The notes under the pieces: generated by a model
What the model saw: the letters and a program-made list of their open reading frames with translations, nothing else
What the model was told of the DNA's origin: nothing
Database searches by the model: none
Made by a program: the position numbers and the translations under genes
Assembly: GCA_020853095.1 (NCBI GenBank)
Contig: JADYZN010000026.1
Coordinates: 1-64,000 of the forward strand
From: Phycisphaerales bacterium
Lineage (GTDB): Bacteria; Planctomycetota; Phycisphaerae; Tepidisphaerales; Tepidisphaeraceae
Direction: 5' to 3'
Length of the DNA stretch: 64,000 nucleotides
In this document: positions 1-64,000 of the stretch, piece after piece
Layout of the letters: each line of letters starts with the position of its first letter
How positions within the stretch are numbered: position 1 is the first letter of the stretch

Positions 1-125
1 AGAGGTGGTAATTCAAAATGTTCCTGGCGTCCAGCGCCCAGCCATCCCTGGCGAAAGGCCGCCATCGGCTGAACCGGACATTTCTACTTTGCGGAAATAC
101 CGGACATTTCTATTTTGGTTTGACA
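1..125. mobile_element. Right end of an IS21-type insertion sequence (truncated by window edge)
   Basis: Read on the minus strand from 125, the sequence starts TGTCA and then carries two near-identical boxes containing AGAAATGTCCGGT, the layout of the repeated transposase-binding sites at IS21-family termini. The first 72 bases are open in one frame and end in TGA, so they could be the tail of the IS helper or transposase gene, but this is too short to name. The other end and the target duplication lie outside the window. Confidence 0.5.
73..116. repeat. Direct repeat pair inside the IS end
   Basis: Two 18-base copies, ACCGGACATTTCTACTTT at 73-90 and ACCGGACATTTCTATTTT at 99-116, differ at one base and start 26 bases apart. 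Spaced subterminal repeats of this kind are what the transposase of IS21-like elements binds. Confidence 0.7.
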
Positions 126-778
126 GGCATGAAGGATGTTGAAAGATGGGTCACAGGTCCGAAGGAGTCAGGCCGGTTCGTTTGTGATGCGCGAAAGTTT
201 TTACGGCCCGATCTCCTCAGGGTCATGAAATGCGAAGACCACATCCGGCCAATCCGGCCGCTGTAGCGTGCGATGCGATCCGCTCTGCCGCTTGATGGAC
301 CAGCCAATCCGCAGCAACGCCGCCAATACCCTGCCGGCTCGGGATGAAGGCCATTGCGGCATGTTCAGGCCACGATCGAAAAGAATGGCAACGGCTGGTG
401 ATTTTCAATCAGGTCAAGCGTAAAGCGATGGCTCGTACGAAAGCGGCGAGCGTTCCGGGTCTGTCGTCGGGGTGGGCGTTGGTGCAGTCGTTCGCGAAAG
501 TATTTGTAACCCTTGTCGTAATCAAATGTTAGGTCTTCGGTGAAGTGACTGCCATTCCGGGCATTGATGTTTTGCCACGAGAGGGAAATGAAATGAAGTT
601 TGAATACCACGCGAAATTATGAATGGTTGTCACAGATAGGCTTTTACGATTGGAAGCCGTAAGGCTTATGGTCAAGGAAAATCAACCATGGAATCCATGG
701 AACCCAAAACTGAAAACGGATTGACTTTCATCACAGACGCTTATCTGTTTGAACCCCTCCCCGTCAACTGGGCGCGCA
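126..778. other. Gene-poor stretch between the IS end and the toxin-antitoxin pair
   Basis: About 650 bases with no reading frame I can recognise. The open frames here are short, overlap on both strands, and lack convincing ribosome binding sites. A minus-strand frame at 365-610 (81 codons) could be a decayed gene fragment, but nothing in it is diagnostic. The stretch is probably a degraded accessory region next to the insertion sequence. Confidence 0.5.
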
Positions 779-1303
779 TCAGGTCGCTCCCCTCCATTCA
801 TAACGAACCGCAAGATCGTGAAGCATCTCGAAGGTGTTCCTGGTGGTCACATTGAACTGCGCGCATACATCCGGCAGCAGAATACGATTGCGCGACTGCG
901 GGCGCGGCTGCTCATTGGTTACCACGGGAAGTCCATGAATCATCGAATACGCCACGAGCCAGCCGTCCGCTTCCGTTGCAAACTTCGCCTTGGCTTGATC
1001 GAAGTACTGCGAATTGCGTTGCACCCACAGCATCACCTGCCCGTAGGCATCGGTAACCGCCTGCTCGCTGGTAGCCATGAAGAACTCGGGTGGCACGTCG
1101 CGCCTTACCCACTGGACAAGGTCTTCGGTTACTCGCCCCGCCAGCAGTTCGAGGCGCACCCTGTCAATGCTGCATACGTTCCCCGTCCCGTGATGGTGGA
1201 TCAGGCTGTCCCAAAAGCCCGGACAGATCGCAAAGGCGTAGTAGCTGTTTTTCGCCGCGATGAATACGTCGGAATCCAACACATAGGGGCGTGCCGCACT
1301 CAT
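779..1303 (-). CDS. DUF4411 family PIN-like toxin
   Basis: A 174-residue protein that opens with YVLDSDVFIAAKNSYY, the first acidic strand of a PIN-like nuclease fold and the hallmark of DUF4411. Further conserved acidic residues lie in KFATEADGWLVAYS and a later VVTNEQ strand, so a metal-dependent RNase active site is plausible. Its start codon overlaps the stop of the upstream XRE-ImmA gene by four bases (ATGA), which implies translational coupling. DUF4411 next to an XRE/ImmA protein is a recurrent predicted toxin-antitoxin arrangement. Toxicity is inferred from the family and the context. Confidence 0.8.
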   Translation of the reverse strand: MSAARPYVLDSDVFIAAKNSYYAFAICPGFWDSLIHHHGTGNVCSIDRVRLELLAGRVTEDLVQWVRRDVPPEFFMATSEQAVTDAYGQVMLWVQRNSQYFDQAKAKFATEADGWLVAYSMIHGLPVVTNEQPRPQSRNRILLPDVCAQFNVTTRNTFEMLHDLAVRYEWRGAT

Positions 1304-2448
1304 GGCAGATTCACCCCCAGTCGGCCGGCGTACTCTTGAAACGCGCCACCGCGCAGACCTGTCAGATCATACGCCTCCTTGAAGCTCACCCGCCCCTCTT
1401 TGGCCGCCCGGATCACCTGCAAGGCGAACCGCTCCCCAACCCGCGTGTTCTGATTGTTGTAGAAATCACCGCCGCCCGAATCCGAACGCTGGTTTCTCTC
1501 GCGCGCGATGTAATCCTCGTAGAAGCTGAAGAAATCCTCACGACTTACGAGCCGAAGGTCCATCGCACGGCGGCCTGCCACGATCGGGCTGACCTTGAAC
1601 CGCCGAGCCAACACCTCGAACGGCGACGTTTCATGCCGCAAGTCGCTCCAATGGACCTTCAACTGCTGCTCCGGGACCAGAAACTCCGCCGCCGCCTTGT
1701 CACACCACGACTCGATTTGTTGCGATGGTGGCGAAGTCAGCTCGGCGTCGGTCAATGCGCTTTGACCCAGCCAGATGTGCGCCAGCTCATGAGCCAGCGT
1801 GAACATCTGCGCAGACTTGGCGTCGGCTCCATTGACGAACACCAGCGGCGCATAGTCATCACTGAGCGCGAAACCTCGAAACTCCTTGACATCCAGCTTG
1901 CGATGCGTGTTGTTTCCCACCACGCCGTTAATGACAGCCATGACCCCGTGTTCTTCAATCGTTCGCCGTAATTGACCGACCGCCTCCTGCCAAGTGCGTA
2001 TCTCCGCGGCCCAGCCATCTTCCAGGCCGACCATCCGCCGCATCTCGAGGCCAACTCCGTGCGGATCGTCCGCCGGACGCGCGCTGCCCACGAAGCCCGG
2101 CGGCTCGGCCTCGCACTCGATCAACTCTTCACGAAGCCACGTCTGACGCCGCTGCATCGCGTGGATCGTGTCCAGCAGATCGGGGCTTGGGTGACTCAGT
2201 TGCTGATTGCGGACCGTCCTCAGGTCCGGAATCGGAATTCGCTCCACTGGCGGGTCGGGCAGAAACAGGTATCCAAAGGGCACGTGAGTCGCCCTGGCGA
2301 AATCCTCCAACTGCCTGAATGTCGGCTGGGCCTCGCCACGTTCCCACTGGGCAAGTCTGGCAAATCGGCCGGCTAAATCTCCGATCGCCAGCCTGGCACG
2401 CTCCCGCGCCCAGCGAAGAAGTTCGGGTTTAACGGCGGCATGGGGCAT
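1300..2448 (-). CDS. XRE family regulator with ImmA/IrrE metallopeptidase domain (antitoxin-like)
   Basis: A 382-residue protein. Residues 8-60 form a helix-turn-helix of the XRE type, and around 220-224 a zinc-peptidase motif HELAH sits within TLAHELAHIWLG, with an acidic third-ligand region downstream (SWCDKAAAEFLVP). This is the COG2856 architecture seen in phage and toxin-antitoxin regulators. I prefer the ATG at 2448 (MPHAAVKPELL); an in-frame ATG 17 codons earlier adds residues that do not look conserved. It is the first gene of a two-gene unit with the DUF4411 gene. It probably represses its own promoter and neutralises the PIN-like partner; the peptidase target is unknown. Confidence 0.85.
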   Translation of the reverse strand: MPHAAVKPELLRWARERARLAIGDLAGRFARLAQWERGEAQPTFRQLEDFARATHVPFGYLFLPDPPVERIPIPDLRTVRNQQLSHPSPDLLDTIHAMQRRQTWLREELIECEAEPPGFVGSARPADDPHGVGLEMRRMVGLEDGWAAEIRTWQEAVGQLRRTIEEHGVMAVINGVVGNNTHRKLDVKEFRGFALSDDYAPLVFVNGADAKSAQMFTLAHELAHIWLGQSALTDAELTSPPSQQIESWCDKAAAEFLVPEQQLKVHWSDLRHETSPFEVLARRFKVSPIVAGRRAMDLRLVSREDFFSFYEDYIARERNQRSDSGGGDFYNNQNTRVGERFALQVIRAAKEGRVSFKEAYDLTGLRGGAFQEYAGRLGVNLP

Positions 2449-2657
2449 CAGTATAAATCTCTCGAACTTCGATTCTAAAGCCGTTGCAGCACGCCCCACA
2501 CGAAACTGCCGTGCGATACGCTCGCGGGTTGTGCGGGTTGCGTACCCAGTGAACTCAATTTAGAGCCGCAGCACAGGGCCTGCAAGAGAAAGTCATCGCC
2601 GCCGTGATTCGATAGACTTCGTGTACCAGGACAAACCCACCAAAGGACCGGGCAGCG
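2449..2657. other. Upstream region of the toxin-antitoxin pair, no gene seen
   Basis: Holds the promoter of the leftward XRE-ImmA gene and the sequence upstream of the probable IS30 remnant. Short minus-strand frames here overlap each other and show no recognisable protein. Confidence 0.4.
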
Positions 2658-2801
2658 ATGTCGTACACGCATCTTACCGAACAGGAACAACAAGATACGC
2701 AAGCTGACAAGGAAACAGCAGTTGGTTTGGAGGTTGAAAGAGGAGACAACCCCATCGGCCCTGCGGAAAGCCGGATAACGGGTGACATTATCACTGCATA
2801 A
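2658..2801 (+). pseudogene. Probable IS30-family transposase N-terminal remnant
   Basis: A 47-codon frame begins MSYTHLTEQE, which I recognise as the usual first ten residues of one group of IS30-family transposases (normally followed by RYVI and a helix-turn-helix). After the tenth residue the similarity stops and the frame ends at 2801 without any helix-turn-helix or DDE residues. It looks like the start of a transposase joined to unrelated or eroded sequence. Terminal inverted repeats were not identified. Confidence 0.4.
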
Positions 2802-2827
2802 GAGCTTTCAAATGTGCCACGGCCCTT

Positions 2828-3535
2828 TCAATCCAGCGGTTTTCCCTTGGCGGTGGTGGGGTGGCGGGGGTATCGGGAATGGGTGGGATGGATTTTGGGG
2901 ATTTGCACGATGACGTGATGGCGATCGCCGGGAAGATCGGCCGGGTGGATCGTCGGCTGGCCCGCGCCCAGCAGACGCAGCGCATGGGCGGCGGCGGGAA
3001 TTTCATCGGCCACGCGCGGGCCTTTCATCGCCAGCACCGATCCGCCAACTTTGACCAGCGGCACGCACCATTCGGCCAGCCAGACCAGTTCTCCCACGGC
3101 CCTTGCCACGACGACATCAAACGATTCGCGCATCCGTCCGGCGGCGACCTCCTCGGCCCGTTGGGCGATCACCTGGACGTTGGCCAAACCCAGCTCGCCG
3201 GCCGCTTCGGACAGAAAGGCGGCTTTTTTTTGCGTGGCTTCGATCAAAACCACCGATGAATCCGGCCGGGCAATGGCCAATGGAATGCCCGGCACGCCTC
3301 CGCCGGCCCCCACATCCGCCAACCGATGCGGCCCGGCCGGTAAAAACGCCAGCACCGTCAACGCATCGGCAATATGCCCGGTCTCGGCCGCCGCCCGGTC
3401 GGTCAGACGGGTCAGGTTCATCCGCTGATTGGCGGCAAAGAGCAGATCAAGATACGCCGACAATTTCGACAGTTGATCGTCGTTCAGCGAACAATCGGCA
3501 CGACCCGCCAGTTGGGACCAAAGTTCCAAAGCCAT
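2828..3535 (-). CDS. rsmG: 16S rRNA (guanine-N7) methyltransferase RsmG
   Basis: A 235-residue class I SAM methyltransferase of the RsmG/GidB family, which methylates G527 of 16S rRNA (E. coli numbering). The family signature NLTRLTD at residues 40-46 precedes the SAM-binding loop LADVGAGGGVPGIPLAIARP, and an acidic second-strand residue follows in VVLIEATQKK. The ARAVGEL and KG segments of the family follow. The C-terminal 25 residues are basic and low in conservation. It stands alone here, without the parAB or mnmG neighbours common elsewhere. Confidence 0.93.
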   Translation of the reverse strand: MALELWSQLAGRADCSLNDDQLSKLSAYLDLLFAANQRMNLTRLTDRAAAETGHIADALTVLAFLPAGPHRLADVGAGGGVPGIPLAIARPDSSVVLIEATQKKAAFLSEAAGELGLANVQVIAQRAEEVAAGRMRESFDVVVARAVGELVWLAEWCVPLVKVGGSVLAMKGPRVADEIPAAAHALRLLGAGQPTIHPADLPGDRHHVIVQIPKIHPTHSRYPRHPTTAKGKPLD

Positions 3536-3631
3536 CGGCCCGTTTATACATGATTCGCGACGATTTCCCCATCCTGTCCCAAATCCACTTGAAAACAGCC
3601 CCCAAGCGACTAAACTTCATGGGGTTCTGTT

Positions 3632-3702
3632 TGGGGATTGGTGTAACGGTAGCACAGCAGACTCTGGATCTGCTTGTCTAGGTTCGAATCCTAGATCCCC
3701 AG
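3632..3702 (+). tRNA. tRNA-Gln (CTG anticodon)
   Basis: A complete 71-nt cloverleaf. The acceptor stem TGGGGAT (3632-3638) pairs with ATCCCCA (3695-3701), with discriminator G at 3702. The anticodon stem GCAGA/TCTGC encloses loop CTCTGGA with anticodon CTG. The T arm is CTAGG-TTCGAAT-CCTAG. The CCA end is not encoded. It lies in the gap between rsmG and the AraC-type gene. Confidence 0.95.
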
Positions 3703-3789
3703 TTGAAGACATTTCGCGATTATTCACTTTGATTTCGGCAAGAATCACAAAATTTTCAGGGATATAGGGGCTGTTGACGCGGATTTTCG

Positions 3790-4650
3790 CTATTCAAGTG
3801 GTCTGCCGCCGAGTTGGCCCAGGCCGCCGCCGTTGGTGGGACCGAAGCGCCGGCGGTATTGGGTGGGGCTTTGGCCGGTGGCCAGTTTGAAGCGTTGGGT
3901 GAAATAGAAGGGGTTGGCGAAGCCGACTTTACGCGAAATTTCGGCGATGTCGAAGCTGCTGCGTTCCAGCAATTGCTGGGCACGGGAGATCCGCTGGCGT
4001 TCCTGGTATTGCTGCGGGCTGATGCCCACCTGTTTTTGAAATAAATAACGCAGCCGGGACGATGACAACCCCACGCGGTCGGCCAGATCGGACCCGGCCA
4101 GTGGCTCATCCAGATGACGGCAGAGGATATCCAGCGCCTCGCGCACGCGGTTGTCCAGCGGCTGGTCGACGGAAGGGTTCTGCTCCTGACACCACAACAA
4201 GCAGCCATGCAGCGCATTGAGCGCCAGCGGTTCGCGCAAACGGTTGAAGGTGGTCTTGATGCGGTGGGTCTCAAACAGATGGTCCAGCGCCCGCTGGCGG
4301 TTGGGGCCTTCGGGCAATGTCAGCCGCATCACGCCTTCCACCACGGCCGGCCAATGTAAATAGGGTTGCCATTCCGCCGGCGGCACAAAATGCGCCCACA
4401 ACAGCTCCCATCGCCCGGCCGACTCCTCCACCTCGTAGCCGTGATGAACCCAAGGCGAAATCAGCACCACATCATGGGGGTCGGTGATGAACGTCCCGCG
4501 TGAATAGTGAAAGCGACCTCGGCCGCTCAATGTATAGATCAAAAGCCAGTCGTGACAGCCTAGTGGACGTAAAGTCTTGTATCCCAATGTGTTATGGAAG
4601 TGTCCAGTGACCAGGTAGCGTCGATCGGGTGAATCAGCTTCAGTGGGCAT
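3790..4650 (-). CDS. AraC family transcriptional regulator
   Basis: A 286-residue regulator. Residues 1-150 are a cupin-like sensor domain (YTLSGRGRFHYSRG, DVVLISPWVHHGYEV), typical of sugar-sensing AraC members. Residues 180-275 carry two helix-turn-helix motifs, the second with the family signature ISRKVGFANPFYFTQRFK followed by GQSPTQYRRRF. It is divergent from the ferritin-like gene with about 80 bases between the start codons, so it probably controls that gene from the shared promoter. The ligand is unknown. Confidence 0.92.
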   Translation of the reverse strand: MPTEADSPDRRYLVTGHFHNTLGYKTLRPLGCHDWLLIYTLSGRGRFHYSRGTFITDPHDVVLISPWVHHGYEVEESAGRWELLWAHFVPPAEWQPYLHWPAVVEGVMRLTLPEGPNRQRALDHLFETHRIKTTFNRLREPLALNALHGCLLWCQEQNPSVDQPLDNRVREALDILCRHLDEPLAGSDLADRVGLSSSRLRYLFQKQVGISPQQYQERQRISRAQQLLERSSFDIAEISRKVGFANPFYFTQRFKLATGQSPTQYRRRFGPTNGGGLGQLGGRPLE

Positions 4651-4728
4651 ACAGTCGTATATTATAGCTCTTTAGTCGAAGAATGCATTCACAAAATACC
4701 TTTGTCCAGTCTAAGATTAACCTTAACC

Positions 4729-6057
4729 ATGACAACCGCAAATCCCACAAAAATGACGGCCCACAACTCACGGGCCACGTTAATGGTCCCCGACAGCGCG
4801 GCCATATTGAAGCGATTCTATTTTCTCCTGCGCGAGCTGGTGCTGATGCAGGCCGGCTGGATGCCGGGGACAGCGCATTGGGCGTGCAAATTGTTGTTGC
4901 CGGAACTGTTGTGGCAGGATCAGCAGACGGTGCATGCCTTGCGTCAGCGCGTGCTGGAATTGCGATATCCGGAGCGGGAGATCGACCTGTCGCCCGATGA
5001 GCGGCTGGTCGCCTGCTGGCATCATCTGATCGAGGCCCCCCAGCCGCAGGCGTTTGTCGAAGCCCTGGCGAAGGTCGTCAAGCCGTTGCTGAAGCAGGTG
5101 TTTACAACGTATCTGGATCGAGCCGATGCGCTGGATGATGGGCCGACGGTGCGCATCCTGAAAATCGCGTTGACGGACATCGACGAGCAGCTTGGCCGCT
5201 GGGATGAGGCGATCGCCGATGCTCGCAAGGTCTATCCGGAATTGATCGACAGCACCAATCGCTGGCTGGAAGGGTTGAAATCGACGTGGCTGGCGGCCAT
5301 CGGTGATTTGCTGGATCCGCAGAGCAGCGCGGATGAGACACGGTTTTCACCCGCGAAATTCGGCGGCAAGCCCTTTGCGATTTCGCGGCTGGGCCAGCGA
5401 GACAAGCGGTTTCGGCTGGTTCGATTCGGCTGGCCCGATGCGCTGGACCCGGCGTTTGGCGCGGGCGAAGGGATGCAGTTGCAGATTCGACAGGCGGTTC
5501 ACCACATCAACGAGGTCTGGGCCGCGGAAATGGCGGCGGCCTGTATTTATGACCTGGGGGCCGGGGCGGATGCGGAATTTCTGACCGATGCGGCCCGCTG
5601 GTGTTACGATGAAATCCGCCATTGCCGGATGGGGTATACCCGCCTGAGCGATTGGGGATTCAAAATGTCCGAGATGCCGCTGGGGAGTTTTTCATATGAT
5701 GCGGGGGCGAACGCCGATGCCATCACCCGGTTGGGGATCATCTTTTATTTTGAAAGCACCTACATCCACACCAAGAGCAAGCGGATGCACTACTTTGGTG
5801 AATTTGGCGACCGCGTCAGCAGCCACGACATGGACTTTGACTGGGCCGATGAGCAGATTCACGCCCACTACGGCTCGCACTGGCTGAAGTATTTCCTTGA
5901 AAAATCCGGCGATCCGCGCAAGCCGATTGATTTTCGCGATCAATCCGAAGCGTGCGTCAAAGCCATCCGCGCCACGGCCACGGAGAAGGAGAAAAAGGAG
6001 CTGATGGAAACCTTCGAGCAGACCATGGCCCGTGCCAAAGAGCTGATCGGCGCCTGA
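4729..6057 (+). CDS. Ferritin-like (DUF455-like) putative di-metal protein
   Basis: About 442 residues. The C-terminal half looks like a four-helix ferritin-like bundle with repeated Glu and Glu/His pairs: EVWAAEMAAACIYD, WCYDEIRHCRMG, FYFESTYIH and DEQIHAHYGSHW, in the order expected for a di-iron or di-manganese site. The N-terminal 220 residues are helical and unfamiliar. No signal peptide is seen, so it is probably cytoplasmic. The start is uncertain: ATG at 4729, 4753 or 4783 are all possible and none has a clear ribosome binding site. Its divergent AraC partner suggests induction by a small molecule. Substrate and reaction are unknown. Confidence 0.6.
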   Translation: MTTANPTKMTAHNSRATLMVPDSAAILKRFYFLLRELVLMQAGWMPGTAHWACKLLLPELLWQDQQTVHALRQRVLELRYPEREIDLSPDERLVACWHHLIEAPQPQAFVEALAKVVKPLLKQVFTTYLDRADALDDGPTVRILKIALTDIDEQLGRWDEAIADARKVYPELIDSTNRWLEGLKSTWLAAIGDLLDPQSSADETRFSPAKFGGKPFAISRLGQRDKRFRLVRFGWPDALDPAFGAGEGMQLQIRQAVHHINEVWAAEMAAACIYDLGAGADAEFLTDAARWCYDEIRHCRMGYTRLSDWGFKMSEMPLGSFSYDAGANADAITRLGIIFYFESTYIHTKSKRMHYFGEFGDRVSSHDMDFDWADEQIHAHYGSHWLKYFLEKSGDPRKPIDFRDQSEACVKAIRATATEKEKKELMETFEQTMARAKELIGA

Positions 6058-6089
6058 TCTCCGGTTCATCGGACTTGGGGGTCCATCAA

Positions 6090-7418
6090 CTACGGGTTGG
6101 TCGCATCAGCGCTGGGGGCCTTGGGCATCAGGCTGGGCGGCAGGATCTGGGCCGCGACCGAATCGTTCACCTGCGAGGGGTCCACCGGATCGATGGCGGT
6201 GGGTGAGATCACATTCAATCCCAGTTGGGAATCGTTCTGGATGTCCCCTTTGACGCCGACGAACTGGCCGATCCAGTTGGTCATTTTGGGGTCGTTGCTT
6301 CGCAGATAGACCACCGTGCGGCCGTTGGCCGGGTCGGTCAGGCGATAAAGCACTTCATTGCCCTGTTGCAGGCTGCTGGAGCGCACTTCGCCGACGGCGG
6401 CGTAAACCTTGACCTTGCTGTCGTCGATGCGCTGTTGCAATTCTTCGCGTTCTGATTTCGATGCCTGCTGTTTCTTTTCAAATTCTTCCTGCTGCTTTTT
6501 GAGGGCCAGCAACTGTTCCTGCGATTCGGCTCGCACTTTCAGGACGGCCACGCGATACGCGGCGATCCGGCGCATGGATTCGGGAAGCAGGTTGCCATTG
6601 GCCAGCGGCTCATAGCCGGCCAGCAATTCCTTGATCGGCTGCTGATCCAGCGGCAGTTTCTCGGCTTCGGCGAACTTTGCTTCGAGTTGTTCAAACTGGG
6701 TTTGGGCCTGTTGGCCGGCCGAATCCTGCGTGGTGGGGGCGGCGGCCTGCGCGCCATCGGTTGGCTGGGTCGAAGGAGTGGGGGTTTCGGTGACAACCGC
6801 GGTGCCGGTGTTGGCGGCGGGGGTTGAATCGCCGGCCGCGGAGGTCGTGTTGGCCGGCGGCTGGGTTGTGTCGGCCGGGACGGCGGCGCCATTGTTGGCG
6901 ATCGCCTTGACGGGCGTCACAAAATCCTTGTTGACATAAAGATACGCGCCGGCCGGCGGTTGAATCTTAAAATATTCATCCTGTTCGCCGAGGATGACCA
7001 CGCGGTCGTTCTGATTGAGCTTGGTTTGCAGCGAGCCTTTCATGGCGTTCAGGCTGCTGCCGGCGCGGACGTTGACATCGGACTTGGTGACCGAGCCGAT
7101 CGAGCCGTCGCCGGTGCGCTCGACGTAAACCTTGGCGACGTAGCTGAAGCTCCCTTCGGGGGGGAGAATCTTCAACCATTCAAACTTGATGCCGACGACC
7201 GTGACGGCGGCGCCTTTGTCGAGTTTGATCGTGGGATAATACCCTTCGCCCGGCCCGCTGCGGACGTAGACCGAATTGGCGTTGATCTCGCCTGCGAACT
7301 GGTATTTGGAGTTTTCCACCTCCGGCTGCGCGACATCCTGCGCCACGAGGGGCGGCGTAAGAACCGACAGCGTGGCCAGGGAGAAGACGCAACTGAGAAT
7401 CAATCGACCGGCTGACAT
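6090..7418 (-). CDS. Secreted protein with two bacterial SH3 domains and a coiled coil
   Basis: A 442-residue protein with an N-terminal signal peptide ending near PPLVAQ. Two SH3b domains follow: residues 40-100 (INANSVYVRSGPGEGYYPT, a classic VRSGPG loop) and 110-170 (SDVNVRAGSSLNAMKGS). A Pro/Thr/Ala-rich linker (175-235), a charged coiled coil (240-340) and a beta-rich C-terminal domain (345-425) complete it. A GGAGG ribosome site lies seven bases before the ATG. SH3b domains often bind cell-wall or envelope ligands, so a periplasmic structural or signalling role is likely; no enzyme domain is present. Confidence 0.75.
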   Translation of the reverse strand: MSAGRLILSCVFSLATLSVLTPPLVAQDVAQPEVENSKYQFAGEINANSVYVRSGPGEGYYPTIKLDKGAAVTVVGIKFEWLKILPPEGSFSYVAKVYVERTGDGSIGSVTKSDVNVRAGSSLNAMKGSLQTKLNQNDRVVILGEQDEYFKIQPPAGAYLYVNKDFVTPVKAIANNGAAVPADTTQPPANTTSAAGDSTPAANTGTAVVTETPTPSTQPTDGAQAAAPTTQDSAGQQAQTQFEQLEAKFAEAEKLPLDQQPIKELLAGYEPLANGNLLPESMRRIAAYRVAVLKVRAESQEQLLALKKQQEEFEKKQQASKSEREELQQRIDDSKVKVYAAVGEVRSSSLQQGNEVLYRLTDPANGRTVVYLRSNDPKMTNWIGQFVGVKGDIQNDSQLGLNVISPTAIDPVDPSQVNDSVAAQILPPSLMPKAPSADATNP

Positions 7419-7560
7419 CGCAGCACCTCCATGTGCCAGGTCGGGGACTCCATCGGTGGCACACCGGCCACTTCCCGCCTGGATGTTTATCTGATTTGAG
7501 ATGACTCAACCCGCGGCCAAGCCATCTGCCCGTAACAGCCCCAACAGGGAACTATTGATA

Positions 7561-7593
7561 GCAAAAATCATCGGGATGTAAAGCGATTTTTGC
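7561..7593 (-). terminator. Candidate terminator downstream of hemL
   Basis: A perfect 9-base inverted repeat, GCAAAAATC (7561-7569) and GATTTTTGC (7585-7593), with a 15-nt loop, lies 33 bases after the hemL stop. The stem is AT-rich and lacks a clean T tract beyond it, so its strength is uncertain. Confidence 0.4.
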
Positions 7594-7625
7594 GCGATTC
7601 CGACACTTTAATCCTTTTTGATCCG

Positions 7626-8957
7626 TTATTTGGTTTCGTTTTGTTTGTTGAGTTGTTCAAACGCCCGCCGGGCGGCACGGATTGTTTGCTCGATGGCCTG
7701 CTCATCGTGCTCCAGGCCGATGAACCATGCCTCAAATTGCGAGGGGGGAAGGAATATTCCGTCGTTCAGCATCAGGTGAAAGAAACGGGCGTAGCGCTCG
7801 GTGTCGCAGGAGGTGGCATCGGCATAATTTTGAACCTTTTGCCCTTGTTTACGAACGAAAAACGGGGTCAGCATCGATCCAACCCGGTTGATCGCCAGCG
7901 GAATTTTGGCGTCTTTGGACTCGGTTTCCAATCCTTTGGCCAGTTGTTGGGATCGTTCCTCCAGCCGGGTGTAACAGGAGGGTTCTTTGAGGATGTCCAT
8001 CGTGGCCAGGCCGGCGGCCATGGCCAGCGGGTTGCCGCTGAGGGTTCCGGCCTGATACACATCGCCGGATGGGCTGACCAGTTCCATGAGTTTGCGGCCG
8101 CCGCCATAGGCGCCGACCGGCAGGCCGCCGCCGATGACTTTGCCCAGGCAGGTCAGGTCGGGCTGGGCGTTGTAAAGCCCTTGGGCGCCATTCCAGCCGA
8201 CGCGGAATCCGGTCATCACCTCGTCGAAAATCAGAAGCGTTGCGCTGGCGGAACACAATTCGCGCAACTGCGACAAATAGTCGTCATTGGGTGGGACGAC
8301 GCCCATGTTGCCGGCGACCGGTTCGATGATGAAGGCGGCGATTTGCCCTTGGTATTTTTTGAAAGCCTCCCTGGCGGAATCAATGTCGTTGTAATCGACC
8401 AGGATCGTGTTTTGGGTGATGGATAGAGGGACGCCGGGGCTGGAGGGGGTTCCCAGGGTCAGTGCGCCCGATCCGGCCTGCACAAGCATGGAGTCGGCGT
8501 GGCCGTGATAGCAGCCGATGCACTTGATGATGAGGTCGCGCTTGGTGGCGGCACGGGCGAGCCGCACCGCGCTCATGGTCGCCTCGGTGCCGCTGTTGAC
8601 GAACCGCAACATTTCGATGGAAGGAATCGCCGCGGCGATGGCGCCGGCCAGTGCGGTTTCCCCTTCGGTGGGAGCGCCGAAGCTGGTTCCGCGGCCAATG
8701 GCCTTGGCCAAAGCGGCCTCAACCTGTTCGTTGGCGTGGCCGGCGATCAGTGGGCCATAGCTGGCGACGTAATCAATATATTTGTTGCCGTCGAGGTCGG
8801 TGAGGTTGCAGCCGGAGGCTTCCTTGATGAAAATGGGGGTCCCGCCGACGGCCTTGTAGGCCCGCACGGGAGAGGAGACCCCGCCAGGCATGAGTTGGCG
8901 GGCCTTGAGATACGCCGCTTCGGAATTGGCGAACGATCGGGTGGGTTGGTCTGCCAT
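7626..8957 (-). CDS. hemL: Glutamate-1-semialdehyde 2,1-aminomutase
   Basis: A 443-residue PLP enzyme that converts glutamate-1-semialdehyde to 5-aminolevulinate in the C5 tetrapyrrole pathway. It shows the family features in order: MPGGVSSPVRAYKAVGG near the N-terminus, FVNSGTEATMSAVRLARA (phosphate-binding region), LLIFDEVMTGFRVG (PLP-ring Asp) and LGKVIGGGLPVGAYGG, whose Lys is the Schiff-base residue. Length and order match the family. It appears monocistronic and divergent from the PEP-CTERM gene. Haem made by this pathway may serve respiratory enzymes, but no link to neighbours is visible. Confidence 0.96.
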   Translation of the reverse strand: MADQPTRSFANSEAAYLKARQLMPGGVSSPVRAYKAVGGTPIFIKEASGCNLTDLDGNKYIDYVASYGPLIAGHANEQVEAALAKAIGRGTSFGAPTEGETALAGAIAAAIPSIEMLRFVNSGTEATMSAVRLARAATKRDLIIKCIGCYHGHADSMLVQAGSGALTLGTPSSPGVPLSITQNTILVDYNDIDSAREAFKKYQGQIAAFIIEPVAGNMGVVPPNDDYLSQLRELCSASATLLIFDEVMTGFRVGWNGAQGLYNAQPDLTCLGKVIGGGLPVGAYGGGRKLMELVSPSGDVYQAGTLSGNPLAMAAGLATMDILKEPSCYTRLEERSQQLAKGLETESKDAKIPLAINRVGSMLTPFFVRKQGQKVQNYADATSCDTERYARFFHLMLNDGIFLPPSQFEAWFIGLEHDEQAIEQTIRAARRAFEQLNKQNETK

Positions 8958-9082
8958 AAGCGTTCAGGCGCATCTTATGGGGCATGGAAGGGAAATCAAA
9001 TGCTCCGGTCGATTTGGCATCAGGTTCCATCAAGTTTTGGGAACGCCGCTTCCGATGAGCAAGTCACAAAGGAAGGTTCGTC

Positions 9083-10639
9083 ATGATTCGATCGTTGCTG
9101 GTGGGATTGTCGGGATTGGGCCTGTGTGTGGTTCCCGCAATGGGCGGATTGCAGACGGTATGGAAGGGTGGATCGCTGGCGGACCCGGTCTTTTCGCTGT
9201 CGCAGGTGGTGATTTCCGATACCGGGGCCGTGTCGGCGGTGGTCGATCAGGACAACGGGGTCGATTACATCCCCGCGATTTTGTTTAATTCGACGCCCGG
9301 CACGAGCCAGACGCAGGTGCTGGTGCAGGGTGGATCGAGTCTTTTTGGCGGCGGCGGGGCGTTTAATGGATTTGCGAACGTCAGCATGACCGGCGGGGCG
9401 GGCGTCGGCGGGACGAGATTGACGTTCGCCGGCAGTTCGGATGCCGGCTCGCAGCAGTTCGGCGTGTTTCAGGTGGACATGGCGACGGGGGGAAGGACCG
9501 ACTATCGGGGTGTGGTTCAGGGCGATTTGGTTTTCGCGGGAGATGCCAACACGCATCCGTATTCATTTCAGCCATCGCCGGGCCAGGTGACGGATTTGTC
9601 GCTGGTGTCGGTGCATGTCAATGAATCGGGGCAGTCGTTGTTTGGGGGAAAGGTTGACAACGGACAGGTGTTGGCGAGCGTGGAGGGTGGGGCGGCGACG
9701 CGGTATCTGGATTCGACGCTGGGGTTGACGAATTTCAACGAGGATGGGCGGGCGTTGGCGCAGCGTCGGATCACCTCCGGCGGCGGGGCGGTGTTTCTGG
9801 CGGATGGATCGGGTGGCAACAATGCGATTTATCGCATGAGCGGTGCGATGCAGACGCCGCAGGCCTGGATCAACGGCCCGATCTCGGCCGGCGGCCAGGA
9901 TTACACGCCGTCGCAGGTGTTGGGGGCGACGGATGATACGGTGTTGTTTCAGGGGGTGGATGGGAATAACGATCGGTCCATTTTCATCAAGCATGGGTTG
10001 GATCCGATCAAGCAGGTGGGGATGTATGGCCAGACGTTGGTGGGGGAATATGCCGCCGGCGCGTTGACGGACAATGGCCTGGCGGCGTTTCTGGCGACCG
10101 ACAGCCAGGATCAGACGGAATTGCTTTTTTATGATGTGGCCGGAAACGGGCTGACGCAGCAGGTGGCCGCTCCGGGGACGGCCATCACGGGGACGCCCTG
10201 GCTGGTGCAACAGGTGGGGATCGATGGCCGGGCCGCGCCGATGCTCAATGAGAATGGCGTGGTGGTGTTTGGAGCGTGGATCACGGAAGATTTGAACGAT
10301 CCGGGTTTGCCGGCGCTGCTCTGGTGGGAGAATGGCCAGTTGCACCTGGTGGCCAAGGTGTTGGATGAAGTGGAACTGGATGGGGATGGCGGATACACCC
10401 TGACGGATGTATTGAGCGGCGGGCTGGGGTTGGAAGGGGACATCTACAAGGATGGACTGTCGGATACCAATCAACTGGCGTTCGGTGTCTCCTATACCGG
10501 CCCCAGCGGAGAAGGCACGGCCGTCCTGATCACCAGCGTGCCGGAACCGACGGGCGTGCTGTGGCTGGCGGCGGGGGGATGGGTTTTGATGCGGCGAAGG
10601 ATGAGGGGGGGCTGGTTCATTCCGGCCTGCGTTCATTGA
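9083..10639 (+). CDS. Secreted beta-propeller-like protein with PEP-CTERM-type tail
   Basis: A 518-residue exported protein. Residues 1-23 are a signal peptide; the middle is repetitive, beta-rich and Gly-rich (repeated patterns such as GGGAVFLADGSGGNNAIYRM and NGLAAFLATDSQDQTELLFY), resembling the beta-propeller proteins common in planctomycetes. The C-terminus has VPEPTGVLWLAAGGWVLMRR: a PEP motif, a short hydrophobic helix and a basic end, which is the PEP-CTERM sorting signal recognised by exosortases. A GGAAGG site precedes the ATG. No exosortase lies in the window. The 3' end overlaps the convergent small membrane gene by 23 bases. Confidence 0.75.
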   Translation: MIRSLLVGLSGLGLCVVPAMGGLQTVWKGGSLADPVFSLSQVVISDTGAVSAVVDQDNGVDYIPAILFNSTPGTSQTQVLVQGGSSLFGGGGAFNGFANVSMTGGAGVGGTRLTFAGSSDAGSQQFGVFQVDMATGGRTDYRGVVQGDLVFAGDANTHPYSFQPSPGQVTDLSLVSVHVNESGQSLFGGKVDNGQVLASVEGGAATRYLDSTLGLTNFNEDGRALAQRRITSGGGAVFLADGSGGNNAIYRMSGAMQTPQAWINGPISAGGQDYTPSQVLGATDDTVLFQGVDGNNDRSIFIKHGLDPIKQVGMYGQTLVGEYAAGALTDNGLAAFLATDSQDQTELLFYDVAGNGLTQQVAAPGTAITGTPWLVQQVGIDGRAAPMLNENGVVVFGAWITEDLNDPGLPALLWWENGQLHLVAKVLDEVELDGDGGYTLTDVLSGGLGLEGDIYKDGLSDTNQLAFGVSYTGPSGEGTAVLITSVPEPTGVLWLAAGGWVLMRRRMRGGWFIPACVH

Positions 10640-10904
10640 TTTCAGTTGAATGAGAAGCCTGTTTTCCGCCGCCGGAGCGTTTTTTTGATCGCCTGCCGCC
10701 GGAGCCTTCGCCGACCCATCGGAACATCATGACAAAGCCGATCGCGAAGAACATCAGCAAGATCGGCACGCTGACCACCACGATCACTATCCTGATCCAG
10801 TTCCAGCCGAGGACCATCCAAACCTTATACATGCCCAGGATGGAATAGCAGGTGATGATGATTCCAATCGGGATGCGGATGATGTCGCCGACGCTGATTT
10901 TCAT
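10617..10904 (-). CDS. Small membrane protein, last gene of the nitrite-reductase operon
   Basis: A 95-residue protein (MKISVGDIIRIPIG) with two strongly hydrophobic stretches, around residues 8-30 and 33-58, then a basic, Gly/Ser-rich tail (GGRRSKKRSGGG). The ATG at 10904 follows the NnrS-like stop by 16 bases; an earlier in-frame ATG at 10967 would overlap that gene and is less likely. No family is recognised. Position at the end of the operon suggests a minor membrane component. Confidence 0.6.
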   Translation of the reverse strand: MKISVGDIIRIPIGIIITCYSILGMYKVWMVLGWNWIRIVIVVVSVPILLMFFAIGFVMMFRWVGEGSGGRRSKKRSGGGKQASHSTEINERRPE

Positions 10905-10920
10905 TCTTGCCGGATGATCA

Positions 10921-12117
10921 TCATACCCCGGTTCGCATCGACACCGCCAGACTGATGGATCGTCCATCGGAGCGCTGTCGCGGCGGGGTTTTGGGTTGGG
11001 CGGGCCGTCTTGAAAGTGCGGCGATGGTTTGAATCAAAAACAACACGATCGCCAGCGCCGCCAGCAGTCCCGCCCATTCGCGGCCGCCCCACCATTGGCC
11101 GACATCCGCGATGATCCGCCATGCGACGGCGGCTTCCAGCATCGCGATGTGAAGATAAAAGCGGGGCGAATAATCCATCTGCATGTTCAGGACGGCCGGG
11201 AAAATGATGGGCGCATGGCCAAAGATCATGGCGAAGACGAACCCCAGCAGCACGGCGTGCAGGATGGAATCGTAATGCAACCCCACCACCGGCGCGACGT
11301 GGACCCAACCGGCGGATGTGCCGTGAATCATCGGCAGAACCAGGACGTAAAACATCGCCAGCCCGCCGCTGATCGCCATCCAGAAGTATCCGGAGAGCAG
11401 GCAAAATGCCACGAATCGCGCCAGCCCTTTTTGTCGGATCGTCCGGCGGGCCAGATCATGAACCAGCAGCCAGGCCGACATCAACGGCATCGCCAGCCCG
11501 CTGATCAACCATCCCAGCCCCAGCCACCAGATGCTGAGGATCAACCCCAGGACGTACAAGCCGACCACGATGACGAAGCCTACGTGGCGGCCGCGCAACG
11601 CGGGGAGAAACCGGCTTAATTCCAGCCGTTCGCCGACGATCGTCAACACCAGAAACGCGATCCACCATGGAACAAGATAGGCGATCGGCCGTCCACCCAG
11701 CCACAACGCATTGCCCACCGCCCAGGCGATCGCGCCCAGCGTCATGGTGAGGATGAACATCGTCGGCTGGCGAAAAATGATGCCCGTGAAGACCGCGACC
11801 AAAAACAGGCTGCCGATCAGCAGCAGCCATTGCCCCACCACCGGCGGCAGCCCGACCAGCAGGCTGATTCCTCCCAAGGCGGAGAAGACCGGCGATCCGT
11901 AGGTCCAGAGCTTTCCCAGCGCAACCGACCGTTCCAGGCTGATGACCGTGCCGAGAAACCCGCCGATCATCAGCGCGCCGTGATAGGTGACGGCCCCCGT
12001 GCCGATTTCGGGCCATTGCCAACCCATCCGGAGCAATCCGCCCCACATCCCCGCCAGCAGCAGGATGATGCCGCCCACGAGGATCGGCGCGCGACGGACT
12101 GTTTTGGACAGCGTCAT
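10921..12117 (-). CDS. NnrS-like polytopic membrane protein
   Basis: A 398-residue protein with about ten to twelve transmembrane helices. Histidines within or next to helices (TYHGALMIGGFLGTVISLE, VGLHYDSILHAVLLGFVFAM, IFGHAPIIFPAV) resemble the pattern of NnrS, a haem- and copper-containing membrane protein associated with nitric oxide metabolism. Its place in an operon with a NirK-like reductase supports a role in handling nitrogen oxides. The first ATG is nine bases after the cupin stop. Family assignment is by pattern only; the sequence could belong to a sister family. Confidence 0.65.
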   Translation of the reverse strand: MTLSKTVRRAPILVGGIILLLAGMWGGLLRMGWQWPEIGTGAVTYHGALMIGGFLGTVISLERSVALGKLWTYGSPVFSALGGISLLVGLPPVVGQWLLLIGSLFLVAVFTGIIFRQPTMFILTMTLGAIAWAVGNALWLGGRPIAYLVPWWIAFLVLTIVGERLELSRFLPALRGRHVGFVIVVGLYVLGLILSIWWLGLGWLISGLAMPLMSAWLLVHDLARRTIRQKGLARFVAFCLLSGYFWMAISGGLAMFYVLVLPMIHGTSAGWVHVAPVVGLHYDSILHAVLLGFVFAMIFGHAPIIFPAVLNMQMDYSPRFYLHIAMLEAAVAWRIIADVGQWWGGREWAGLLAALAIVLFLIQTIAALSRRPAQPKTPPRQRSDGRSISLAVSMRTGV

Positions 12118-12126
12118 GGGCCTGCC

Positions 12127-12492
12127 TTATCGCCAGGTTCCGCGCTTAAAATGCTCGGCCAGTTCCTTGTGATCTTCGGGCGTCGGCGGCGGGCTGACCA
12201 CCACCACCGCCACGGTGCGTTGATCGGCCCTGATGCCGCGCGCCTTGCCGGATTCGGCGTACAGCATCGCGCCGGGGCCGGCCTGTTGCAATTCCTGATC
12301 GTCGCTCACCAGTGTCGCCTGGCCTTCGATGATCAACAACGTCAAATCGCTTTTGGGATGATGCACCGGAATGGCCTGTCCGGCTTCCAATCCCACCACC
12401 ATCGTCTTGCTGCGCGGCGTCTGGGCCAGCGTCACCGCCTGAAATTTGTCGGCCGCGAAAGTGGCCTTGTCCTTGATCGACGAAATGATCAT
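12127..12492 (-). CDS. Small cupin domain protein
   Basis: A 121-residue single-domain cupin: VGLEAGQAIPVHHPKSDLTL gives the first motif (two His) and LIIEGQATLVSDDQ the second strand. The second metal-binding motif is weak, so the usual His at its end may be missing. A GGGAG site lies seven bases before the ATG. Cupins of this type in denitrification or nitrosative-stress operons are common but their chemistry is not settled. It may bind a metal or act as a sensor. Confidence 0.75.
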   Translation of the reverse strand: MIISSIKDKATFAADKFQAVTLAQTPRSKTMVVGLEAGQAIPVHHPKSDLTLLIIEGQATLVSDDQELQQAGPGAMLYAESGKARGIRADQRTVAVVVVSPPPTPEDHKELAEHFKRGTWR

Positions 12493-12601
12493 GTTTTTGC
12501 TCCCGTGATGATTGTTCGCACCATCTGCCGGCCGTCACAGGCCGCGGCGATTCCACGGCCCGCGACGACCAGACAGTTTTCAAAACCCAATCCAGCCATT
12601 C

Positions 12602-12841
12602 TCAGGCTGTTTTACCAATGCGGACGCGCCACACCGAGGGGCCTTGTTCCTGGTAATCCCAGGAGAATTTGCCCGAGTGTTCGGCCGCGAATTGGTAATA
12701 CAACGGCTTGGGGTCGTGATCGTTCACCAGTTCAAACGACTCTCCGCTTTTCAACCCGTGATAGGTCTGGAAGATCGTCGAGTGCCGCTGCGCCGGCGGC
12801 AAAGTGCGAACGTCAATGGTCTTGGCCAATGTCTGTGACAT
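12602..12841 (-). CDS. DUF2249 domain protein
   Basis: A 79-residue protein made entirely of a DUF2249 domain: TIDVRTLPPAQRHSTIFQTY, GLKSGESFELVNDHDPKPLY and FSWDYQEQGPSVWRVRIGK match the family order. DUF2249 proteins recur next to nitrite or nitric oxide reductase genes and fused to haemerythrin or DUF59 domains. The start at 12841 (MSQTLAK) is chosen because an AAAGGAG site lies just upstream; the in-frame ATG five codons earlier contains that site within the coding sequence. The fold resembles TusA-like sulfur proteins, but no conserved Cys is present. Confidence 0.85.
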   Translation of the reverse strand: MSQTLAKTIDVRTLPPAQRHSTIFQTYHGLKSGESFELVNDHDPKPLYYQFAAEHSGKFSWDYQEQGPSVWRVRIGKTA

Positions 12842-12890
12842 TATGGCTCCTTTCATAAAAAAAAATGCGCTGCGAATCGGCCGGCAAACG

Positions 12891-13532
12891 CTACCAGCCC
12901 AATTGTTTCTTACCCTCCGGGGTCATCTTGTCGTGCGACCACTTGGGCTCCCAGACCGTGGTGATCTGGATCGAATCGACGCCGGGGCATCGGCCGCGAA
13001 TGCTCTGTTCGGTGTCGCCGCGGATCTGATCCCCCAGCGGGCAGGCCGGCGTGGTCATCGTCATGCGGATGTGCACATCCCGGCCGACGACTTCCAGCCC
13101 ATAAATCAGACCCAGGTCCACGATGTTGACCCCCACCTCGGGGTCGAAAACGTGATAGAGCGCCTGGCGGACGGTTTCGACATCCGGCGGCGGCTGGTCA
13201 TGGTCGCCCGAACCTTTCAGGATGTGCTTCTGGTCCGGCACGTCAAAAGTGAAACCCGCCGCGCCACCTGCCACCTGTTGATAGTCGATTATCGCGCCGT
13301 TCAGCGATGAGAGGTCCTTGGCCGAACAAACCACCTTGATGCCGTGGGATTCGAAAACTTTGTCATCGTCATACGCGACATCCTCCAGGTCCAGCGAGTA
13401 ACGGCGAAGATGTCCATCCCCGGTGACGCCGACGCGCAATCGTTCCTTGGTTAGATCAAGCTGCTGCTCGGCGACCACCTTGCGAATCTGGTCGGCCGCC
13501 TTTTGTGTCAGTTCTATGCCTTGTCGATCCAT
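12891..13532 (-). CDS. IscA-like domain lacking cysteines fused to a MIP18/SufT-type (DUF59) domain
   Basis: A 213-residue fusion. Residues 1-103 follow the A-type iron-sulfur carrier fold (IELTQKAADQIRKVV, RLRVGVTGDGHLRRYSLDLE, GAAGFTFDVPD), but the three cluster-binding Cys of IscA/HesB are absent: the first position is in the DGHLRR loop and the CGC end is replaced by LKGSG. The only Cys here is C69, elsewhere in the domain. Residues 115-205 are a MIP18/PaaD domain (ALYHVFDPEVGVNIVDLGLI, TTPACPLGD) with conserved C164. The start is the ATG with GGAAG eight bases upstream. It probably helps mature a metalloprotein made by this operon; the first domain may be structural. Confidence 0.8.
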   Translation of the reverse strand: MDRQGIELTQKAADQIRKVVAEQQLDLTKERLRVGVTGDGHLRRYSLDLEDVAYDDDKVFESHGIKVVCSAKDLSSLNGAIIDYQQVAGGAAGFTFDVPDQKHILKGSGDHDQPPPDVETVRQALYHVFDPEVGVNIVDLGLIYGLEVVGRDVHIRMTMTTPACPLGDQIRGDTEQSIRGRCPGVDSIQITTVWEPKWSHDKMTPEGKKQLGW

Positions 13533-13564
13533 CGCAGCATCTTCCTTTCTCATCCCGTTACGGC

Positions 13565-14656
13565 TTATTCCACCACCAGCAGGCCCATCGCCCCTTTTTG
13601 TCCATGTCCCATCGCATGATTGACAAAGGGAAACTCGCCCGCGTTGTCGCACATCAGGTCAAATCCCATGCCACCGCCGGCGGGGACGGCCCAGGTCTGA
13701 ACCCCGTGAATCGCCGAGGCCGGCGGTTCGCCCAGATACACCGTCTCAAACTGCTCGCCCACAACGTGAAACGAACAAGGCAGCGTCGGGCCGGCGTTCA
13801 CCACCCAGAATCGCACCCGTTCCCCTTTTTTCACCCGGATCGGATCGCGCGAATACTGGTCCGGCCGGCCGTTGAAGGCCACCATGTCCGGCGACACCGA
13901 CAACATCTTGCTGAACACAAACGGCTGGACGCCATGCACGGCCGCCCCCAGGTAATATTCGCTTTGCACCAGCACGAATTCACGCGCCGGCGGCAATGGA
14001 TCCTTTGGCGAGACGATCAACGCCCCGAACATCCCCGCGCCGATGTGCAACAGCATCGGCTCCACCCCGCAGTGGTACAAAAACGCTCCGGCCCGGCCGG
14101 GTTTGAAGGAATAGCTGTGCGATTGACCCATCGCCACGGATCGAAACGCGGTTTTGGGGTCCAGCCTCGCCGCGTGAAAATCCATCGAATGCGGCATCAA
14201 GGTCGTGTTGGTGAGCGTGAAATTGACCGTGTCGCCCACCCGGCAATGAACCAACGGGCCGGGGATGTTGTCCTCAAACGTCCAGGCCGGCACGACCGTA
14301 TTGGGGGAGATGCGCAGCGCCAACTCGGTGGACTTCCAGTTCAGATTCAACACCCCATCCGCCGGCGGCGGAGGCAATTGCGGATCGAACCGCGTGAGCT
14401 TGGCCGATGGCGCCTGCGCCGCGATCTGGGGCGTCACCATGTCGGCCCCGGCGCCAGCGGCGTCACCATGCGACATTCCCGATCCATGGTCCGAACCGTT
14501 GTTCCCTTTTTCGGATTTGTCGGACGATTTTCGGTCGCACGAGGCCAGGAACAAACTCAATCCGGGCACCGCCAACGCCAGCATCGACCCCCGTCGAAGC
14601 AAACCGCGACGGCTGAGCCATGGCAAACGATCCAGATCATCCGAATTGTTCATCAT
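13565..14656 (-). CDS. nirK: NirK-like copper nitrite reductase (two-cupredoxin multicopper oxidase), predicted lipoprotein
   Basis: A 363-residue exported enzyme. Residues 15-40 have a twin-arginine run (SRRGLLRRGS) and a lipobox (LASC40), so it is probably an exported lipoprotein, then a Gly/His/Met-rich linker. Two cupredoxin domains follow. Type 1 copper ligands are H156, C196, H204, M209; type 2 ligands are H161, H195 and H347 (FVNHAMG). D159 in PHSMDFH and H297 in SFHVVG fit the catalytic Asp and His. All ligands for reduction of nitrite to NO are therefore present. It follows the azurin-like gene by 47 bases, a likely electron donor. A related oxidase cannot be excluded. Confidence 0.82.
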   Translation of the reverse strand: MMNNSDDLDRLPWLSRRGLLRRGSMLALAVPGLSLFLASCDRKSSDKSEKGNNGSDHGSGMSHGDAAGAGADMVTPQIAAQAPSAKLTRFDPQLPPPPADGVLNLNWKSTELALRISPNTVVPAWTFEDNIPGPLVHCRVGDTVNFTLTNTTLMPHSMDFHAARLDPKTAFRSVAMGQSHSYSFKPGRAGAFLYHCGVEPMLLHIGAGMFGALIVSPKDPLPPAREFVLVQSEYYLGAAVHGVQPFVFSKMLSVSPDMVAFNGRPDQYSRDPIRVKKGERVRFWVVNAGPTLPCSFHVVGEQFETVYLGEPPASAIHGVQTWAVPAGGGMGFDLMCDNAGEFPFVNHAMGHGQKGAMGLLVVE

Positions 14657-14703
14657 TCAAGCCCTCGTGGGAATGGAATTTCCGCTTGGCACGTCGGCAT
14701 CCG

Positions 14704-15195
14704 CTATTTCACGATCATCCGGCCGTGCATGAAGACGGCGTGGGTGGGAAACGTACAGAGAAAGTCATACTCCCCGGCCGCCGGTGCAACCAATTCGATG
14801 GTCTGGCTTTCGCCCGGCCCGAGGATTTTGGTATGGGCGATCACCTTGTCCAGCAACGAATCGGGAATCTCCCCCTTGGCCTTCAAGTCGGCGGAATTCA
14901 CGTCATTGGCAAAACTCCTGTAATCCTGCCCCGGTTTCAAAATCACCAGGTCATGCCCCATCGTGGTGATGGGCATTTTCCCGACGTTCTCAAATGTGAT
15001 GCGGACTTTCTCCCCCGGATGCACCACAAACCGTGTGATGTTGTAGCGCATGTCATCGTTGCCGGTGATGTGAATGGCCGCAACTCCATCCCGTCGAACC
15101 ACCGGATCATCCCCGGTATTTTCCGATTCGCTCTTAAAGCACCCGACGACCAGAGTCATCGCGACGAAAAACACAGACAAACCAACCCACTTCAT
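14704..15195 (-). CDS. Azurin/plastocyanin-like type 1 copper lipoprotein
   Basis: A 163-residue cupredoxin. The signal peptide ends in a lipobox (LVVGC19), so it is anchored outside the inner membrane. Ligands for a type 1 copper are H81 (TTMGHDLV), C147, H152 and M156 (CTFPTHAVFM), the same spacing as azurin. The segment YRSFANDVNSADLKAKGEI is also azurin-like. As the first gene of the operon it probably carries electrons to the NirK-like enzyme encoded next. Confidence 0.9.
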   Translation of the reverse strand: MKWVGLSVFFVAMTLVVGCFKSESENTGDDPVVRRDGVAAIHITGNDDMRYNITRFVVHPGEKVRITFENVGKMPITTMGHDLVILKPGQDYRSFANDVNSADLKAKGEIPDSLLDKVIAHTKILGPGESQTIELVAPAAGEYDFLCTFPTHAVFMHGRMIVK

Positions 15196-15232
15196 GCCCT
15201 GTTCCTATCCCATAAAACCAGTCACAAAAAGT

Positions 15233-15266
15233 GGATAAAGATATCGGCTTATCCTCTTTTGAGGAT
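15233..15266. promoter_or_regulatory. Two overlapping palindromes upstream of the azurin-nirK operon
   Basis: GGATAA (15233-15238) is mirrored by TTATCC (15249-15254) with a 10-base gap, and ATCCTC (15251-15256) by GAGGAT (15261-15266) with a 4-base gap. They lie 38-71 bases before the azurin start codon, in the promoter zone of the operon. They are candidate operators; no known consensus (FNR, NnrR, NsrR) matches exactly. Confidence 0.4.
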
Positions 15267-15322
15267 CGTAGGCCTCATCGGTCGCACAGGTCAAGAATGG
15301 GCATGCATGTTTTTCCGCCAAT

Positions 15323-15355
15323 GCAAAATCGCCCGGGCAGGCCGGGCGATTTTGC
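15323..15355 (-). terminator. Hairpin terminator after tRNA-Glu
   Basis: GCAAAATCGCCCGG (15323-15336) pairs perfectly with CCGGGCGATTTTGC (15342-15355) around a 5-nt loop. It lies 31 bases beyond the 3' end of tRNA-Glu and 128 bases before the azurin gene, so it probably ends the tRNA transcript and isolates the operon. Confidence 0.65.
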
Positions 15356-15385
15356 AAGGCATATGGTTTTGGAATAACCAGATAC

Positions 15386-15458
15386 TGACCCCGAGGGGAT
15401 TCGAACCCCTGTCGCCGCCGTGAAAGGGCGGTGTCCTGGGCCTCTAGACGACGGGGCC
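15386..15458 (-). tRNA. tRNA-Glu (TTC anticodon)
   Basis: A complete 73-nt cloverleaf on the minus strand. The acceptor GGCCCCG pairs with CGGGGTC, with discriminator A. The anticodon arm CCGCC-CTTTCAC-GGCGG carries TTC, and the T arm is CAGGG-GTTCGAATC-CCCTC in usual form. CCA is not encoded. Confidence 0.95.
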
Positions 15459-15587
15459 GTTGATTCCGGCAGGCTTGCGTGAAGCCGCCCAGGAACGAGC
15501 GACAGAGTATGCCGATCGGCCCGGCGGTCGTCAACTGATCACAGTCCGGAATTGGAGGATTTGGACGATCCGCAAGGAAATTCCATG

Positions 15588-15622
15588 AAAAAGGCCGCGA
15601 CTTGTTCGGTCGCGGCCTTTTG
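15588..15622 (-). terminator. Rho-independent terminator of the surface repeat protein gene
   Basis: AAAAGGCCGCGAC (15589-15601) and GTCGCGGCCTTTT (15609-15621) form a 13-bp stem with a 7-nt loop, with a run of T on the minus-strand 3' side. It starts 29 bases after the stop of the 15651-17651 gene. Confidence 0.85.
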
Positions 15623-15650
15623 GGTTGGTCAGGGAAGCCTTTGAATCGGC

Positions 15651-17651
15651 TCACCAGTTGGCGACGACCGGCACATCGCCGCTCATGCCGTAATCGAAGC
15701 CGGTGTCTCCGGCCGTCCAGCCGCGCGTGGCGTCGCTGTCGAACGCCCAGGAGCCGTTGCGGTAGACGCCCACACGGGTCTGGCCCGTGCCGGCCCAGTC
15801 GCCCAGGATCGGGAGATCGCCGCTGAGGCCGAAGGAGAAGCCGCTGTCGCCGGCCCCATAGCCGCGGGTTCCATCATCATCAAACGCCCAGCCGCCATTG
15901 CGGTAGACCCCGACATCATCATGGCCCACCCCCGTCCAATCGCCGATGATCGGGACATCGCCGGCCAAACCGAAGGCAAATCCCGCATCGCCGCCGGTGG
16001 AACCGATGACGCCATCGCTGTCCAAGGCCCAGCCGCCATTGCGGAAGACGCCGACGTTGTCGCTTCCATCGCCGTTCCAGTCACCGATGATCGGGACATC
16101 CCCGGCCTGGCCATAGCCAAACTGGGCGTCGCCGCTCTGGAAACCGAGCACGCCGTTGGAATCCAGGATCCAAAGCCCATCTCGGAAGACGCCGACATCC
16201 GTCTTGCCGTCATTGTTCCAGTCGCCGACCACCGCCTTGTCGCCGGCCTGGCCGAGGACAAACTGGGCATCGCCGGTTTGGAATCCTTCGACGCCGTTGG
16301 TGTCCAGAATCCAGAATCCATTCCTGAAGATGCCTGCCTTGTCCTTCCCGACGCCATTCCAGTCGCCGGTGACGGGAGTGTCGCCGGTGGTTCCCACGAC
16401 AAATGAGCTGTCGCCGGTGGAGTAACCATCCACCCCATCGCTGTCGACCACCCAGTCGCCATTGCGGAAAATGCCCGCGTTTGAATCCAACCGCGTCTGG
16501 CCCACCGGATTGATCCGCACCGTGACGAAAGAGAAAGAAATGCCGCTGGCCGTGACCATGTCCAGGTCGCCGTCACGATCCACATCCGCCAGATGAGTGT
16601 CCGCAACGGTTGTTTCCACGTCGTAGGCGGCCTTTTTGGCGAACGTGCCATCACCCAGATTTCTCAAGATCGTCACCGTACTGCCGGTTCCATTGGTCAC
16701 GACCAGGTCCGGATGCGCATCGCCAGTGACATCGCCCGCTTCAAGGGTGAGGGGATAGTCTCCCACCTTGTACTCCTCACCCGCGGCGAACGTCCCATCC
16801 CCATTGTTGAGGCAAACCGAAACCTTTCCGGTCAGGTAATTAGCCGTCGCCAGGTCGTCATAGCCGTCAGAATTCAGGTCCGACATGACCAGGGCGACGG
16901 GGTAGCTGCCCACGGTGTAATCAACCCTCGTGTCGAACTTGTCCGTTCCCTGGTTGATCATGACCGAAGCGGTGTTGGCACCGGAATTGGAGGTGATCAA
17001 ATCCATCTTGCCATCGTGGTTGACATCCGACGCCGCGATGGAAGTCGGACCGCTGCCCACGTTGAAATCAACACTTGCAAAGAACGACCCTTCTCCCTTG
17101 TTATACAATACCGAAATCGTGGAAGGGCCATAGTCGGCCGTGGCGATGTCCACGTGGCCATCCGCATTGAGATCCGCCGCCACGATGGAATCGGGATTGC
17201 TACCCACCGCGTAATCCGTCCTGGATCCGAGCGTGCCATTTCCCTGGTTGATCAGCACCGAAACGGTACCGGCCGCGTAGTTCGCGACGATCACGTCTTT
17301 GTGGCCATCTCCGTTCACATCCGCGGTTGTCAGGGATCGGGGGTCATCGCCCACCGTGTAATCGGCTCTTGGGGCATAGGTTCCATCCCCCTGATTGAGC
17401 AGGACCGAGATGGAGTCGCCTGCGGAATTGGCCGTCACCAGATCGACGTAATTGTCGCCATTCAGATTTTCGGAAATCACCATTTTGGGAGTATTTCCCA
17501 CGGCGTAGGCGGTGCCTGACGATGCAAAACCATCGCCGGCGAGCAGCACCCGCTGTTCCAACGTTTCACACGAGGTGCGGGCCTTAGTCCGCGCCGACGA
17601 TGGTTGATCCGAAGAACGCCCAAAACGATGAAAAAACTTCCGCAAAGACAT
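15651..17651 (-). CDS. Surface FG-GAP/VCBS repeat protein with LEQRVLL planctomycete motif
   Basis: A 666-residue secreted protein. Residues 28-37 hold CETLEQRVLL, a form of the N-terminal sorting or processing motif (LEPR-type) of large planctomycete surface proteins; it replaces a standard signal peptide. Residues 55-410 contain about seven VCBS/FG-GAP repeats, each with a calcium-binding-like DVNGDGHKDVIVAN loop. Residues 415-666 carry six shorter repeats of about 43 residues (VGVFRNGGWALDSDGV, GDVPIIGDWNGDG). ATG at 17651 has AAAGGAG seven bases upstream; an earlier in-frame ATG at 17699 does not. It is probably an adhesive or structural surface protein folded as propellers. Confidence 0.88.
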   Translation of the reverse strand: MSLRKFFHRFGRSSDQPSSARTKARTSCETLEQRVLLAGDGFASSGTAYAVGNTPKMVISENLNGDNYVDLVTANSAGDSISVLLNQGDGTYAPRADYTVGDDPRSLTTADVNGDGHKDVIVANYAAGTVSVLINQGNGTLGSRTDYAVGSNPDSIVAADLNADGHVDIATADYGPSTISVLYNKGEGSFFASVDFNVGSGPTSIAASDVNHDGKMDLITSNSGANTASVMINQGTDKFDTRVDYTVGSYPVALVMSDLNSDGYDDLATANYLTGKVSVCLNNGDGTFAAGEEYKVGDYPLTLEAGDVTGDAHPDLVVTNGTGSTVTILRNLGDGTFAKKAAYDVETTVADTHLADVDRDGDLDMVTASGISFSFVTVRINPVGQTRLDSNAGIFRNGDWVVDSDGVDGYSTGDSSFVVGTTGDTPVTGDWNGVGKDKAGIFRNGFWILDTNGVEGFQTGDAQFVLGQAGDKAVVGDWNNDGKTDVGVFRDGLWILDSNGVLGFQSGDAQFGYGQAGDVPIIGDWNGDGSDNVGVFRNGGWALDSDGVIGSTGGDAGFAFGLAGDVPIIGDWTGVGHDDVGVYRNGGWAFDDDGTRGYGAGDSGFSFGLSGDLPILGDWAGTGQTRVGVYRNGSWAFDSDATRGWTAGDTGFDYGMSGDVPVVANW

Positions 17652-17839
17652 GAGAAACTCCTTTTCCAGGTAATACAAGACGGATGGATTGAACGACAAT
17701 CACAACGTCCGCCAAGATTTTGACAAAATTCTCCATGCCTGGAATTTGCCCTGACAGGGCTGAATCGGATGTTGGTGAATGGATCACGCAATACCGAATC
17801 AGGCAGGAAGGATGATTGTGTATCGTCGATCGCTTCGGA

Positions 17840-19000
17840 TTAACTTCGTTTTTTTTGCGACGATTCAAACAGCGGATTGGTGATCTTCGATTTGACGCTC
17901 TGATCGGCCACAACCATGGTCGGTTGTGGCTTGGCTTCGCGATGATCGCGAGTTGCTACTTTTGTGATTTCTTGTGTTTTTTCCCGTAATTTTGGATTAT
18001 TTTCGTTTTCGTTTTCTTCTTCGTTTGCCGCCACGTCCGGTCGATAGAGCCGGCCGCCAAAGGCTTTCATGTATTCGGTCCAATCGCCTTCGCCGCCGGT
18101 GTTGGCGTCGCCGCGCGTGGCCGTCAGCGCCATCATCAGTTTGGCGTCCATGTTCTCCAGGGCGTGGACCATGATCGCCTCCGGCGTCGCGGGGGTTTTG
18201 ACGGCGCCGAATTCCGGCGTTCCGTGATGGGAGATGATGATGTGTTGAACCACGTCGATGATCTTCCGCGGGATCGGCTCTCCCAGTATCTCCTCGGCCG
18301 CTTTGGCCTTTTGCTCGACCCACATCGCGCTTTTGACGATGTGGCCCACCAGTTGGCCGCCATCGCTGTAACCAAAGGCCGAGTCGTAGCGCAATTCCCA
18401 CGTCTTGGCGATGTCGTGCAGAAAAATGCCGGTCAACACCAGATCGCGGTTGATCCCCGGATAAAACCGCACCACCGCGTCCGCGACCTGCATCGAATTG
18501 AGCGTGTGTTCCAGCAGCCCGCCGATGTAGGCGTGATGAAACGTGCTGGCGGCCGGCGCCTTGGCGAGGGCGTTCATCAGGTCCTCATCGTCCAGGTACG
18601 CCTTCACCAGCGCTGACAGATGTCGGTTCTTCAGGGTTCCGCAGATTTCAAACAGTTTCTGGCACATCTCGTCGATGTCCCGGCTGGTGTGGGGCATCAG
18701 GTCGGAGATGTCAAAACTGTCCTCCTTGGCCGGCCAGAGCTGTTCGATGATGAACTGCAGATTGTTCTGGTAATTCTCCACCCGCCCCCGCACGCGCAGA
18801 AAACCGCTGTCGGGGATGGCGTTGAAGATCTCACGGCTCGCGTTCCACATCCGCGCCGTCACCTGCGCGGTGCGGTCGGAGACGAACGCCTTGATGAAGT
18901 ATTTGCCGGTGGTGGTCGCCGAAAACTGCTTGCCGGTGACGACAAAAACGTCCTCCACCACGTCGCCCGGAACGCAATCCCGCAAAAAGAGTCGCCGCAT
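17840..19000 (-). CDS. YhaM-like 3'-5' exoribonuclease (OB-fold plus HD domain)
   Basis: A 386-residue protein. Residues 1-95 are an OB-fold nucleic-acid domain (GKYFIKAFVSDRTAQVTARM, LRVRGRVENYQNN). Residues 150-310 are an HD phosphohydrolase domain with HHAYIGGLLEHTL, the HD pair in GIFLHDIAKTWEL and a later HIIISHHG. The order matches YhaM, a 3'-5' exoribonuclease. The C-terminal 70 residues are charged, Asn/Glu-rich and variable. It is transcribed away from the surface protein gene on the same strand with a 188-base gap, so probably separately. Confidence 0.88.
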   Translation of the reverse strand: MRRLFLRDCVPGDVVEDVFVVTGKQFSATTTGKYFIKAFVSDRTAQVTARMWNASREIFNAIPDSGFLRVRGRVENYQNNLQFIIEQLWPAKEDSFDISDLMPHTSRDIDEMCQKLFEICGTLKNRHLSALVKAYLDDEDLMNALAKAPAASTFHHAYIGGLLEHTLNSMQVADAVVRFYPGINRDLVLTGIFLHDIAKTWELRYDSAFGYSDGGQLVGHIVKSAMWVEQKAKAAEEILGEPIPRKIIDVVQHIIISHHGTPEFGAVKTPATPEAIMVHALENMDAKLMMALTATRGDANTGGEGDWTEYMKAFGGRLYRPDVAANEEENENENNPKLREKTQEITKVATRDHREAKPQPTMVVADQSVKSKITNPLFESSQKKRS

Positions 19001-19058
19001 ATGATTGATCTACGGTTAAATTCCATTGTCGGCAAATTGCCGCACTGCAAAAACGGTA

Positions 19059-20501
19059 TCAGAACTGAAAATAAATGAACTGGCTTGGCGCACTGATCAG
19101 AAGGGCGTTGCGCATCCACAACAGACACAGGAAAAACAGACAACCCAGCACCAACGCCCTCCGAAACCCCAACGGCCGGGCCTCAACCCATTGCTTGGTG
19201 GTTGGCATCACGTTGACGAAACCCACCAGCACCGCCAGAAACAGCATTTGATAACCGCTAACATCGAATGACACCAGCAACTTTTGTCCAAAACTCGAAA
19301 TTCCCGCCATGCTCTTGAGCAGATGCCATGCCCGATCGACCGAATTGGATCGGAAAAAAACCCATCCCACCACCACCGCGATAAAAGTCAGCACCCGTGC
19401 CAGAGGTATCGGCAGGGGCGTTTGCCGTTTCGCCCAGAGATGGTTGACCACCAATAGAACCCCGTGATATCCGCCCCAGATGATATAAGTCCACCCCGCC
19501 CCATGCCAGAACCCTCCCAGCAGCATGGTCACCATGAGGTTGAGCTGCCGGCGACCTTCGCCCTTGCGATTGCCCCCCAGCGGGATGTACAGATAATCAC
19601 GCAAAAACCGCGACAACGTGATGTGCCATCGCCGCCAGAAATCGACGATGTTCACCGAACGATAGGGGGAGTCAAAATTGTCCGGCAGGCGCACGTTGAA
19701 CAGCATCGACAACCCGATCGCCATGTCCGAATAGCCCGAAAAGTCGAAATAAAGCTGCATCGTGTAGGCGATCGCCCCGCGCCAGGCGTCAAAAAAATGA
19801 ACGGCCGCGGTTGAGTCGAACACGCCATTCGCCCAGGGTCCGCAAGTATCCGCAATAATGACTTTTTTGCACAATCCAAGGGTGAAAAACGCAATCCCGA
19901 TGTGGATGTTGTTCGGCTGCCATTTTTTGGAATCCGCCAGCGCGAACTGCGGCATGATCTCGCTGTGATGGACGATCGGCCCGGCGATCAGGTGGGGGAA
20001 AAAAACCACGAACAGGCAGTACCGGAAAAAATCCAATTCCCTGGCCGCCCCTTTGTAAGCATCCACCAGGAACGCGATCTGGGTAAACGTAAAAAACGAA
20101 ATTCCAAGCGGCAGGACGATTTGCAACGGTGCGAATGTCTGTCCGGTCAGCGTGTCCCAGTTGAACAGCGCGAAATTGGCGTACTTGAAATAGGCCAGTG
20201 CCGACAGGTTGGCCGTCACGCCGATGGTTAAAATCCATTTTTTGGGAAATCGACGGACCAGCGCCCCGATGACGTAGTTGCCGGTGATGCTGAGGAGAAT
20301 CAGCGCCAGGTTGGAATCGGCGAGGCTGAAATGCGGCCAGGATTTGAGCACCCGGTCCCAATCCCAATAGGCGTAAAAAACCAGCGACGCCACCACCAGC
20401 AGCGCATTGGCCAGGCCGCGCGACAACTTGGCCGACAGGTAATAAACCGCCAGACAGATCGGCAGGAAAATGAAGATGAACTCGAAACTGTTGTAGAGCA
20501 T
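19059..20501 (-). CDS. MBOAT family O-acyltransferase (AlgI/DltB-like)
   Basis: A 480-residue polytopic protein with about 11 hydrophobic helices, starting MLYNSFEFIFIFLPI, a typical MBOAT N-terminus. The central motif VDFWRRWHITLSRFLRDYLY, then LGGFWHGAGWTYIIWGGYHG, gives the conserved WHxS segment and the invariant active-site His. These proteins pass acyl groups from acyl-CoA across the membrane to glycans. Start at 20501 is four bases after the stop of the upstream SGNH gene; a longer start at 20615 overlaps that gene and is rejected. The pair probably O-acetylates an exported polysaccharide. Confidence 0.9.
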   Translation of the reverse strand: MLYNSFEFIFIFLPICLAVYYLSAKLSRGLANALLVVASLVFYAYWDWDRVLKSWPHFSLADSNLALILLSITGNYVIGALVRRFPKKWILTIGVTANLSALAYFKYANFALFNWDTLTGQTFAPLQIVLPLGISFFTFTQIAFLVDAYKGAARELDFFRYCLFVVFFPHLIAGPIVHHSEIMPQFALADSKKWQPNNIHIGIAFFTLGLCKKVIIADTCGPWANGVFDSTAAVHFFDAWRGAIAYTMQLYFDFSGYSDMAIGLSMLFNVRLPDNFDSPYRSVNIVDFWRRWHITLSRFLRDYLYIPLGGNRKGEGRRQLNLMVTMLLGGFWHGAGWTYIIWGGYHGVLLVVNHLWAKRQTPLPIPLARVLTFIAVVVGWVFFRSNSVDRAWHLLKSMAGISSFGQKLLVSFDVSGYQMLFLAVLVGFVNVMPTTKQWVEARPLGFRRALVLGCLFFLCLLWMRNALLISAPSQFIYFQF

Positions 20502-20505
20502 CGGG

Positions 20506-22314
20506 TTATGAAGGGGCAATGACCTGCCGCATTGTCCAGAGTGTCGCCATTGCGGCCGGGTCGAAATTGGCAATGGCCGACACCACCCCCTCCTGGGGAT
20601 CAATCGCCAGGACAAACAGCCCCGGCTTGTGGTTGTACAAGTTGCGATAGCTGATCCGCGCCGCGGTCTTTTCGTCGCCGCTGATCAATTCAATGAACAT
20701 GGCCGGCCCGCTGTCGGATACCAGTTGCGACAGTTTCTTTCGCAGGATCGCCTGCTTCGGGTTCTGATCGATCTTGAGGAGGTCGGCATACGGCCCGGTT
20801 CCGAATGCGGCCACCAGCGGCCCATTGGACGCCAGGGCGGATTGCACCTTGGCCGGCAGCGCATCCACCGGGCCGGTGACGGGTTTGCCATCGCTTCGCA
20901 CGAGCAAAATCAGATGATGGTTGTATCGGCCCAGCCACTGGTTCAAGCTGACGGTTTCATGGGCGATTTCTCGGCTTTGCAAATCCGCCGATCGCAGCAG
21001 GTCGCCGGCGGCCTGTTCATCGAAATAGATCGGAACACCCTGTCGGGCCAGTTCCACCACCTGTTGGGGCGTGATCGCATCGGGATGGTCCGGCGGATGA
21101 TTCACCAGATATTTAACACCCACATCCGGCCGGTCGGCAAAGAGATTGCCATCGGTCAGTTGATGGTCGCCTTGTGCGATGACATACAGCCCCTTCGCCG
21201 GATCGACGGCCACCGGCGCCAAACCCAGCGCCGGGCGCAACCGATGAATCAGGTGCTCGGTCCGCACGCGACGACAATAGGGCTGGGTGTGATATTCGGT
21301 ATCAAAATAACATTCGCGCGGATAAGAAGGCTCTGCCGGTGTGCCGACGATTTCAAACCCCAGCGCATTCAAAAATTCAATGGATTCGGGCGGCGGCTGA
21401 TCCATCGCCTGCTTTTGCGGTGTTTCTGGTCGCATGACGTTGGGCCACGTCCACAACACCCGCACCCCATGCTCTTTGGCCCATCGTGAAAAATCGACGA
21501 GATGGGAGGATGATTCAAACTGCCGCGATGGATAGATGTATCCGCTGGCGGCGGTAAAGGCGTGTTTGGCGGGCCAGAAGGCGCGGATGTCGCCGTTGGG
21601 ACTCATGTTGGCGGTGTAATAGGTCGCGATGTCCTTCAACTGATGTTCGCGGTCTCGCGCCCAGGTCAGCCAACCGTGAAACGAATCCCAATATTCCCCC
21701 AGAGGCACGGAATAGAGCGCCCGCAACGCCCGGACGGGGCCTAATTGCCGGAAATAGGATTTGTCATAGGTGCTGAAATAAGGCCATGCCACCTGGTTGA
21801 TCGCGCCTCCGGGTTGTGGCCACAGGCCGTATTCCATGCACAACAAGGCCACATCGCCGCGCCGAAGGATTCGCTTGGGCCGATCCAACAGATATTCCGC
21901 CCCCAGGCCGCCATGCGTGGCGAAATTGATCGTGGGCCAGCCCAGTTTTTTCTCGATCAATTCGCCATCGACCCCGAACAACGCCCCTGATCCGCCGATG
22001 ATCATCAGCCGGGCGTGGTCGCCGGCGGCGGTGCGGGCGGCCACCACTTCCTTGCGGCCGTACAGCGCATCCACCCACGCCACCTCGGCACTGTCATAAT
22101 GATTCAAAATCCCCAGCGTCAACCCGGGCAGCAGCACCACCAGCGTCGCCAGGCAGGCCAGCCACACCCACCCAAATCCCCGCTTTGACGTGGCGGCGAT
22201 CGGCACGATGGCCATCCGGTGGCCCGGCCCATGCGTGGCATGTCCTTCGCCCGAAACCGGTCGAGAGGATGATGTGCCGGCCTGTGAGTTGGATGATTCG
22301 GTTCTATTGCCCAC
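20506..22314 (-). CDS. Membrane-anchored SGNH-hydrolase-like protein with C-terminal ILEI-like domain
   Basis: A 602-residue protein. One transmembrane helix at 48-70 anchors it; residues 95-375 resemble an SGNH/AlgJ-type acyltransferase, with LMIIGGSGALFGVDG providing the nucleophile Ser and a late YHTQPYCRRVRTEHL carrying the His. Residues about 445-590 (LVRSDGKPVTGPVDALPAKV, AFGTGPYADLLK, GLFVLAIDPQEGVV) look like an interleukin-like EMT inducer (FAM3/ILEI-type) fold, assigned by pattern with modest certainty. It is immediately upstream of the MBOAT gene, matching the two-component logic of glycan O-acetylation: the MBOAT exports the acyl group and this protein transfers it. Confidence 0.7.
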   Translation of the reverse strand: MGNRTESSNSQAGTSSSRPVSGEGHATHGPGHRMAIVPIAATSKRGFGWVWLACLATLVVLLPGLTLGILNHYDSAEVAWVDALYGRKEVVAARTAAGDHARLMIIGGSGALFGVDGELIEKKLGWPTINFATHGGLGAEYLLDRPKRILRRGDVALLCMEYGLWPQPGGAINQVAWPYFSTYDKSYFRQLGPVRALRALYSVPLGEYWDSFHGWLTWARDREHQLKDIATYYTANMSPNGDIRAFWPAKHAFTAASGYIYPSRQFESSSHLVDFSRWAKEHGVRVLWTWPNVMRPETPQKQAMDQPPPESIEFLNALGFEIVGTPAEPSYPRECYFDTEYHTQPYCRRVRTEHLIHRLRPALGLAPVAVDPAKGLYVIAQGDHQLTDGNLFADRPDVGVKYLVNHPPDHPDAITPQQVVELARQGVPIYFDEQAAGDLLRSADLQSREIAHETVSLNQWLGRYNHHLILLVRSDGKPVTGPVDALPAKVQSALASNGPLVAAFGTGPYADLLKIDQNPKQAILRKKLSQLVSDSGPAMFIELISGDEKTAARISYRNLYNHKPGLFVLAIDPQEGVVSAIANFDPAAMATLWTMRQVIAPS

Positions 22315-22341
22315 TCTTGCCCTCGAAAACCGGGTGCGAAA

Positions 22342-22357
22342 AAGGTGCGAACACCTT
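22342..22357. other. Small hairpin upstream of the SGNH gene
   Basis: AAGGTG-CGAA-CACCTT, a six-base-pair stem with a four-base loop, lies 28 bases before the SGNH start codon on the minus strand. It could fold in the leader mRNA. No function can be assigned. Confidence 0.3.
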
Positions 22358-22499
22358 ACAGACTCCGCATACGCCCGTCACGCGACCGCTGCCGCGGGCC
22401 GCCATCGCTCGCCGTCGGTGAATTTCCGTAAAGTATGACGTTGCTTAATGGCCTTTGAGGGTGAATAATAACCCTGTTCCACAACACAGGTAGTTATAT

Positions 22500-23678
22500 A
22501 TGAGCGGCAACACCAAAATCGGACAAATTGTCGAGAATGCGGACATCGACCGGGACACCCCCCAGCCGGAGATTCACGTTGAGGAGCGACGGCTGACGTT
22601 GCACGATTTTCTCAAGACCGTCATCAAGGCGGGCGGGTCCGACCTGCACCTTCAGGCCGATTCGGTCCCGATGGTGCGGGTGGATGGGCGCGCCAGGTTT
22701 ATGGATTGCCTGCCGCCATCCAACGAGCAGCTCGGCGAATACATCAAGATTCTGGTCAAGGATGAGGAACACGAGAAGATGCTCGAACACCGCGGCGCGG
22801 TCGACGTCTCCTACGCCATGCCGGATGGGTCGGCTCGATTCCGCGTCAACATCTTTCACAGCCGGCAGAAATACGCCATCGTCATGCGCCGGATCATCAC
22901 CAAGATCCCCAATTTTGAGGAACTCAACCTGCCGCCGCAGGTGGAGGAACTGGCCAACCATCATCGCGGGATCGTGATCGTTTCGGGAACCACCGGCAGC
23001 GGCAAATCGACGACGCTGGCCGCCATCATCGGCAAAATCAACCGCACCCGGTCCGAACGCATCATCACCATCGAAGACCCCATTGAATACCAGCACGACA
23101 ACGCCAAGTCGCTGGTCAGCCAGGTCGAGGTGGGAACCGACACCGAAAGTTACGAGTTCGGCCTGCGCGAGATGATGCGTCAGGACCCGGACACCATCCT
23201 CATCGGCGAAATCCGCGACACCTATTCGCTCTCCACCGCGTTGCGCGCCGCCGACACCGGCCACCTGGTCTTCACCACCGTCCACGCCACCAACGCCTCG
23301 ATGACGGTGGAACGCATGGTGTCGCTGTTTGATCCGGTACAGAAGGATCTTCAGCAGACGCAGTTGGGAATGAACCTGATCGCGGTCTGCTGTCAGCGCC
23401 TGGCCAAACGACGCGATGGGAAGGGGCGGGTTCCGGTGGTCGAGATCATGATGGCCACGCCGATCGTGCGGAAATACATCCTCGAGGGTGAATTTGAAAA
23501 GCTCAAGGGAACGGTCGGCAACCGCGAATCCGGAAGCCAGAGCTTCGATCAGCACCTGACCGAGCTGTTCGTCAAGCAGATCATCGACGTCAACGAGGCC
23601 AAACGGCTGGCGACCAACGTCGATGCGTTGAACCTGGCCCTGCGCGGGATCACCAACAGCGACACGCGATTGAGATAG
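22500..23678 (+). CDS. Type IV pilus retraction ATPase, PilT/PilU family
   Basis: A 392-residue secretion ATPase. The N-terminal PAS-like domain (GGSDLHLQADSVPMVRVDG) is followed by Walker A GTTGSGKST, the Asp box ITIEDPIEYQHD, Walker B GEIRD and the His box TTVHATNAS. The C-terminal GSQSFDQHLTELFVKQIIDV resembles PilU more than PilT, and the PilT AIRNLIRE motif is not evident. It powers pilus retraction or assists PilT in twitching motility. No other pil gene is nearby. It is convergent with the PEGA lipoprotein gene, with a four-base gap. Confidence 0.93.
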   Translation: MSGNTKIGQIVENADIDRDTPQPEIHVEERRLTLHDFLKTVIKAGGSDLHLQADSVPMVRVDGRARFMDCLPPSNEQLGEYIKILVKDEEHEKMLEHRGAVDVSYAMPDGSARFRVNIFHSRQKYAIVMRRIITKIPNFEELNLPPQVEELANHHRGIVIVSGTTGSGKSTTLAAIIGKINRTRSERIITIEDPIEYQHDNAKSLVSQVEVGTDTESYEFGLREMMRQDPDTILIGEIRDTYSLSTALRAADTGHLVFTTVHATNASMTVERMVSLFDPVQKDLQQTQLGMNLIAVCCQRLAKRRDGKGRVPVVEIMMATPIVRKYILEGEFEKLKGTVGNRESGSQSFDQHLTELFVKQIIDVNEAKRLATNVDALNLALRGITNSDTRLR

Positions 23679-23682
23679 ACTT

Positions 23683-24108
23683 TCACGGGGTCTCGGTGGG
23701 GCCTTCGAGCCGGCCCTGGAGTTGATGGGCACGCTCGAGCATTCCCTGCGGGTCGGATGGCTGGGTGCTGGGGGCCAGCGTGTACGTCAGGTGGCGGTCA
23801 TCGTGCATGGGGATGGGAAGAACCACGAAAATCAAATCGAATGGAACCCATTGCCAGATCGGGGCGACCAGATACTCGTGGGTCTTGAGGGTTTCATACC
23901 CCTCCTTGCGGACCTGCACATCGTAGTCGCCGTACCATGTGAAATCGATGGTCATGGGCGTCCGTCCGGCCTCGCGGCCATTGAGATCAACCAGCGCGCC
24001 CGAGGGGTTGGATTGAATGGACATGGTTCGGCGCACGCACCCGGCCGGCAGCAACAACAGCGCGGTCAGAACAAGGATCGCCAGGGCATAATAAGATGAA
24101 CGGTTCAA
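23683..24108 (-). CDS. PEGA domain lipoprotein
   Basis: A 141-residue lipoprotein: the signal peptide ends in the lipobox LLPAGC24, followed by a PEGA domain (MSIQSNPSGALVDLNGREAG, RTPMTIDFTWYGDYDVQVRK). A second hydrophobic segment (IWQWVPFDLIFVVLPIP) is typical of this planctomycete-type family. PEGA domains are surface-exposed and have no known catalytic role. Monocistronic. Confidence 0.8.
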   Translation of the reverse strand: MNRSSYYALAILVLTALLLLPAGCVRRTMSIQSNPSGALVDLNGREAGRTPMTIDFTWYGDYDVQVRKEGYETLKTHEYLVAPIWQWVPFDLIFVVLPIPMHDDRHLTYTLAPSTQPSDPQGMLERAHQLQGRLEGPTETP

Positions 24109-24180
24109 GGTGGGGTGAGTATAAAGTGCGAAGGGTTGGCCGCAAGGGCGGTCGGAAGGTTCTGTTGAGCCGAAGCGTCA

Positions 24181-24210
24181 AACTGTCCCGACACTCCTGA
24201 AATGTCCCAG
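24181..24210. repeat. Pair of TGTCCC motifs resembling an insertion-sequence terminus
   Basis: AACTGTCCC (24181-24189) and AAATGTCCC (24200-24208) sit 20 bases apart. On the other strand they read GGGACATTTC and GGGACAGTTT, close to the GGACATTTC boxes of the IS end at 73-116. It may be the vestige of a related element; no transposase is near. Confidence 0.3.
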
Positions 24211-24304
24211 GTTGGAAAGTTATGATGATAAGCCCGAAGGGTCTTGTCATGCGGCGGCGATTCACGCCAACGGCGGATTGACGGAATTCCAAACAAGGCG
24301 TGAT

Positions 24305-24333
24305 TTGACTCTGGTGGGCCGCTTCATTAGATT
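24305..24333 (+). promoter_or_regulatory. Candidate sigma70-type promoter for kdsB-pyrG
   Basis: TTGACT (24305-24310) and TAGATT (24328-24333) are separated by 17 bases and lie 50 bases before the TTG start codon of kdsB. Spacing and sequence fit a housekeeping promoter. Confidence 0.5.
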
Positions 24334-24382
24334 CGCTCCGCAGTTTGAGTTTGGGCTTTGGGGCGTGTTTTGAGGTTCACTC

Positions 24383-25117
24383 TTGGCTGCACTGGTTGTC
24401 ATTCCCGCCCGTTACGCTTCCACCCGATTTCCCGGTAAGATGCTCGCCAACCAGACCGGCCGGCCGCTGGTGCAGCACGTGGTGGATCGGTTGCGGGGTT
24501 GTGCGAAAGTATCGCAAGTGCTTGTGGCGGCGGATGATACGCGCATTGTCGAGGCGTTGCGGCCATTTGGGACGCGATGTGTGATGACCGCGGCGCATCA
24601 TCAGAGCGGGACGGATCGGATCGCGGAGGTGGCCCGGCAGGTTCAGGATCGGATCATCGTCAACGTGCAGGGAGATGAGCCGGAGATCGAGCCGCGGGTC
24701 GTCGATGGTTTGATCGAACGGATGGAATCGTCGGCCGACGACATGGCGACGGCGGCGGCGGTGTTTCCCCCCCGTGCGGATGTGAACGATCCGAACCTCG
24801 TGAAGGTGGTGCGGACGCTGGATGGCCGGGCGGTTTATTTTTCGCGCAGCCCGATACCGTACCGTCGGGATGAGACAACGCGGGTGAATCCGCCGTATTA
24901 TCTGCATCTGGGGGTTTATGCGTATCGGCGGGAGTTTTTGCTGGAATTTGCATCGTGGGAGCCCACGCCGCTGGAACAGGCGGAAAAACTGGAACAGTTG
25001 CGGGCGCTGGAGCATGGGCGTTCGATTTTCGTGGGACTTGTCGAGCGGGTGACGAACGGGATTGACACGCCCGAACAGTATGCCGAATTTGTCAGGCGGG
25101 CAGGAGAGCGATCATGA
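24383..25117 (+). CDS. kdsB: 3-deoxy-manno-octulosonate cytidylyltransferase (CMP-Kdo synthetase)
   Basis: A 244-residue nucleotidyltransferase that activates Kdo with CTP for lipopolysaccharide core synthesis. The nucleotide loop VIPARYASTRFPGKML opens the protein; VNVQGDEPEI supplies the catalytic Asp residues, and YRRDETTRVNPPYYLHLGVYAYRREFLL and PLEQAEKLEQLRALEHG complete the family pattern. The start is TTG at 24383 with a GAGG site seven bases upstream; no ATG fits. Its end overlaps pyrG by four bases, coupling Kdo activation to the enzyme that supplies CTP. Confidence 0.95.
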   Translation: MAALVVIPARYASTRFPGKMLANQTGRPLVQHVVDRLRGCAKVSQVLVAADDTRIVEALRPFGTRCVMTAAHHQSGTDRIAEVARQVQDRIIVNVQGDEPEIEPRVVDGLIERMESSADDMATAAAVFPPRADVNDPNLVKVVRTLDGRAVYFSRSPIPYRRDETTRVNPPYYLHLGVYAYRREFLLEFASWEPTPLEQAEKLEQLRALEHGRSIFVGLVERVTNGIDTPEQYAEFVRRAGERS

Positions 25118-26862
25118 GCAACGAAGAATTGATGGCGAAGATCGGGCAGAGCACCGAGGACACGGAATTTTATACGCCGATGCCGCCTGGCTATCGAAAG
25201 GGCCGGCACAAGTTTGTCGTCGTGGTGGGGACGGTGATGAGCGGGCTGGGTAAGGGGATATTTTCCTCATCGCTTGCCAAGTTGTTGCAGGACAAGGGGT
25301 TGAAGGTCGCTCCGATCAAGATGGAGGGGTATCTCAACATTGATTCGGGAACGTTGAACCCTTATCGCCATGGAGAGGTCTTTGTGCTGGATGATGGCAT
25401 GGAGACGGACATGGACCTTGGGACGTACGAGCGGTTGCTGGATCAGGATTTGTCGGCCGCCAATTTCACGACCAACGGGCAGATTCTTTCGGGCGTGCTG
25501 AAAAAAGAGAGGGAAGGGGGATACCTGGGCCGGGATGTGCAGGTGATTCCGCACGTGACCGGCGAGGTGAAGCTGAAATTGCGGGAATTGGCGGTCAAAA
25601 CGCAGGCGGATGTCGTCTTCGTCGAGGTCGGCGGAACGGTGGGGGACTACGAGAACTCGTTTTATCTGGAAGCCTGCCGGCAGTTGGCCTATGAGGAGGG
25701 GGAGGATGCGGTCTGTTTCGTGGCGCTGACGTACGTCCTGGAGCCGGGGACGCTGGGTGAGCAAAAGAGCAAGGCGGCGCAGCTGGGGATGAAACGGCTG
25801 ATGGAGATGGGCATCATGCCCGACATCATCGCCTGCCGGGCGAGCAATCCGGTCAATGACACGGTTCGGCAGAAGATTTCGATGTACACCAACGTGCCGA
25901 TGAAGCGGGTGTTTTCGATGCACGATGTCGAGAGCATCTACCTGATTCCCGAATCGCTGCGGTCGGCCGGGATGGACCGTGAAGTCCTGACGATGCTGCA
26001 ACTGCACGATCACGTGGACCAGCGTGCCGAGGATCAGGCTCGATTGAAATGGCGCTGGTTTGTGGACCGCATCGGCAAGGCCCGCAGGGAAATCACCATC
26101 GGCGTCACCGGCAAATACACCAGCCTGCGGGATGCCTATGCGAGCATCATCAAGGCCGTGGAGCACAGCGGCGTTCATCATGGGGTGGAGGTGAAGCTCA
26201 AATGGCTCGACACCACCAACGTGGACGCCTCCAGCGTCGCCCGAAGGCTGGAGGGTTGTCACGGGATCATCGTGCCGGGCGGGTTTGGGGTGCGCGGGGC
26301 CGAAGGGAAGATCGAGTGCATCCGTTATGCGAGGGAGAACCGCCTGCCGTACCTGGGGTTGTGCCTGGGATTCCAGATGGCGGTGATTGAGTACGCCCGC
26401 AACGTCTGCGGGTTGAACGGGGCCAACAGCACGGAATTTGATCCGCGTTGCGCCCATCCGGTGATCGACATCCTGCCGGAGCAAAAGAAGATCGAGGGGC
26501 TGGGGGGCAACATGCGGCTGGGGGGCAAGGATGTGATCCTGAAGCCCAACACGGTGGCGTGGCGGTTGTTTGATGAGTCGGAATCGATCCGGCTGCGGTT
26601 TCGCCATCGCTACGAGGTGGACCCCAAGTACATCCAGACGTTGGAAGAACACGGGCTGATCTTCAGCGGCCGGGCGCCGAACCATCCGATCATGCAGATA
26701 CTGGAATTGCCGGCGGAGGCTCATCCGTTTTTCATGGGCACGCAGGCGCATCCGGAGCTGACCAGCCGGCCGTTGCGGCCGCAGCCGATGTTCATGGGGC
26801 TGGTGAAAGCGGCGATGGAGTATGCCGAGCATGGCAGGACGGTGGCCGTGGCGGGGCGGTGA
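25114..26862 (+). CDS. pyrG: CTP synthase
   Basis: A 582-residue enzyme converting UTP and glutamine to CTP. The N-terminal synthetase domain has the P-loop VVVGTVMSGLGKGIFSSSLA and the UTP/Mg site KMEGYLNIDSGTLNPYRHGE, a variant of the usual PYLNVDPGTMSPFQHGE. The glutamine amidotransferase domain has VPGGFGVRG, the nucleophile Cys in LGLCLGFQ, and the His/Glu of TQAHPELTSRP. An N-terminal extension of about 25 residues precedes the P-loop. It sits between kdsB and a TIM-barrel isomerase in one operon. Confidence 0.96.
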   Translation: MSNEELMAKIGQSTEDTEFYTPMPPGYRKGRHKFVVVVGTVMSGLGKGIFSSSLAKLLQDKGLKVAPIKMEGYLNIDSGTLNPYRHGEVFVLDDGMETDMDLGTYERLLDQDLSAANFTTNGQILSGVLKKEREGGYLGRDVQVIPHVTGEVKLKLRELAVKTQADVVFVEVGGTVGDYENSFYLEACRQLAYEEGEDAVCFVALTYVLEPGTLGEQKSKAAQLGMKRLMEMGIMPDIIACRASNPVNDTVRQKISMYTNVPMKRVFSMHDVESIYLIPESLRSAGMDREVLTMLQLHDHVDQRAEDQARLKWRWFVDRIGKARREITIGVTGKYTSLRDAYASIIKAVEHSGVHHGVEVKLKWLDTTNVDASSVARRLEGCHGIIVPGGFGVRGAEGKIECIRYARENRLPYLGLCLGFQMAVIEYARNVCGLNGANSTEFDPRCAHPVIDILPEQKKIEGLGGNMRLGGKDVILKPNTVAWRLFDESESIRLRFRHRYEVDPKYIQTLEEHGLIFSGRAPNHPIMQILELPAEAHPFFMGTQAHPELTSRPLRPQPMFMGLVKAAMEYAEHGRTVAVAGR

Positions 26863-27593
26863 TGATGAAATTCGCCTTCAGCACGTCGTTGTGCCCTCAA
26901 TGGGACATGGAAACATTGGCCGGGCGGGCGCGCGAACTGGGATATGAAGGGGTGGAATTGATCGCCGGTCGCGGTTTCGCCAACGATCCGGAATTGACCG
27001 ATCCGCAAAAAACCGGCGGGATTTTTCAATCGGCCGGCGTGAAGGTGGCCTGCCTGGCATCGGATGTGGCGTTGATGCAGGATGCGAAGGCGGATACGGC
27101 GGCGGCAGGGCGGGTTGGACGATTGATCGATCTGGCCGCCCGGTTGCAATGCCGTGGGGTGAAGATCAGGGATGTTCATGTGTTGCCCCGCCAGAGCCTC
27201 TCGGCCGCGGGAATGGCGCTGGGGGACTGGCTGGCGAAGCTCGGCGATGCGGCGGCGGAAAAGGGGACGGTGCTGGGGGTGGAAAACGCGATCACATTCC
27301 GCACCGCGGGTGGTTTGTGGACCCTCCTGGAACGATTGGGCCATTCGGCCGTCGGCGCGGCATGGGATGTTCACAGCGCGGATGGGGCGGGCGAATCTCC
27401 CTGGACCAGCGTGCCGACGCTCAACAGCCGGATCGTCTATGCGACGGTGAAGGAAGGGAAGGCGGACGTTCGCGGATTTATGGAGCGGCTGCGCGGGATC
27501 GGATATGCGGGGTGGGTCACGGTTCATGCTCCGCCGGATCAACTGGCCGATTCGCTGACCCGCCTGCGCGGGTGGGGCGGGGTTGGCAAGTAA
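26862..27593 (+). CDS. Sugar phosphate isomerase/epimerase-like TIM barrel
   Basis: A 243-residue protein of the xylose-isomerase-like TIM-barrel superfamily: the N-terminal strand MKFAFSTSLCPQWDMETLAG, then GYEGVELI, LGVENAI and GYAGWVTVH, with Glu and Asp/His positions for a divalent metal. Its start overlaps the pyrG stop (TGATG), so it is translated with pyrG. Substrate is unknown; members act on ketoses, inosose or hydroxypyruvate. It is shorter than most family members (about 270-280 residues). Confidence 0.75.
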   Translation: MMKFAFSTSLCPQWDMETLAGRARELGYEGVELIAGRGFANDPELTDPQKTGGIFQSAGVKVACLASDVALMQDAKADTAAAGRVGRLIDLAARLQCRGVKIRDVHVLPRQSLSAAGMALGDWLAKLGDAAAEKGTVLGVENAITFRTAGGLWTLLERLGHSAVGAAWDVHSADGAGESPWTSVPTLNSRIVYATVKEGKADVRGFMERLRGIGYAGWVTVHAPPDQLADSLTRLRGWGGVGK

Positions 27594-27653
27594 AGGGGAT
27601 TTCACGGCATCTGGCCGTGTGGGGGCACTTGGGATATGGTACGCTTCTGAACC

Positions 27654-28427
27654 ATGCAACCGGCGCAACCGCACAGCGAGGCACAACACGATTCGGCGGG
27701 GTCGAACCCGATGGTCCCGCCGCGCCCGGTCAATGGGCCGATCCGCCGCCGTGCCTGGAACGAACCTCGCGTACGATTCTGGTGGGCCAGCGGGTTGATC
27801 CTGCTGGTGATCGCGATGGGATTTGCGATCGACATGGGCGCTGAATGGATCAACTGGCGCGGATTGATCCTGCATGGTCAAAAAGTCACCGCGGAGGTGG
27901 TGGAATTGGGTGGCGTGACGCGCGCCGCGATGATGGCCCCCAATACGCCGGTCAAACTTGCATTTGAGCTGGATGGCCAATCCCACACCGTCGCCGGCGT
28001 GTTGGATGGCCGCACCGAATTCATCCGCACCCACGACCGCGTGCCGATTTACGTTGATCCGGCCGATCCTTCCAGTTGGACGGCCTTGATGGAGGTTCCC
28101 CCGTTGAGCCGGCAGCTTCTGGCGGTCTGGATCACCCTGCCGCTTGCGCTGGTGTTGCTGGCGGTGGCGGTGGCAATGCGGGGCGGCCTGCTGCGATTGT
28201 GGCGGGATGGACAGGCCGAATCGGCGCTGGTGTTGCAAAGCCAGCACAGCGCGCTGGCCCCGCTGTCGCGAATGGTGCGATGCACGCCGGCCGATGAGAG
28301 CGACACGCGGGTCTTCAGCGTATTCGTGCCGCAGCGCTGCGGCGTCCCACAGCGCGGGCAGGCGATCTGGATTATCCGTTCGGGCAACCGTGCCATGGCG
28401 GCGGAGTTGTTCACAGCGCGTTCATGA
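27654..28427 (+). CDS. DUF3592-like membrane protein
   Basis: A 257-residue protein with one transmembrane helix near residues 43-65 and a second at 158-178, flanking a domain of about 85 residues (GQKVTAEVVELGGVTRAAM, KLAFELDGQSHTVAGVLDG, RVPIYVDPADPSSW) that fits DUF3592. The C-terminal part is probably a second beta domain. It overlaps the RodA/FtsW start by four bases and may act with it. No function is established for the family. Confidence 0.6.
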   Translation: MQPAQPHSEAQHDSAGSNPMVPPRPVNGPIRRRAWNEPRVRFWWASGLILLVIAMGFAIDMGAEWINWRGLILHGQKVTAEVVELGGVTRAAMMAPNTPVKLAFELDGQSHTVAGVLDGRTEFIRTHDRVPIYVDPADPSSWTALMEVPPLSRQLLAVWITLPLALVLLAVAVAMRGGLLRLWRDGQAESALVLQSQHSALAPLSRMVRCTPADESDTRVFSVFVPQRCGVPQRGQAIWIIRSGNRAMAAELFTARS

Positions 28428-29626
28428 ACCGGATCTGGCGACAACTGGCAATCGCGACCAACTGGCCGATTCTGGTGGCGGTCGCGGTCCTCTCCACGCT
28501 GGGGGCGATCAGCATCTGGGCCGACCAGCAGCCGGGTGGAACCAGCGACGGCCCCAAGCAGGTGATCTTCATCGGCATCGGCGTCGCGTGTCTGGCGGCG
28601 TTTCAGGCGGTCAATTATCTGAAAATCGGTCGATACGCCTGGCCGTTTTACCTGGTCTCCCTGGCCTTGATCGGCTACACCGTCGCGGGGGCGATGATCG
28701 GCGGCCAGCGCCCGCTGCCGTTGGTCAGCCGGATCAACGGCGCATACGCATGGATCAATTTCGGCCCTTTCAGCCTGCAACCGGCCGAGCTGATGAAAAT
28801 CGCCTTCATCATGGTGCTGGCGCGCTATTTGCGATTTCGCTCCAATTATCGCACGTTTCGCGGTTTGCTGGCCCCCTTCGCCCTGGCGTTGGTTCCCCTG
28901 GCATTGATCCTCAAGCAGCCGGACCTGGGGACCGCGTTGACGTTCATCCCCGCCCTGTTCGCGATGCTTTTTGTCGCCGGGGCGAAAATCCGTCACCTGC
29001 TGTCGATCATCGGCCTGCTGCTGTTCATGGGCATCGTCGCGTGGTTCAGCGGGCCAAGATCGGAAGGGGCGCCGGGGCTGCCGGTGTTGCGTCATCTGCC
29101 GGCCGTCATCAAGGCCTATCAGCGCGACCGCGTCTACGCGATGTTCTCCTCCGATCCGCGCACGCTGCAGGGCACGGGGTTTCAGCAGCAGGGGGCATTG
29201 ACGGCCATGGGGTCCGGCGGATGGGCCGGCAAGGGGGTGGGCGTCATTCCGGTGGGCCGACACGTCCCCGAACGCCACAACGACATGATCTTCGCCCTGA
29301 TCGGCGAACAGTTCGGCCTGTTTGGGTCGGTGGTGGTGCTGGTGTCCTACATCATTCTCTTCGCCGCGGGGATCGAGATCGCCGCCGCCACGCGCGAACC
29401 GTTTGGCCGGCTGGTGGCGCTGGGCGTGGTGGCGCTGCTGGCGGGACAGACCTTTTTGAATCTGTCGGTGGCGATGAAACTGATGCCGGTCACGGGCGTG
29501 ACGTTGCCGTTTGTCAGCTATGGTGGATCATCCCTGCTGGCCAGTTTCATGGCCGCCGGTTTGCTCCTGAACATCGGCCAGAACCGCCCGCTGGTGATGG
29601 CGCGCGAATCGTTCCAGTTTGATTAA
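28424..29626 (+). CDS. rodA: RodA/FtsW/SpoVE family peptidoglycan glycosyltransferase
   Basis: A 400-residue SEDS protein with about ten transmembrane helices. It shows the family segments GPFSLQPAELMKIAFIM, LKQPDLGTALTFIPALFAML, VPERHNDMIFALIGEQFG and LPFVSYGGSSLLASFMA. SEDS proteins polymerise lipid II. RodA and FtsW are not separable with certainty here: the lack of division genes and the absence of a cytoplasmic C-terminal tail favour RodA. A penicillin-binding partner is not adjacent. Confidence 0.88.
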   Translation: MNRIWRQLAIATNWPILVAVAVLSTLGAISIWADQQPGGTSDGPKQVIFIGIGVACLAAFQAVNYLKIGRYAWPFYLVSLALIGYTVAGAMIGGQRPLPLVSRINGAYAWINFGPFSLQPAELMKIAFIMVLARYLRFRSNYRTFRGLLAPFALALVPLALILKQPDLGTALTFIPALFAMLFVAGAKIRHLLSIIGLLLFMGIVAWFSGPRSEGAPGLPVLRHLPAVIKAYQRDRVYAMFSSDPRTLQGTGFQQQGALTAMGSGGWAGKGVGVIPVGRHVPERHNDMIFALIGEQFGLFGSVVVLVSYIILFAAGIEIAAATREPFGRLVALGVVALLAGQTFLNLSVAMKLMPVTGVTLPFVSYGGSSLLASFMAAGLLLNIGQNRPLVMARESFQFD

Positions 29627-29706
29627 ACCCGCCGGCAAATTCCAACCCGCCATCGCCGTCGGGCCGTTCGTTGACAGCCCGCGCCCCCACCCATACATTC
29701 GCCTCC

Positions 29707-30270
29707 ATGAAGCATCTGGTGTGGGCGGCGATCGGGTTGTTGATGGCGATGGGCTGTCAGCAGCCGCTGGACATGATGATGGTGGATGCGCCGTCGGAAG
29801 CAAACGTTCTTGGGCCGGCTTCGATGCGGATTCACCCGATCTTCACCCAGCCCCGCGACTGGACCGGCGACGCCCGGCCCGATGGCATCGAGGCCCTGGT
29901 TGAATTCCTGGACCAGTTCGGCGATCCCACCAAGGCATCCGGGCGGGTTTATTTTGAGCTGTTTGAATACCAGCCCGGCTCGCCCGATCCCCGCGGCGAA
30001 CGCCTGGTCAATCCATGGGCCGCATCGCTCGACACGCCGGACGATCAGCGCCAACACTGGGACCGCACCAGCCGGGCCTATTCGTTTTTGCTGGCCTATC
30101 CTTCGATCGACCCCGCCCGGACGTACGTCCTGACCGCCACCTTTGAACGCACCGGTGGCGGCCGGTTTTTCGATCGCGTCATTCTCGAACCCCATCGTCA
30201 GGAGCCTCGCCGTGACGCCGCCCAACCCCCGGCCGCCAGCCGACCCACAACCCGATCTGTCGCGCCTTGA
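29707..30270 (+). CDS. Hypothetical lipoprotein
   Basis: A 187-residue lipoprotein: MKHLVWAAIGLLMAMGC has a signal peptide with lipobox at C17. The body has beta-strand-rich stretches (GRVYFELFEYQPGSPDPRG, YVLTATFERTGGGRFFD) resembling a family of small planctomycete lipoproteins. The C-terminus is Arg/Pro-rich, and its last 59 bases overlap the start of the downstream kinase gene in another frame. Not recognised beyond that. Confidence 0.65.
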   Translation: MKHLVWAAIGLLMAMGCQQPLDMMMVDAPSEANVLGPASMRIHPIFTQPRDWTGDARPDGIEALVEFLDQFGDPTKASGRVYFELFEYQPGSPDPRGERLVNPWAASLDTPDDQRQHWDRTSRAYSFLLAYPSIDPARTYVLTATFERTGGGRFFDRVILEPHRQEPRRDAAQPPAASRPTTRSVAP

Positions 30271-31702
30271 TCCCGTTCCGGTCCTGCTCCGGCGGCTTGC
30301 CGGGGAACTGTCGGCCGAATTGAACCCGGCGCTGCCCCTGCGCCTCAGCCGAGCGCCCGGCCGGCTCGACGTCATGGGCGGCATCGCCGATTACACCGGT
30401 TCGCTGGTCTGCGAAATGCCGCTGGACCGCGCCGCGGCGGTGGCATTGCAGGAACGCGCCGACCGCCAGCTTCGCATCTTTTCGTTCAACCTGCTCGATG
30501 AGCACCAGCCGTTCACCTTTGGGATGCCGCTTGAAGCGCTGGCCGATCATTCGGCCCAGACCCTGCGCCGTGAATTTGCCCAGCCCGGCCGGCGCTGGGC
30601 GGGGTACATCGCCGGGTGTCTGTTCATTCTGCACGAACAGAAGCTGATCGATCTCCGCGACCCGGCCGTCCGCGGGTTGAATCTCGCCCTTTACAGCACC
30701 GTTCCTCTGGGCGCGGGCATCAGCTCATCGGCCGCCATTGAAGTGGCCACCATGATGAATCTGCGCGATCATTTTGGGCTGGCCAGTGCGTTGGACCCGC
30801 TCAAACTGGCGGCGATGTGCCAGTCGGTTGAAAATCGCATCGTCGGCGCCCCCTGCGGCATCATGGACCAGGTGGCCAGTTGTGCCGGCCGGCCGGGGAC
30901 GTTGATGCGGCTCCAGTGCCAACCCCACACCCTGTTGCCCGAACTGCCGCTGCCGCAAGGCATTCGCGTCATCGGCATCAACTCCAACGTCAAACATTCC
31001 GTCGGCGGCGGCCAATACGGCAAAACCCGATGTGCCGCCTTCATGGCCCATTCGATCATCCTGTCCAAGATGCGACAGATCGGCCACGCCGCCGGCAAAC
31101 AACTGACCGAAGACCCTCTGCGCGGCTATCTGGCCAATCTTCCCCTGGACGATTACAAGCGATATTTCCGCCAGTATCTGCCCAAACAGATGAAGGGAAT
31201 CGACTTTCTCAATCAGTACGGCCCCACCATCGACGCCGCGACGGCCGTCCATCCCGACCATGAATACACCGTTCAGCAGGCCGCAGATCACCATGTTTTT
31301 GAAGCCCATCGCGTCCGCAATTTCGTGCAATTTCTGGAACAGGCCAACCAGTTGCCCCCGGACAGCCCCGATCGTTTCATCCTGTTCGACAAGGCCGGCC
31401 ACCTGATGTACGCCTCGCATCTGTCCTACACCAACGACGCCCTGTTGGGCGCCGATGAATGCGATCTGCTGGTGGAGTTGGTTCGCAAACATGAACCCAA
31501 GGGGCTTTATGGCGCCAAAATCACCGGCGGCGGCAGCGGCGGGACGGTCGCCATTCTCGCCGACATCTCCTCAAAATCCGATGAGGCGTTGAACCAGATC
31601 ATGGCCGAATACAAGGATCGCACCGGCCGAACGCCCGAAGCCTTTCTCCATTCCAGTTCCGGCGCCTGGCAGGTCGGGACGATATTGAGCAAATCCACCT
31701 GA
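30212..31702 (+). CDS. L-arabinokinase-like GHMP sugar kinase
   Basis: A 496-residue GHMP kinase. The sequence LSRAPGRLDVMGGIADYTGS is near-identical in form to the signature of plant L-arabinokinase (ARA1) rather than to galactokinase (GRVNLIGEHTDY). The phosphate-binding loop VPLGAGISSSAAIEVATM, the segment VENRIVGAPCGIMDQVAS, a long insert and GLYGAKITGGGSGGTV follow the arabinokinase order. The start is GTG at 30212, seven bases after AGGAG; ATG at 30143 lacks a site. It probably phosphorylates a free pentose or hexose at C1. Next to an inositol-monophosphatase-family enzyme, a sugar phosphate pathway is possible. Confidence 0.75.
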   Translation: MTPPNPRPPADPQPDLSRLDPVPVLLRRLAGELSAELNPALPLRLSRAPGRLDVMGGIADYTGSLVCEMPLDRAAAVALQERADRQLRIFSFNLLDEHQPFTFGMPLEALADHSAQTLRREFAQPGRRWAGYIAGCLFILHEQKLIDLRDPAVRGLNLALYSTVPLGAGISSSAAIEVATMMNLRDHFGLASALDPLKLAAMCQSVENRIVGAPCGIMDQVASCAGRPGTLMRLQCQPHTLLPELPLPQGIRVIGINSNVKHSVGGGQYGKTRCAAFMAHSIILSKMRQIGHAAGKQLTEDPLRGYLANLPLDDYKRYFRQYLPKQMKGIDFLNQYGPTIDAATAVHPDHEYTVQQAADHHVFEAHRVRNFVQFLEQANQLPPDSPDRFILFDKAGHLMYASHLSYTNDALLGADECDLLVELVRKHEPKGLYGAKITGGGSGGTVAILADISSKSDEALNQIMAEYKDRTGRTPEAFLHSSSGAWQVGTILSKST

Positions 31703-31715
31703 ACAATAAAATAAC

Positions 31716-32714
31716 ATGCTCCCCAACCCCCAATCCATCGTCGATCACCTTCGTCAGTTGCAGCGATTGATTCGTCAGGCGCTGATCGATGGCCGATCCA
31801 GACCCAACCTCGAACAGGTCAACCGCGCCACCGCCGCCGACACCATTTATCAGTTGGATGTGCTGATCGAACCGGTGGTGGAGGAGTATTGCGATCGGTG
31901 GGGGCGCGAGATTCCGCTGGTCCTGATCGCCGAGGGGATCGAGCCGGAAACCGGCCGTGTTTTTCCTCATGGCACGCGACAGGAGGATGCGCCCCTGCGT
32001 GTCATCATTGATCCGGTCGATGGCACGCGCGGCATCATGTACGACAAGCGCCCCGCGTGGGCGCTGGCCGGCGTCGCCGCCAACAAAGGTTCCGCCACCC
32101 GGTTGTCCGACATCGAAGTGGCCGTCATGACCGAATTGCCCACCAGCAAGATGGGGTGGTCCGACGTCCTGTGGGCCGTTCGCGGCCAGGGCGCGCACGC
32201 CCTGCGCGACGATCTGCGCACCGGCCAGTCCGACACGTTGCCGATTCGTCCCAGCCAGGCCCAATCCATCGCCCACGGTTTTGCGATGATTTCCAACTTT
32301 TTCCCCGGCACGAAGGTCATGGCCAGCGAATTGATGGAGCGCATCGCCAGCCAATTGCTTGGGCCGGCCGATGTCACCAAGGCGATGGTCTTTGAAGATC
32401 AATACATCTCCACCGGCGGCCAGTTTTACGAATTGATCATGGGGCACGACCGGTTCAACGCCGACCTTCGGCCATTGTTCTATCAATGCAATCGCAACCC
32501 CGAAGGGCTTTGCTGTCACCCCTATGACTGTGCCACGCTGCTGATCGCACAGGAGGCCGGCATCGCCATCACCAACGGCCTGGGCCGGCCGCTGGATGGC
32601 CCCCTCGACACCACCACCGGACTTTCGTGGGCCGGTTATGCCAATCCCACCCTTCGCGGCCAGATCGAACCGATCGTCCGGCAATTCTTCCGCGATCACG
32701 GGATCGATCCCTGA
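31716..32714 (+). CDS. Inositol-monophosphatase/FBPase superfamily protein
   Basis: A 332-residue protein with the metal site of the FIG superfamily: Glu in LVLIAEGIEP and the loop IIDPVDGTRG, which matches the DPxDGT signature, plus a later CHPYDCATLLIAQEAGIAI and LSWAGYANP. It should dephosphorylate a sugar or inositol phosphate in a metal-dependent way. It follows the arabinokinase-like gene by 13 bases, so the two may act on the same small sugar phosphate. The precise substrate cannot be told. Confidence 0.82.
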   Translation: MLPNPQSIVDHLRQLQRLIRQALIDGRSRPNLEQVNRATAADTIYQLDVLIEPVVEEYCDRWGREIPLVLIAEGIEPETGRVFPHGTRQEDAPLRVIIDPVDGTRGIMYDKRPAWALAGVAANKGSATRLSDIEVAVMTELPTSKMGWSDVLWAVRGQGAHALRDDLRTGQSDTLPIRPSQAQSIAHGFAMISNFFPGTKVMASELMERIASQLLGPADVTKAMVFEDQYISTGGQFYELIMGHDRFNADLRPLFYQCNRNPEGLCCHPYDCATLLIAQEAGIAITNGLGRPLDGPLDTTTGLSWAGYANPTLRGQIEPIVRQFFRDHGIDP

Positions 32715-32821
32715 TCCCGCCGGCTTGCACTTTTCCCACAATCCTTAGAATGCCATCAGATGCCCGACCCGGAGATTATCCACCCCGGGCGGGATATGAT
32801 TGATTCACCAAGGAGAACCCC

Positions 32822-34144
32822 ATGCCCTCGAACACGAAAAGACCATCCGTTGACACCGCCGCCATCCACGCCGGCCAGGCCCCCGATTCGGCGACCCTCG
32901 CCCGCGCGGTTCCCATTTATCAAACCACCAGCTTCGTCTTCCAGGATGCCGACCACGCCGCCAACCTCTTTGCGCTCAAACAGTTCGGCAACATCTACAC
33001 GCGCATCATGAACCCCACCACGGACGTGCTGGAAAAACGGCTGGCCGCACTGCATGGCGGGGCGGGGGCATTGGCGGTCGCCTCCGGCATGTCCTCCATC
33101 TTCTACGCCATTATGAACATCGCCCGCGCCGGACAGAATTTCGTCTCCAGCAGCTATCTGTATGGCGGAACCGTCACCTTGTTCACCTCCACCCTCAAAC
33201 GCTTCGGCATCGAAGCCCGGCTGGTCGATTCCAGCAACCCCGCCAACGTCCAGAACGCCATCGACGACAACACTCGCCTGGTCTTCAGCGAATCGATCGG
33301 CAACCCCCGCAACAACGTCGATGATTTTTCCGCCATCGCGGAGATCGCCCATCGCCACCAGATTCCGTACATCATCGACAACACCGTCTCCCCGCCGCCG
33401 CTGTTCAACCCGTTCGATCACGGCGCGGACATCGCCGTCTACGCCCTGACCAAGATGATCGGCGGCCACGGCAACTCCATGGGCGGCGCGATCGTCGAAA
33501 AAGGGGATTTCGACTGGAAAAAAGCTGGAAAATTCCCCGAAATCACCGAACCCGACCCAACCTATCACGGCGTCAATTTCTGGGATGCGTTCGGCGGCCA
33601 CGAAAAAGCCGTCGCCCCCGGCATGGCCTACGTCCTCAAGGCCCGCTGCGGCCTGTTGCGCGACACCGGCGCCTGCCTCTCCCCGTTCAACAGCTTCCTG
33701 ATCCTCCAAGGGGCCGAAACGCTGCCGCTTCGCGCCCGCGCCCACGTCGCCAATGCCCAGAAAGTCGCGGAATATCTTTCCAAGCACCCGGCCGTCAGTT
33801 GGGTCAACTATCCCGGCCTGCCCTCCCACCCCGATTACGAACGCGCCAAAAAATATTTCCCCAAAGGCCCCGGCGCCATCATGGGCTTCGGCATCAAGGG
33901 AGGCCTGGAGGCCGGCCGCAAATTCATCAACTCCGTCAAAATGGCCTCCCACCTGGCCAACATCCTGGACGTGCGCACCCTGGTCATTCACCCCGCCAGC
34001 ACCACGCACCAGCAGCTTTCGCCGCAGGACCAGCAAAAGGCCGGCGTCACCCCCGATTACGTCCGCGTCTCGGTCGGCCTGGAGGATGTCAACGACATCA
34101 TCGCCGATCTCGATCAGGCGCTTCGGATTGCCACCACCGGATGA
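32822..34144 (+). CDS. metY: O-acetylhomoserine aminocarboxypropyltransferase (sulfhydrylase)
   Basis: A 440-residue PLP enzyme of the Cys/Met metabolism family, making homocysteine from O-acetylhomoserine and sulfide. [21 protein letters not shown] and [21 protein letters not shown] are typical of MetY, and the PLP Lys lies in [15 protein letters not shown]. The end [19 protein letters not shown] fits the family. AAGGAG lies six bases before the ATG. It begins a tight operon with metX and metW. Confidence 0.95.
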
Positions 34145-34147
34145 TCC

Positions 34148-35365
34148 ATGTCCGATTCGGCCTCTGCCCCAGTTCCTCGCCGTCCTGGCGGCGACCCTCC
34201 CGACAGCCCCGGCTCGGTCGGGATGACCTGCGCCCGCACGCTGCAACTGGCCACCGGGCAAAACCCCTTCGCGCTGGAAATGGGCGGATCGGTCGGCCCG
34301 ATCCACGTCGAGTATGAAACCTACGGCGAATTGTCGCCCGGCCGCGACAACGTCATCCTCATCACCCATGCCCTCTCCGGCGACGCCCACGTTGCAGGCT
34401 GGGATGCGGATGCGAAAAAAACCGGCCGGCTCTGGCGGCTCAAACATCCCGGCTGGTGGGATGACATCGTAGGCCCCGGCAAAGCCATCGACACGAGTCG
34501 ATATTTCGTCCTTTGCGCCAACTTTCTCGGAAGCTGTTACGGAACCACAGGGCCGATGTCCGACAATCCCGCCACCGGCCGGCCATACGGCCTGTCGTTC
34601 CCGGTCGTCACCGTCGGCGACTGGGTTCAACTACAGGCCCGCCTGCTCGACGCGCTGGGCATTGATCGCGTCCACACGGTTGTCGGCGGGTCGTTGGGTG
34701 GCCAGCAGGCCCTCGAATGGGCCTTGGCGTTTCCGCATCGCGTCGAACGCGCCATCGTGCTGGCCGCCTCGCCCAGACTCTCGGCACAGGGGCTGGCGTT
34801 CAATGCCGTCGGCCGGCAGGCGATCATGAAAGATCCCCATTTCCACGATGGCGATTATTATGCCATCGCCCAACCCAACCACGGCCTGGCCGTCGCCCGC
34901 ATGATGGCGCACATCACCTATCTCTCCGAGGAAGGGATGCACGAGAAATTCGGCCGTCGCCGCCGCCGTCAGCAACGCTCCGGCTTTGGCGTCGAATTTG
35001 AAGTCGAAAGCTATCTCGACCACCAGGGCCGGTCTTTTGTCGAACGTTTTGACGCCAACAGCTATCTCTACATCACCCGCGCCATGGACTATTACGACGC
35101 CGCCGCCAAATGGGGCCAGGGGGACCTGGTTCAGGCCTGCCGTCGCATTCGTTCACAGGTCATGGTCGTCTCCTTCTCATCCGACTGGCTGTATACCCCG
35201 GCCCAATGCCGCGAATTCGCCCTGGCGCTGTGCCGTGCCCACAAGCCCGTCACCTACGTCAACGTCCCCTCGCGATTTGGCCACGATGCCTTCCTGGTTG
35301 AAAACCAGACCGTCGGCCATCTACTCCATCATTTTCTCAAAACCCCGCCCCCTGGCTCATCATGA
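34148..35365 (+). CDS. metX: Homoserine O-acetyltransferase
   Basis: A 405-residue alpha/beta hydrolase that acetylates homoserine. VILITHALSGDAHVAG gives the oxyanion region, VVGGSLGGQQALEWAL the nucleophile Ser, SDWLYTP the Asp and FGHDAFLV the His. An insert rich in Arg (FGRRRRRQQRSGFG) precedes FEVESYLDHQG. It follows metY by three bases and overlaps metW by four. The N-terminal 30 residues are extra. Confidence 0.95.
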   Translation: MSDSASAPVPRRPGGDPPDSPGSVGMTCARTLQLATGQNPFALEMGGSVGPIHVEYETYGELSPGRDNVILITHALSGDAHVAGWDADAKKTGRLWRLKHPGWWDDIVGPGKAIDTSRYFVLCANFLGSCYGTTGPMSDNPATGRPYGLSFPVVTVGDWVQLQARLLDALGIDRVHTVVGGSLGGQQALEWALAFPHRVERAIVLAASPRLSAQGLAFNAVGRQAIMKDPHFHDGDYYAIAQPNHGLAVARMMAHITYLSEEGMHEKFGRRRRRQQRSGFGVEFEVESYLDHQGRSFVERFDANSYLYITRAMDYYDAAAKWGQGDLVQACRRIRSQVMVVSFSSDWLYTPAQCREFALALCRAHKPVTYVNVPSRFGHDAFLVENQTVGHLLHHFLKTPPPGSS

Positions 35366-36084
35366 ACTTCAACCCCGAACAAATCCGTGCCCTCCTGACG
35401 GCCATCGACCCTTCCTTCTCATCGTTGTCGGAGGAGGAACTGGCCGGGCTTGTGGATCGACCAACCGCCCCCCGTTCGCCCGATTCTCCCATCTCGCGCT
35501 GGCAGGATCGCATCATTCAGCAATTGATCCCCCAAAAAGGCTCCGTTCTCGATCTCGGCTGCGGCGATGGCCAGCTTCTGGCCGGGCTGATGACCACCAA
35601 GCAGGTCCGTGGACAGGGGGTTGAACTGGACCCACAGGCCGTCATGCAATGTGTCTCCCGCGGCGTCCCCGTCTTCCAGAGCGATCTGGACGCCGGCCTC
35701 AAAGGGTTCGCCGATCAGAGCTTTGATTACGTCGTCCTTGAAGAAACGATGCAAACCCTTCGCCAGCCGCTGGATGTGTTGCGTGAAATGCTCCGCGTCG
35801 GCCGTCGCGGCATCGTCTCATTCCCCAATTTCGGGTTCTGGCAGGTTCGCCTCGACCTCGCTTTGCGCGGCGCCATGCCCGTCACCCACTGTCTGCCCTA
35901 TCGCTGGTACGACACCCCCAACATCCATCTGTTCAGCCTCGACGATTTTCTCGGTTGTCTGCCCCAGATTCATGCCACCGTGCTCGAATCCCACGTCCTG
36001 GCGGCCGAGGGCATTCGTTCACTGCAACCCAACGACAATATCTTCGCGCAGGAAGTCCTCTGTGTCCTGTCCGCCCGCGATTGA
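35362..36084 (+). CDS. metW: Methionine biosynthesis protein MetW
   Basis: A 240-residue SAM-methyltransferase-fold protein with VLDLGCGDGQLLAGL, the paired MetW segments FDYVVLEETMQTLRQP and GFWQVRLDLALRGAMPVTHCLPYRWYDTPNIH, and a C-terminal HVLAAEGIRS. MetW is usually fused or adjacent to MetX and needed with it. Its ATG overlaps the metX stop (ATGA). The N-terminal 60 residues are additional to the usual 190-residue MetW. Confidence 0.92.
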   Translation: MNFNPEQIRALLTAIDPSFSSLSEEELAGLVDRPTAPRSPDSPISRWQDRIIQQLIPQKGSVLDLGCGDGQLLAGLMTTKQVRGQGVELDPQAVMQCVSRGVPVFQSDLDAGLKGFADQSFDYVVLEETMQTLRQPLDVLREMLRVGRRGIVSFPNFGFWQVRLDLALRGAMPVTHCLPYRWYDTPNIHLFSLDDFLGCLPQIHATVLESHVLAAEGIRSLQPNDNIFAQEVLCVLSARD

Positions 36085-36096
36085 GATGTTCAAATT

Positions 36097-36963
36097 TTAG
36101 ATGCTGCTGTCGTCCAGCGATGTCGTTTCGATCGAGCTGGCGGGTCGTCCCAGAATGTGTTTGGACAATTCCAGCCGCGACAACACTTCATCCATGTCGG
36201 CCGGCCGGCTTTGCGGCTTGGTGGCGATGCAGGCCATGATGAGGTTGCTCATGGCGGCCGGAACCTTGGGATTCAGTTCGGTGGCGGTCTCAAATCGCGT
36301 ATCCAGCAGAAAGCTGTTTTCACCCTTCCCCTTGACCGTGTATGCGGTGGGGATGTGCCGGCCGGTGGTGGACCAGTATAAGGTCGCGCCAAGGTTGAAT
36401 ACGTCCGTCTGCACGCTGATCGGCCGACGAAGCACCTGTTCCGGGGCGATGTAGTCGGGAGTCCCCTGGATGCGCTCCTTGACCGTGCCGATTTTGCAGC
36501 TCTGGCCAAAGTCGATGATTTTGACCCGCCCTTTTTCGTTACGCAGAATGTTGTTGGGCTTGATGTCGCAATGGGCGTATCCCATCGCGTGCATCGCCTT
36601 CAACCCCTGGGCGGCCTGAATAAAAGTATCCACGATGTCGATGACGCTGGGGGGCAGCCGCACATCCAGCGGCTTTCCATCGACCAGCTCCATCAGCAAA
36701 AAGGCTTCATTCACCTTCAATAGCAAGGATTTGACAATTTTAAGGTCAAACGACCGTCGGAGGTTGGGGTGGGTGAACTGCCGGCTGATCTCAAATTCCG
36801 TCTCCATCTGTTCGATGAAGCGGATGTCCTTGGTTTCGGCGCGCACGACATGCTTCAGGGCGTAAACCTGTCGGGTCTCAGGATCGCGGACGGCGTAAAT
36901 TGTGCTACGCGCACCCTCTCCAAGACGCTCCAACACATCGTAGTGCAGCAGTTTCTGAACCAT
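36097..36963 (-). CDS. Serine/threonine protein kinase (soluble, single domain)
   Basis: A 288-residue Hanks-type kinase. The Gly loop LGEGARSTIYAV, catalytic Lys K37 in YALKHVV, HCDIKPNNIL with D133 and N138, and DFG at 151-153 (IIDFGQS) are all intact; QGTPDYIAPEQVL is the activation-loop end. No transmembrane helix or extracellular domain is seen, unlike most bacterial kinases of this class. ATG at 36963 starts the conserved region (MVQKLLHYDVLERLG). It has a long 5' untranslated region, 36964-37262. Its substrate is unknown. Confidence 0.93.
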   Translation of the reverse strand: MVQKLLHYDVLERLGEGARSTIYAVRDPETRQVYALKHVVRAETKDIRFIEQMETEFEISRQFTHPNLRRSFDLKIVKSLLLKVNEAFLLMELVDGKPLDVRLPPSVIDIVDTFIQAAQGLKAMHAMGYAHCDIKPNNILRNEKGRVKIIDFGQSCKIGTVKERIQGTPDYIAPEQVLRRPISVQTDVFNLGATLYWSTTGRHIPTAYTVKGKGENSFLLDTRFETATELNPKVPAAMSNLIMACIATKPQSRPADMDEVLSRLELSKHILGRPASSIETTSLDDSSI

Positions 36964-37262
36964 GGATATACTGTCCACCCCGGTCGTCCTCGAATTTCCG
37001 GCACGGGTCGGGTGGAAGTCCCTTGCCAGCTCATTTTTGGCGGAAGATAAAGGATGATAAGCATCCGCCGCGAACGGAAGACAACTGTATCGTACCGTAC
37101 CTCAATGATGCACCGCTAGGATCGCTGCCAAGGCAGGGTGTTGAGGGTTCACCCCGCGATTTCAGGAGAGACCGGTGCCTCGAACCGGCCGACTAACCCC
37201 ATACGGTTAAAGGTAGGACAAAAGAGGGATAATATCAAGACCTGACTATTTTCAGTAACACA
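36964..37262. other. Non-coding, possibly structured region upstream of the kinase
   Basis: About 300 bases with no convincing gene. It holds several short stems: CTGC-CAAG-GCAG (37130-37141 region), CCGGT-GCCTCGA-ACCGG (near 37173-37190) and TAACC-CCATAC-GGTTA (near 37195-37210). It is the 5' region of the kinase on the minus strand and could hold its promoter and a structured leader or an independent small RNA. I do not recognise any known RNA family. Confidence 0.4.
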
Positions 37263-37862
37263 TTACGGCATGAGCTGCGATCGGAAGGCATCCGCGGGGA
37301 AATATCGACCGATGGCGGCGGGGGTGTTGGACTGATCCACCCAGGTGACCGATTCGGCCGGGATGCGGAATCGCGCCTGCAGTGTGCTGACCAGTTGATT
37401 GAGCCGGCGCATCTGGGTGGCGGTGGGGATGGAGCGGTCAAAATCGCCGACCAGGCAGATGCTGATGCAGGCAGGGTCGATTCCCTTGGTTCCAGGCGGC
37501 GGGGAGGCCGGGCTTTGCAGGTTCCAGCGCTGGCTCAGTTGGATTTCGCCGTCGATGCACCCGGATCCGTTTCCAATCAGAAAATGGTCGCTCAATCCGC
37601 CGGTGTTTTGGCCAAGGGTCAGGGCATTGCCGGCGGGGGTGCGGCTGTGGTGAATGTAAATGTAGCGCCAAACGCCCGGTTTGGGGGAGACTTTGGTGTC
37701 AAAAATGGCGTCCAACTGGCTGCCGGAATCGGTTGCGAAGAGATTGCTCGCCTGGTCGGGGGTCAGCGGCGCCGGGGCCAGCGTCATCAATAATATGCTG
37801 GTCAGGCATAGCACACCCATCAAACTGCTGAATACGACGACTGTTCTGCGGGAACGTTTCAC
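37263..37862 (-). CDS. PGRP/amidase_2-like protein with incomplete zinc site
   Basis: A 199-residue protein: an N-terminal membrane anchor (residues 9-30), then a fold like N-acetylmuramoyl-L-alanine amidases of the PGRP type. IYIHHSRTPAGN carries one zinc ligand and DHFLIGNGSGCIDGEIQ matches the active-site strand, but the usual GHRDxxxTxCPG end is replaced by VDQSNTPAAIGRYFP, so two of three zinc ligands are missing. It may bind peptidoglycan without cutting it. The gene lies upstream of the kinase gene on the same strand. Confidence 0.75.
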   Translation of the reverse strand: MKRSRRTVVVFSSLMGVLCLTSILLMTLAPAPLTPDQASNLFATDSGSQLDAIFDTKVSPKPGVWRYIYIHHSRTPAGNALTLGQNTGGLSDHFLIGNGSGCIDGEIQLSQRWNLQSPASPPPGTKGIDPACISICLVGDFDRSIPTATQMRRLNQLVSTLQARFRIPAESVTWVDQSNTPAAIGRYFPADAFRSQLMP

Positions 37863-38088
37863 AGCGACTGCCCTGATGCATGAACCATGGGAGGATCCTG
37901 GGGTTTTAGTCCGATAAAAGCGGCCCGGCCCTCTCTATAACAGTCATCGTCATGCCATGGCCGGTTGTATCAGATTTTTTTTCACAATCTGATGTCCGGG
38001 CGGCCACAAATGACCTAAAGTCGGCCGTATCAATGACATAAGCCCAATAAGAGTTCCGCCTTATCGAAGTTAGCCAAATTCCGCTTCT

Positions 38089-38499
38089 TTACAAGAGGGC
38101 GTTCGGGTGGGCGAAAAGGAGGTAGACGATGGCCGCGAAAAGGATCAAAAGGAGCACGGCCGCGATGATCATCAGGTGGTTTCGTGCCGGGGGCTGAGGT
38201 TCGGGGGGTGGAGGGGGAGGGGCTTCCAGGCGGCTGGAGGCCAGATGGCTGCTGCCGGTGACGGCATCGGCCAGATCGTCCAGCCCGCTGCCGGTGGTGC
38301 TGGAACGGGATTTTCGCTGGTAGAGGGTTTTGGGCTGCTTGAGGGCCTCGGCGGGGTCGATTTTCTGGCCGGGTTTGGGTTTGAGGTGGGAAGGGACGGT
38401 CTGAATGGTTCCGCAATGTTGGCATCGACAGACGCCGCCGGCGAAGGCGTCGTCGATTGTCAGCACGGTTTTGCAATGGGTGCAGGTGAGCCGGATCAT
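38089..38499 (-). CDS. Zinc-ribbon membrane protein
   Basis: A 136-residue protein: a four-Cys zinc ribbon at the N-terminus (CTHCKTVLTIDDAF, then CRCQHCG), a linker ending in a proline run, and one transmembrane helix at 110-130 (IIAAVLLLILFAAIVYLLF). Cytoplasmic N-terminus is likely. The gene overlaps the sppA stop by four bases, so the two are co-translated. A family with this layout is common in planctomycetes, function unknown. Confidence 0.8.
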   Translation of the reverse strand: MIRLTCTHCKTVLTIDDAFAGGVCRCQHCGTIQTVPSHLKPKPGQKIDPAEALKQPKTLYQRKSRSSTTGSGLDDLADAVTGSSHLASSRLEAPPPPPPEPQPPARNHLMIIAAVLLLILFAAIVYLLFAHPNALL

Positions 38500-39473
38500 G
38501 GTTGCCAGAGATAATAAAAGCCAGGTGGAAGCGACAATTGGGCGATTGGCAGTTCAAGCCGCAGGGTATTGGCCTGGGGTGTTTCGGCCGGATCGCTGGC
38601 GTAAATCGAGCCGCGATAACCGTAGGGCCGCTTGTACATGATGATCGAGGCGTTGGAACAGTTGGCCATGGTCTGGGCCAGCGCCAGGGCGTCGGGGAGC
38701 AATCCGGTCTGGTCGGCCAGCCCCAGCTCGACGGCGCGCGTGCCGCTGAAGACCCGGCCGTCGGTGACCAGCTTCAAGGTCGGTTCATCCGTGATGTGCC
38801 GATTGCTCTGCACGATGTGGATGAAGCGGTGGTAATACTCATCGACCATGGCCTGCATGACGGCCCGCTCCTCGTCGCTGATGTGATGGAAGGGTGAGGC
38901 GAGGTCTTTCAATGGGGCGGACTTGATCGCGACCGAGCGAATGCCCAGCTTGGCCATGCCATCGGAGACGTCAAAGGTGTTGAAGATCACGCCGATGGAG
39001 CCGACGACGCTGGTGGGGTGGACGACGATCTTGTCTGCGGCGCAGGCGATGTAATAGGCTCCGGACGCGGTGATGTCCTGGGCGGAAGCGATCACGGGCT
39101 TGTGGGTGGTGGCGCGGAATTTTTCGACCATCTGGTACATGGTGTCCGATGCGGTGACGGTTCCGCCGGGGGAATTGATGCGAAGGACCACCGCCTTGAC
39201 CGAATCATCCTCCGCGGCCCGCGCCAGTTGCTGGGTAAAGAGGCTCAGGGCGTTTTCGGTCGGTTGCATGAAGCCGCCCGTGCGGGCGTTGGCGAGGATT
39301 CCCTCAACCTCGATGATCGCCACCTTTGACGGCGACCAGCCGGCGCCTTTGGCGACGGTGATTTCTTCAATCTGGCTGGTGTTGGCGACCGGCGTGATGA
39401 GAAAACTCGGCGTGCCGCAGCCGGCCAGCATGCCCACGAGCAACCACAGGCAAAACAGTTGAAGGTATCTCAT
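38496..39473 (-). CDS. sppA: SppA-type signal peptide peptidase (S49), lipoprotein form
   Basis: A 325-residue serine protease of family S49. Lipobox LAGC19 replaces a plain membrane anchor. RINSPGGTVTASD is the family segment; nucleophile S138 is in ITASGAYYIA and the general base K184 in VAIKSAPLKD, followed by GLADQTG. This is the single-domain form. ATG at 39473 begins the lipoprotein signal; ATG at 39551 would add a non-conserved extension. It degrades leftover signal peptides. The zinc-ribbon membrane protein is coupled downstream. Confidence 0.9.
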   Translation of the reverse strand: MRYLQLFCLWLLVGMLAGCGTPSFLITPVANTSQIEEITVAKGAGWSPSKVAIIEVEGILANARTGGFMQPTENALSLFTQQLARAAEDDSVKAVVLRINSPGGTVTASDTMYQMVEKFRATTHKPVIASAQDITASGAYYIACAADKIVVHPTSVVGSIGVIFNTFDVSDGMAKLGIRSVAIKSAPLKDLASPFHHISDEERAVMQAMVDEYYHRFIHIVQSNRHITDEPTLKLVTDGRVFSGTRAVELGLADQTGLLPDALALAQTMANCSNASIIMYKRPYGYRGSIYASDPAETPQANTLRLELPIAQLSLPPGFYYLWQP

Positions 39474-39557
39474 AATCGGAAGGTAGTCTTTTGAGCCGAT
39501 CAGTTCAATCGCGTGTATTTGAGACAATCCGCGCCTAAGATACGTGGGCAATCGCGT

Positions 39558-41849
39558 ATGAGTTCACAATCCACCCATCATTTCGCGGGCAAATCCTCCG
39601 ATGAGGGTTTGTTGCCGGTGGAATTGCGGGGGCGGTTAAATGGAGAATTGAACGCCCAGGCGATTGTCGCGTGGTCGGCGTTCGATCTGGATTCTGACAA
39701 TCAATACCGCGAACAGCACGTCGTTTTGACGGATCAGAAACTGCTCGTGTTGGACGGCCCGATGATGCGGACGATCGAGGTCGATCGCATCGGGGAGGCG
39801 CGGATCGTCGAGGGGTTGGGGGTGGATCGGTTGCTGGTCATCGCGGGCGGAGAGGTGTTCGCCGACCTGCATTACACGCGGCGGAATCGGCGCGGGATGG
39901 TTCGGCTGCATCGCAAGCTGGAGCGGCGATTGCCCGGCAAGGCCGGCGCTGAACGCCCGCCCGAATGGCTGGAGGCCGCGGAACGACAGGTCGAGCGCGA
40001 CGAAATCTGCGAAAAATGCGGCCAGCGGATCCCCGCCTATGCCGAGGGGGTTTGTCCGCAATGCCTGCACAAGAGGCGAATCCTGTGGCGGTTGATGGAC
40101 ATCGCCCGGCCATACCGCCTGAAAATCTGGGTGGCGCTCTTTTTCACCTTGTGCGCCACGGCGCTGCAGGTGGTCCCCGGGCCGTTGAACAAACGCATGA
40201 TCGACCAGGCGTTGGCGCCCAACGTCGCATTGACCGGCAATCAACGCTGGTTGAATCTGCTGCTGTGGGGCGGGTTGATGATCGCCGCGATCATCGGGGC
40301 TGAAATCGTCAACGGGATTCGCCTGCGGATATTGGCGCTGGTGGGCACTTCCGTGACCGGCGACCTGCGTCATTCAGTCTATGCGCATCTGCACGAGCTG
40401 AGCCTTCGATTTTTCACCAAGCGCCGGACGGGGAGCCTGATCACCCGCGTCACCAACGACACCGACCGGCTGTGGGATTTCATCGTGTTCGGATCGGTCA
40501 ACCTGATCCGCGACGTGATGCTGATCGTGTTGATCGCCGCGGTGATGTTCTGGATGAACTGGAAGCTGGCGCTGGTGGCGCTGGTTCCGCTGCCGCCGCT
40601 GGCGTGGCTGACCTATTGGCGGGGGATGACGATGCAGCGGATGTTCGGGCGGCTGTGGACCTACTGGTCGCGGATGACGGCCGTGGTGGGCGATGCGCTG
40701 CCGGGGGTGCGCGTGGTCAAGGCGTTCGCCAATGAACGCCGGGAAATCAGCCGGTTTGATCTCCGCAGCGATGAATTTACGGAAAAAGAGCAGGAGGTGA
40801 ACAAGGTCTGGACGCAGCTTCAGCCGTTGATCAGCGGCATGATGCGGCTGGGCGGGATGTTTGTCTGGATTGCCGGCGGATGGTTGTTGATTCGTCATCC
40901 CGGCGATGACAACACGCTGGGGACGCTGGTGGCGTTCAATTTCTACCTTTGGCTGTTCTATCAGCCGCTGATGGAACTGGCCAACAGCAACCGAATGGTG
41001 ACGCGGGCCGCCACCAGTGCGCAACGGGTGTTCGAGGTGCTGGACACGCCGCCGGAAATTTATTCGCGCGCTGGTGCGATCACCAAGGACCACATGGAAG
41101 GGCGGGTGGAATTCAAACAGGTGTCGTTCAGTTATGAAGGGGCGCAACCGGCCCTGCGCGAAGTGTCGATGATGGCCGAGCCGGGCGGGATGATCGGCCT
41201 GTGCGGTCCCAGCGGCGCGGGCAAAAGCACCTTCGTGAACCTGATCTGCCGATTTTACGATGCCACGGATGGGCAGATTTTGATCGATGGGGTGGATGTG
41301 CGGGATTACGACATCCAATGGCTGCGAAGGCAGATCGGCGTGGTGTTGCAGGAGCCATACCTGTTTCATGGCACGGTGGCGGACAACATTCGTTATGGCA
41401 ATGCCGAGGCGGGCGAACAGCAGGTGATCGCCGCCGCCCGCGCCGCCAACGCGCACGATTTCATCGTCGGCTTTCCCGATGGTTACGACACGATGGTCGG
41501 CGAACGCGGCCAGTCGCTTTCCGGCGGCGAACGCCAGCGCATCAGCATCGCACGGGCGATTTTGCACAATCCGCGAATCCTGATCCTGGACGAGGCGACC
41601 TCATCGGTGGATACGGAGACCGAGAAGCAGATTCAACAGGCGTTGGACCGGCTGGTGGAAGGGCGGACGACGTTCGCCATCGCCCACCGGCTCAGCACGC
41701 TGCAGGCGGCCGATCGGCTGATCGTCCTTGAACATGGCCGGATCGTGGAACGGGGCACGCACGCGGAATTGGTGAACCGTGAAAACGGCGTCTACGCCCG
41801 GCTGCATCGCACGCAAGTCGAGATGAACGCTACAGTTGCGATTCGATAA
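39558..41849 (+). CDS. ABC exporter with N-terminal PH-like domain and zinc ribbon
   Basis: A 763-residue half-transporter. Residues 45-135 form a beta-rich PH-like domain (QHVVLTDQKLLVLDG, RTIEVDRIGEARIVEG), and C151, C154, C166 and C169 make a zinc ribbon (CEKCGQRIPAYAEGVCPQC). The membrane domain (180-480) has about six helices, and the ATPase has Walker A GPSGAGKST, signature SLSGGERQR, Walker B ILILDEATSS and IAHRLST. It resembles MsbA/McjD-type exporters; cargo is unknown. ATG at 39558 fits the conserved start; ATG at 39513 would lie in the spacer. It is divergent from sppA. Confidence 0.9.
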   Translation: MSSQSTHHFAGKSSDEGLLPVELRGRLNGELNAQAIVAWSAFDLDSDNQYREQHVVLTDQKLLVLDGPMMRTIEVDRIGEARIVEGLGVDRLLVIAGGEVFADLHYTRRNRRGMVRLHRKLERRLPGKAGAERPPEWLEAAERQVERDEICEKCGQRIPAYAEGVCPQCLHKRRILWRLMDIARPYRLKIWVALFFTLCATALQVVPGPLNKRMIDQALAPNVALTGNQRWLNLLLWGGLMIAAIIGAEIVNGIRLRILALVGTSVTGDLRHSVYAHLHELSLRFFTKRRTGSLITRVTNDTDRLWDFIVFGSVNLIRDVMLIVLIAAVMFWMNWKLALVALVPLPPLAWLTYWRGMTMQRMFGRLWTYWSRMTAVVGDALPGVRVVKAFANERREISRFDLRSDEFTEKEQEVNKVWTQLQPLISGMMRLGGMFVWIAGGWLLIRHPGDDNTLGTLVAFNFYLWLFYQPLMELANSNRMVTRAATSAQRVFEVLDTPPEIYSRAGAITKDHMEGRVEFKQVSFSYEGAQPALREVSMMAEPGGMIGLCGPSGAGKSTFVNLICRFYDATDGQILIDGVDVRDYDIQWLRRQIGVVLQEPYLFHGTVADNIRYGNAEAGEQQVIAAARAANAHDFIVGFPDGYDTMVGERGQSLSGGERQRISIARAILHNPRILILDEATSSVDTETEKQIQQALDRLVEGRTTFAIAHRLSTLQAADRLIVLEHGRIVERGTHAELVNRENGVYARLHRTQVEMNATVAIR

Positions 41850-41853
41850 GCCT

Positions 41854-42075
41854 TCAAGCGGCGGAGATCATGGATTGTTCGGGAAACCGCTGGCATTGCA
41901 GGCACAGCGCCAGGAAAATATGGCGAAGGCGTTCCAGAGGGGTCTGTTCAAGAAACTCCGGCGTGAAATCCAGTGGAAAATTGGACTGATAGGAATGAAA
42001 CTGCTCGATCAGGGCGTCGCGGTCCAACGCGGAGACCAGGCAGATCAGCTCTTCGAGTTGGCCGGACTTGAACAT
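41854..42075 (-). CDS. Small protein of unknown function, 73 residues
   Basis: MFKSGQLEELICLVSALDRD starts a compact, Leu-rich protein, probably all-helical, ending LCLQCQRFPEQSMISAA. GAGAGGAG lies seven bases before the ATG, a near-ideal ribosome site, which supports it as a real gene. It is convergent with the ABC exporter, four bases after its stop. Not recognised beyond a resemblance to short conserved planctomycete proteins. Confidence 0.7.
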   Translation of the reverse strand: MFKSGQLEELICLVSALDRDALIEQFHSYQSNFPLDFTPEFLEQTPLERLRHIFLALCLQCQRFPEQSMISAA

Positions 42076-42165
42076 CCCGATTCTCCTCTCGCCGCCGCCT
42101 CCGCGGTGTCTATTTATTAGACGTTCCAAACGGAAAAAAGTTTGTCCGCCGCCGCGGCTTTTTGA

Positions 42166-42594
42166 TCACATGAAAAAGTCGATCAGTGATCCTTTATGAA
42201 TGATATCGGGCGGACGATGAACAACCTTTATCTTTGGGCCGGCTAATTGGTTGTGATGGACCGGCGGCAACTTTTTCCAGACCGGAGGAATGGGCGAAAA
42301 AGGTTTGCACGGAGCGGGCGTCGGGGCGGCCTGTGGGGGCGTGGGGGCGGAGTCGGGCGCGGGATGATGGACCCGGCGCGGTTCGATCAGGGGCGTGGGA
42401 TGATACACCCGTCGAGGTTCGATGCGCGGGGTGGGGTGCAGGTGCGTTCGCGGTTCGTAAATGGCGGCGGGGGTTTGTACGATCGGCAGGCCGCCGGCGC
42501 TTTGACCGGCCGGTTGCATGGCCTGGCGGAGCATCTGGATCAGCTTCAGATCCAGTGCAGCGGTGAGAAGCGAGATTTCCGCCGGTAAGCTCAC
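42166..42594 (-). CDS. Pro/His-rich repeat protein, 142 residues
   Basis: The start is GTG (MSLPAEISLLTAALDLKLIQ). Residues 1-30 are helical and amphipathic, followed by a Pro/His/Arg-rich half with an internal repeat (RIEPRRVYHPTPL, LIEPRRVHHPAPD) and a basic end. No signal peptide or enzyme motif. The ribosome site is poor, so it is less certain than its neighbours; the N-terminal 30 residues look protein-like, the rest could be low-complexity. Confidence 0.5.
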   Translation of the reverse strand: MSLPAEISLLTAALDLKLIQMLRQAMQPAGQSAGGLPIVQTPAAIYEPRTHLHPTPRIEPRRVYHPTPLIEPRRVHHPAPDSAPTPPQAAPTPAPCKPFSPIPPVWKKLPPVHHNQLAGPKIKVVHRPPDIIHKGSLIDFFM

Positions 42595-42802
42595 ATGCCA
42601 ACGAAAGCAAATGGTGGGCGGAGACGGTGGCGGCGGGGCGGCCGATGGCTAAAATCTGCCGGAAATGCCCGTAAAACGCTGGCAATTGAGAAATAATGGG
42701 ACGAACGTTAAACCGGTCGGTTTATGCCGGATGATGCCTGTGGGCAACATTCATGGCGATGGGGTGTTGACCCATGACAACGCGGCGGGCGGTTGATGAT
42801 TG

Positions 42803-43840
42803 ATGCGAAGCGATGAACTGGACTTTGAATTACCTGCGGAATTGATCGCGCAGACCCCATCGGCGAACCGATCGGAATCGCGGTTGCTTCACTACGCGCG
42901 CGGCGACCGGAGCGTGCGGCATCGGACATTCTCGGACCTGGCGGGGGTGTTGCGCGCGGGGGATTTGCTGGTGTTCAACGATGCGAAGGTGATGGCGGCG
43001 CGGCTGGCGTTGCGAAAAGTCACCGGCGGGCGGGTGGAAGGGTTGTTTTTGGCCCAGTCCCGGCCGGGGGTGTGGCGGGTGATGCTCAAGAATATCGGAC
43101 CATTTCGGCCGGGCTTGAAACTGCATTTTGTCGATGAGCCGCAACTGACCGCCAGGGTGATCGCGAAAGAGGGGGATCAGTATTGGATCGAGCTGTCCAG
43201 CGATGAGCCGGCCGGGGCGATTTTGGAACGGATCGGGCGAATGCCGCTGCCTCCCTACATCCGGCGGGAAAAAGAGCATGATCCGCGCGATGATGAGGAT
43301 CGCCGGCGATATCAGACGATCTATGCCGCGCAGGGTGGAAGCATCGCCGCGCCGACGGCCGGGTTGCACTTTACCCGTGAATTGATGAACCGGCTGGATG
43401 AGGCCGGCATCGAGCGGGTTTTTGTGACGTTGCATGTGGGGCTGGGGACGTTCAAGCCGGTCACGGCGGAACATCTGGCCGGGCACATGATGCACGTTGA
43501 ATCGTATGAATTGCCCCAACGCACGGCCGAGGCGCTGAACCAAGCCAAACGCGCCGGCCGGCGGATCATCGCGGTGGGGACGACCTCGGCACGGGTTCTG
43601 GAGGGCCAGGAAGATGACCAATTCACCCCAAAAACCGGCGAAACGGGGATTTTCATCCATCCACCCTACCATTGGCGGCACGTGGGGGGGCTGATCACCA
43701 ATTTTCACCTTCCCCGCAGCACCCTGATCGCCCTGGTGGCGGCGATGGTCGGGCTGGATGAACAACGCCGGATCTATCGCCAGGCCATCGAACAACGCTA
43801 TCGCTTCTTCAGTTATGGGGATGCGATGTTGATTGAATAA
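42803..43840 (+). CDS. queA: S-adenosylmethionine:tRNA ribosyltransferase-isomerase
   Basis: A 345-residue QueA. FELPAELIAQTP opens the family pattern; RSESRLLHYARGDRSVRHRTF, LLVFNDAKVMAARL, APTAGLHFTRELM and RRIIAVGTTSARVLEG, then ETGIFIHPPYHWRHVGGLITNFHLPRSTL complete it. It makes epoxyqueuosine on tRNA in the queuosine pathway. The ATG at 42803 is preferred; a TTG three bases earlier also exists. No other queuosine gene is nearby. Confidence 0.96.
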   Translation: MRSDELDFELPAELIAQTPSANRSESRLLHYARGDRSVRHRTFSDLAGVLRAGDLLVFNDAKVMAARLALRKVTGGRVEGLFLAQSRPGVWRVMLKNIGPFRPGLKLHFVDEPQLTARVIAKEGDQYWIELSSDEPAGAILERIGRMPLPPYIRREKEHDPRDDEDRRRYQTIYAAQGGSIAAPTAGLHFTRELMNRLDEAGIERVFVTLHVGLGTFKPVTAEHLAGHMMHVESYELPQRTAEALNQAKRAGRRIIAVGTTSARVLEGQEDDQFTPKTGETGIFIHPPYHWRHVGGLITNFHLPRSTLIALVAAMVGLDEQRRIYRQAIEQRYRFFSYGDAMLIE

Positions 43841-43880
43841 GGGAATCTTCGCAAAATAAGAAAAGGTTCCAATGATGGAC

Positions 43881-43908
43881 TTGACAGGGTTTGGAAGGTG
43901 GCTACACT
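43881..43908 (+). promoter_or_regulatory. Promoter of the S10 ribosomal operon
   Basis: TTGACA (43881-43886) and TACACT (43903-43908) are separated by 16 bases and lie 80 bases before the rpsJ ATG. A perfect -35 box fits the high demand for ribosomal proteins. Confidence 0.75.
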
Positions 43909-43987
43909 TGCCCGACTCCACGTCCGCCGGCGTGGGTTTGTTTATTGTTGAGTCCGGCGGATGGCGAGGCTACAGGAATCGTAACTT

Positions 43988-44296
43988 ATGACGGGCGATC
44001 GGATCAGGATTCGGATGGAAGCGTACGATCATCGGGCGCTGGATGCGTCGGCGAAGGACATCGTCGATCACGCCAAGCGGACCAACGCCCGGGTTTGCGG
44101 TCCGATCCCGGTTCCGACCCGCATCGAGCGGTATACGGTTTTGCGAAGCCCGCACATTGATAAAAAGTCGCGCGAGCAGTTTGAGATGCGCACGCACAAG
44201 CGCGTGATCGACATTTACGAGCCGACGGCGCGGACGGTCGAGGCCCTCAATCGTCTGGTGGTTCCGGCCGGCGTGTTCGTGAAGATCAAGGCTTAA
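43988..44296 (+). CDS. rpsJ: 30S ribosomal protein S10
   Basis: A 102-residue S10, which lies on the 30S head and in transcription antitermination with Nus[42 protein letters not shown] and [19 protein letters not shown] are standard. It starts the operon, but a terminator-like hairpin follows its stop, so it may be partly uncoupled from rplC. Confidence 0.97.
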
Positions 44297-44312
44297 CCTT
44301 TTGCGTATACGG

Positions 44313-44337
44313 ATGCCCCTGCTTTAAGGGGCATTTT
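44313..44337 (+). terminator. Terminator-like hairpin between rpsJ and rplC
   Basis: ATGCCCC (44313-44319) and GGGGCAT (44328-44334) form a 7-bp stem with an 8-nt loop, followed by TTTT. The stem starts 16 bases after the rpsJ stop. It could end transcription or act as an attenuator before rplC. Confidence 0.6.
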
Positions 44338-44501
44338 GATTGAAAATTGTTCCGGACGGTGGGGTTCATCCAAGAACCCGTTTGCCCCCAGGGGCCACGC
44401 GTCGCGGGGATGTTTTGTCGCCGGAAATCGGCGACGACTCTGACAGGAGCGGGCAAGAGAGCCGGCCGGTTGTTTGGCTTGTTCTCCTCTGCCTGATAGT
44501 G
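44338..44501 (+). promoter_or_regulatory. Leader-like untranslated region before rplC
   Basis: A gap of 164 bases, much larger than other gaps in this operon. It has a stem GTCGCCG-GAAAT-CGGCGAC (near 44428) and complementary arms AGGAG...CTCCT further on. Ribosomal operons are often controlled by a protein that binds such a leader; which protein, if any, acts here is unknown. Confidence 0.4.
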
Positions 44502-45170
44502 ATGACGCCAGCTTTGCTTGGTAAAAAAATCGGGATGACCCGCATTTACGACGAGAAAGGCACGATCGTGCCGGTGACGGTCGTACAGGCCGGGCCGTGC
44601 GCCGTGACGCAGGTCAAGACGGCGGAGTCGGATGGCTATAACGCCGTCCAGCTCGGTTTTGACGAGATCAAGGCCAAATTCAGCACGTTCCCGCTGATTG
44701 GTCATACCGCCAAGGCGGGGGTGGGGCCGCGAAGGCATTTTCGGGAAATCAAACTTAAAGAACCCACGACGCTGGCGGCCGGGGCCACGGTCAACGTGGA
44801 ATTGTTCAATGACGTGAAATACGTTGACGTCATCGGCACCAGCAAGGGTAAAGGGACTGCCGGCGTGATGAAACGCCATCATTTCGGCGGTCAGCCGGCC
44901 TCGCACGGCACGGAGCGAAAGCACCGTTCGCCCGGTTCGCTGGCTTCCCGCGCCACGTGGCGCGGCCAGAGCGGCAAGCCCAAAAAGGGCGTACGCATGG
45001 CCGGCCACATGGGCATGGACCAGGTGACGACGCGCAATCACCCGTTGGTGAAAGTGGATGCGGCCAACAACCTGTTGCTGATCAAAGGAGCCTTGCCGGG
45101 ACCCAACGGTGGGCTTCTTTTCGTTCGTAAAAGCGTGACCGCGCGGGCGGTTGGCGGCGGGCAGGCCTGA
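44502..45170 (+). CDS. rplC: 50S ribosomal protein L3
   Basis: A 222-residue L3. The start is at 44502 (MTPALLGKKIGMTRIYDEKG), where the family begins; longer in-frame starts are not conserved. The peptidyl-transferase-facing loop FGGQPASHGTERKHRSPGS and GRVAGHMG-like segment (VRMAGHMGMDQVTTRN) are intact. No strong ribosome site is seen. Confidence 0.97.
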   Translation: MTPALLGKKIGMTRIYDEKGTIVPVTVVQAGPCAVTQVKTAESDGYNAVQLGFDEIKAKFSTFPLIGHTAKAGVGPRRHFREIKLKEPTTLAAGATVNVELFNDVKYVDVIGTSKGKGTAGVMKRHHFGGQPASHGTERKHRSPGSLASRATWRGQSGKPKKGVRMAGHMGMDQVTTRNHPLVKVDAANNLLLIKGALPGPNGGLLFVRKSVTARAVGGGQA

Positions 45171-45197
45171 TAGCACTGATTATTGAAAGTGACGATC

Positions 45198-45812
45198 ATG
45201 ATCGACGTTCCGATCTACAACCAGAGCGGCCAGGAGATTGAAAAGCTCCAGGTGGATGAGGCCCGCCTCGGCGGCACCGTCAACAAGGCGCTGCTCAAGC
45301 AGGCGTTGGTGATGTATCACGCCAACCAGCGACAGGGCACGGTCCAGACGCTGGCCCGCGGCGAGGTGGCCGGTTCCACCCGCAAGATGTTCCGCCAGAA
45401 AGGGACGGGCAATGCCCGCACCGGCGGCATCCGCAACCCGATCAAAAAGGGCGGCGGCCACGCCAAGCAGAAACGTCCCAAGGACTGGCGTCAGGCGATG
45501 CCCAAAAAGGCCCGCCGGGTCGCCCGCGATCACGCGGTGCTGTCGAAGCTCCAGAGCAATGACCTGCGGGTGGTGGACCAGATCGCACTGGCCGAGCCGA
45601 AGACCAAGCTGGTGGCGCAGATGTTCAAGGCGCTGGGAATCGACCGAAGCTGCCTGCTGGCGCTGCCGCAGGCGGATGCGACGATCCAGAGATCGGCGCG
45701 CAACATCCAGCGGACGACGTTGACGACGGTGGATCAGCTCAATGCGTGGGACATTCTTCGGAATCGCACGCTGTTGATGACCAAGGATGCCCTGCAGAAA
45801 CTGCTGGCTTAA
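45198..45812 (+). CDS. rplD: 50S ribosomal protein L4
   Basis: A 204-residue L4. The tunnel-lining loop is typical: STRKMFRQKGTGNARTGGIR with KGGGHAKQKRPKDWRQAMPKK. L4 often autoregulates the S10 operon by attenuation; whether it does so here is open. ATG at 45198 is chosen over TTG at 45183. Confidence 0.96.
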   Translation: MIDVPIYNQSGQEIEKLQVDEARLGGTVNKALLKQALVMYHANQRQGTVQTLARGEVAGSTRKMFRQKGTGNARTGGIRNPIKKGGGHAKQKRPKDWRQAMPKKARRVARDHAVLSKLQSNDLRVVDQIALAEPKTKLVAQMFKALGIDRSCLLALPQADATIQRSARNIQRTTLTTVDQLNAWDILRNRTLLMTKDALQKLLA

Positions 45813-45824
45813 GCGGAAATCACC

Positions 45825-46103
45825 ATGGACAACATAAACATCATCATCAAGCCGCTGATCACCGAGAAAAGCACGCATCAGCAGAACGCGCGCAACTCGT
45901 ACACGTTTCAGGTTCATCGCGAAGCGAACAAGGACCAGATCCGCCAGGCGGTTGAAAAGCTGTACGAAGTGAAGGTGGTGGACGTGCGGACGCAAAACCG
46001 CAAGGGCAAGCCCCGGCGGACGCGATACGGCCTGTCCACGACCAGCAACTGGAAGCGCGCGATCGTGGTGTTGGACGAGAATTCACGGATTGAGTTGTTC
46101 TAG
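45825..46103 (+). CDS. rplW: 50S ribosomal protein L23
   Basis: A 92-residue L23, which lies at the exit of the ribosomal tunnel and docks trigger factor and SRP. IIIKPLITEKSTHQQNARNS and KVVDVRTQNRKGKPRRTRYG match the family. The stop is 15 bases before rplB. Confidence 0.96.
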   Translation: MDNINIIIKPLITEKSTHQQNARNSYTFQVHREANKDQIRQAVEKLYEVKVVDVRTQNRKGKPRRTRYGLSTTSNWKRAIVVLDENSRIELF

Positions 46104-46118
46104 AGAATCGAGAGAACC

Positions 46119-46985
46119 ATGCCGATTAAATTTTACAATCCGACTTCAGCCGGCCGGCGGGATGGATCCGTGCTGGATTACAAGGCGGTCTTGACCAAGT
46201 TCAAGCCCGAACGATCCTTGACGGTCGGCCAGCGCCGGGCCAACGGCCGCAATCACCATGGCGTGATCACCGCCAAGCACCGCGGCGGCGGCAACAAACG
46301 GCTCTATCGGCTGATCGATTTCAAACGGCAAAAAGACGATGTGACCGCGACCGTGCAGGCGATCGAATACGATCCCAACCGCAGTTGCCACATCGCCCTG
46401 ATTCAGTACCAGGACGGGCAAAAGTCGTACATTCTCGCCCCGGCCGGCCTGAAGGTCGGCATGACGGTGCAGAGCGGGCAGACGGCGCCGCCGGAAATCG
46501 GCAACGCGATGCCCTTGAGCGCGATTCCCGGCGGCCTGGAAATCCACAACATCGAAATGAACCCCGGCCAGGGCGGCAAGCTGATCCGCAGTGCCGGCGG
46601 CGTGGGCCGACTGGGCGCCAAGGAAGGCGAATGGGCCGTGGTGATTCTTCCCTCCGGCGAAATGCGCCGGGTCAAGAGCGCCTGCCGGGCGACCATCGGC
46701 CAACTTGGAAACCTGGACTGGATCAACGTCAGCATCGGCAAGGCCGGCCGCAGCCGGCACATGGGCATCCGGCCGCACACGCGGGCCAAGGCGATGAACC
46801 CGATCGACCACCCGATGGGTGGTGGCGAAGGCCGGGCCAACGGCGGGCGGCATCCCTGTTCCAAGACGGGCGTTCCGTCCAAGGGCGGCATCACCCGCAA
46901 CCCGCGAAAGAACAGCGAAAAACTGATTCTGCGCCGGCGAAAGTTCGGCCTGCATCAGCAGCGGCCGCAGACGGTCAACGTGTAA
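46119..46985 (+). CDS. rplB: 50S ribosomal protein L2
   Basis: A 288-residue L2, needed for subunit association and peptidyl transfer. [40 protein letters not shown] and the C-terminal [20 protein letters not shown], with the conserved His equivalent to H229, are present. Slightly longer than E. coli L2 (273). Confidence 0.97.
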
Positions 46986-47022
46986 TCTCGAGACTGGACA
47001 CTCGAAACTTGAGACGAGAACT

Positions 47023-47307
47023 ATGAGTCGAAGTTCAAAAAAAGGGCCTTTCGTCAACGAGAAGTTGTTCCGGAAGGTGACCAAGCTGAACGAAAACCGC
47101 TCGAAGCAGCCCATCAAGACCTGGGCGCGGGCATGCACCATCATCCCTGAATTCGTGGGCCATACGTTTGAGGTTCACAACGGGAACAAATTCCTGCGCG
47201 TGTTCGTGCAGGAGGACATGGTGGGGCACAAGCTGGGCGAATTCGCCCCGACGCGGACGTTCCGCGGTCACAGCGGCCGAAAGGCGGCGGCGCCGGGCGC
47301 GGCGTAA
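47023..47307 (+). CDS. rpsS: 30S ribosomal protein S19
   Basis: A 94-residue S19 on the 30S head: [38 protein letters not shown] and [16 protein letters not shown] are canonical. 37 bases after rplB, 22 before rplV. Confidence 0.97.
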
Positions 47308-47329
47308 TGCAGTAGCAGAGGATCGAGCA

Positions 47330-47665
47330 ATGGCATACCAAGCGAAACATCGATTTGCCCGCATCTCGCCGCGAAAGGCGCGGCTGGTGATGGGTTTGAT
47401 CCGCGGCCGGGACGTGGACGATGCGCTGACGCTGCTGCGTTTCAGCAAGCAGCGGGCGAGCGTGATGATTGAAAAAGTGGTCCGGTCGGCCGTGGCCAAC
47501 GCCAACGAGCGGGAAACCCCCGCCCGCAACACGCTGTACGTCGCGGGCGCCTGGGTGGATCCGGGTCCGGTGATCAAGCGGTTTCAGCCCAAGGATCGCG
47601 GCAAGGCCTATTCGATCAAGAAGCGAACCAGCCACCTGGTGGTGACGTTGGACGAGAGAGAATAA
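47330..47665 (+). CDS. rplV: 50S ribosomal protein L22
   Basis: A 111-residue L22, which reaches into the exit tunnel. The start at 47330 (MAYQAKHRFARISPRKARLV) is supported by family alignment; the same frame is open further upstream inside rpsS and is not used. The loop is regular. Confidence 0.95.
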   Translation: MAYQAKHRFARISPRKARLVMGLIRGRDVDDALTLLRFSKQRASVMIEKVVRSAVANANERETPARNTLYVAGAWVDPGPVIKRFQPKDRGKAYSIKKRTSHLVVTLDERE

Positions 47666-47692
47666 TTACAGGAACGACACTAGGACGACACA

Positions 47693-48391
47693 ATGGGTCA
47701 AAAGGTCAATCCAACGGGTTTTCGAACGGGCATCACGGAAGACTGGAAGAGCCGTTGGTACGCCCCCAAGGCGGCATACGGCGACTTCCTGGTTGAGGAC
47801 CACAAGGTCCGCCGGACGATCGATCAGAAGCTCAATCGCCGACCGCCGTTCGCGGCCGTCAGCGACATCCTGATCGAGCGGACGCGCGAAGAGGTCACGA
47901 TCACGCTCAAGACCGCGCGGCCGGGCCTGGTGATCGGCCCCAAAGGCGCCGAGGTCGACAAGCTGCGTGAGGAACTGGAAGACCTGATCAAGCGCAAAGT
48001 CGCCCCGATCAAGGTGATTGAGATCAAGAACCCGGACCTGAACGCCCAACTGGTGGCCGAGGCGATCGCAGAGCAGTTGAAAAAGCGGGCCAGTTTCCGC
48101 CGCGTGCTCAAGCAGCGGATGGACGCGACGATGCAGGCGGGCGCCAAGGGCATCCGCATCGCCGTCAGCGGCCGGCTGGGCGGGGCGGAAATCGCCCGCA
48201 GCGAAAAAGCGACGACCGGCTCGGTGCCGTTGACGACGTTGCAGGCGGACGTGAATTACGGTTACGCGATCGCGTACACGACCTACGGCACGATCGGGGT
48301 CAAGACGTGGATCTATCGCGGGATGTACGGCGAGGAGATCGCTGACACGGACGTGCGACCGGGCGGCGGACCACGCCGCGGACGGCGGTAA
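47693..48391 (+). CDS. rpsC: 30S ribosomal protein S3
   Basis: A 232-residue S3 with an N-terminal segment MGQKVNPTGFRTGITEDWKS, a KH domain with the GLVIGPKGAEVDKLREELED loop, and a C-terminal part (KGIRIAVSGRLGGAEIARSE) typical of the mRNA-entry tunnel. Confidence 0.97.
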   Translation: MGQKVNPTGFRTGITEDWKSRWYAPKAAYGDFLVEDHKVRRTIDQKLNRRPPFAAVSDILIERTREEVTITLKTARPGLVIGPKGAEVDKLREELEDLIKRKVAPIKVIEIKNPDLNAQLVAEAIAEQLKKRASFRRVLKQRMDATMQAGAKGIRIAVSGRLGGAEIARSEKATTGSVPLTTLQADVNYGYAIAYTTYGTIGVKTWIYRGMYGEEIADTDVRPGGGPRRGRR

Positions 48392-48443
48392 ACGAAGAAC
48401 GGTAAGCAGGATTTTGAGATTTGGATTTTGAGGTAGGTGTCTC

Positions 48444-48866
48444 ATGCCCATGATGCCAAAGCGGGTGAAATTCCGCAAAAGCCAGCGCGGGAAGATGAAA
48501 GGCAACGCGACCCGCGGCAACACGGTGGCGTTCGGCGAGTTCGGATTGCAGGCGCTGGAGTCGTCCTGGATCACGGCCCGCCAGATCGAAGCCGGCCGCG
48601 TGGCGTGCAGCCACTTTCTTCGCCGCGAAGGCCGCGTGTTCATCCGCATTTTCCCGCACAAGCCGGTTTCCGGAAAGCCGCTGGAAACCCGCATGGGCAA
48701 GGGCAAGGGCGAGCCGGAATACTGGGTCTCGGTGGTGAAGTCGGGACAGATGCTTTTTGAAATCACCGGCGTGGACGAGCCGACCGCCAAGCGTGCCCTG
48801 GCCCGCGTCGCCCACAAGATGCCGATCCCGACCCGGTTTGTGCAACGACGCCACGCGGTGGCCTGA
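48444..48866 (+). CDS. rplP: 50S ribosomal protein L16
   Basis: A 140-residue L16 near the A-site t[63 protein letters not shown] are family segments. The hydroxylated Arg region is intact. The gap from rpsC is 52 bases. Confidence 0.97.
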
Positions 48867-48902
48867 CCATCGCCTTGAACGAATGAGAATTGCGAGAACG
48901 TG

Positions 48903-49118
48903 ATGACGATGCAAGAGATTCGCGACAAGGAAACGGATCATCTCCGCAACGAACTGACCGAGCGGCAGAAACATCTGTTTGATCTGCGCAGCCAGGCCGT
49001 GACCGAGAAGCTGGAAGACCCCAGCCAGCTTCACAAGACACGCAAGGACATCGCCCGGATGAAGACCGTGCTTCGCCAGCGCGAGCTGGAGGCCGCCAAG
49101 GCCGGCGGAAGTAACTAG
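48903..49118 (+). CDS. rpmC: 50S ribosomal protein L29
   Basis: A 71-residue L29 at the exit tunnel: [40 protein letters not shown] and a final [15 protein letters not shown] at 48900 precedes it directly; the ATG at 48903 is preferred. Confidence 0.93.
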
Positions 49119-49138
49119 CAAAGAGGATGGCGGCAGCA

Positions 49139-49495
49139 ATGCCCGCCGTGATGAACATGGCAGAAACCAACAACGCCGTCGCCGAACGACCGCTGCTTCG
49201 CACCATCAAGGGCGTGGTGGCGTCCGACAAGGCCGACAAGACGATCAAGGTCGTGGTCGAATTCCAGACCCGCCATCCCAAGTATGGCAAGTACCTCAAG
49301 CGCCGCACCGTGCTGCACGCCCACGATGAAAAGAACGAAGCGGGCGAGGGCGACACGGTGGAGATCGCCGAGTGCCGGCCGCTGAGCAAGACCAAGCACC
49401 ACCGCCTGCTGCGGATCGTTCAGCGGGCGCCCGAACGGGCGGTGCAGGTGTCGGCCGAGGAAGTGATGACGGGCAAGGCGCCGGAGGCTCGCTGA
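49139..49495 (+). CDS. rpsQ: 30S ribosomal protein S17
   Basis: An about 118-residue S17, longer than the usual 80-90. [40 protein letters not shown] and [15 protein letters not shown] match; an extension of about 20 residues at the N-terminus and a C-terminal tail of about 20 are extra. Several ATG codons (49127, 49139, 49151, 49157) are possible; GAGG at 49123-49126 suits 49139 best. Confidence 0.9.
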
Positions 49496-49559
49496 TCGCC
49501 GAAAGCCGGCCGGAATCCTTCCAGCGACGGGCAATGAATGGCCAGCAACTGGGTTTTTT

Positions 49560-49946
49560 ATGATTCAACAACAGACTTATCTCGACATTGCCGACAACAC
49601 CGGCGCCAAGCAGGCGATGTGCATCAAGGTGCTGCGTGGCAGCAGCAGCAGCGGCAAGTTCAAACGCCGCACCGCCAACGTGGGTGATGTGATCATCTGC
49701 GCGGTCAAAAAGGCGATCCCCGCCGGCGAGATCAAGCAGGGTGAAATCATCCGCTGCGTGGTGGTCCGCACCCGGCAGCCCACCCGCCGAAACGACGGCA
49801 GCTACGTGCGGTTTGACCGCAACGCCGCGGTGGTGATCGACAAGGAAAACAACCCGCGCGGCACGCGCATCTTCGGAGCCGTCGCCCGCGAACTGCGTGA
49901 AAAGAATTTCATGAAGATCGTCTCGCTGGCCAGCGAAGTGGTCTAG
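49560..49946 (+). CDS. rplN: 50S ribosomal protein L14
   Basis: A 128-residue L14, part of the intersubunit face: [40 protein letters not shown] and [20 protein letters not shown]. It fits the 122-residue family with a short loop insert. Confidence 0.97.
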
Positions 49947-49961
49947 AAGCTAGAGAAGAAC

Positions 49962-50291
49962 ATGGCACGACACATTAAAACAGGCGATACGGTGATGGTG
50001 GTCGCGGGAGCCGACAAGGGCAAGACCGGCAAGGTGTTGCGCATGTTGACCAGCCAGGACCGCGTCGTGGTCGAAGGGATCAACCGCGTGTGGAAGCACG
50101 TTCGCCCCTCGCAACGCAATCCGCAGGGCGGTCGCATCCAGAAGGATGCCCCCATCCACCTGAGCAACGTCATGCCGCTCGACCCGGCCAGCGGCAAAGG
50201 GACGCGGGTGCGGTTTGAAGAACGCGGCGGCCGCAAGCATCGCATCGCGGTGCGCGGCGGGACGGACCTTGGCCCCACCGGCAAGAAGTAA
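49962..50291 (+). CDS. rplX: 50S ribosomal protein L24
   Basis: A 109-residue L24, an early assembly protein with a KOW motif (GDTVMVVAGADKGKTGKVLR), then NRVWKHVRPSQRNPQGGRIQ and the family C-terminus. Gap to rplE nine bases. Confidence 0.96.
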   Translation: MARHIKTGDTVMVVAGADKGKTGKVLRMLTSQDRVVVEGINRVWKHVRPSQRNPQGGRIQKDAPIHLSNVMPLDPASGKGTRVRFEERGGRKHRIAVRGGTDLGPTGKK

Positions 50292-50300
50292 GAGGCTTTT

Positions 50301-51005
50301 ATGTCAGAGCAGGAAAAACAGGACAAGAAAAAGCAACCCCAGGCCTCCAAGGGCGGCGCGGACAAAAAAGCCCGCAAGCCCAAGGCCGGCCCCGCCGCCG
50401 AGCTGGACACCGCCGGCGCCGATGAGCCTCAGCAGCCGGCGCCGACCCCGCGCATGCTCGAACGCTATCGCGCCCAGATCGTCCCGGCTTTGCAGCAGCA
50501 ACTGGGTTTGAAAAACATCATGGCCGTGCCGCGGCTGGAGAAGATCGTGATCTCCATGGGCCTGGGCAAGGCCGTCACCAGCGGCGAAAAGGTCAAGCTC
50601 GAACAGGCCGAGAAAGAGCTGGCGGTCATCGCCGGCCAGCGGCCGGTTCGCTGCAAGGCCAAAAAGAGCGTCGCGAATTTCAAGGTTCGCGAAGGCCAGG
50701 AAACCGGCCTGAAGGTCACGCTTCGCGGCGGCCGGATGTACGAGTTTCTCGACCGTTTGATCTCCCTGGCGATCCCCCGCGTCAAGGACTTCCGCGGACT
50801 GGACCCCAAGGGTTTCGACAAGGCCGGCAACTACAACTTCGGATTCAATGAACAGAGCGTCTTCCCGGAAGTGGACGTGGCGACCGTGACGTTCCAGCAA
50901 GGCATGAACATCACCATGGTCACCACCGCCCACTCAATCGAACACGGCCGCGAATTGCTCAAGCAGTTCGGCATGCCCTTTCGTGAAGAAGGCAAAAAGG
51001 ATTAG
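50301..51005 (+). CDS. rplE: 50S ribosomal protein L5 with N-terminal extension
   Basis: A 234-residue L5, which binds 5S rRNA. The core starts near residue 50 (RMLERYRAQIVPALQQQLGL) and shows QRPVRCKAKKSVANFKVREG and FGFNEQSVFPEVDVATVTFQ. Residues 1-49 are an added Lys/Ala/Pro-rich stretch, absent from the 179-residue E. coli protein. Confidence 0.94.
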   Translation: MSEQEKQDKKKQPQASKGGADKKARKPKAGPAAELDTAGADEPQQPAPTPRMLERYRAQIVPALQQQLGLKNIMAVPRLEKIVISMGLGKAVTSGEKVKLEQAEKELAVIAGQRPVRCKAKKSVANFKVREGQETGLKVTLRGGRMYEFLDRLISLAIPRVKDFRGLDPKGFDKAGNYNFGFNEQSVFPEVDVATVTFQQGMNITMVTTAHSIEHGRELLKQFGMPFREEGKKD

Positions 51006-51032
51006 TGGTCTCAACCGAGCAGGAATCGATTT

Positions 51033-51302
51033 ATGGCGACAAAAGCCTGGGTCAACAAGCAAAAACGGCGCGAAGAGCTGGTGAAGCGATACGCGGAGGT
51101 TCGGCGAAAGCTGAAAAAGGAGCGGAATTACGCCGCCCTGGCCAATCTCCCGCGCGATTCCAGCCCCACCCGCTCGCACAACCGCTGCCAGCTCACCGGC
51201 CGGTCCCGCGCGGTGCTGCGAAAGTTCAAGGTGTCTCGCATCATGCTCCGCGAGCTGGCGCTGGCGGGCAAGATTCCGGGCTTGAAAAAAGCCAGTTGGT
51301 AA
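51033..51302 (+). CDS. rpsN: 30S ribosomal protein S14 (zinc-free type)
   Basis: An 89-residue S14 of the long form: [40 protein letters not shown] and [20 protein letters not shown]. The zinc-binding CxxC pairs of the short S14 are absent; it has a single Cys. Confidence 0.96.
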
Positions 51303-51375
51303 CGAACGAAAGATTGAACGGAACGAATTTTACGGGGCCTCGACGTCGAGACCTCATCTGGAGACGGACGTAGCG

Positions 51376-51774
51376 ATGAATAATCAAGATCCCATCGCCG
51401 ACATGCTGACCCGCATCCGCAACGCCAACCGCGTCGGACGCCGAATGGTCCTCATTCCCAAGAGCAAAATCTGCACGGGTATCGCGCAGGTGCTCAAGGA
51501 TGAGGGGTACATCGAGGAAGTGGACCTGATCGACGATCAGGGCCAGGGCCAGATCCGCATCAAGCTCAAATACGAGATGAACGGCGGCAAAGTCATTCAC
51601 AGCCTCGACCGCCAAAGCAAGCCGGGTCGTCGGTTGTACAACAAAGTGCAGGAACTGCCGTCCGTGCTCAGCGGCATGGGCATCGCGGTGGTCAGCACCA
51701 GCAAGGGCGTCATGAGCGACCGCCGGGCGCGTGAAAACAACATCGGCGGCGAATTGCTCTGCACCGTCAGCTAA
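51376..51774 (+). CDS. rpsH: 30S ribosomal protein S8
   Basis: A 132-residue S8, a primary 16S binder: DPIADMLTRIRNANRVGRRM and the C-terminal GIAVVSTSKGVMSDRRAREN fit the family. It also often regulates the spc operon in E. coli; no such site was sought here. Confidence 0.97.
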   Translation: MNNQDPIADMLTRIRNANRVGRRMVLIPKSKICTGIAQVLKDEGYIEEVDLIDDQGQGQIRIKLKYEMNGGKVIHSLDRQSKPGRRLYNKVQELPSVLSGMGIAVVSTSKGVMSDRRARENNIGGELLCTVS

Positions 51775-51805
51775 ACGGCGGAATTTGAAACGAAGTTGGT
51801 GAAAC

Positions 51806-52363
51806 ATGAGTCGAATTGGCAAAAAACCCGTCCCGATCACCGGCGGCGCCAAAATTACCGTCCAGGACCATCTGGTCCGCGTCGAAGGCGCCAAGGGCAA
51901 GCTCGAATTCCAGGTCCACCCGGCCATCAGCGTCAAAATCGACGATGCCAAAAAGGAACTGGTCATCTCCCGCGCGGACGATGAAAAACAGAGCAAGGCC
52001 CTGCACGGCCTGACCCGCGCGGTCCTGGCCAACATGGTCCAGGGCGCCACCCAGGGTTACAAAAAAACCCTCGAAATTCAGGGCGTCGGCTACAAGGCCG
52101 AACAGAAGGGCAAAAACCTGGTCCTGTCGGTCGGTTACGCCAACCAGATTTCACTGGCGATTCCCACGGGCCTGGTTGTCACCCTCGAAGGCCCCACGAA
52201 AATTCACGTTGCAGGCCCGGACAAGCAACTGGTCGGCCAGTTCGCCAGCGACATCCGCCGCGTCCGCAAGCCCGAACCGTACAAAGGCAAAGGCATCCGG
52301 TACGAAGGCGAAGTGGTCAAGATCAAGCCGGGCAAGGCGTTTGCCGGCGCCGGCGCCAAGTAA
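51806..52363 (+). CDS. rplF: 50S ribosomal protein L6
   Basis: A 185-residue L6 near the factor-binding site: MSRIGKKPVPITGGAKITVQ, ANMVQGATQGYKKTLEIQGV, KPEPYKGKGIRYEGEVVKIK. The C-terminal family signature is complete. Confidence 0.97.
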   Translation: MSRIGKKPVPITGGAKITVQDHLVRVEGAKGKLEFQVHPAISVKIDDAKKELVISRADDEKQSKALHGLTRAVLANMVQGATQGYKKTLEIQGVGYKAEQKGKNLVLSVGYANQISLAIPTGLVVTLEGPTKIHVAGPDKQLVGQFASDIRRVRKPEPYKGKGIRYEGEVVKIKPGKAFAGAGAK

Positions 52364-52450
52364 CGTTACGGTTGTTGTTTTGGGAAATGGTTGCGGGGGA
52401 TCAACTGGGGCCTCGAAATCCCGACCGACGCCCCCGAAGGTTGAAACGAT

Positions 52451-52822
52451 ATGGCAGACAAGAATCAGAAAAAGGCCAAACGTCTCCAACGACGAAAATG
52501 GAGCACCCGCTCCACGCTCTTTGGCACGCCGCAGAGGCCGCGTTTGTCGGTCTTCCGCAGCGACAAGCACATTTACGCCCAGATCGTCGACGACTTCGCC
52601 GGCCGCACGCTGGTCTCGGCGTCGAGCATCGACGGCGAAGTTCGTGGCGACCTGAAAAACGGCGGCAACATCGCCGCGGCCAAGAAAGTCGGCCTGGCCA
52701 TCGCCCAACAGGCGCAAGCCGCCGGCATCTCCGCCGTCGCGTTTGACCGCGGCGGGCGAAAATATCACGGCCGCGTCAAGGCCCTGGCCGATGCGGCCCG
52801 CGAAGGCGGTTTGAAGTTCTAA
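52451..52822 (+). CDS. rplR: 50S ribosomal protein L18
   Basis: A 123-residue L18 that carries 5S rRNA with L5: [40 protein letters not shown] and [20 protein letters not shown]. The gap from rplF is 87 bases. Confidence 0.96.
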
Positions 52823-52843
52823 CTTACACAGTGAGCGGCATTT

Positions 52844-53539
52844 ATGGCTGAAGAAAATCAAAATCCCACTGAAACACAGCAACCCGCCCAGCCGGAACAG
52901 GCCCAGAATGCGGCCACCGATGCGGCCGCACCGACCCAGGGTCAGGCCCAGGGCGATTCCCGTGATCGTCGCGGTGGCGGCCGTGAAGGCGGCCAGCGCG
53001 GACGCGGCGGCCCCCGGCGCGACCGCGATCGCGACCGTGCCGACGAAAGCGGTGTCGAATCCGCCGTCGTCCGCATCTACCGCTGCTCCAAGGTCGTCAA
53101 AGGCGGCCGCACGTTCAGCTTCGGCGCGTTGGTTGTCGCAGGCGATCGCCGCGGCAACATCGGCATCGGTTACGGCAAAGCCAACGAAGTTCCGCCGGCC
53201 GTCGAAAAAGCCACCAAGGACGCCCGCAAACAGATGTTCAAGGTCAACCTCAAGGGCGCGACCATCCCCCACATTGTCAAAGGCCGCAGCGGCGCCAGCA
53301 CCGTGGTGCTTGTTCCCGCCCGTCCCGGAACCGGCGTCACCGCCGGCAAGAGCGTTCGGCCGGTGGTGGAACTGACCGGCATTACCGACATCCTGACCAA
53401 GGCCTACGGCTCAACCAGCCCCAAGAACCTGGTCAAGGCCACCATCGACGCCCTCCAGCAGCTTCGCAACCGCGAACAGGTGGAAGGCAGCCGGGGCGTC
53501 TCGCTGCCCAAGGGCGCCGGAGAACTCGTCACCGCCTGA
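52844..53539 (+). CDS. rpsE: 30S ribosomal protein S5 with long N-terminal extension
   Basis: A 231-residue S5. The core from about residue 68 has the dsRNA-binding-like domain (ESAVVRIYRCSKVVKGGRTF, GNIGIGYGKANEVPPAVEKA) and the C-terminal segment TDILTKAYGSTSPKNLVKAT. The first 65 residues are an Ala/Gln/Arg/Gly-rich extension, missing in E. coli S5 (167 residues). Confidence 0.95.
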   Translation: MAEENQNPTETQQPAQPEQAQNAATDAAAPTQGQAQGDSRDRRGGGREGGQRGRGGPRRDRDRDRADESGVESAVVRIYRCSKVVKGGRTFSFGALVVAGDRRGNIGIGYGKANEVPPAVEKATKDARKQMFKVNLKGATIPHIVKGRSGASTVVLVPARPGTGVTAGKSVRPVVELTGITDILTKAYGSTSPKNLVKATIDALQQLRNREQVEGSRGVSLPKGAGELVTA

Positions 53540-53576
53540 TGGACAAGAGCAACCCGCAACGATCAATTGGTGCATT

Positions 53577-54137
53577 ATGAGCATGATTCACGACATCACG
53601 GTCGCCGTCCCCCGCAACAAGCTGCCCAAGCGCAAAGGACGCGGCGAATCCAGCGGCCACGGCAAAACCTCCGGCCGGGGCAACAAAGGCTCCAAGGCCC
53701 GCGTTGGAACTTACATCAAGCGCGGCTACGAAGGCGGCCAGACCCCGATCTTTCGTCGCCTGCCGAAGCGCGGCTTCAGCAACGACAACTTTGAACGCCG
53801 GTTCCACGTGGTGAACGTGGCCGACCTGTCCCGGTTTGACGATGGCGCCACCGTTGACGCCGCCGTCCTGATCGACGCTGGCCTCGTGCCGGATGATCGC
53901 CAGCCGGTCAAGATTCTCGGCGATGGCGATGTCGGCAAAAAACTGACCGTCGTCGCCGGCGCGTATAGCCGTTCAGCGCACCAGAAGATCACCCAGGCGG
54001 GTGGTTCGGCCCAGAACCTCAAGGGCGAAGCGTTCGAGTTCCCCAAGCCCAAAAAGCGGTTTATCCCGCGACCGGCGGAGAAAAAGGCTCCGGCCGCCGC
54101 CGCCGAGCCGGCCGCCGAAACGCCCGCGGCGCAATAA
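53577..54137 (+). CDS. rplO: 50S ribosomal protein L15
   Basis: A 186-residue L15: VAVPRNKLPKRKGRGESSGH, KTSGRGNKGSKARVGTYIKR, QTPIFRRLPKRGFSN. A low-complexity Lys/Ala/Pro tail of about 30 residues follows. rpmD (L30), which usually lies between rpsE and rplO, is absent. Confidence 0.95.
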   Translation: MSMIHDITVAVPRNKLPKRKGRGESSGHGKTSGRGNKGSKARVGTYIKRGYEGGQTPIFRRLPKRGFSNDNFERRFHVVNVADLSRFDDGATVDAAVLIDAGLVPDDRQPVKILGDGDVGKKLTVVAGAYSRSAHQKITQAGGSAQNLKGEAFEFPKPKKRFIPRPAEKKAPAAAAEPAAETPAAQ

Positions 54138-54185
54138 TCGCCGAACAGTCCGCAGGACCAGAGTGCAACCGAGGAAGCGGTTCCT

Positions 54186-55574
54186 ATGTTCAAGACGTTA
54201 ATCAACATCTTCCGCATCCCCGAACTTCGCAACAAGGTTCTGTTCACGCTGTTCATGCTGGCGGTCTATCGCATCGGTTATCACGTTCCCCTGCCGGGCG
54301 TCGATCAGGCCGCGATGGACAAAACCGCCCAAAGCGGCGACAGCGGCAGCCCGCTGAGCCGCCTGGCCGATTACGTCTCGCTCTTTTCCGGCGGCAATCT
54401 TTCGCAAAGCACGATTTTCGGCCTGGGCATCATGCCCTACATCTCGTCTTCGATTATTTTCCAGCTCCTGACCACCGTTCTGCCATCGCTGGAAAAACTT
54501 CAAAAAGAAGGCGAGACCGGCCGCAAAAAAATCCAGGAATGGACCCGCTACGCGACCGTTCCCCTCTGCCTGATCCAGGCGATTTTCTGGCTCAGCTTCC
54601 TCAACAACAGCGATCCGCCCATGGTCGTGCCCGAATTGCGCGGCACGTTCACCTTCTGGCTCATGGGCATCACCTCGCTGACCGCCGGCTCCATCTTCAT
54701 GATGTGGCTGGGCGAACAGATTGATGAATACGGCCTGGGCAACGGCATCAGCCTCCTGATCCTCGCCGGCATCGTCGCCCGCATGCCCTTCGCCATCGGC
54801 CTGCTGGTCGAACAGACCAGCTTCAGCCAGGCCGCCGACGCCACCAAGCAGATCGGCGTGGGCAAAATCATCTTCCTGGTCTTCTCGTTCATCTTCGTCG
54901 TCGCCGGATCGATTTTGATCACCCAGGCCCAGCGCCGAATCCCCATCCAGCAGGCCAAACACACCCGCGGCCGGCGGGTCTATGGCGGCCAACGCCAGTT
55001 CCTGCCCCTTCGCGTCAACCACGGCGGCGTGATGCCGATCATCTTCGCCCAGTCGTTGATGCTCTTTCCCGGCGTCTTTTTTGGCTGGCTGGCCCACGCC
55101 TTCCCCGGCGTCAGGGCGTTTGAGTTCCTCAACACCGAATTTGCCCGCGGCGAATACGTCTACATCATGACCGAAGTCGCGCTGATCTACTTCTTCAGCT
55201 ACTTCTGGAACACCGTCCAGTTCCAGCCCAAGGAGATGGCCAACCAGCTCCGCGACTACGGCAGCTTTATCCCCGGCATGCGCCCCGGCAAACGCACCGC
55301 CGACTACCTCGAAAAAGTGATGGTCCGCATCACCTACGTCGGTGCGGCCTTCTTGTCGATCATCGCGGTGGTCCCCACGGCCGTCAGCGCCTCGATGAAG
55401 ATCGACTGGCACATCACCGCCTTTTTGGGCGGAACCGGCCTTCTGATCGTCGTCGCCGTCGCACTGGACATGGTCCAACGCATCGAGGCCAACCTGCTGA
55501 TGCGCAATTACGGCGGTTTTCTCAGCGGCGGCCCCGGCCAGAAGGGCCGGCGCATCAAGGGAAGCCAGTTTTGA
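54186..55574 (+). CDS. secY: Preprotein translocase subunit SecY
   Basis: A 462-residue ten-helix channel of the Sec translocon: MFKTLINIFRIPELRNKVLF, FSGGNLSQSTIFGLGIMPYI, LQKEGETGRKKIQEWTRYAT, RRIPIQQAKHTRGRRVYGGQ and RVNHGGVMPIIFAQSLMLFP. Loops for SecA and the ribosome are present. It lies after rplO and 31 bases before map. Confidence 0.97.
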   Translation: MFKTLINIFRIPELRNKVLFTLFMLAVYRIGYHVPLPGVDQAAMDKTAQSGDSGSPLSRLADYVSLFSGGNLSQSTIFGLGIMPYISSSIIFQLLTTVLPSLEKLQKEGETGRKKIQEWTRYATVPLCLIQAIFWLSFLNNSDPPMVVPELRGTFTFWLMGITSLTAGSIFMMWLGEQIDEYGLGNGISLLILAGIVARMPFAIGLLVEQTSFSQAADATKQIGVGKIIFLVFSFIFVVAGSILITQAQRRIPIQQAKHTRGRRVYGGQRQFLPLRVNHGGVMPIIFAQSLMLFPGVFFGWLAHAFPGVRAFEFLNTEFARGEYVYIMTEVALIYFFSYFWNTVQFQPKEMANQLRDYGSFIPGMRPGKRTADYLEKVMVRITYVGAAFLSIIAVVPTAVSASMKIDWHITAFLGGTGLLIVVAVALDMVQRIEANLLMRNYGGFLSGGPGQKGRRIKGSQF

Positions 55575-55605
55575 CCTTTGGCCCGGTCGCGGCCTATTCT
55601 GATCC

Positions 55606-56400
55606 ATGCCGATCATCATCAAAACCCGCCGCGAAATTGAGATGATGCGTCGCGCCGGACAGGTCGCCCATGACATCCTGGCCCTGATGGAAGCCGCCGC
55701 CAAACCCGGCGTCACCACCATGGAACTGGAAGAACTCGCCCAGCGCGAGCTGGATAAAAACGAGGCGATCGGCCTTTCCAAAAATTATCCCACCTACAAA
55801 CCCGGCCAGGGGTTCCCCTCCCCCCTGTGCATCAGCATCAACGAGGAAGTCGTCCACGGCATTCCCGGTCCCCGCGCATTAAAACAGGGCGACATCGTGA
55901 CGCTGGACCTGGCCTTGTCCCTCAATGGCTATTGCTGCGACACCGCCACCACCATCCCGATCGGTAAAATAGCCCCGGCCACCCAGAAACTGCTGGATGT
56001 CACCCGTGAAACCCTCAACCTGGCGATCAACAACATGAAACCCGGCCGAAAATGGTCCGACATCGCCCGGCTCATGCAGTATCACGTTGAACGCAATGGA
56101 TTTAACGTCGTCCGTGAATTTGTCGGCCATGGCATCGGTCGAACCATGCACGAGGAGCCAAAAGTCGCCAATTTCGTCACCGCCGAGCAATTGCGGGGGG
56201 ATTTCGGCCTTCGCCCCGGCATGACCCTGGCGGTCGAACCGATGGTCGTCATGGGCAAACGCGAGGTGGACATGCTCCCCGACGGGTGGACTGTCATCAC
56301 CCACGACCGCCAGCCGGCCGCTCATTTTGAGCACACCATCGCCATGACCGACCTGGGCGTGGAAGTCCTGACCGATGGCCGAGCGCCCTGGGGAATTTAA
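55606..56400 (+). CDS. map: Methionine aminopeptidase, type I
   Basis: A 264-residue dimetal enzyme that removes the N-terminal Met. The metal ligands appear in order: D (GDIVTLDLALSLNGYCCDTA), second D, H in VGHGIGRTMHEEP, E in LAVEPMV and E in FEHTIAMTDLGVEVLT. It follows secY directly, without adk; infA, often next, is also missing. Confidence 0.95.
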   Translation: MPIIIKTRREIEMMRRAGQVAHDILALMEAAAKPGVTTMELEELAQRELDKNEAIGLSKNYPTYKPGQGFPSPLCISINEEVVHGIPGPRALKQGDIVTLDLALSLNGYCCDTATTIPIGKIAPATQKLLDVTRETLNLAINNMKPGRKWSDIARLMQYHVERNGFNVVREFVGHGIGRTMHEEPKVANFVTAEQLRGDFGLRPGMTLAVEPMVVMGKREVDMLPDGWTVITHDRQPAAHFEHTIAMTDLGVEVLTDGRAPWGI

Positions 56401-56413
56401 GGTCCACACCCTC

Positions 56414-56442
56414 TTGAGCTATGAGTGGAAGGTGGTTATAAT
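56414..56442 (+). promoter_or_regulatory. Internal promoter upstream of rpmJ
   Basis: TTGAGC (56414-56419) and a perfect TATAAT (56437-56442) with a 17-base spacer lie 53 bases before the rpmJ start. It can drive rpmJ-rpsM-rpsK-rpoA-rplQ apart from the upstream genes. Confidence 0.7.
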
Positions 56443-56494
56443 AATCGATTCGCCAGCGCAGCCGCGTCTGGTGGTCCTATTGAGGTAAGTTGTC

Positions 56495-56608
56495 ATGAAA
56501 GTCCGAGCAAGCGTTCGAAGAATCTGCGAAAACTGCAAGATCGTCCGCCGCAAAGGCATTGTGCGGGTGATTTGCAGCAATACCAAACACAAGCAGAAAC
56601 AAGGTTAA
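56495..56608 (+). CDS. rpmJ: 50S ribosomal protein L36
   Basis: A 37-residue protein, [20 protein letters not shown], with the zinc ligands C11, C14, C27 and H32 (CENC, then CSNTKH) of the zinc-binding L36. Too short for most gene callers but clear by sequence and place, 27 bases before rpsM. Confidence 0.95.
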
Positions 56609-56635
56609 TTCAAGCAATCAGTCACTGGAGCAAAC

Positions 56636-57022
56636 ATGCCCCGTATCGCAGGCGTTGACATCCCCAACGACAAACCCATCTGGGTCAGCCTTGGTTACAT
56701 TTACGGCGTCGGCCCGACCAACAGCCGCGCCATTCTCAAGGAAGCCGGCATTGATCCCCAGCGCCGGGCCAAGGAGCTGACCGAGGAGGAACTCGCCCGG
56801 ATCATCGGCATCCTCGACAAGTCGCACCCGGTCGAAGGCGCCCTCCGCCGCCAGATTCAGCAGAACATCGCCCGTCTGCGCGACATCGGCAGCTATCGCG
56901 GCCATCGCCACCGGCGCTCCCTGCCCGTTCGCGGCCAGCGCACCCGCTCCAACGCCCGAACCCGCAAAGGCCCCCGTAAGACCGTCGCCGGCAAGAAGGG
57001 CGTGAAGGAACTCGGCAAGTAA
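56636..57022 (+). CDS. rpsM: 30S ribosomal protein S13
   Basis: A 128-residue S13 on the 30S head: [59 protein letters not shown] and [17 protein letters not shown]. All RNA-binding residues appear present. Confidence 0.97.
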
Positions 57023-57030
57023 ATACGGAA

Positions 57031-57139
57031 TGTGCCACAGAGACACAGGGAACACAGAGGAAAGGCAAAGAGAAAATCTTAAACCTCAAATTTTCGAATT
57101 TGAAATGCTTCTCTGTTCTCTCTGTGCCTCTGTGGTTCA
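57031..57139. repeat. Palindromic MITE-like element in the rpsM-rpsK gap
   Basis: The arms CCACAGAGACACAGGGAACA (57035-57054) and, on the other strand, CCACAGAGGCACAGAGAGAA (start at 57136) are imperfect inverted repeats about 100 bases apart. A perfect inner stem CAAATT-TTCG-AATTTG lies at 57087-57102. CACAGAG-type palindromes of this sort occur scattered in bacterial genomes; no transposase is linked. Confidence 0.6.
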
Positions 57140-57203
57140 ATTAATTTAATGTTATTCCGCGGGGACGGCATAATTCCGGACGATCCGCGAAAGGAAAACG
57201 ATC

Positions 57204-57611
57204 ATGGCAGAAACCAGCAAAACCGCCGGCGCGAAAGCCGCCGTCAAAAAGCGCATCCGCAAAGGCGTCACCCGTGGCGTCGCCCACATCAAGGCGACCT
57301 TCAACAACACCATGGTGACCATCACCGACACCAACGGCGAAACCCTTTCCTGGGCGTCGGCCGGAACCGTCGGCTTCAAGGGCGCCCGCAAGAGCACCCC
57401 TTTCGCCGCCGGCCGGGCCGCCGAAAACGCAGCCAACCAGGCCCGCAAACACGGCCTGATGGAAGTCGAAGTCAAGGTCAAAGGCCCCGGCGCCGGCCGC
57501 GAACAGGCCGTTTTGCAGTTGCAGAACGCCGGCCTCAAAATCCTGGGCATTGAAGACGTTACCCCGCTGCCCCACAACGGTTGCAGGCCGCCCAAGAAAC
57601 GTCGCGTCTGA
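57204..57611 (+). CDS. rpsK: 30S ribosomal protein S11
   Basis: A 135-residue S11 of the 30S platform: [40 protein letters not shown] and the C-terminal [18 protein letters not shown]. It is 181 bases after rpsM because of the palindromic repeat; rpsD, which normally follows, is absent. Confidence 0.97.
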
Positions 57612-57731
57612 TGTACGATATTGTCCGAACTTAAAATTATTCGACTCGGCGGACGAGGCGGAAGACAGATGGCCCCCGATGGTGGGGGCGGCAAACTCCC
57701 GCAATTCCGGCCGGATCAACAGGAGATCATC

Positions 57732-58817
57732 ATGAGAATTCGTTGGCGTGGTTTGGAACTGCCTTCCCGCGTGGTTCGCGACGAGCAGATGTCCACCGAT
57801 ACCTATGGCAAATTCACCGCCGAACCGTTCGAGCGCGGTTTCGGCACCACCGTCGGAAACAGCCTTCGCCGAATCCTGCTCAGCTCGCTGGAAGGCGCCG
57901 CCGTCACCCACGTCAAAATCAAGGGTGCTGAACACGAATTTTCCAGCCTCAACGGCGTCATGGAAGATGTCACCGACATCATCCTCAACATCAAGAGCCT
58001 GATCGTGAAGATCGACTCCGATGATGACATCAAGGAGATGCGCGTCGTCGCCCGCAAGGCCGGCCCCGTCACCGCCGGAATGATCGAAACCGATCCATCC
58101 ATCACCGTCGTCAACAAAGACCTGGTCCTGGCGACGCTGACCGAGGATGTCACCTTTGACATGACCCTCACCGTCGGCAAAGGCCGAGGCTATCGCACCG
58201 CCGCCGAAAACATCAGCGACAGCGAAGAACAGGAGATCGGCCTGATCGCCGTGGACTCCATCTTCTCCCCCGTCACCCGCGTCCGTTATGCCACCGAAGA
58301 CGCCCGCGTCGGCCAGAAAACCGACTACGACCGTCTGATCCTCGAAATCTGGACCAACGGAACCCTCAGCCCCGAAATGGCACTGGTCGAGGCCAGCAAG
58401 ATCCTCCGCAAGCACCTGAACCCGTTCGTGCAGTATTTTGAACTTGGTTCGGACACCGCCAGCGACGAAGCGCTGGCCGCCTTGCGTGATTCCAACCGCT
58501 CGCTGATCGACCCTGAATTGCAATCCAAGCTCGACATGACCGTACAGGAGCTGGATTTGTCCGTCCGGGCCAACAATTGCCTGGAATCGGCCAAGATCAG
58601 CACCGTTCGCGAACTGGTCAAAAAGGCCGAGCCTGAACTGCTGAAGGTCCGCAGCTTTGGCAAGACCAGCCTCCGTGAAGTCAAGCGCAAACTGGCCGAC
58701 CTTGGCCTCAGCCTCGGTATGGATCTCAACGCAGCGCAACAGCACGGGTCGCTGGACAACGACGAACTGGATGATGCCGACGGCGATGAAGCGGCCGAAT
58801 CGACATCGGCCCGGTAA
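57732..58817 (+). CDS. rpoA: DNA-directed RNA polymerase subunit alpha
   Basis: A 361-residue alpha subunit. The N-terminal dimer and assembly domain contains FTAEPFERGFGTTVGNSLRR; the C-terminal DNA- and activator-binding domain contains ANNCLESAKISTVRELVKKA and SFGKTSLREVKRKLADLGLS. An acidic tail of 20 residues ends it. The start is ATG at 57732, six bases after AGGAG. Confidence 0.97.
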   Translation: MRIRWRGLELPSRVVRDEQMSTDTYGKFTAEPFERGFGTTVGNSLRRILLSSLEGAAVTHVKIKGAEHEFSSLNGVMEDVTDIILNIKSLIVKIDSDDDIKEMRVVARKAGPVTAGMIETDPSITVVNKDLVLATLTEDVTFDMTLTVGKGRGYRTAAENISDSEEQEIGLIAVDSIFSPVTRVRYATEDARVGQKTDYDRLILEIWTNGTLSPEMALVEASKILRKHLNPFVQYFELGSDTASDEALAALRDSNRSLIDPELQSKLDMTVQELDLSVRANNCLESAKISTVRELVKKAEPELLKVRSFGKTSLREVKRKLADLGLSLGMDLNAAQQHGSLDNDELDDADGDEAAESTSAR

Positions 58818-58866
58818 CATTACTTTAAGCACTGGATTCATTTAGACTTACGATTCGAGGTAGAAC

Positions 58867-59424
58867 ATGCGTCATCGAATGCGAGGCCGACAACTCAGCC
58901 GGGACACGGAACATCGCAAAGCCATGCGCCGAAACCTGGTCCAAAGCCTTTTTGAGCACGGCAAGGTCCGCACGACCCTGCCCAAGGCCAAGGAAGTCAA
59001 GGCCATGGCCGAAAAGCTCATCACCCTGGCCCGAACCAACACCCTCAACGCCCGCCGTCGGGTGATTTCGATCCTCGGCGACCGCCGGTTGGTGGACAAA
59101 GACCAGGAATTCACCGGCCAAAAGCTGGTGCAAAGGCTGTTCAGCGACATCGCGCCCCTCTTTTCCAATCGCCAGGGCGGTTATACGCGGATCATCAAGC
59201 TCAGCGATTTCCGGATCGGCGATGGTGGCAACCTCGTGTTGCTGCAACTGCTGACCGAGCAGTCCGCCCCCAAAGGGACGGCCCGTCGAAGCCTCGGCCT
59301 GCGTCGCAAACGCAACGAACGCCGTCACCAGTTCGCCTCACGACTGGCCAAGGCCGGCCGATCCGCGGACAAACCCGCCGCCGAGGCCGAACCGGCTCAG
59401 CCCGCGAGTCCCGCTGGCGAATAA
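58867..59424 (+). CDS. rplQ: 50S ribosomal protein L17 with C-terminal extension
   Basis: A 185-residue L17: MRHRMRGRQLSRDTEHRKAM, LFEHGKVRTTLPKAKEVKAM and QGGYTRIIKLSDFRIGDGGN. The last 50 residues are Lys/Ala/Pro-rich and not found in the 127-residue E. coli protein. It ends the ribosomal cluster. Confidence 0.96.
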   Translation: MRHRMRGRQLSRDTEHRKAMRRNLVQSLFEHGKVRTTLPKAKEVKAMAEKLITLARTNTLNARRRVISILGDRRLVDKDQEFTGQKLVQRLFSDIAPLFSNRQGGYTRIIKLSDFRIGDGGNLVLLQLLTEQSAPKGTARRSLGLRRKRNERRHQFASRLAKAGRSADKPAAEAEPAQPASPAGE

Positions 59425-59449
59425 TCAAAATCGCAAGAATATGACAAAT

Positions 59450-59480
59450 GGCCGGCGACATGCCGGCCTTTGTTATTTCT
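59450..59480 (+). terminator. Terminator after rplQ
   Basis: GGCCGGC (59450-59456) and GCCGGCC (59462-59468) form a 7-bp GC stem with a 5-nt loop, followed by TTTGTTATTT. Ends the ribosomal operon. Confidence 0.75.
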
Positions 59481-59488
59481 TCACGTTG

Positions 59489-59518
59489 TTGACAGAGGAT
59501 GCGCGCTGTCTTTACAAT
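59489..59518 (+). promoter_or_regulatory. Promoter of the glycosyltransferase gene
   Basis: TTGACA (59489-59494) and TACAAT (59513-59518) are 18 bases apart, right after the ribosomal terminator. They lie 207 bases before the GT2 start, leaving a long leader. Confidence 0.7.
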
Positions 59519-59599
59519 CGCTTTGCCTGTTGTGGGTTGCATCGATCCCGAAGATTGCCCGCTTGCATGTTTCGCCCAGTCGTATCCGAGGGGGTCATC

Positions 59600-59707
59600 A
59601 TGTGCATCGGACAATCAGGCGACGATCGCCTCGGGATCGCGGTCAACCTCGCCAATGTTCACGCATCAGATCGTGACGCGAGCGACCGATTCGGCTTGCC
59701 ACTTTAA
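59600..59707 (+). CDS. Possible 35-residue leader peptide
   Basis: ATG at 59600 follows GAGGGGG by five bases, a strong ribosome site, and opens a 35-codon frame (MCIGQSGDDRLGIAVNLANV). It lies between the promoter at 59489 and the GT2 gene, so it could be a short regulatory frame. No similarity is known to me; it may be chance. Confidence 0.35.
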   Translation: MCIGQSGDDRLGIAVNLANVHASDRDASDRFGLPL

Positions 59708-59724
59708 CGACGAGAACAATCGTT

Positions 59725-61305
59725 ATGTTTGAGCAGATATCAGGTCACTTGCTGGTTGCGTTTTACGTGGCCATCCTGTTCGCGGTCGCGTTTTACGGCC
59801 TGCATCGCTACATTCTGGTCTACCTGTACGTCAAACATCGCAACGACGCCTATCAACCCAAAGGCAAGTTCGCCCAACTGCCCCGCATCACGGTGCAGTT
59901 GCCGATGTTCAACGAGGATGTCGTCGCCGAACGCATCATTAAAGCCACCTGCCAGATCGATTATCCGCTGGACAAACTCGAAATTCAGGTTCTGGACGAT
60001 TCCACCGACCATTCGGCCGACATCGCCCGCCTGGCCTGCGAACAATGGCAAGCCAAGGGATATCCGATCCATTACATCCATCGCACCAACCGCGAAGGAT
60101 ACAAAGCCGGCGCGCTCGAAGCGGGATTGAAAGTCGCCACCGGCGAGTTCATCGCCATTTTTGACGCCGATTTCGTCCCTCCGCGCGACATCCTGCACAA
60201 TGTCGTCGGATATTTCGCGGACGATCAGATCGGCATGGTGCAGGTTCGCTGGGACCACCTGAACCGCGATGCCTCGCTGCTGACCAAGAGCCAGGCGATA
60301 TTTCTCGATGGGCATTTTGTCGTTGAACACACCGCCCGCAATCGCAGCGGCCGGTTCATGCACTTCAACGGCACGGCCGGCGTCTGGCGCCGATCCACCA
60401 TCCAGGATGCCGGCGGATGGCAGCACGATACCCTGACCGAAGACCTCGACCTCAGCTATCGCGCCCAGATGAAGGGTTGGCAATTCGTCTACCTGCCCCA
60501 GTTCTGCGCCCCGGCCGAATTGCCGCCGGAAATGATCGGATTCAAGCAGCAGGCCCATCGCTGGACCAAGGGAAGTTTTCAGACCGCCATCAAACTGTTG
60601 CCCGGCATCCTGCGTTCCAAGCATCTTTCCCGGCGGATCAAACTCGAAGCCTTTTTCCATCTGACCAACACCGTGGTCTATCCCCTGATGGTGCTGTTGA
60701 CGCTGCTGATGTATCCGACGTTCTTCAACATCTTCAGTCCGTTCAAGTCCCACTCCTGGGGCCAGTACGTTTTCAGCGGCAGCTTGTTTGTTCTGGCCAC
60801 CTGTTCGGCCAGCACCTTTTTCATCGTCGGCCAGCGCGAGCTGTTCGGCAAAGAGGCCGGCTGGAAAACCCTGATATACATGCCTGTTTTAATGGGTCTG
60901 GGTGTGGGGGTGAGCTTGAACAACGCCAAGGCGGTCTTCGAGGCCATCTGGAGTTCGATCCGACGCAAACCCAGCGAATTTGTCCGCACGCCCAAATATG
61001 GCGCGATGGGCAGCGGCCGCAACAAGTGGCGCAAAGACAGCGTCTTCACCTTCAAACGACTGGCCCTGCCGATCGTTGAAATCGCCTTCGGCTGCTACAT
61101 GACCTGCTGCATGTGGATCAGCCTCTGGTATCTGTGCGGCCTCTGGAGCGGCCAACCCAAGAGCGGCTGGGCCAGCCTGCCGTTTTTGATGATCTTCGCC
61201 GGCGGCTATTTCTACGTCGGTTTCGGTTCGCTGTGGGCGCTATACCAGATGAGCCGCGACCACGCCGAAGTGGTCGCCGAAGCGCCCGAAGTCCTGTCAG
61301 CTTAA
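59725..61305 (+). CDS. GT2 family polysaccharide synthase (CslA/cellulose-synthase-like)
   Basis: A 526-residue membrane glycosyltransferase. An N-terminal helix (residues 8-30), then a GT2 domain with QVLDDSTD, the DxD in FDADFVPP, TEDLDLSYRAQMKGW (catalytic Asp) and QQAHRWTKGS (the QxxRW-type motif), and four or more C-terminal helices. It resembles CslA-type mannan or glucomannan synthases. Substrate is not determined. It is monocistronic behind its own promoter. Confidence 0.9.
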   Translation: MFEQISGHLLVAFYVAILFAVAFYGLHRYILVYLYVKHRNDAYQPKGKFAQLPRITVQLPMFNEDVVAERIIKATCQIDYPLDKLEIQVLDDSTDHSADIARLACEQWQAKGYPIHYIHRTNREGYKAGALEAGLKVATGEFIAIFDADFVPPRDILHNVVGYFADDQIGMVQVRWDHLNRDASLLTKSQAIFLDGHFVVEHTARNRSGRFMHFNGTAGVWRRSTIQDAGGWQHDTLTEDLDLSYRAQMKGWQFVYLPQFCAPAELPPEMIGFKQQAHRWTKGSFQTAIKLLPGILRSKHLSRRIKLEAFFHLTNTVVYPLMVLLTLLMYPTFFNIFSPFKSHSWGQYVFSGSLFVLATCSASTFFIVGQRELFGKEAGWKTLIYMPVLMGLGVGVSLNNAKAVFEAIWSSIRRKPSEFVRTPKYGAMGSGRNKWRKDSVFTFKRLALPIVEIAFGCYMTCCMWISLWYLCGLWSGQPKSGWASLPFLMIFAGGYFYVGFGSLWALYQMSRDHAEVVAEAPEVLSA

Positions 61306-61309
61306 GGTT

Positions 61310-61759
61310 TTACGGACCAAACTTGCTTTCCAGCAGCCGGGCAAATTCAATCGCCACGGCCTGTTCGGCGACGACCGCTTCGTTGGCCCCAAGTCTCACC
61401 GCGTGCATTCCTCCGGATGTGAAATTCATTCGCGCGATGATGTAAACCGTGGGATTCAGCCGCCGGGCGATGGATGTCGCCTCGCGGACGGCCATCTCAT
61501 CCGGCACGGCCAGCGCCAGAAGCGTTGCGCGTTCGATGCCCGCCCGGCGCAACGTCTGTTCTTCCTTGATGTTTCCTTCAATGATCGGCAGATCGTGCTT
61601 TGCACAGCGCGAGACGGTCTGCGGGTTCTGATCGACAACGCAGAATTCGATCTTGTGCCGCTGCAACCATTCCACCGTTGCCCGCCCGGGCAGGCCATAG
61701 CCGGCCACGATGGCATAGGGTGCGGGATCGAGAGCCGGTGCGGTCGGTGAGGTGGTCAA
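61310..61759 (-). CDS. RCK/TrkA-N NAD-binding domain protein
   Basis: A 149-residue protein made of one Rossmann domain: IVAGYGLPGRATVEWLQRHK gives the GxGxxG loop, then CVVDQNPQTVSRCAKHDLPI with the acidic NAD-binding residue, and TVYIIARMNFTSG. No membrane part is present. The start is TTG at 61759, whose last bases overlap the nuoD stop (TTGA), with GAGG seven bases upstream. It may gate a potassium or cation channel encoded elsewhere. Confidence 0.8.
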   Translation of the reverse strand: MTTSPTAPALDPAPYAIVAGYGLPGRATVEWLQRHKIEFCVVDQNPQTVSRCAKHDLPIIEGNIKEEQTLRRAGIERATLLALAVPDEMAVREATSIARRLNPTVYIIARMNFTSGGMHAVRLGANEAVVAEQAVAIEFARLLESKFGP

Positions 61760-62952
61760 CGATCCACCTCGCCCATCACGATGTCGATCGAGCCGATGAT
61801 CGCCGGCACGTCCGCCAGGAGCACGTTGCGGCACAATTCCCCCGTGACCGCCAGGTTGATGAACGATGGACCGCGAATGTGGACGCGATAGGGAATCGGG
61901 CCGCCCTGCGATTCAATGTAAAAACCCAGGTGGCCGCGCGGATTTTCATATTCGGCGTACACCTCGCCGTTGGGCACTTTCATGTTGCGCGGAACCTTGG
62001 CGCGATACGCCCCGTCGGGCATCCGTTCGATGCACTGACGCAGAATTTTGATGCACTGTTTCATCTCCTGCATCTTGACCCAGTAGCGATCCCAACAGTC
62101 GCCGATCGTCCCCATCCGCCCGCCGCCGATGCAGACGTCGAAATCCAACTGATCGTAAACGCTATATGGACGGTCGCGACGCAGGTCAAACGGGATTCCG
62201 CTTCCGCGGATCATCGGCCCCGAAAGGGCATATCCGATCGCCAGCTTTCGGCTCACCACCCCCACGTTGGCGGTGCGCTTGATGAAAATGTGGTTGTAGC
62301 TCAGCAGGTCGTTGTATTCGTCGATCTTGGGTTCAAAATAATCGAGAAATTCGCCCAGTTTTTCCAGAAACAAAGGGGGCAAATCCCACGTCACCCCGCC
62401 CACGTTGATGTAGGAGAGCGTCAACCTCGCCCCGCAGAGCTGTTCAAACAAATCCAGGATGTATTCGCGTTCGCGAAAGGCGTACAAAAACGGCGCGAAC
62501 GCGCCCATATCCAGCCCATAGGTCCCGAATGAAACCAGGTGCGATGCGATGCGGTTCAATTCCGCCGCCAGGACGCGGATGTATTCGGCCCGCCTGGGGA
62601 CTTCGATGCCCGCCAGTTTTTCCACCGCCATCGACCAGGCGAAGTTGTTGTTCATCGCCGCCAGGTAGTCCAGCCGGTCGGTGTACCCGATGTATTTGTA
62701 GTAAGGCAGGTTCTCGGCGATCTTTTCCTTGCAGCGGTGTAGATACCCCAGATGCGGAACCGCCTCCAGCACCATCTCCCCATCCGTCCGCAGCACCACC
62801 CGCAGCACGCCATGGGTCGAAGGGTGCTGCGGCCCCATGTTGACCAGCATCTCCTCGGATTCAACGTCGATCTGCTCATCGGTCGCCCCGGGCGCCAGAC
62901 CGTAGTTGACGGTCCGCGTGTTGGGATCGGTGATGGAAGGGGTCAATGCCAT
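61756..62952 (-). CDS. nuoD: NADH-quinone oxidoreductase subunit D
   Basis: A 398-residue 49-kDa subunit of complex I. NMGPQHPSTHGVLRVVLRTD, PHLGYLHRCKEKIAENLPYY, ANVGVVSRKLAIGYALSG and GSIDIVMGEVDR at the C-terminus are canonical; the quinone-site His and Tyr positions are retained (HRCKEK, YKYIGYTDRLDY). No other nuo gene is adjacent, which is unusual. Start ATG at 62952 is the family start; longer frames are not conserved. Confidence 0.95.
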   Translation of the reverse strand: MALTPSITDPNTRTVNYGLAPGATDEQIDVESEEMLVNMGPQHPSTHGVLRVVLRTDGEMVLEAVPHLGYLHRCKEKIAENLPYYKYIGYTDRLDYLAAMNNNFAWSMAVEKLAGIEVPRRAEYIRVLAAELNRIASHLVSFGTYGLDMGAFAPFLYAFREREYILDLFEQLCGARLTLSYINVGGVTWDLPPLFLEKLGEFLDYFEPKIDEYNDLLSYNHIFIKRTANVGVVSRKLAIGYALSGPMIRGSGIPFDLRRDRPYSVYDQLDFDVCIGGGRMGTIGDCWDRYWVKMQEMKQCIKILRQCIERMPDGAYRAKVPRNMKVPNGEVYAEYENPRGHLGFYIESQGGPIPYRVHIRGPSFINLAVTGELCRNVLLADVPAIIGSIDIVMGEVDR

Positions 62953-62998
62953 GATGACGGATTTTGTCCCTGCGATGGAATTGTAGAACCCCGCGCGA

Positions 62999-63541
62999 CT
63001 ATTTGCCAGAATTTCCCTCGAACGGCCCCCACGCCGCATCCCGCGGGCTGATTTCACTGGCCGCCAGCGGCCACTGGATCCCAAACGCCGCATCGTCGTA
63101 TCGATACCCCCGCGCCGCGGATGGGGTGTAAAATTCGCTCACCTGGTAGGTCACTTCGCTGTTGTCTTCCAGGGTCTGATACCCGTGGGCGAACATCTCC
63201 GGGACGTACAATGCCTTGTGGTTGTCGGCCGTCAGTTCCACGCCGAACCATTGGCCAAACGTCGCCGACCCCGGCCGGATGTCCACGATCGCATCGAAAA
63301 TCGCCCCCCGCGTGCATCGGACGATCTTCACCTCCGTCGCCGGCGCAATTTGAAAGTGCATCCCCCGCAGCGTCCCCTTGCGATGGTTGAACGACACGTT
63401 GCACTGGGCGATGCGGCAATTCAGCCCGCGCTGCTCGAATTGCCGGGAGGAAAAGGACTCGGCGAAAAATCCGCGCGAATCGGCGATTTTTTCCAGTTCG
63501 ATGACAAACGCCCCCGGCAACCTGGTTTGATGAAAAATCAT
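62999..63541 (-). CDS. rfbC: dTDP-4-dehydrorhamnose 3,5-epimerase
   Basis: A 180-residue cupin-fold epimerase for dTDP-L-rhamnose: ADSRGFFAESFSSRQFEQRG, KGTLRGMHFQ with the catalytic His, VPEMFAHGYQTL and FYTPSAARGYRYDDAAFGIQ. No other rfb gene lies near, so the rhamnose pathway must be elsewhere. It is upstream of nuoD in the same direction but 46 bases off. Confidence 0.94.
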   Translation of the reverse strand: MIFHQTRLPGAFVIELEKIADSRGFFAESFSSRQFEQRGLNCRIAQCNVSFNHRKGTLRGMHFQIAPATEVKIVRCTRGAIFDAIVDIRPGSATFGQWFGVELTADNHKALYVPEMFAHGYQTLEDNSEVTYQVSEFYTPSAARGYRYDDAAFGIQWPLAASEISPRDAAWGPFEGNSGK

Positions 63542-63635
63542 TCGACGTTACTCCTCAAGGTGCGGGCAGTTGTACCGTCATCGGCCACCTCTGGCCACCC
63601 CCGACAGAACGGCTTGCGGCGGGTATGATTCTGCC

Positions 63636-64000
63636 ATGCTCTCATCGTGTCCATTGCCGGGATTGTTCGTGACCGGGACCGATACCGGCGTGGGGAAAAC
63701 CCTCGTCGCGGCGGCGCTGGCGAACTGGTTTGATCGGCGCGGGGTGCGGGTCGGGGTTTGCAAACCCATCGCCACCGGATGTGCCCATCGCCGTGAAGGG
63801 CTGGTCAGCGAGGATGCCGAATTTCTCGCCCATTGCGCCAACGCCCGCCAGCCGCTGGACCTGATCTGCCCGCAGCGATACGTTGAGCCTCTGGCGCCGG
63901 CCATGGCGGCACAGCGGGCCGGCCGGCCGGTTGATTGGGCCGTGGTTCAACGGTCGATCGACCTGATCGCACAAGAGAGCGATCGGATGATCATCGAAGG
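63636..64000 (+). CDS. bioD: Dethiobiotin synthetase, 3' end beyond the window
   Basis: The first 121 codons of BioD, which makes dethiobiotin from DAPA, CO2 and ATP. The P-loop GLFVTGTDTGVGKTLVAAAL and VGVCKPIATGC (with the DAPA/Mg-site Lys) are typical. The reading frame runs off the right edge in DRMIIEG, the region of the conserved VEGAGG. Other bio genes are not visible. Confidence 0.9.
   Translation, partial: MLSSCPLPGLFVTGTDTGVGKTLVAAALANWFDRRGVRVGVCKPIATGCAHRREGLVSEDAEFLAHCANARQPLDLICPQRYVEPLAPAMAAQRAGRPVDWAVVQRSIDLIAQESDRMIIE

Follow-up and report, generated by a model that had tools for sequence, protein, structure and literature searches.

A ligand-less A-type carrier domain fused to a DUF59/SufT domain travels with nitric oxide-associated genes in Phycisphaerae

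Our analysis of 64,000 nt of contig JADYZN010000026.1 from a Phycisphaerales bacterium (the whole of this stretch is called the window below) identified a gene in which an A-type carrier domain without any of its three cluster ligands is joined to an intact DUF59/SufT domain. Relatives of this fusion lack the ligands as well, and the gene's travelling companions are a nitric oxide (NO)-associated module (DUF2249, cupin and membrane protein) and not nirK. We propose, as a reasonably probable reading, that the protein is a cytoplasmic accessory for maturation or repair of Fe-S proteins in NO-exposed cells, in which the A-type half would serve for docking and hold no cluster. In the window, the gene belongs to a compact same-strand run (azurin, nirK, fusion, DUF2249, cupin and membrane protein, with gaps of 47, 32, 34, 109 and 9 bp) with the following features:

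14704..15195, minus strand: azurin-like cupredoxin (TIGR02695 E 4e-20, under the cut-off; Copper-bind in Pfam)
13565..14656, minus strand: copper nitrite reductase NirK (phmmer E ~6e-53, best PDB matches 3wia/3wkq; TIGR02376 162.7 bits, under the cut-off of 296)
13532..12891, minus strand: A-type/DUF59 fusion gene, 213 aa, read as a single open reading frame with its translation
13224..13532, minus strand: A-type half of the fusion, residues 1-103, with His41 at the first ligand position and the CGC tail absent
12894..13181, minus strand: DUF59/SufT half of the fusion, residues 118-213, with DPE, Cys164 and W-P-W retained
12602..12856, minus strand: DUF2249 protein, COG4309-like (Pfam E 2.1e-31; 98.8% identical in the sister species)
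12127..12492, minus strand: small cupin (Cupin_2 E 1.6e-4, under the Pfam cut-off; kept in 8 of 10 NO-type loci)
10921..12117, minus strand: membrane protein of about 390 aa, the constant partner of the DUF59 gene, without a Pfam family and with invariant His46, His287 and His301

A tRNA-Glu gene lies directly upstream of the azurin-nirK run (15386-15458, minus strand). Aligned to solved copper nitrite reductases, NirK has the His/Cys/Met ligand motifs of the type 1 and type 2 copper sites, and the azurin-like cupredoxin is likely the electron donor.

The initial annotation had placed the fusion at 12891-13532 and described it as an A-type domain that keeps its fold without all three cluster ligands, followed by an intact DUF59 domain. 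A single 213-aa reading frame does fill that interval, with the correction that it is encoded on the minus strand, and the description of the two domains was borne out. Pfam matches Fe-S_biosyn (PF01521) to residues 6-90 (E 5.8e-8, 33.4 bits against a cut-off of 26.3) and FeS_assembly_P (PF01883) to residues 119-189 (E 6.8e-19, 68.4 bits against a cut-off of 23.5), and PF01521 is matched by 11 of 11 fusion members. The fusion scores 51.1 bits with TIGR00049, under the cut-off of 58.8, and 86.9 bits with TIGR02945, the SUF-operon SufT equivalog, which has a cut-off of 143.4; the equivalog cut-off of TIGR03406 is likewise not reached. Compared with solved structures, a 10-sequence profile of the A-type half matched 1nwb (2.5e-11), E. 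coli IscA 1s98 (4.5e-10) and DsrR 2k4z (9e-7). Because AlphaFold2, run on a two-sequence input, gave a mean pLDDT of only 32.5, the A-type fold is assigned from these sequence profiles, by which the half aligns well to IscA and probably retains its fold.

Aligning the half to A-type proteins of solved structure places His41 opposite the first cysteine of IscA and shows a tail without any cysteine where IscA carries CGC. Over the 11 fusions the residue at the first-ligand position reads H, H, S, A, H, Y, Q, R, P, P and H, the ligand loop varies freely from family to family, and no Cys or His of the A-type half is invariant, Cys69 alone being nearly so. We considered a new site built on Cys69 and rejected it: the residue is Ser in one fusion, and it occupies a non-ligand position at which Cys is common in canonical carriers. 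The DUF59 half keeps DPE (residues 130-132), Cys164 and W194-P196-W198, with Cys164 invariant in all 11 fusions. Reading of the fusion protein sequence revealed no signal peptide or other sign of export.

A first search of the phylum, with one sequence and a strict threshold, found no relative. A profile search covering 397 genomes of the class recovered 11 fusions, all without the three ligands, in this genus (two species), in another genus of the family and in eight genomes of a second family, f104. Ten of these (the NO type), from two Phycisphaerae families, lie in one kind of locus, where the complete cases have the order fusion, DUF2249, cupin, membrane protein; the eleventh (genome G426) is the last gene of a suf operon. 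With an enlarged profile, the match table places this SUF type in 23 of the 28 f104 genomes, six of which also have the NO type, while SufT is unfused in a seventh f104 genome with the NO type (G515). The gene order is sufB-C-D-S-U-fusion in the regions examined, one of which begins inside sufS. The 13 SUF-type proteins that were read are all Cys-less, with the loop GRNxxGF against GGGCSGF and a tail without CGC. Ligand cysteines are thus absent from all 23 fusions read, and this shared layout, in 10 of 10 NO-type and 13 of 13 SUF-type proteins, excludes sequencing error or chance as the source of the missing ligands; homologues that keep the cysteines were looked for, and the fusion homologues do not. 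Every cysteine (C and CGC) is kept in the canonical A-type carriers that were read from the window's order, and one such carrier is encoded first in the suf operon of the window genome, where SufT is unfused; the carrier function is therefore covered elsewhere.

Beyond Planctomycetota, the search covered viral contigs, which gave none, plasmids, where 73 records had DUF59-type matches and none of these spanned 80% of the query, and one pattern scan of genome contigs, which picked up one relative. A second Cys-less A-type protein, stand-alone and about 150 aa long, occurs in the window genome (G000:C61:26175-26471, L034) and in the sister species (G400:C133:10174-10464, L035). Its N-terminus resembles a signal peptide, and its gene precedes one for a GDSL-like hydrolase; export would be unusual for a HesB-like domain.

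The fusion had also been assigned to a nirK operon. Here it does follow nirK at 32 bp, but this arrangement holds in this genus only, and eight of the ten NO-type loci have no nirK next to the fusion. A close NirK is confined to this genus's two genomes. Of the other carriers, one has a 30% match, and the family's third member has azurin and no close NirK. In other Planctomycetota, a DUF59 gene without the A-type domain stands beside the same membrane protein, and proteobacterial plasmids carry DUF59 and DUF2249 together with the membrane protein amid genes for NO reductase, an Rrf2 regulator, hemerythrin, NnrS, NosR and flavohemoglobin (one such locus has no membrane protein). Operons of the relatives include RIC/ScdA, hemerythrin, NnrS, DUF1858, Crp/Fnr and COX1/COX2. 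One NO-type locus (L048, G515 contig C415) is preceded by a nitronate monooxygenase gene and two radical SAM-like genes and followed by RIC/ScdA and NnrS. In three f104 genomes (L050, L051, L052) the operon runs on, with COX2-like and COX1-like genes as well as others for membrane proteins. DUF2249 genes of Haloferax mediterranei rise under denitrification (PMC11218638).

The window genome (96% complete) encodes two COX1 proteins, both apparently oxidases of the aa3 type, and nothing recognisable as NorB. NO from NirK may therefore linger, and the organism, having NirK and azurin, is possibly a net NO producer. One NnrS is encoded elsewhere in this genome (contig C32). A scan for FNR-box-like patterns gave 37 matches against 24 expected, none of them just upstream of the azurin gene.

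A tree of the A-type halves separates all fusions from the canonical carriers, and the moderate support for this (91/85) suggests a single origin of the Cys-less half. For the DUF59 half, the AU test rejects a common clade of NO-type and SUF-type fusions (p = 0.0007) but does not reject one that joins the NO-type fusions to the stand-alone DUF59 proteins of NO loci (p 0.47); the DUF59 half of the window protein is placed outside the SUF group. Since the two kinds of DUF59 half do not form one clade, the A-type/DUF59 pairing arose, under the model and sampling used, at least two times on the DUF59 side.

What the A-type half does without its ligands can be read in several ways. The initial annotation had suggested a scaffold or a protein that delivers metal by altered chemistry. 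A scaffold that binds Fe or Cu via His or other residues, or that delivers copper to NirK, could draw on the His in place of the first ligand in this genus and on nirK as the next gene upstream. The variability of that position and the lack of any invariant Cys or His across the 11 fusions, however, make a metal role unlikely. Moreover, copper nitrite reductases and azurins act outside the cytoplasm, whereas the fusion protein carries no signal peptide; other carriers have no close NirK (the 30% match apart), and the same layout recurs in the housekeeping SUF operon. We consider this reading very improbable and the gene's link to copper weak. Still harder to credit is that the half is a functionless relic in a decaying fusion. 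A ligand loop free to vary among families would fit such decay, but purifying selection on the A-type half is strong, with a dN/dS between the genus's two species of 0.081, below that of the DUF59 half (0.142; NirK, 0.089), and the half persists in the ten NO-type fusions, which span two families, and in the 23 SUF-type genomes. The combination of a degenerate A-type domain with an intact DUF59 is thus probably not a decaying gene.

A different possibility is that the DUF59 fusion, DUF2249 and the membrane protein make up an assembly or regulatory unit for an NO-handling membrane enzyme, heme-copper or NnrS-like, with no general role in Fe-S metabolism. The DUF59 gene directly adjoins the membrane protein in both Planctomycetota and proteobacteria, the membrane protein has its invariant His residues, and a relevance to NO reductase has been proposed for COG4309, the DUF2249 family (PMC1274295). 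At the same time, the only COX1 proteins of the window genome are the two that read as aa3-type, with no recognisable NorB; the idea that the membrane protein is an NnrS found no support, its likeness to that family being insignificant (probability 2%); and DUF59 proteins elsewhere act in Fe-S maturation (PMC4982691). On balance we find such a unit rather unlikely.

We return to the accessory for Fe-S protein maturation or repair. SufT is involved in the maturation of FeS proteins, with homologues that have one conserved cysteine that is reported to be hyper-reactive (PMC4982691); by family resemblance, the DUF59 half would be the working part of the fusion and would act, as in SufT, via this single cysteine. 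The A-type half, judged by its residues, would no longer bind a cluster or metal. As it is conserved and yet without invariant Cys or His, a docking domain is the simplest account, and by analogy with DsrR it may have been kept for partners or clients that normally meet an A-type carrier. The presence of the same architecture in a housekeeping SUF operon points to Fe-S biology, and from neighbourhood and homology we infer that the fusion does Fe-S work in the NO operons too; a repair role, like any contact with the membrane partner, is putative. One point against this reading is that the true client may be the membrane protein beside the DUF59 gene, possibly as a heme or copper protein. NO damages Fe-S clusters, which would explain a dedicated accessory in a nirK operon, and in the window the protein would serve the NirK operon whose product does this damage. 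It is conceivable, although we hold this only tentatively, that cluster-less A-type domains are dedicated DUF59 partners, paired with them at least twice (in the SUF operon and in NO-associated operons), in which case A-type carriers and SufT would normally meet and the A-type surface would have a cluster-independent role.

Compared with known systems, the A-type/DUF59 fusion is a new architecture and not a new system. By profile, its A-type half belongs to the same family as IscA, SufA, ErpA and HesB and is clearly related to canonical Phycisphaerae carriers, but it is unlike them in having none of the three ligand cysteines. DsrR (PDB 2k4z), to go by the title of the cited work and a sequence match, is similar in having an A-type fold that does not bind Fe-S and in being encoded in a specialised respiratory gene cluster; it would differ in standing alone, within the dsr sulfur-oxidation cluster, whereas the window domain is fused to DUF59 in a nirK/DUF2249 context. 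The DUF59 half resembles SufT (MIP18) in being complete with one conserved Cys, and N-terminal fusions of SufT to a U-type scaffold or Nfu are known. The published catalogue of SufT proteins has nine architectures (U-type, ferredoxin and other partners) plus the Nfu fusion, with no A-type partner (PMC4982691), and we found no A-type/SufT fusion in the open-access literature searched. The neighbourhood genes (COG4309/DUF2249, NnrS, RIC and DUF1858; compare DrpA/DrpB of Thermus) are the same as those known from NO and denitrification clusters, although DUF59 is not mentioned in the DrpAB paper (PMC6282519).

The fusion marks a widely shared and undescribed set of DUF59, DUF2249 and membrane-protein genes in nitric oxide gene clusters. 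To our knowledge, the exact roles of A-type carriers and of SufT/DUF59 are both unsettled. A natural fusion in which a ligand-less carrier half is paired with two different DUF59 lineages suggests that carriers and SufT/DUF59 cooperate, and it separates the binding surface of an A-type carrier from its cluster chemistry. The finding of a carrier domain without its cluster-holding residues in some uncultured planctomycetes suggests that the domain has survived there as a docking part, not as a carrier.
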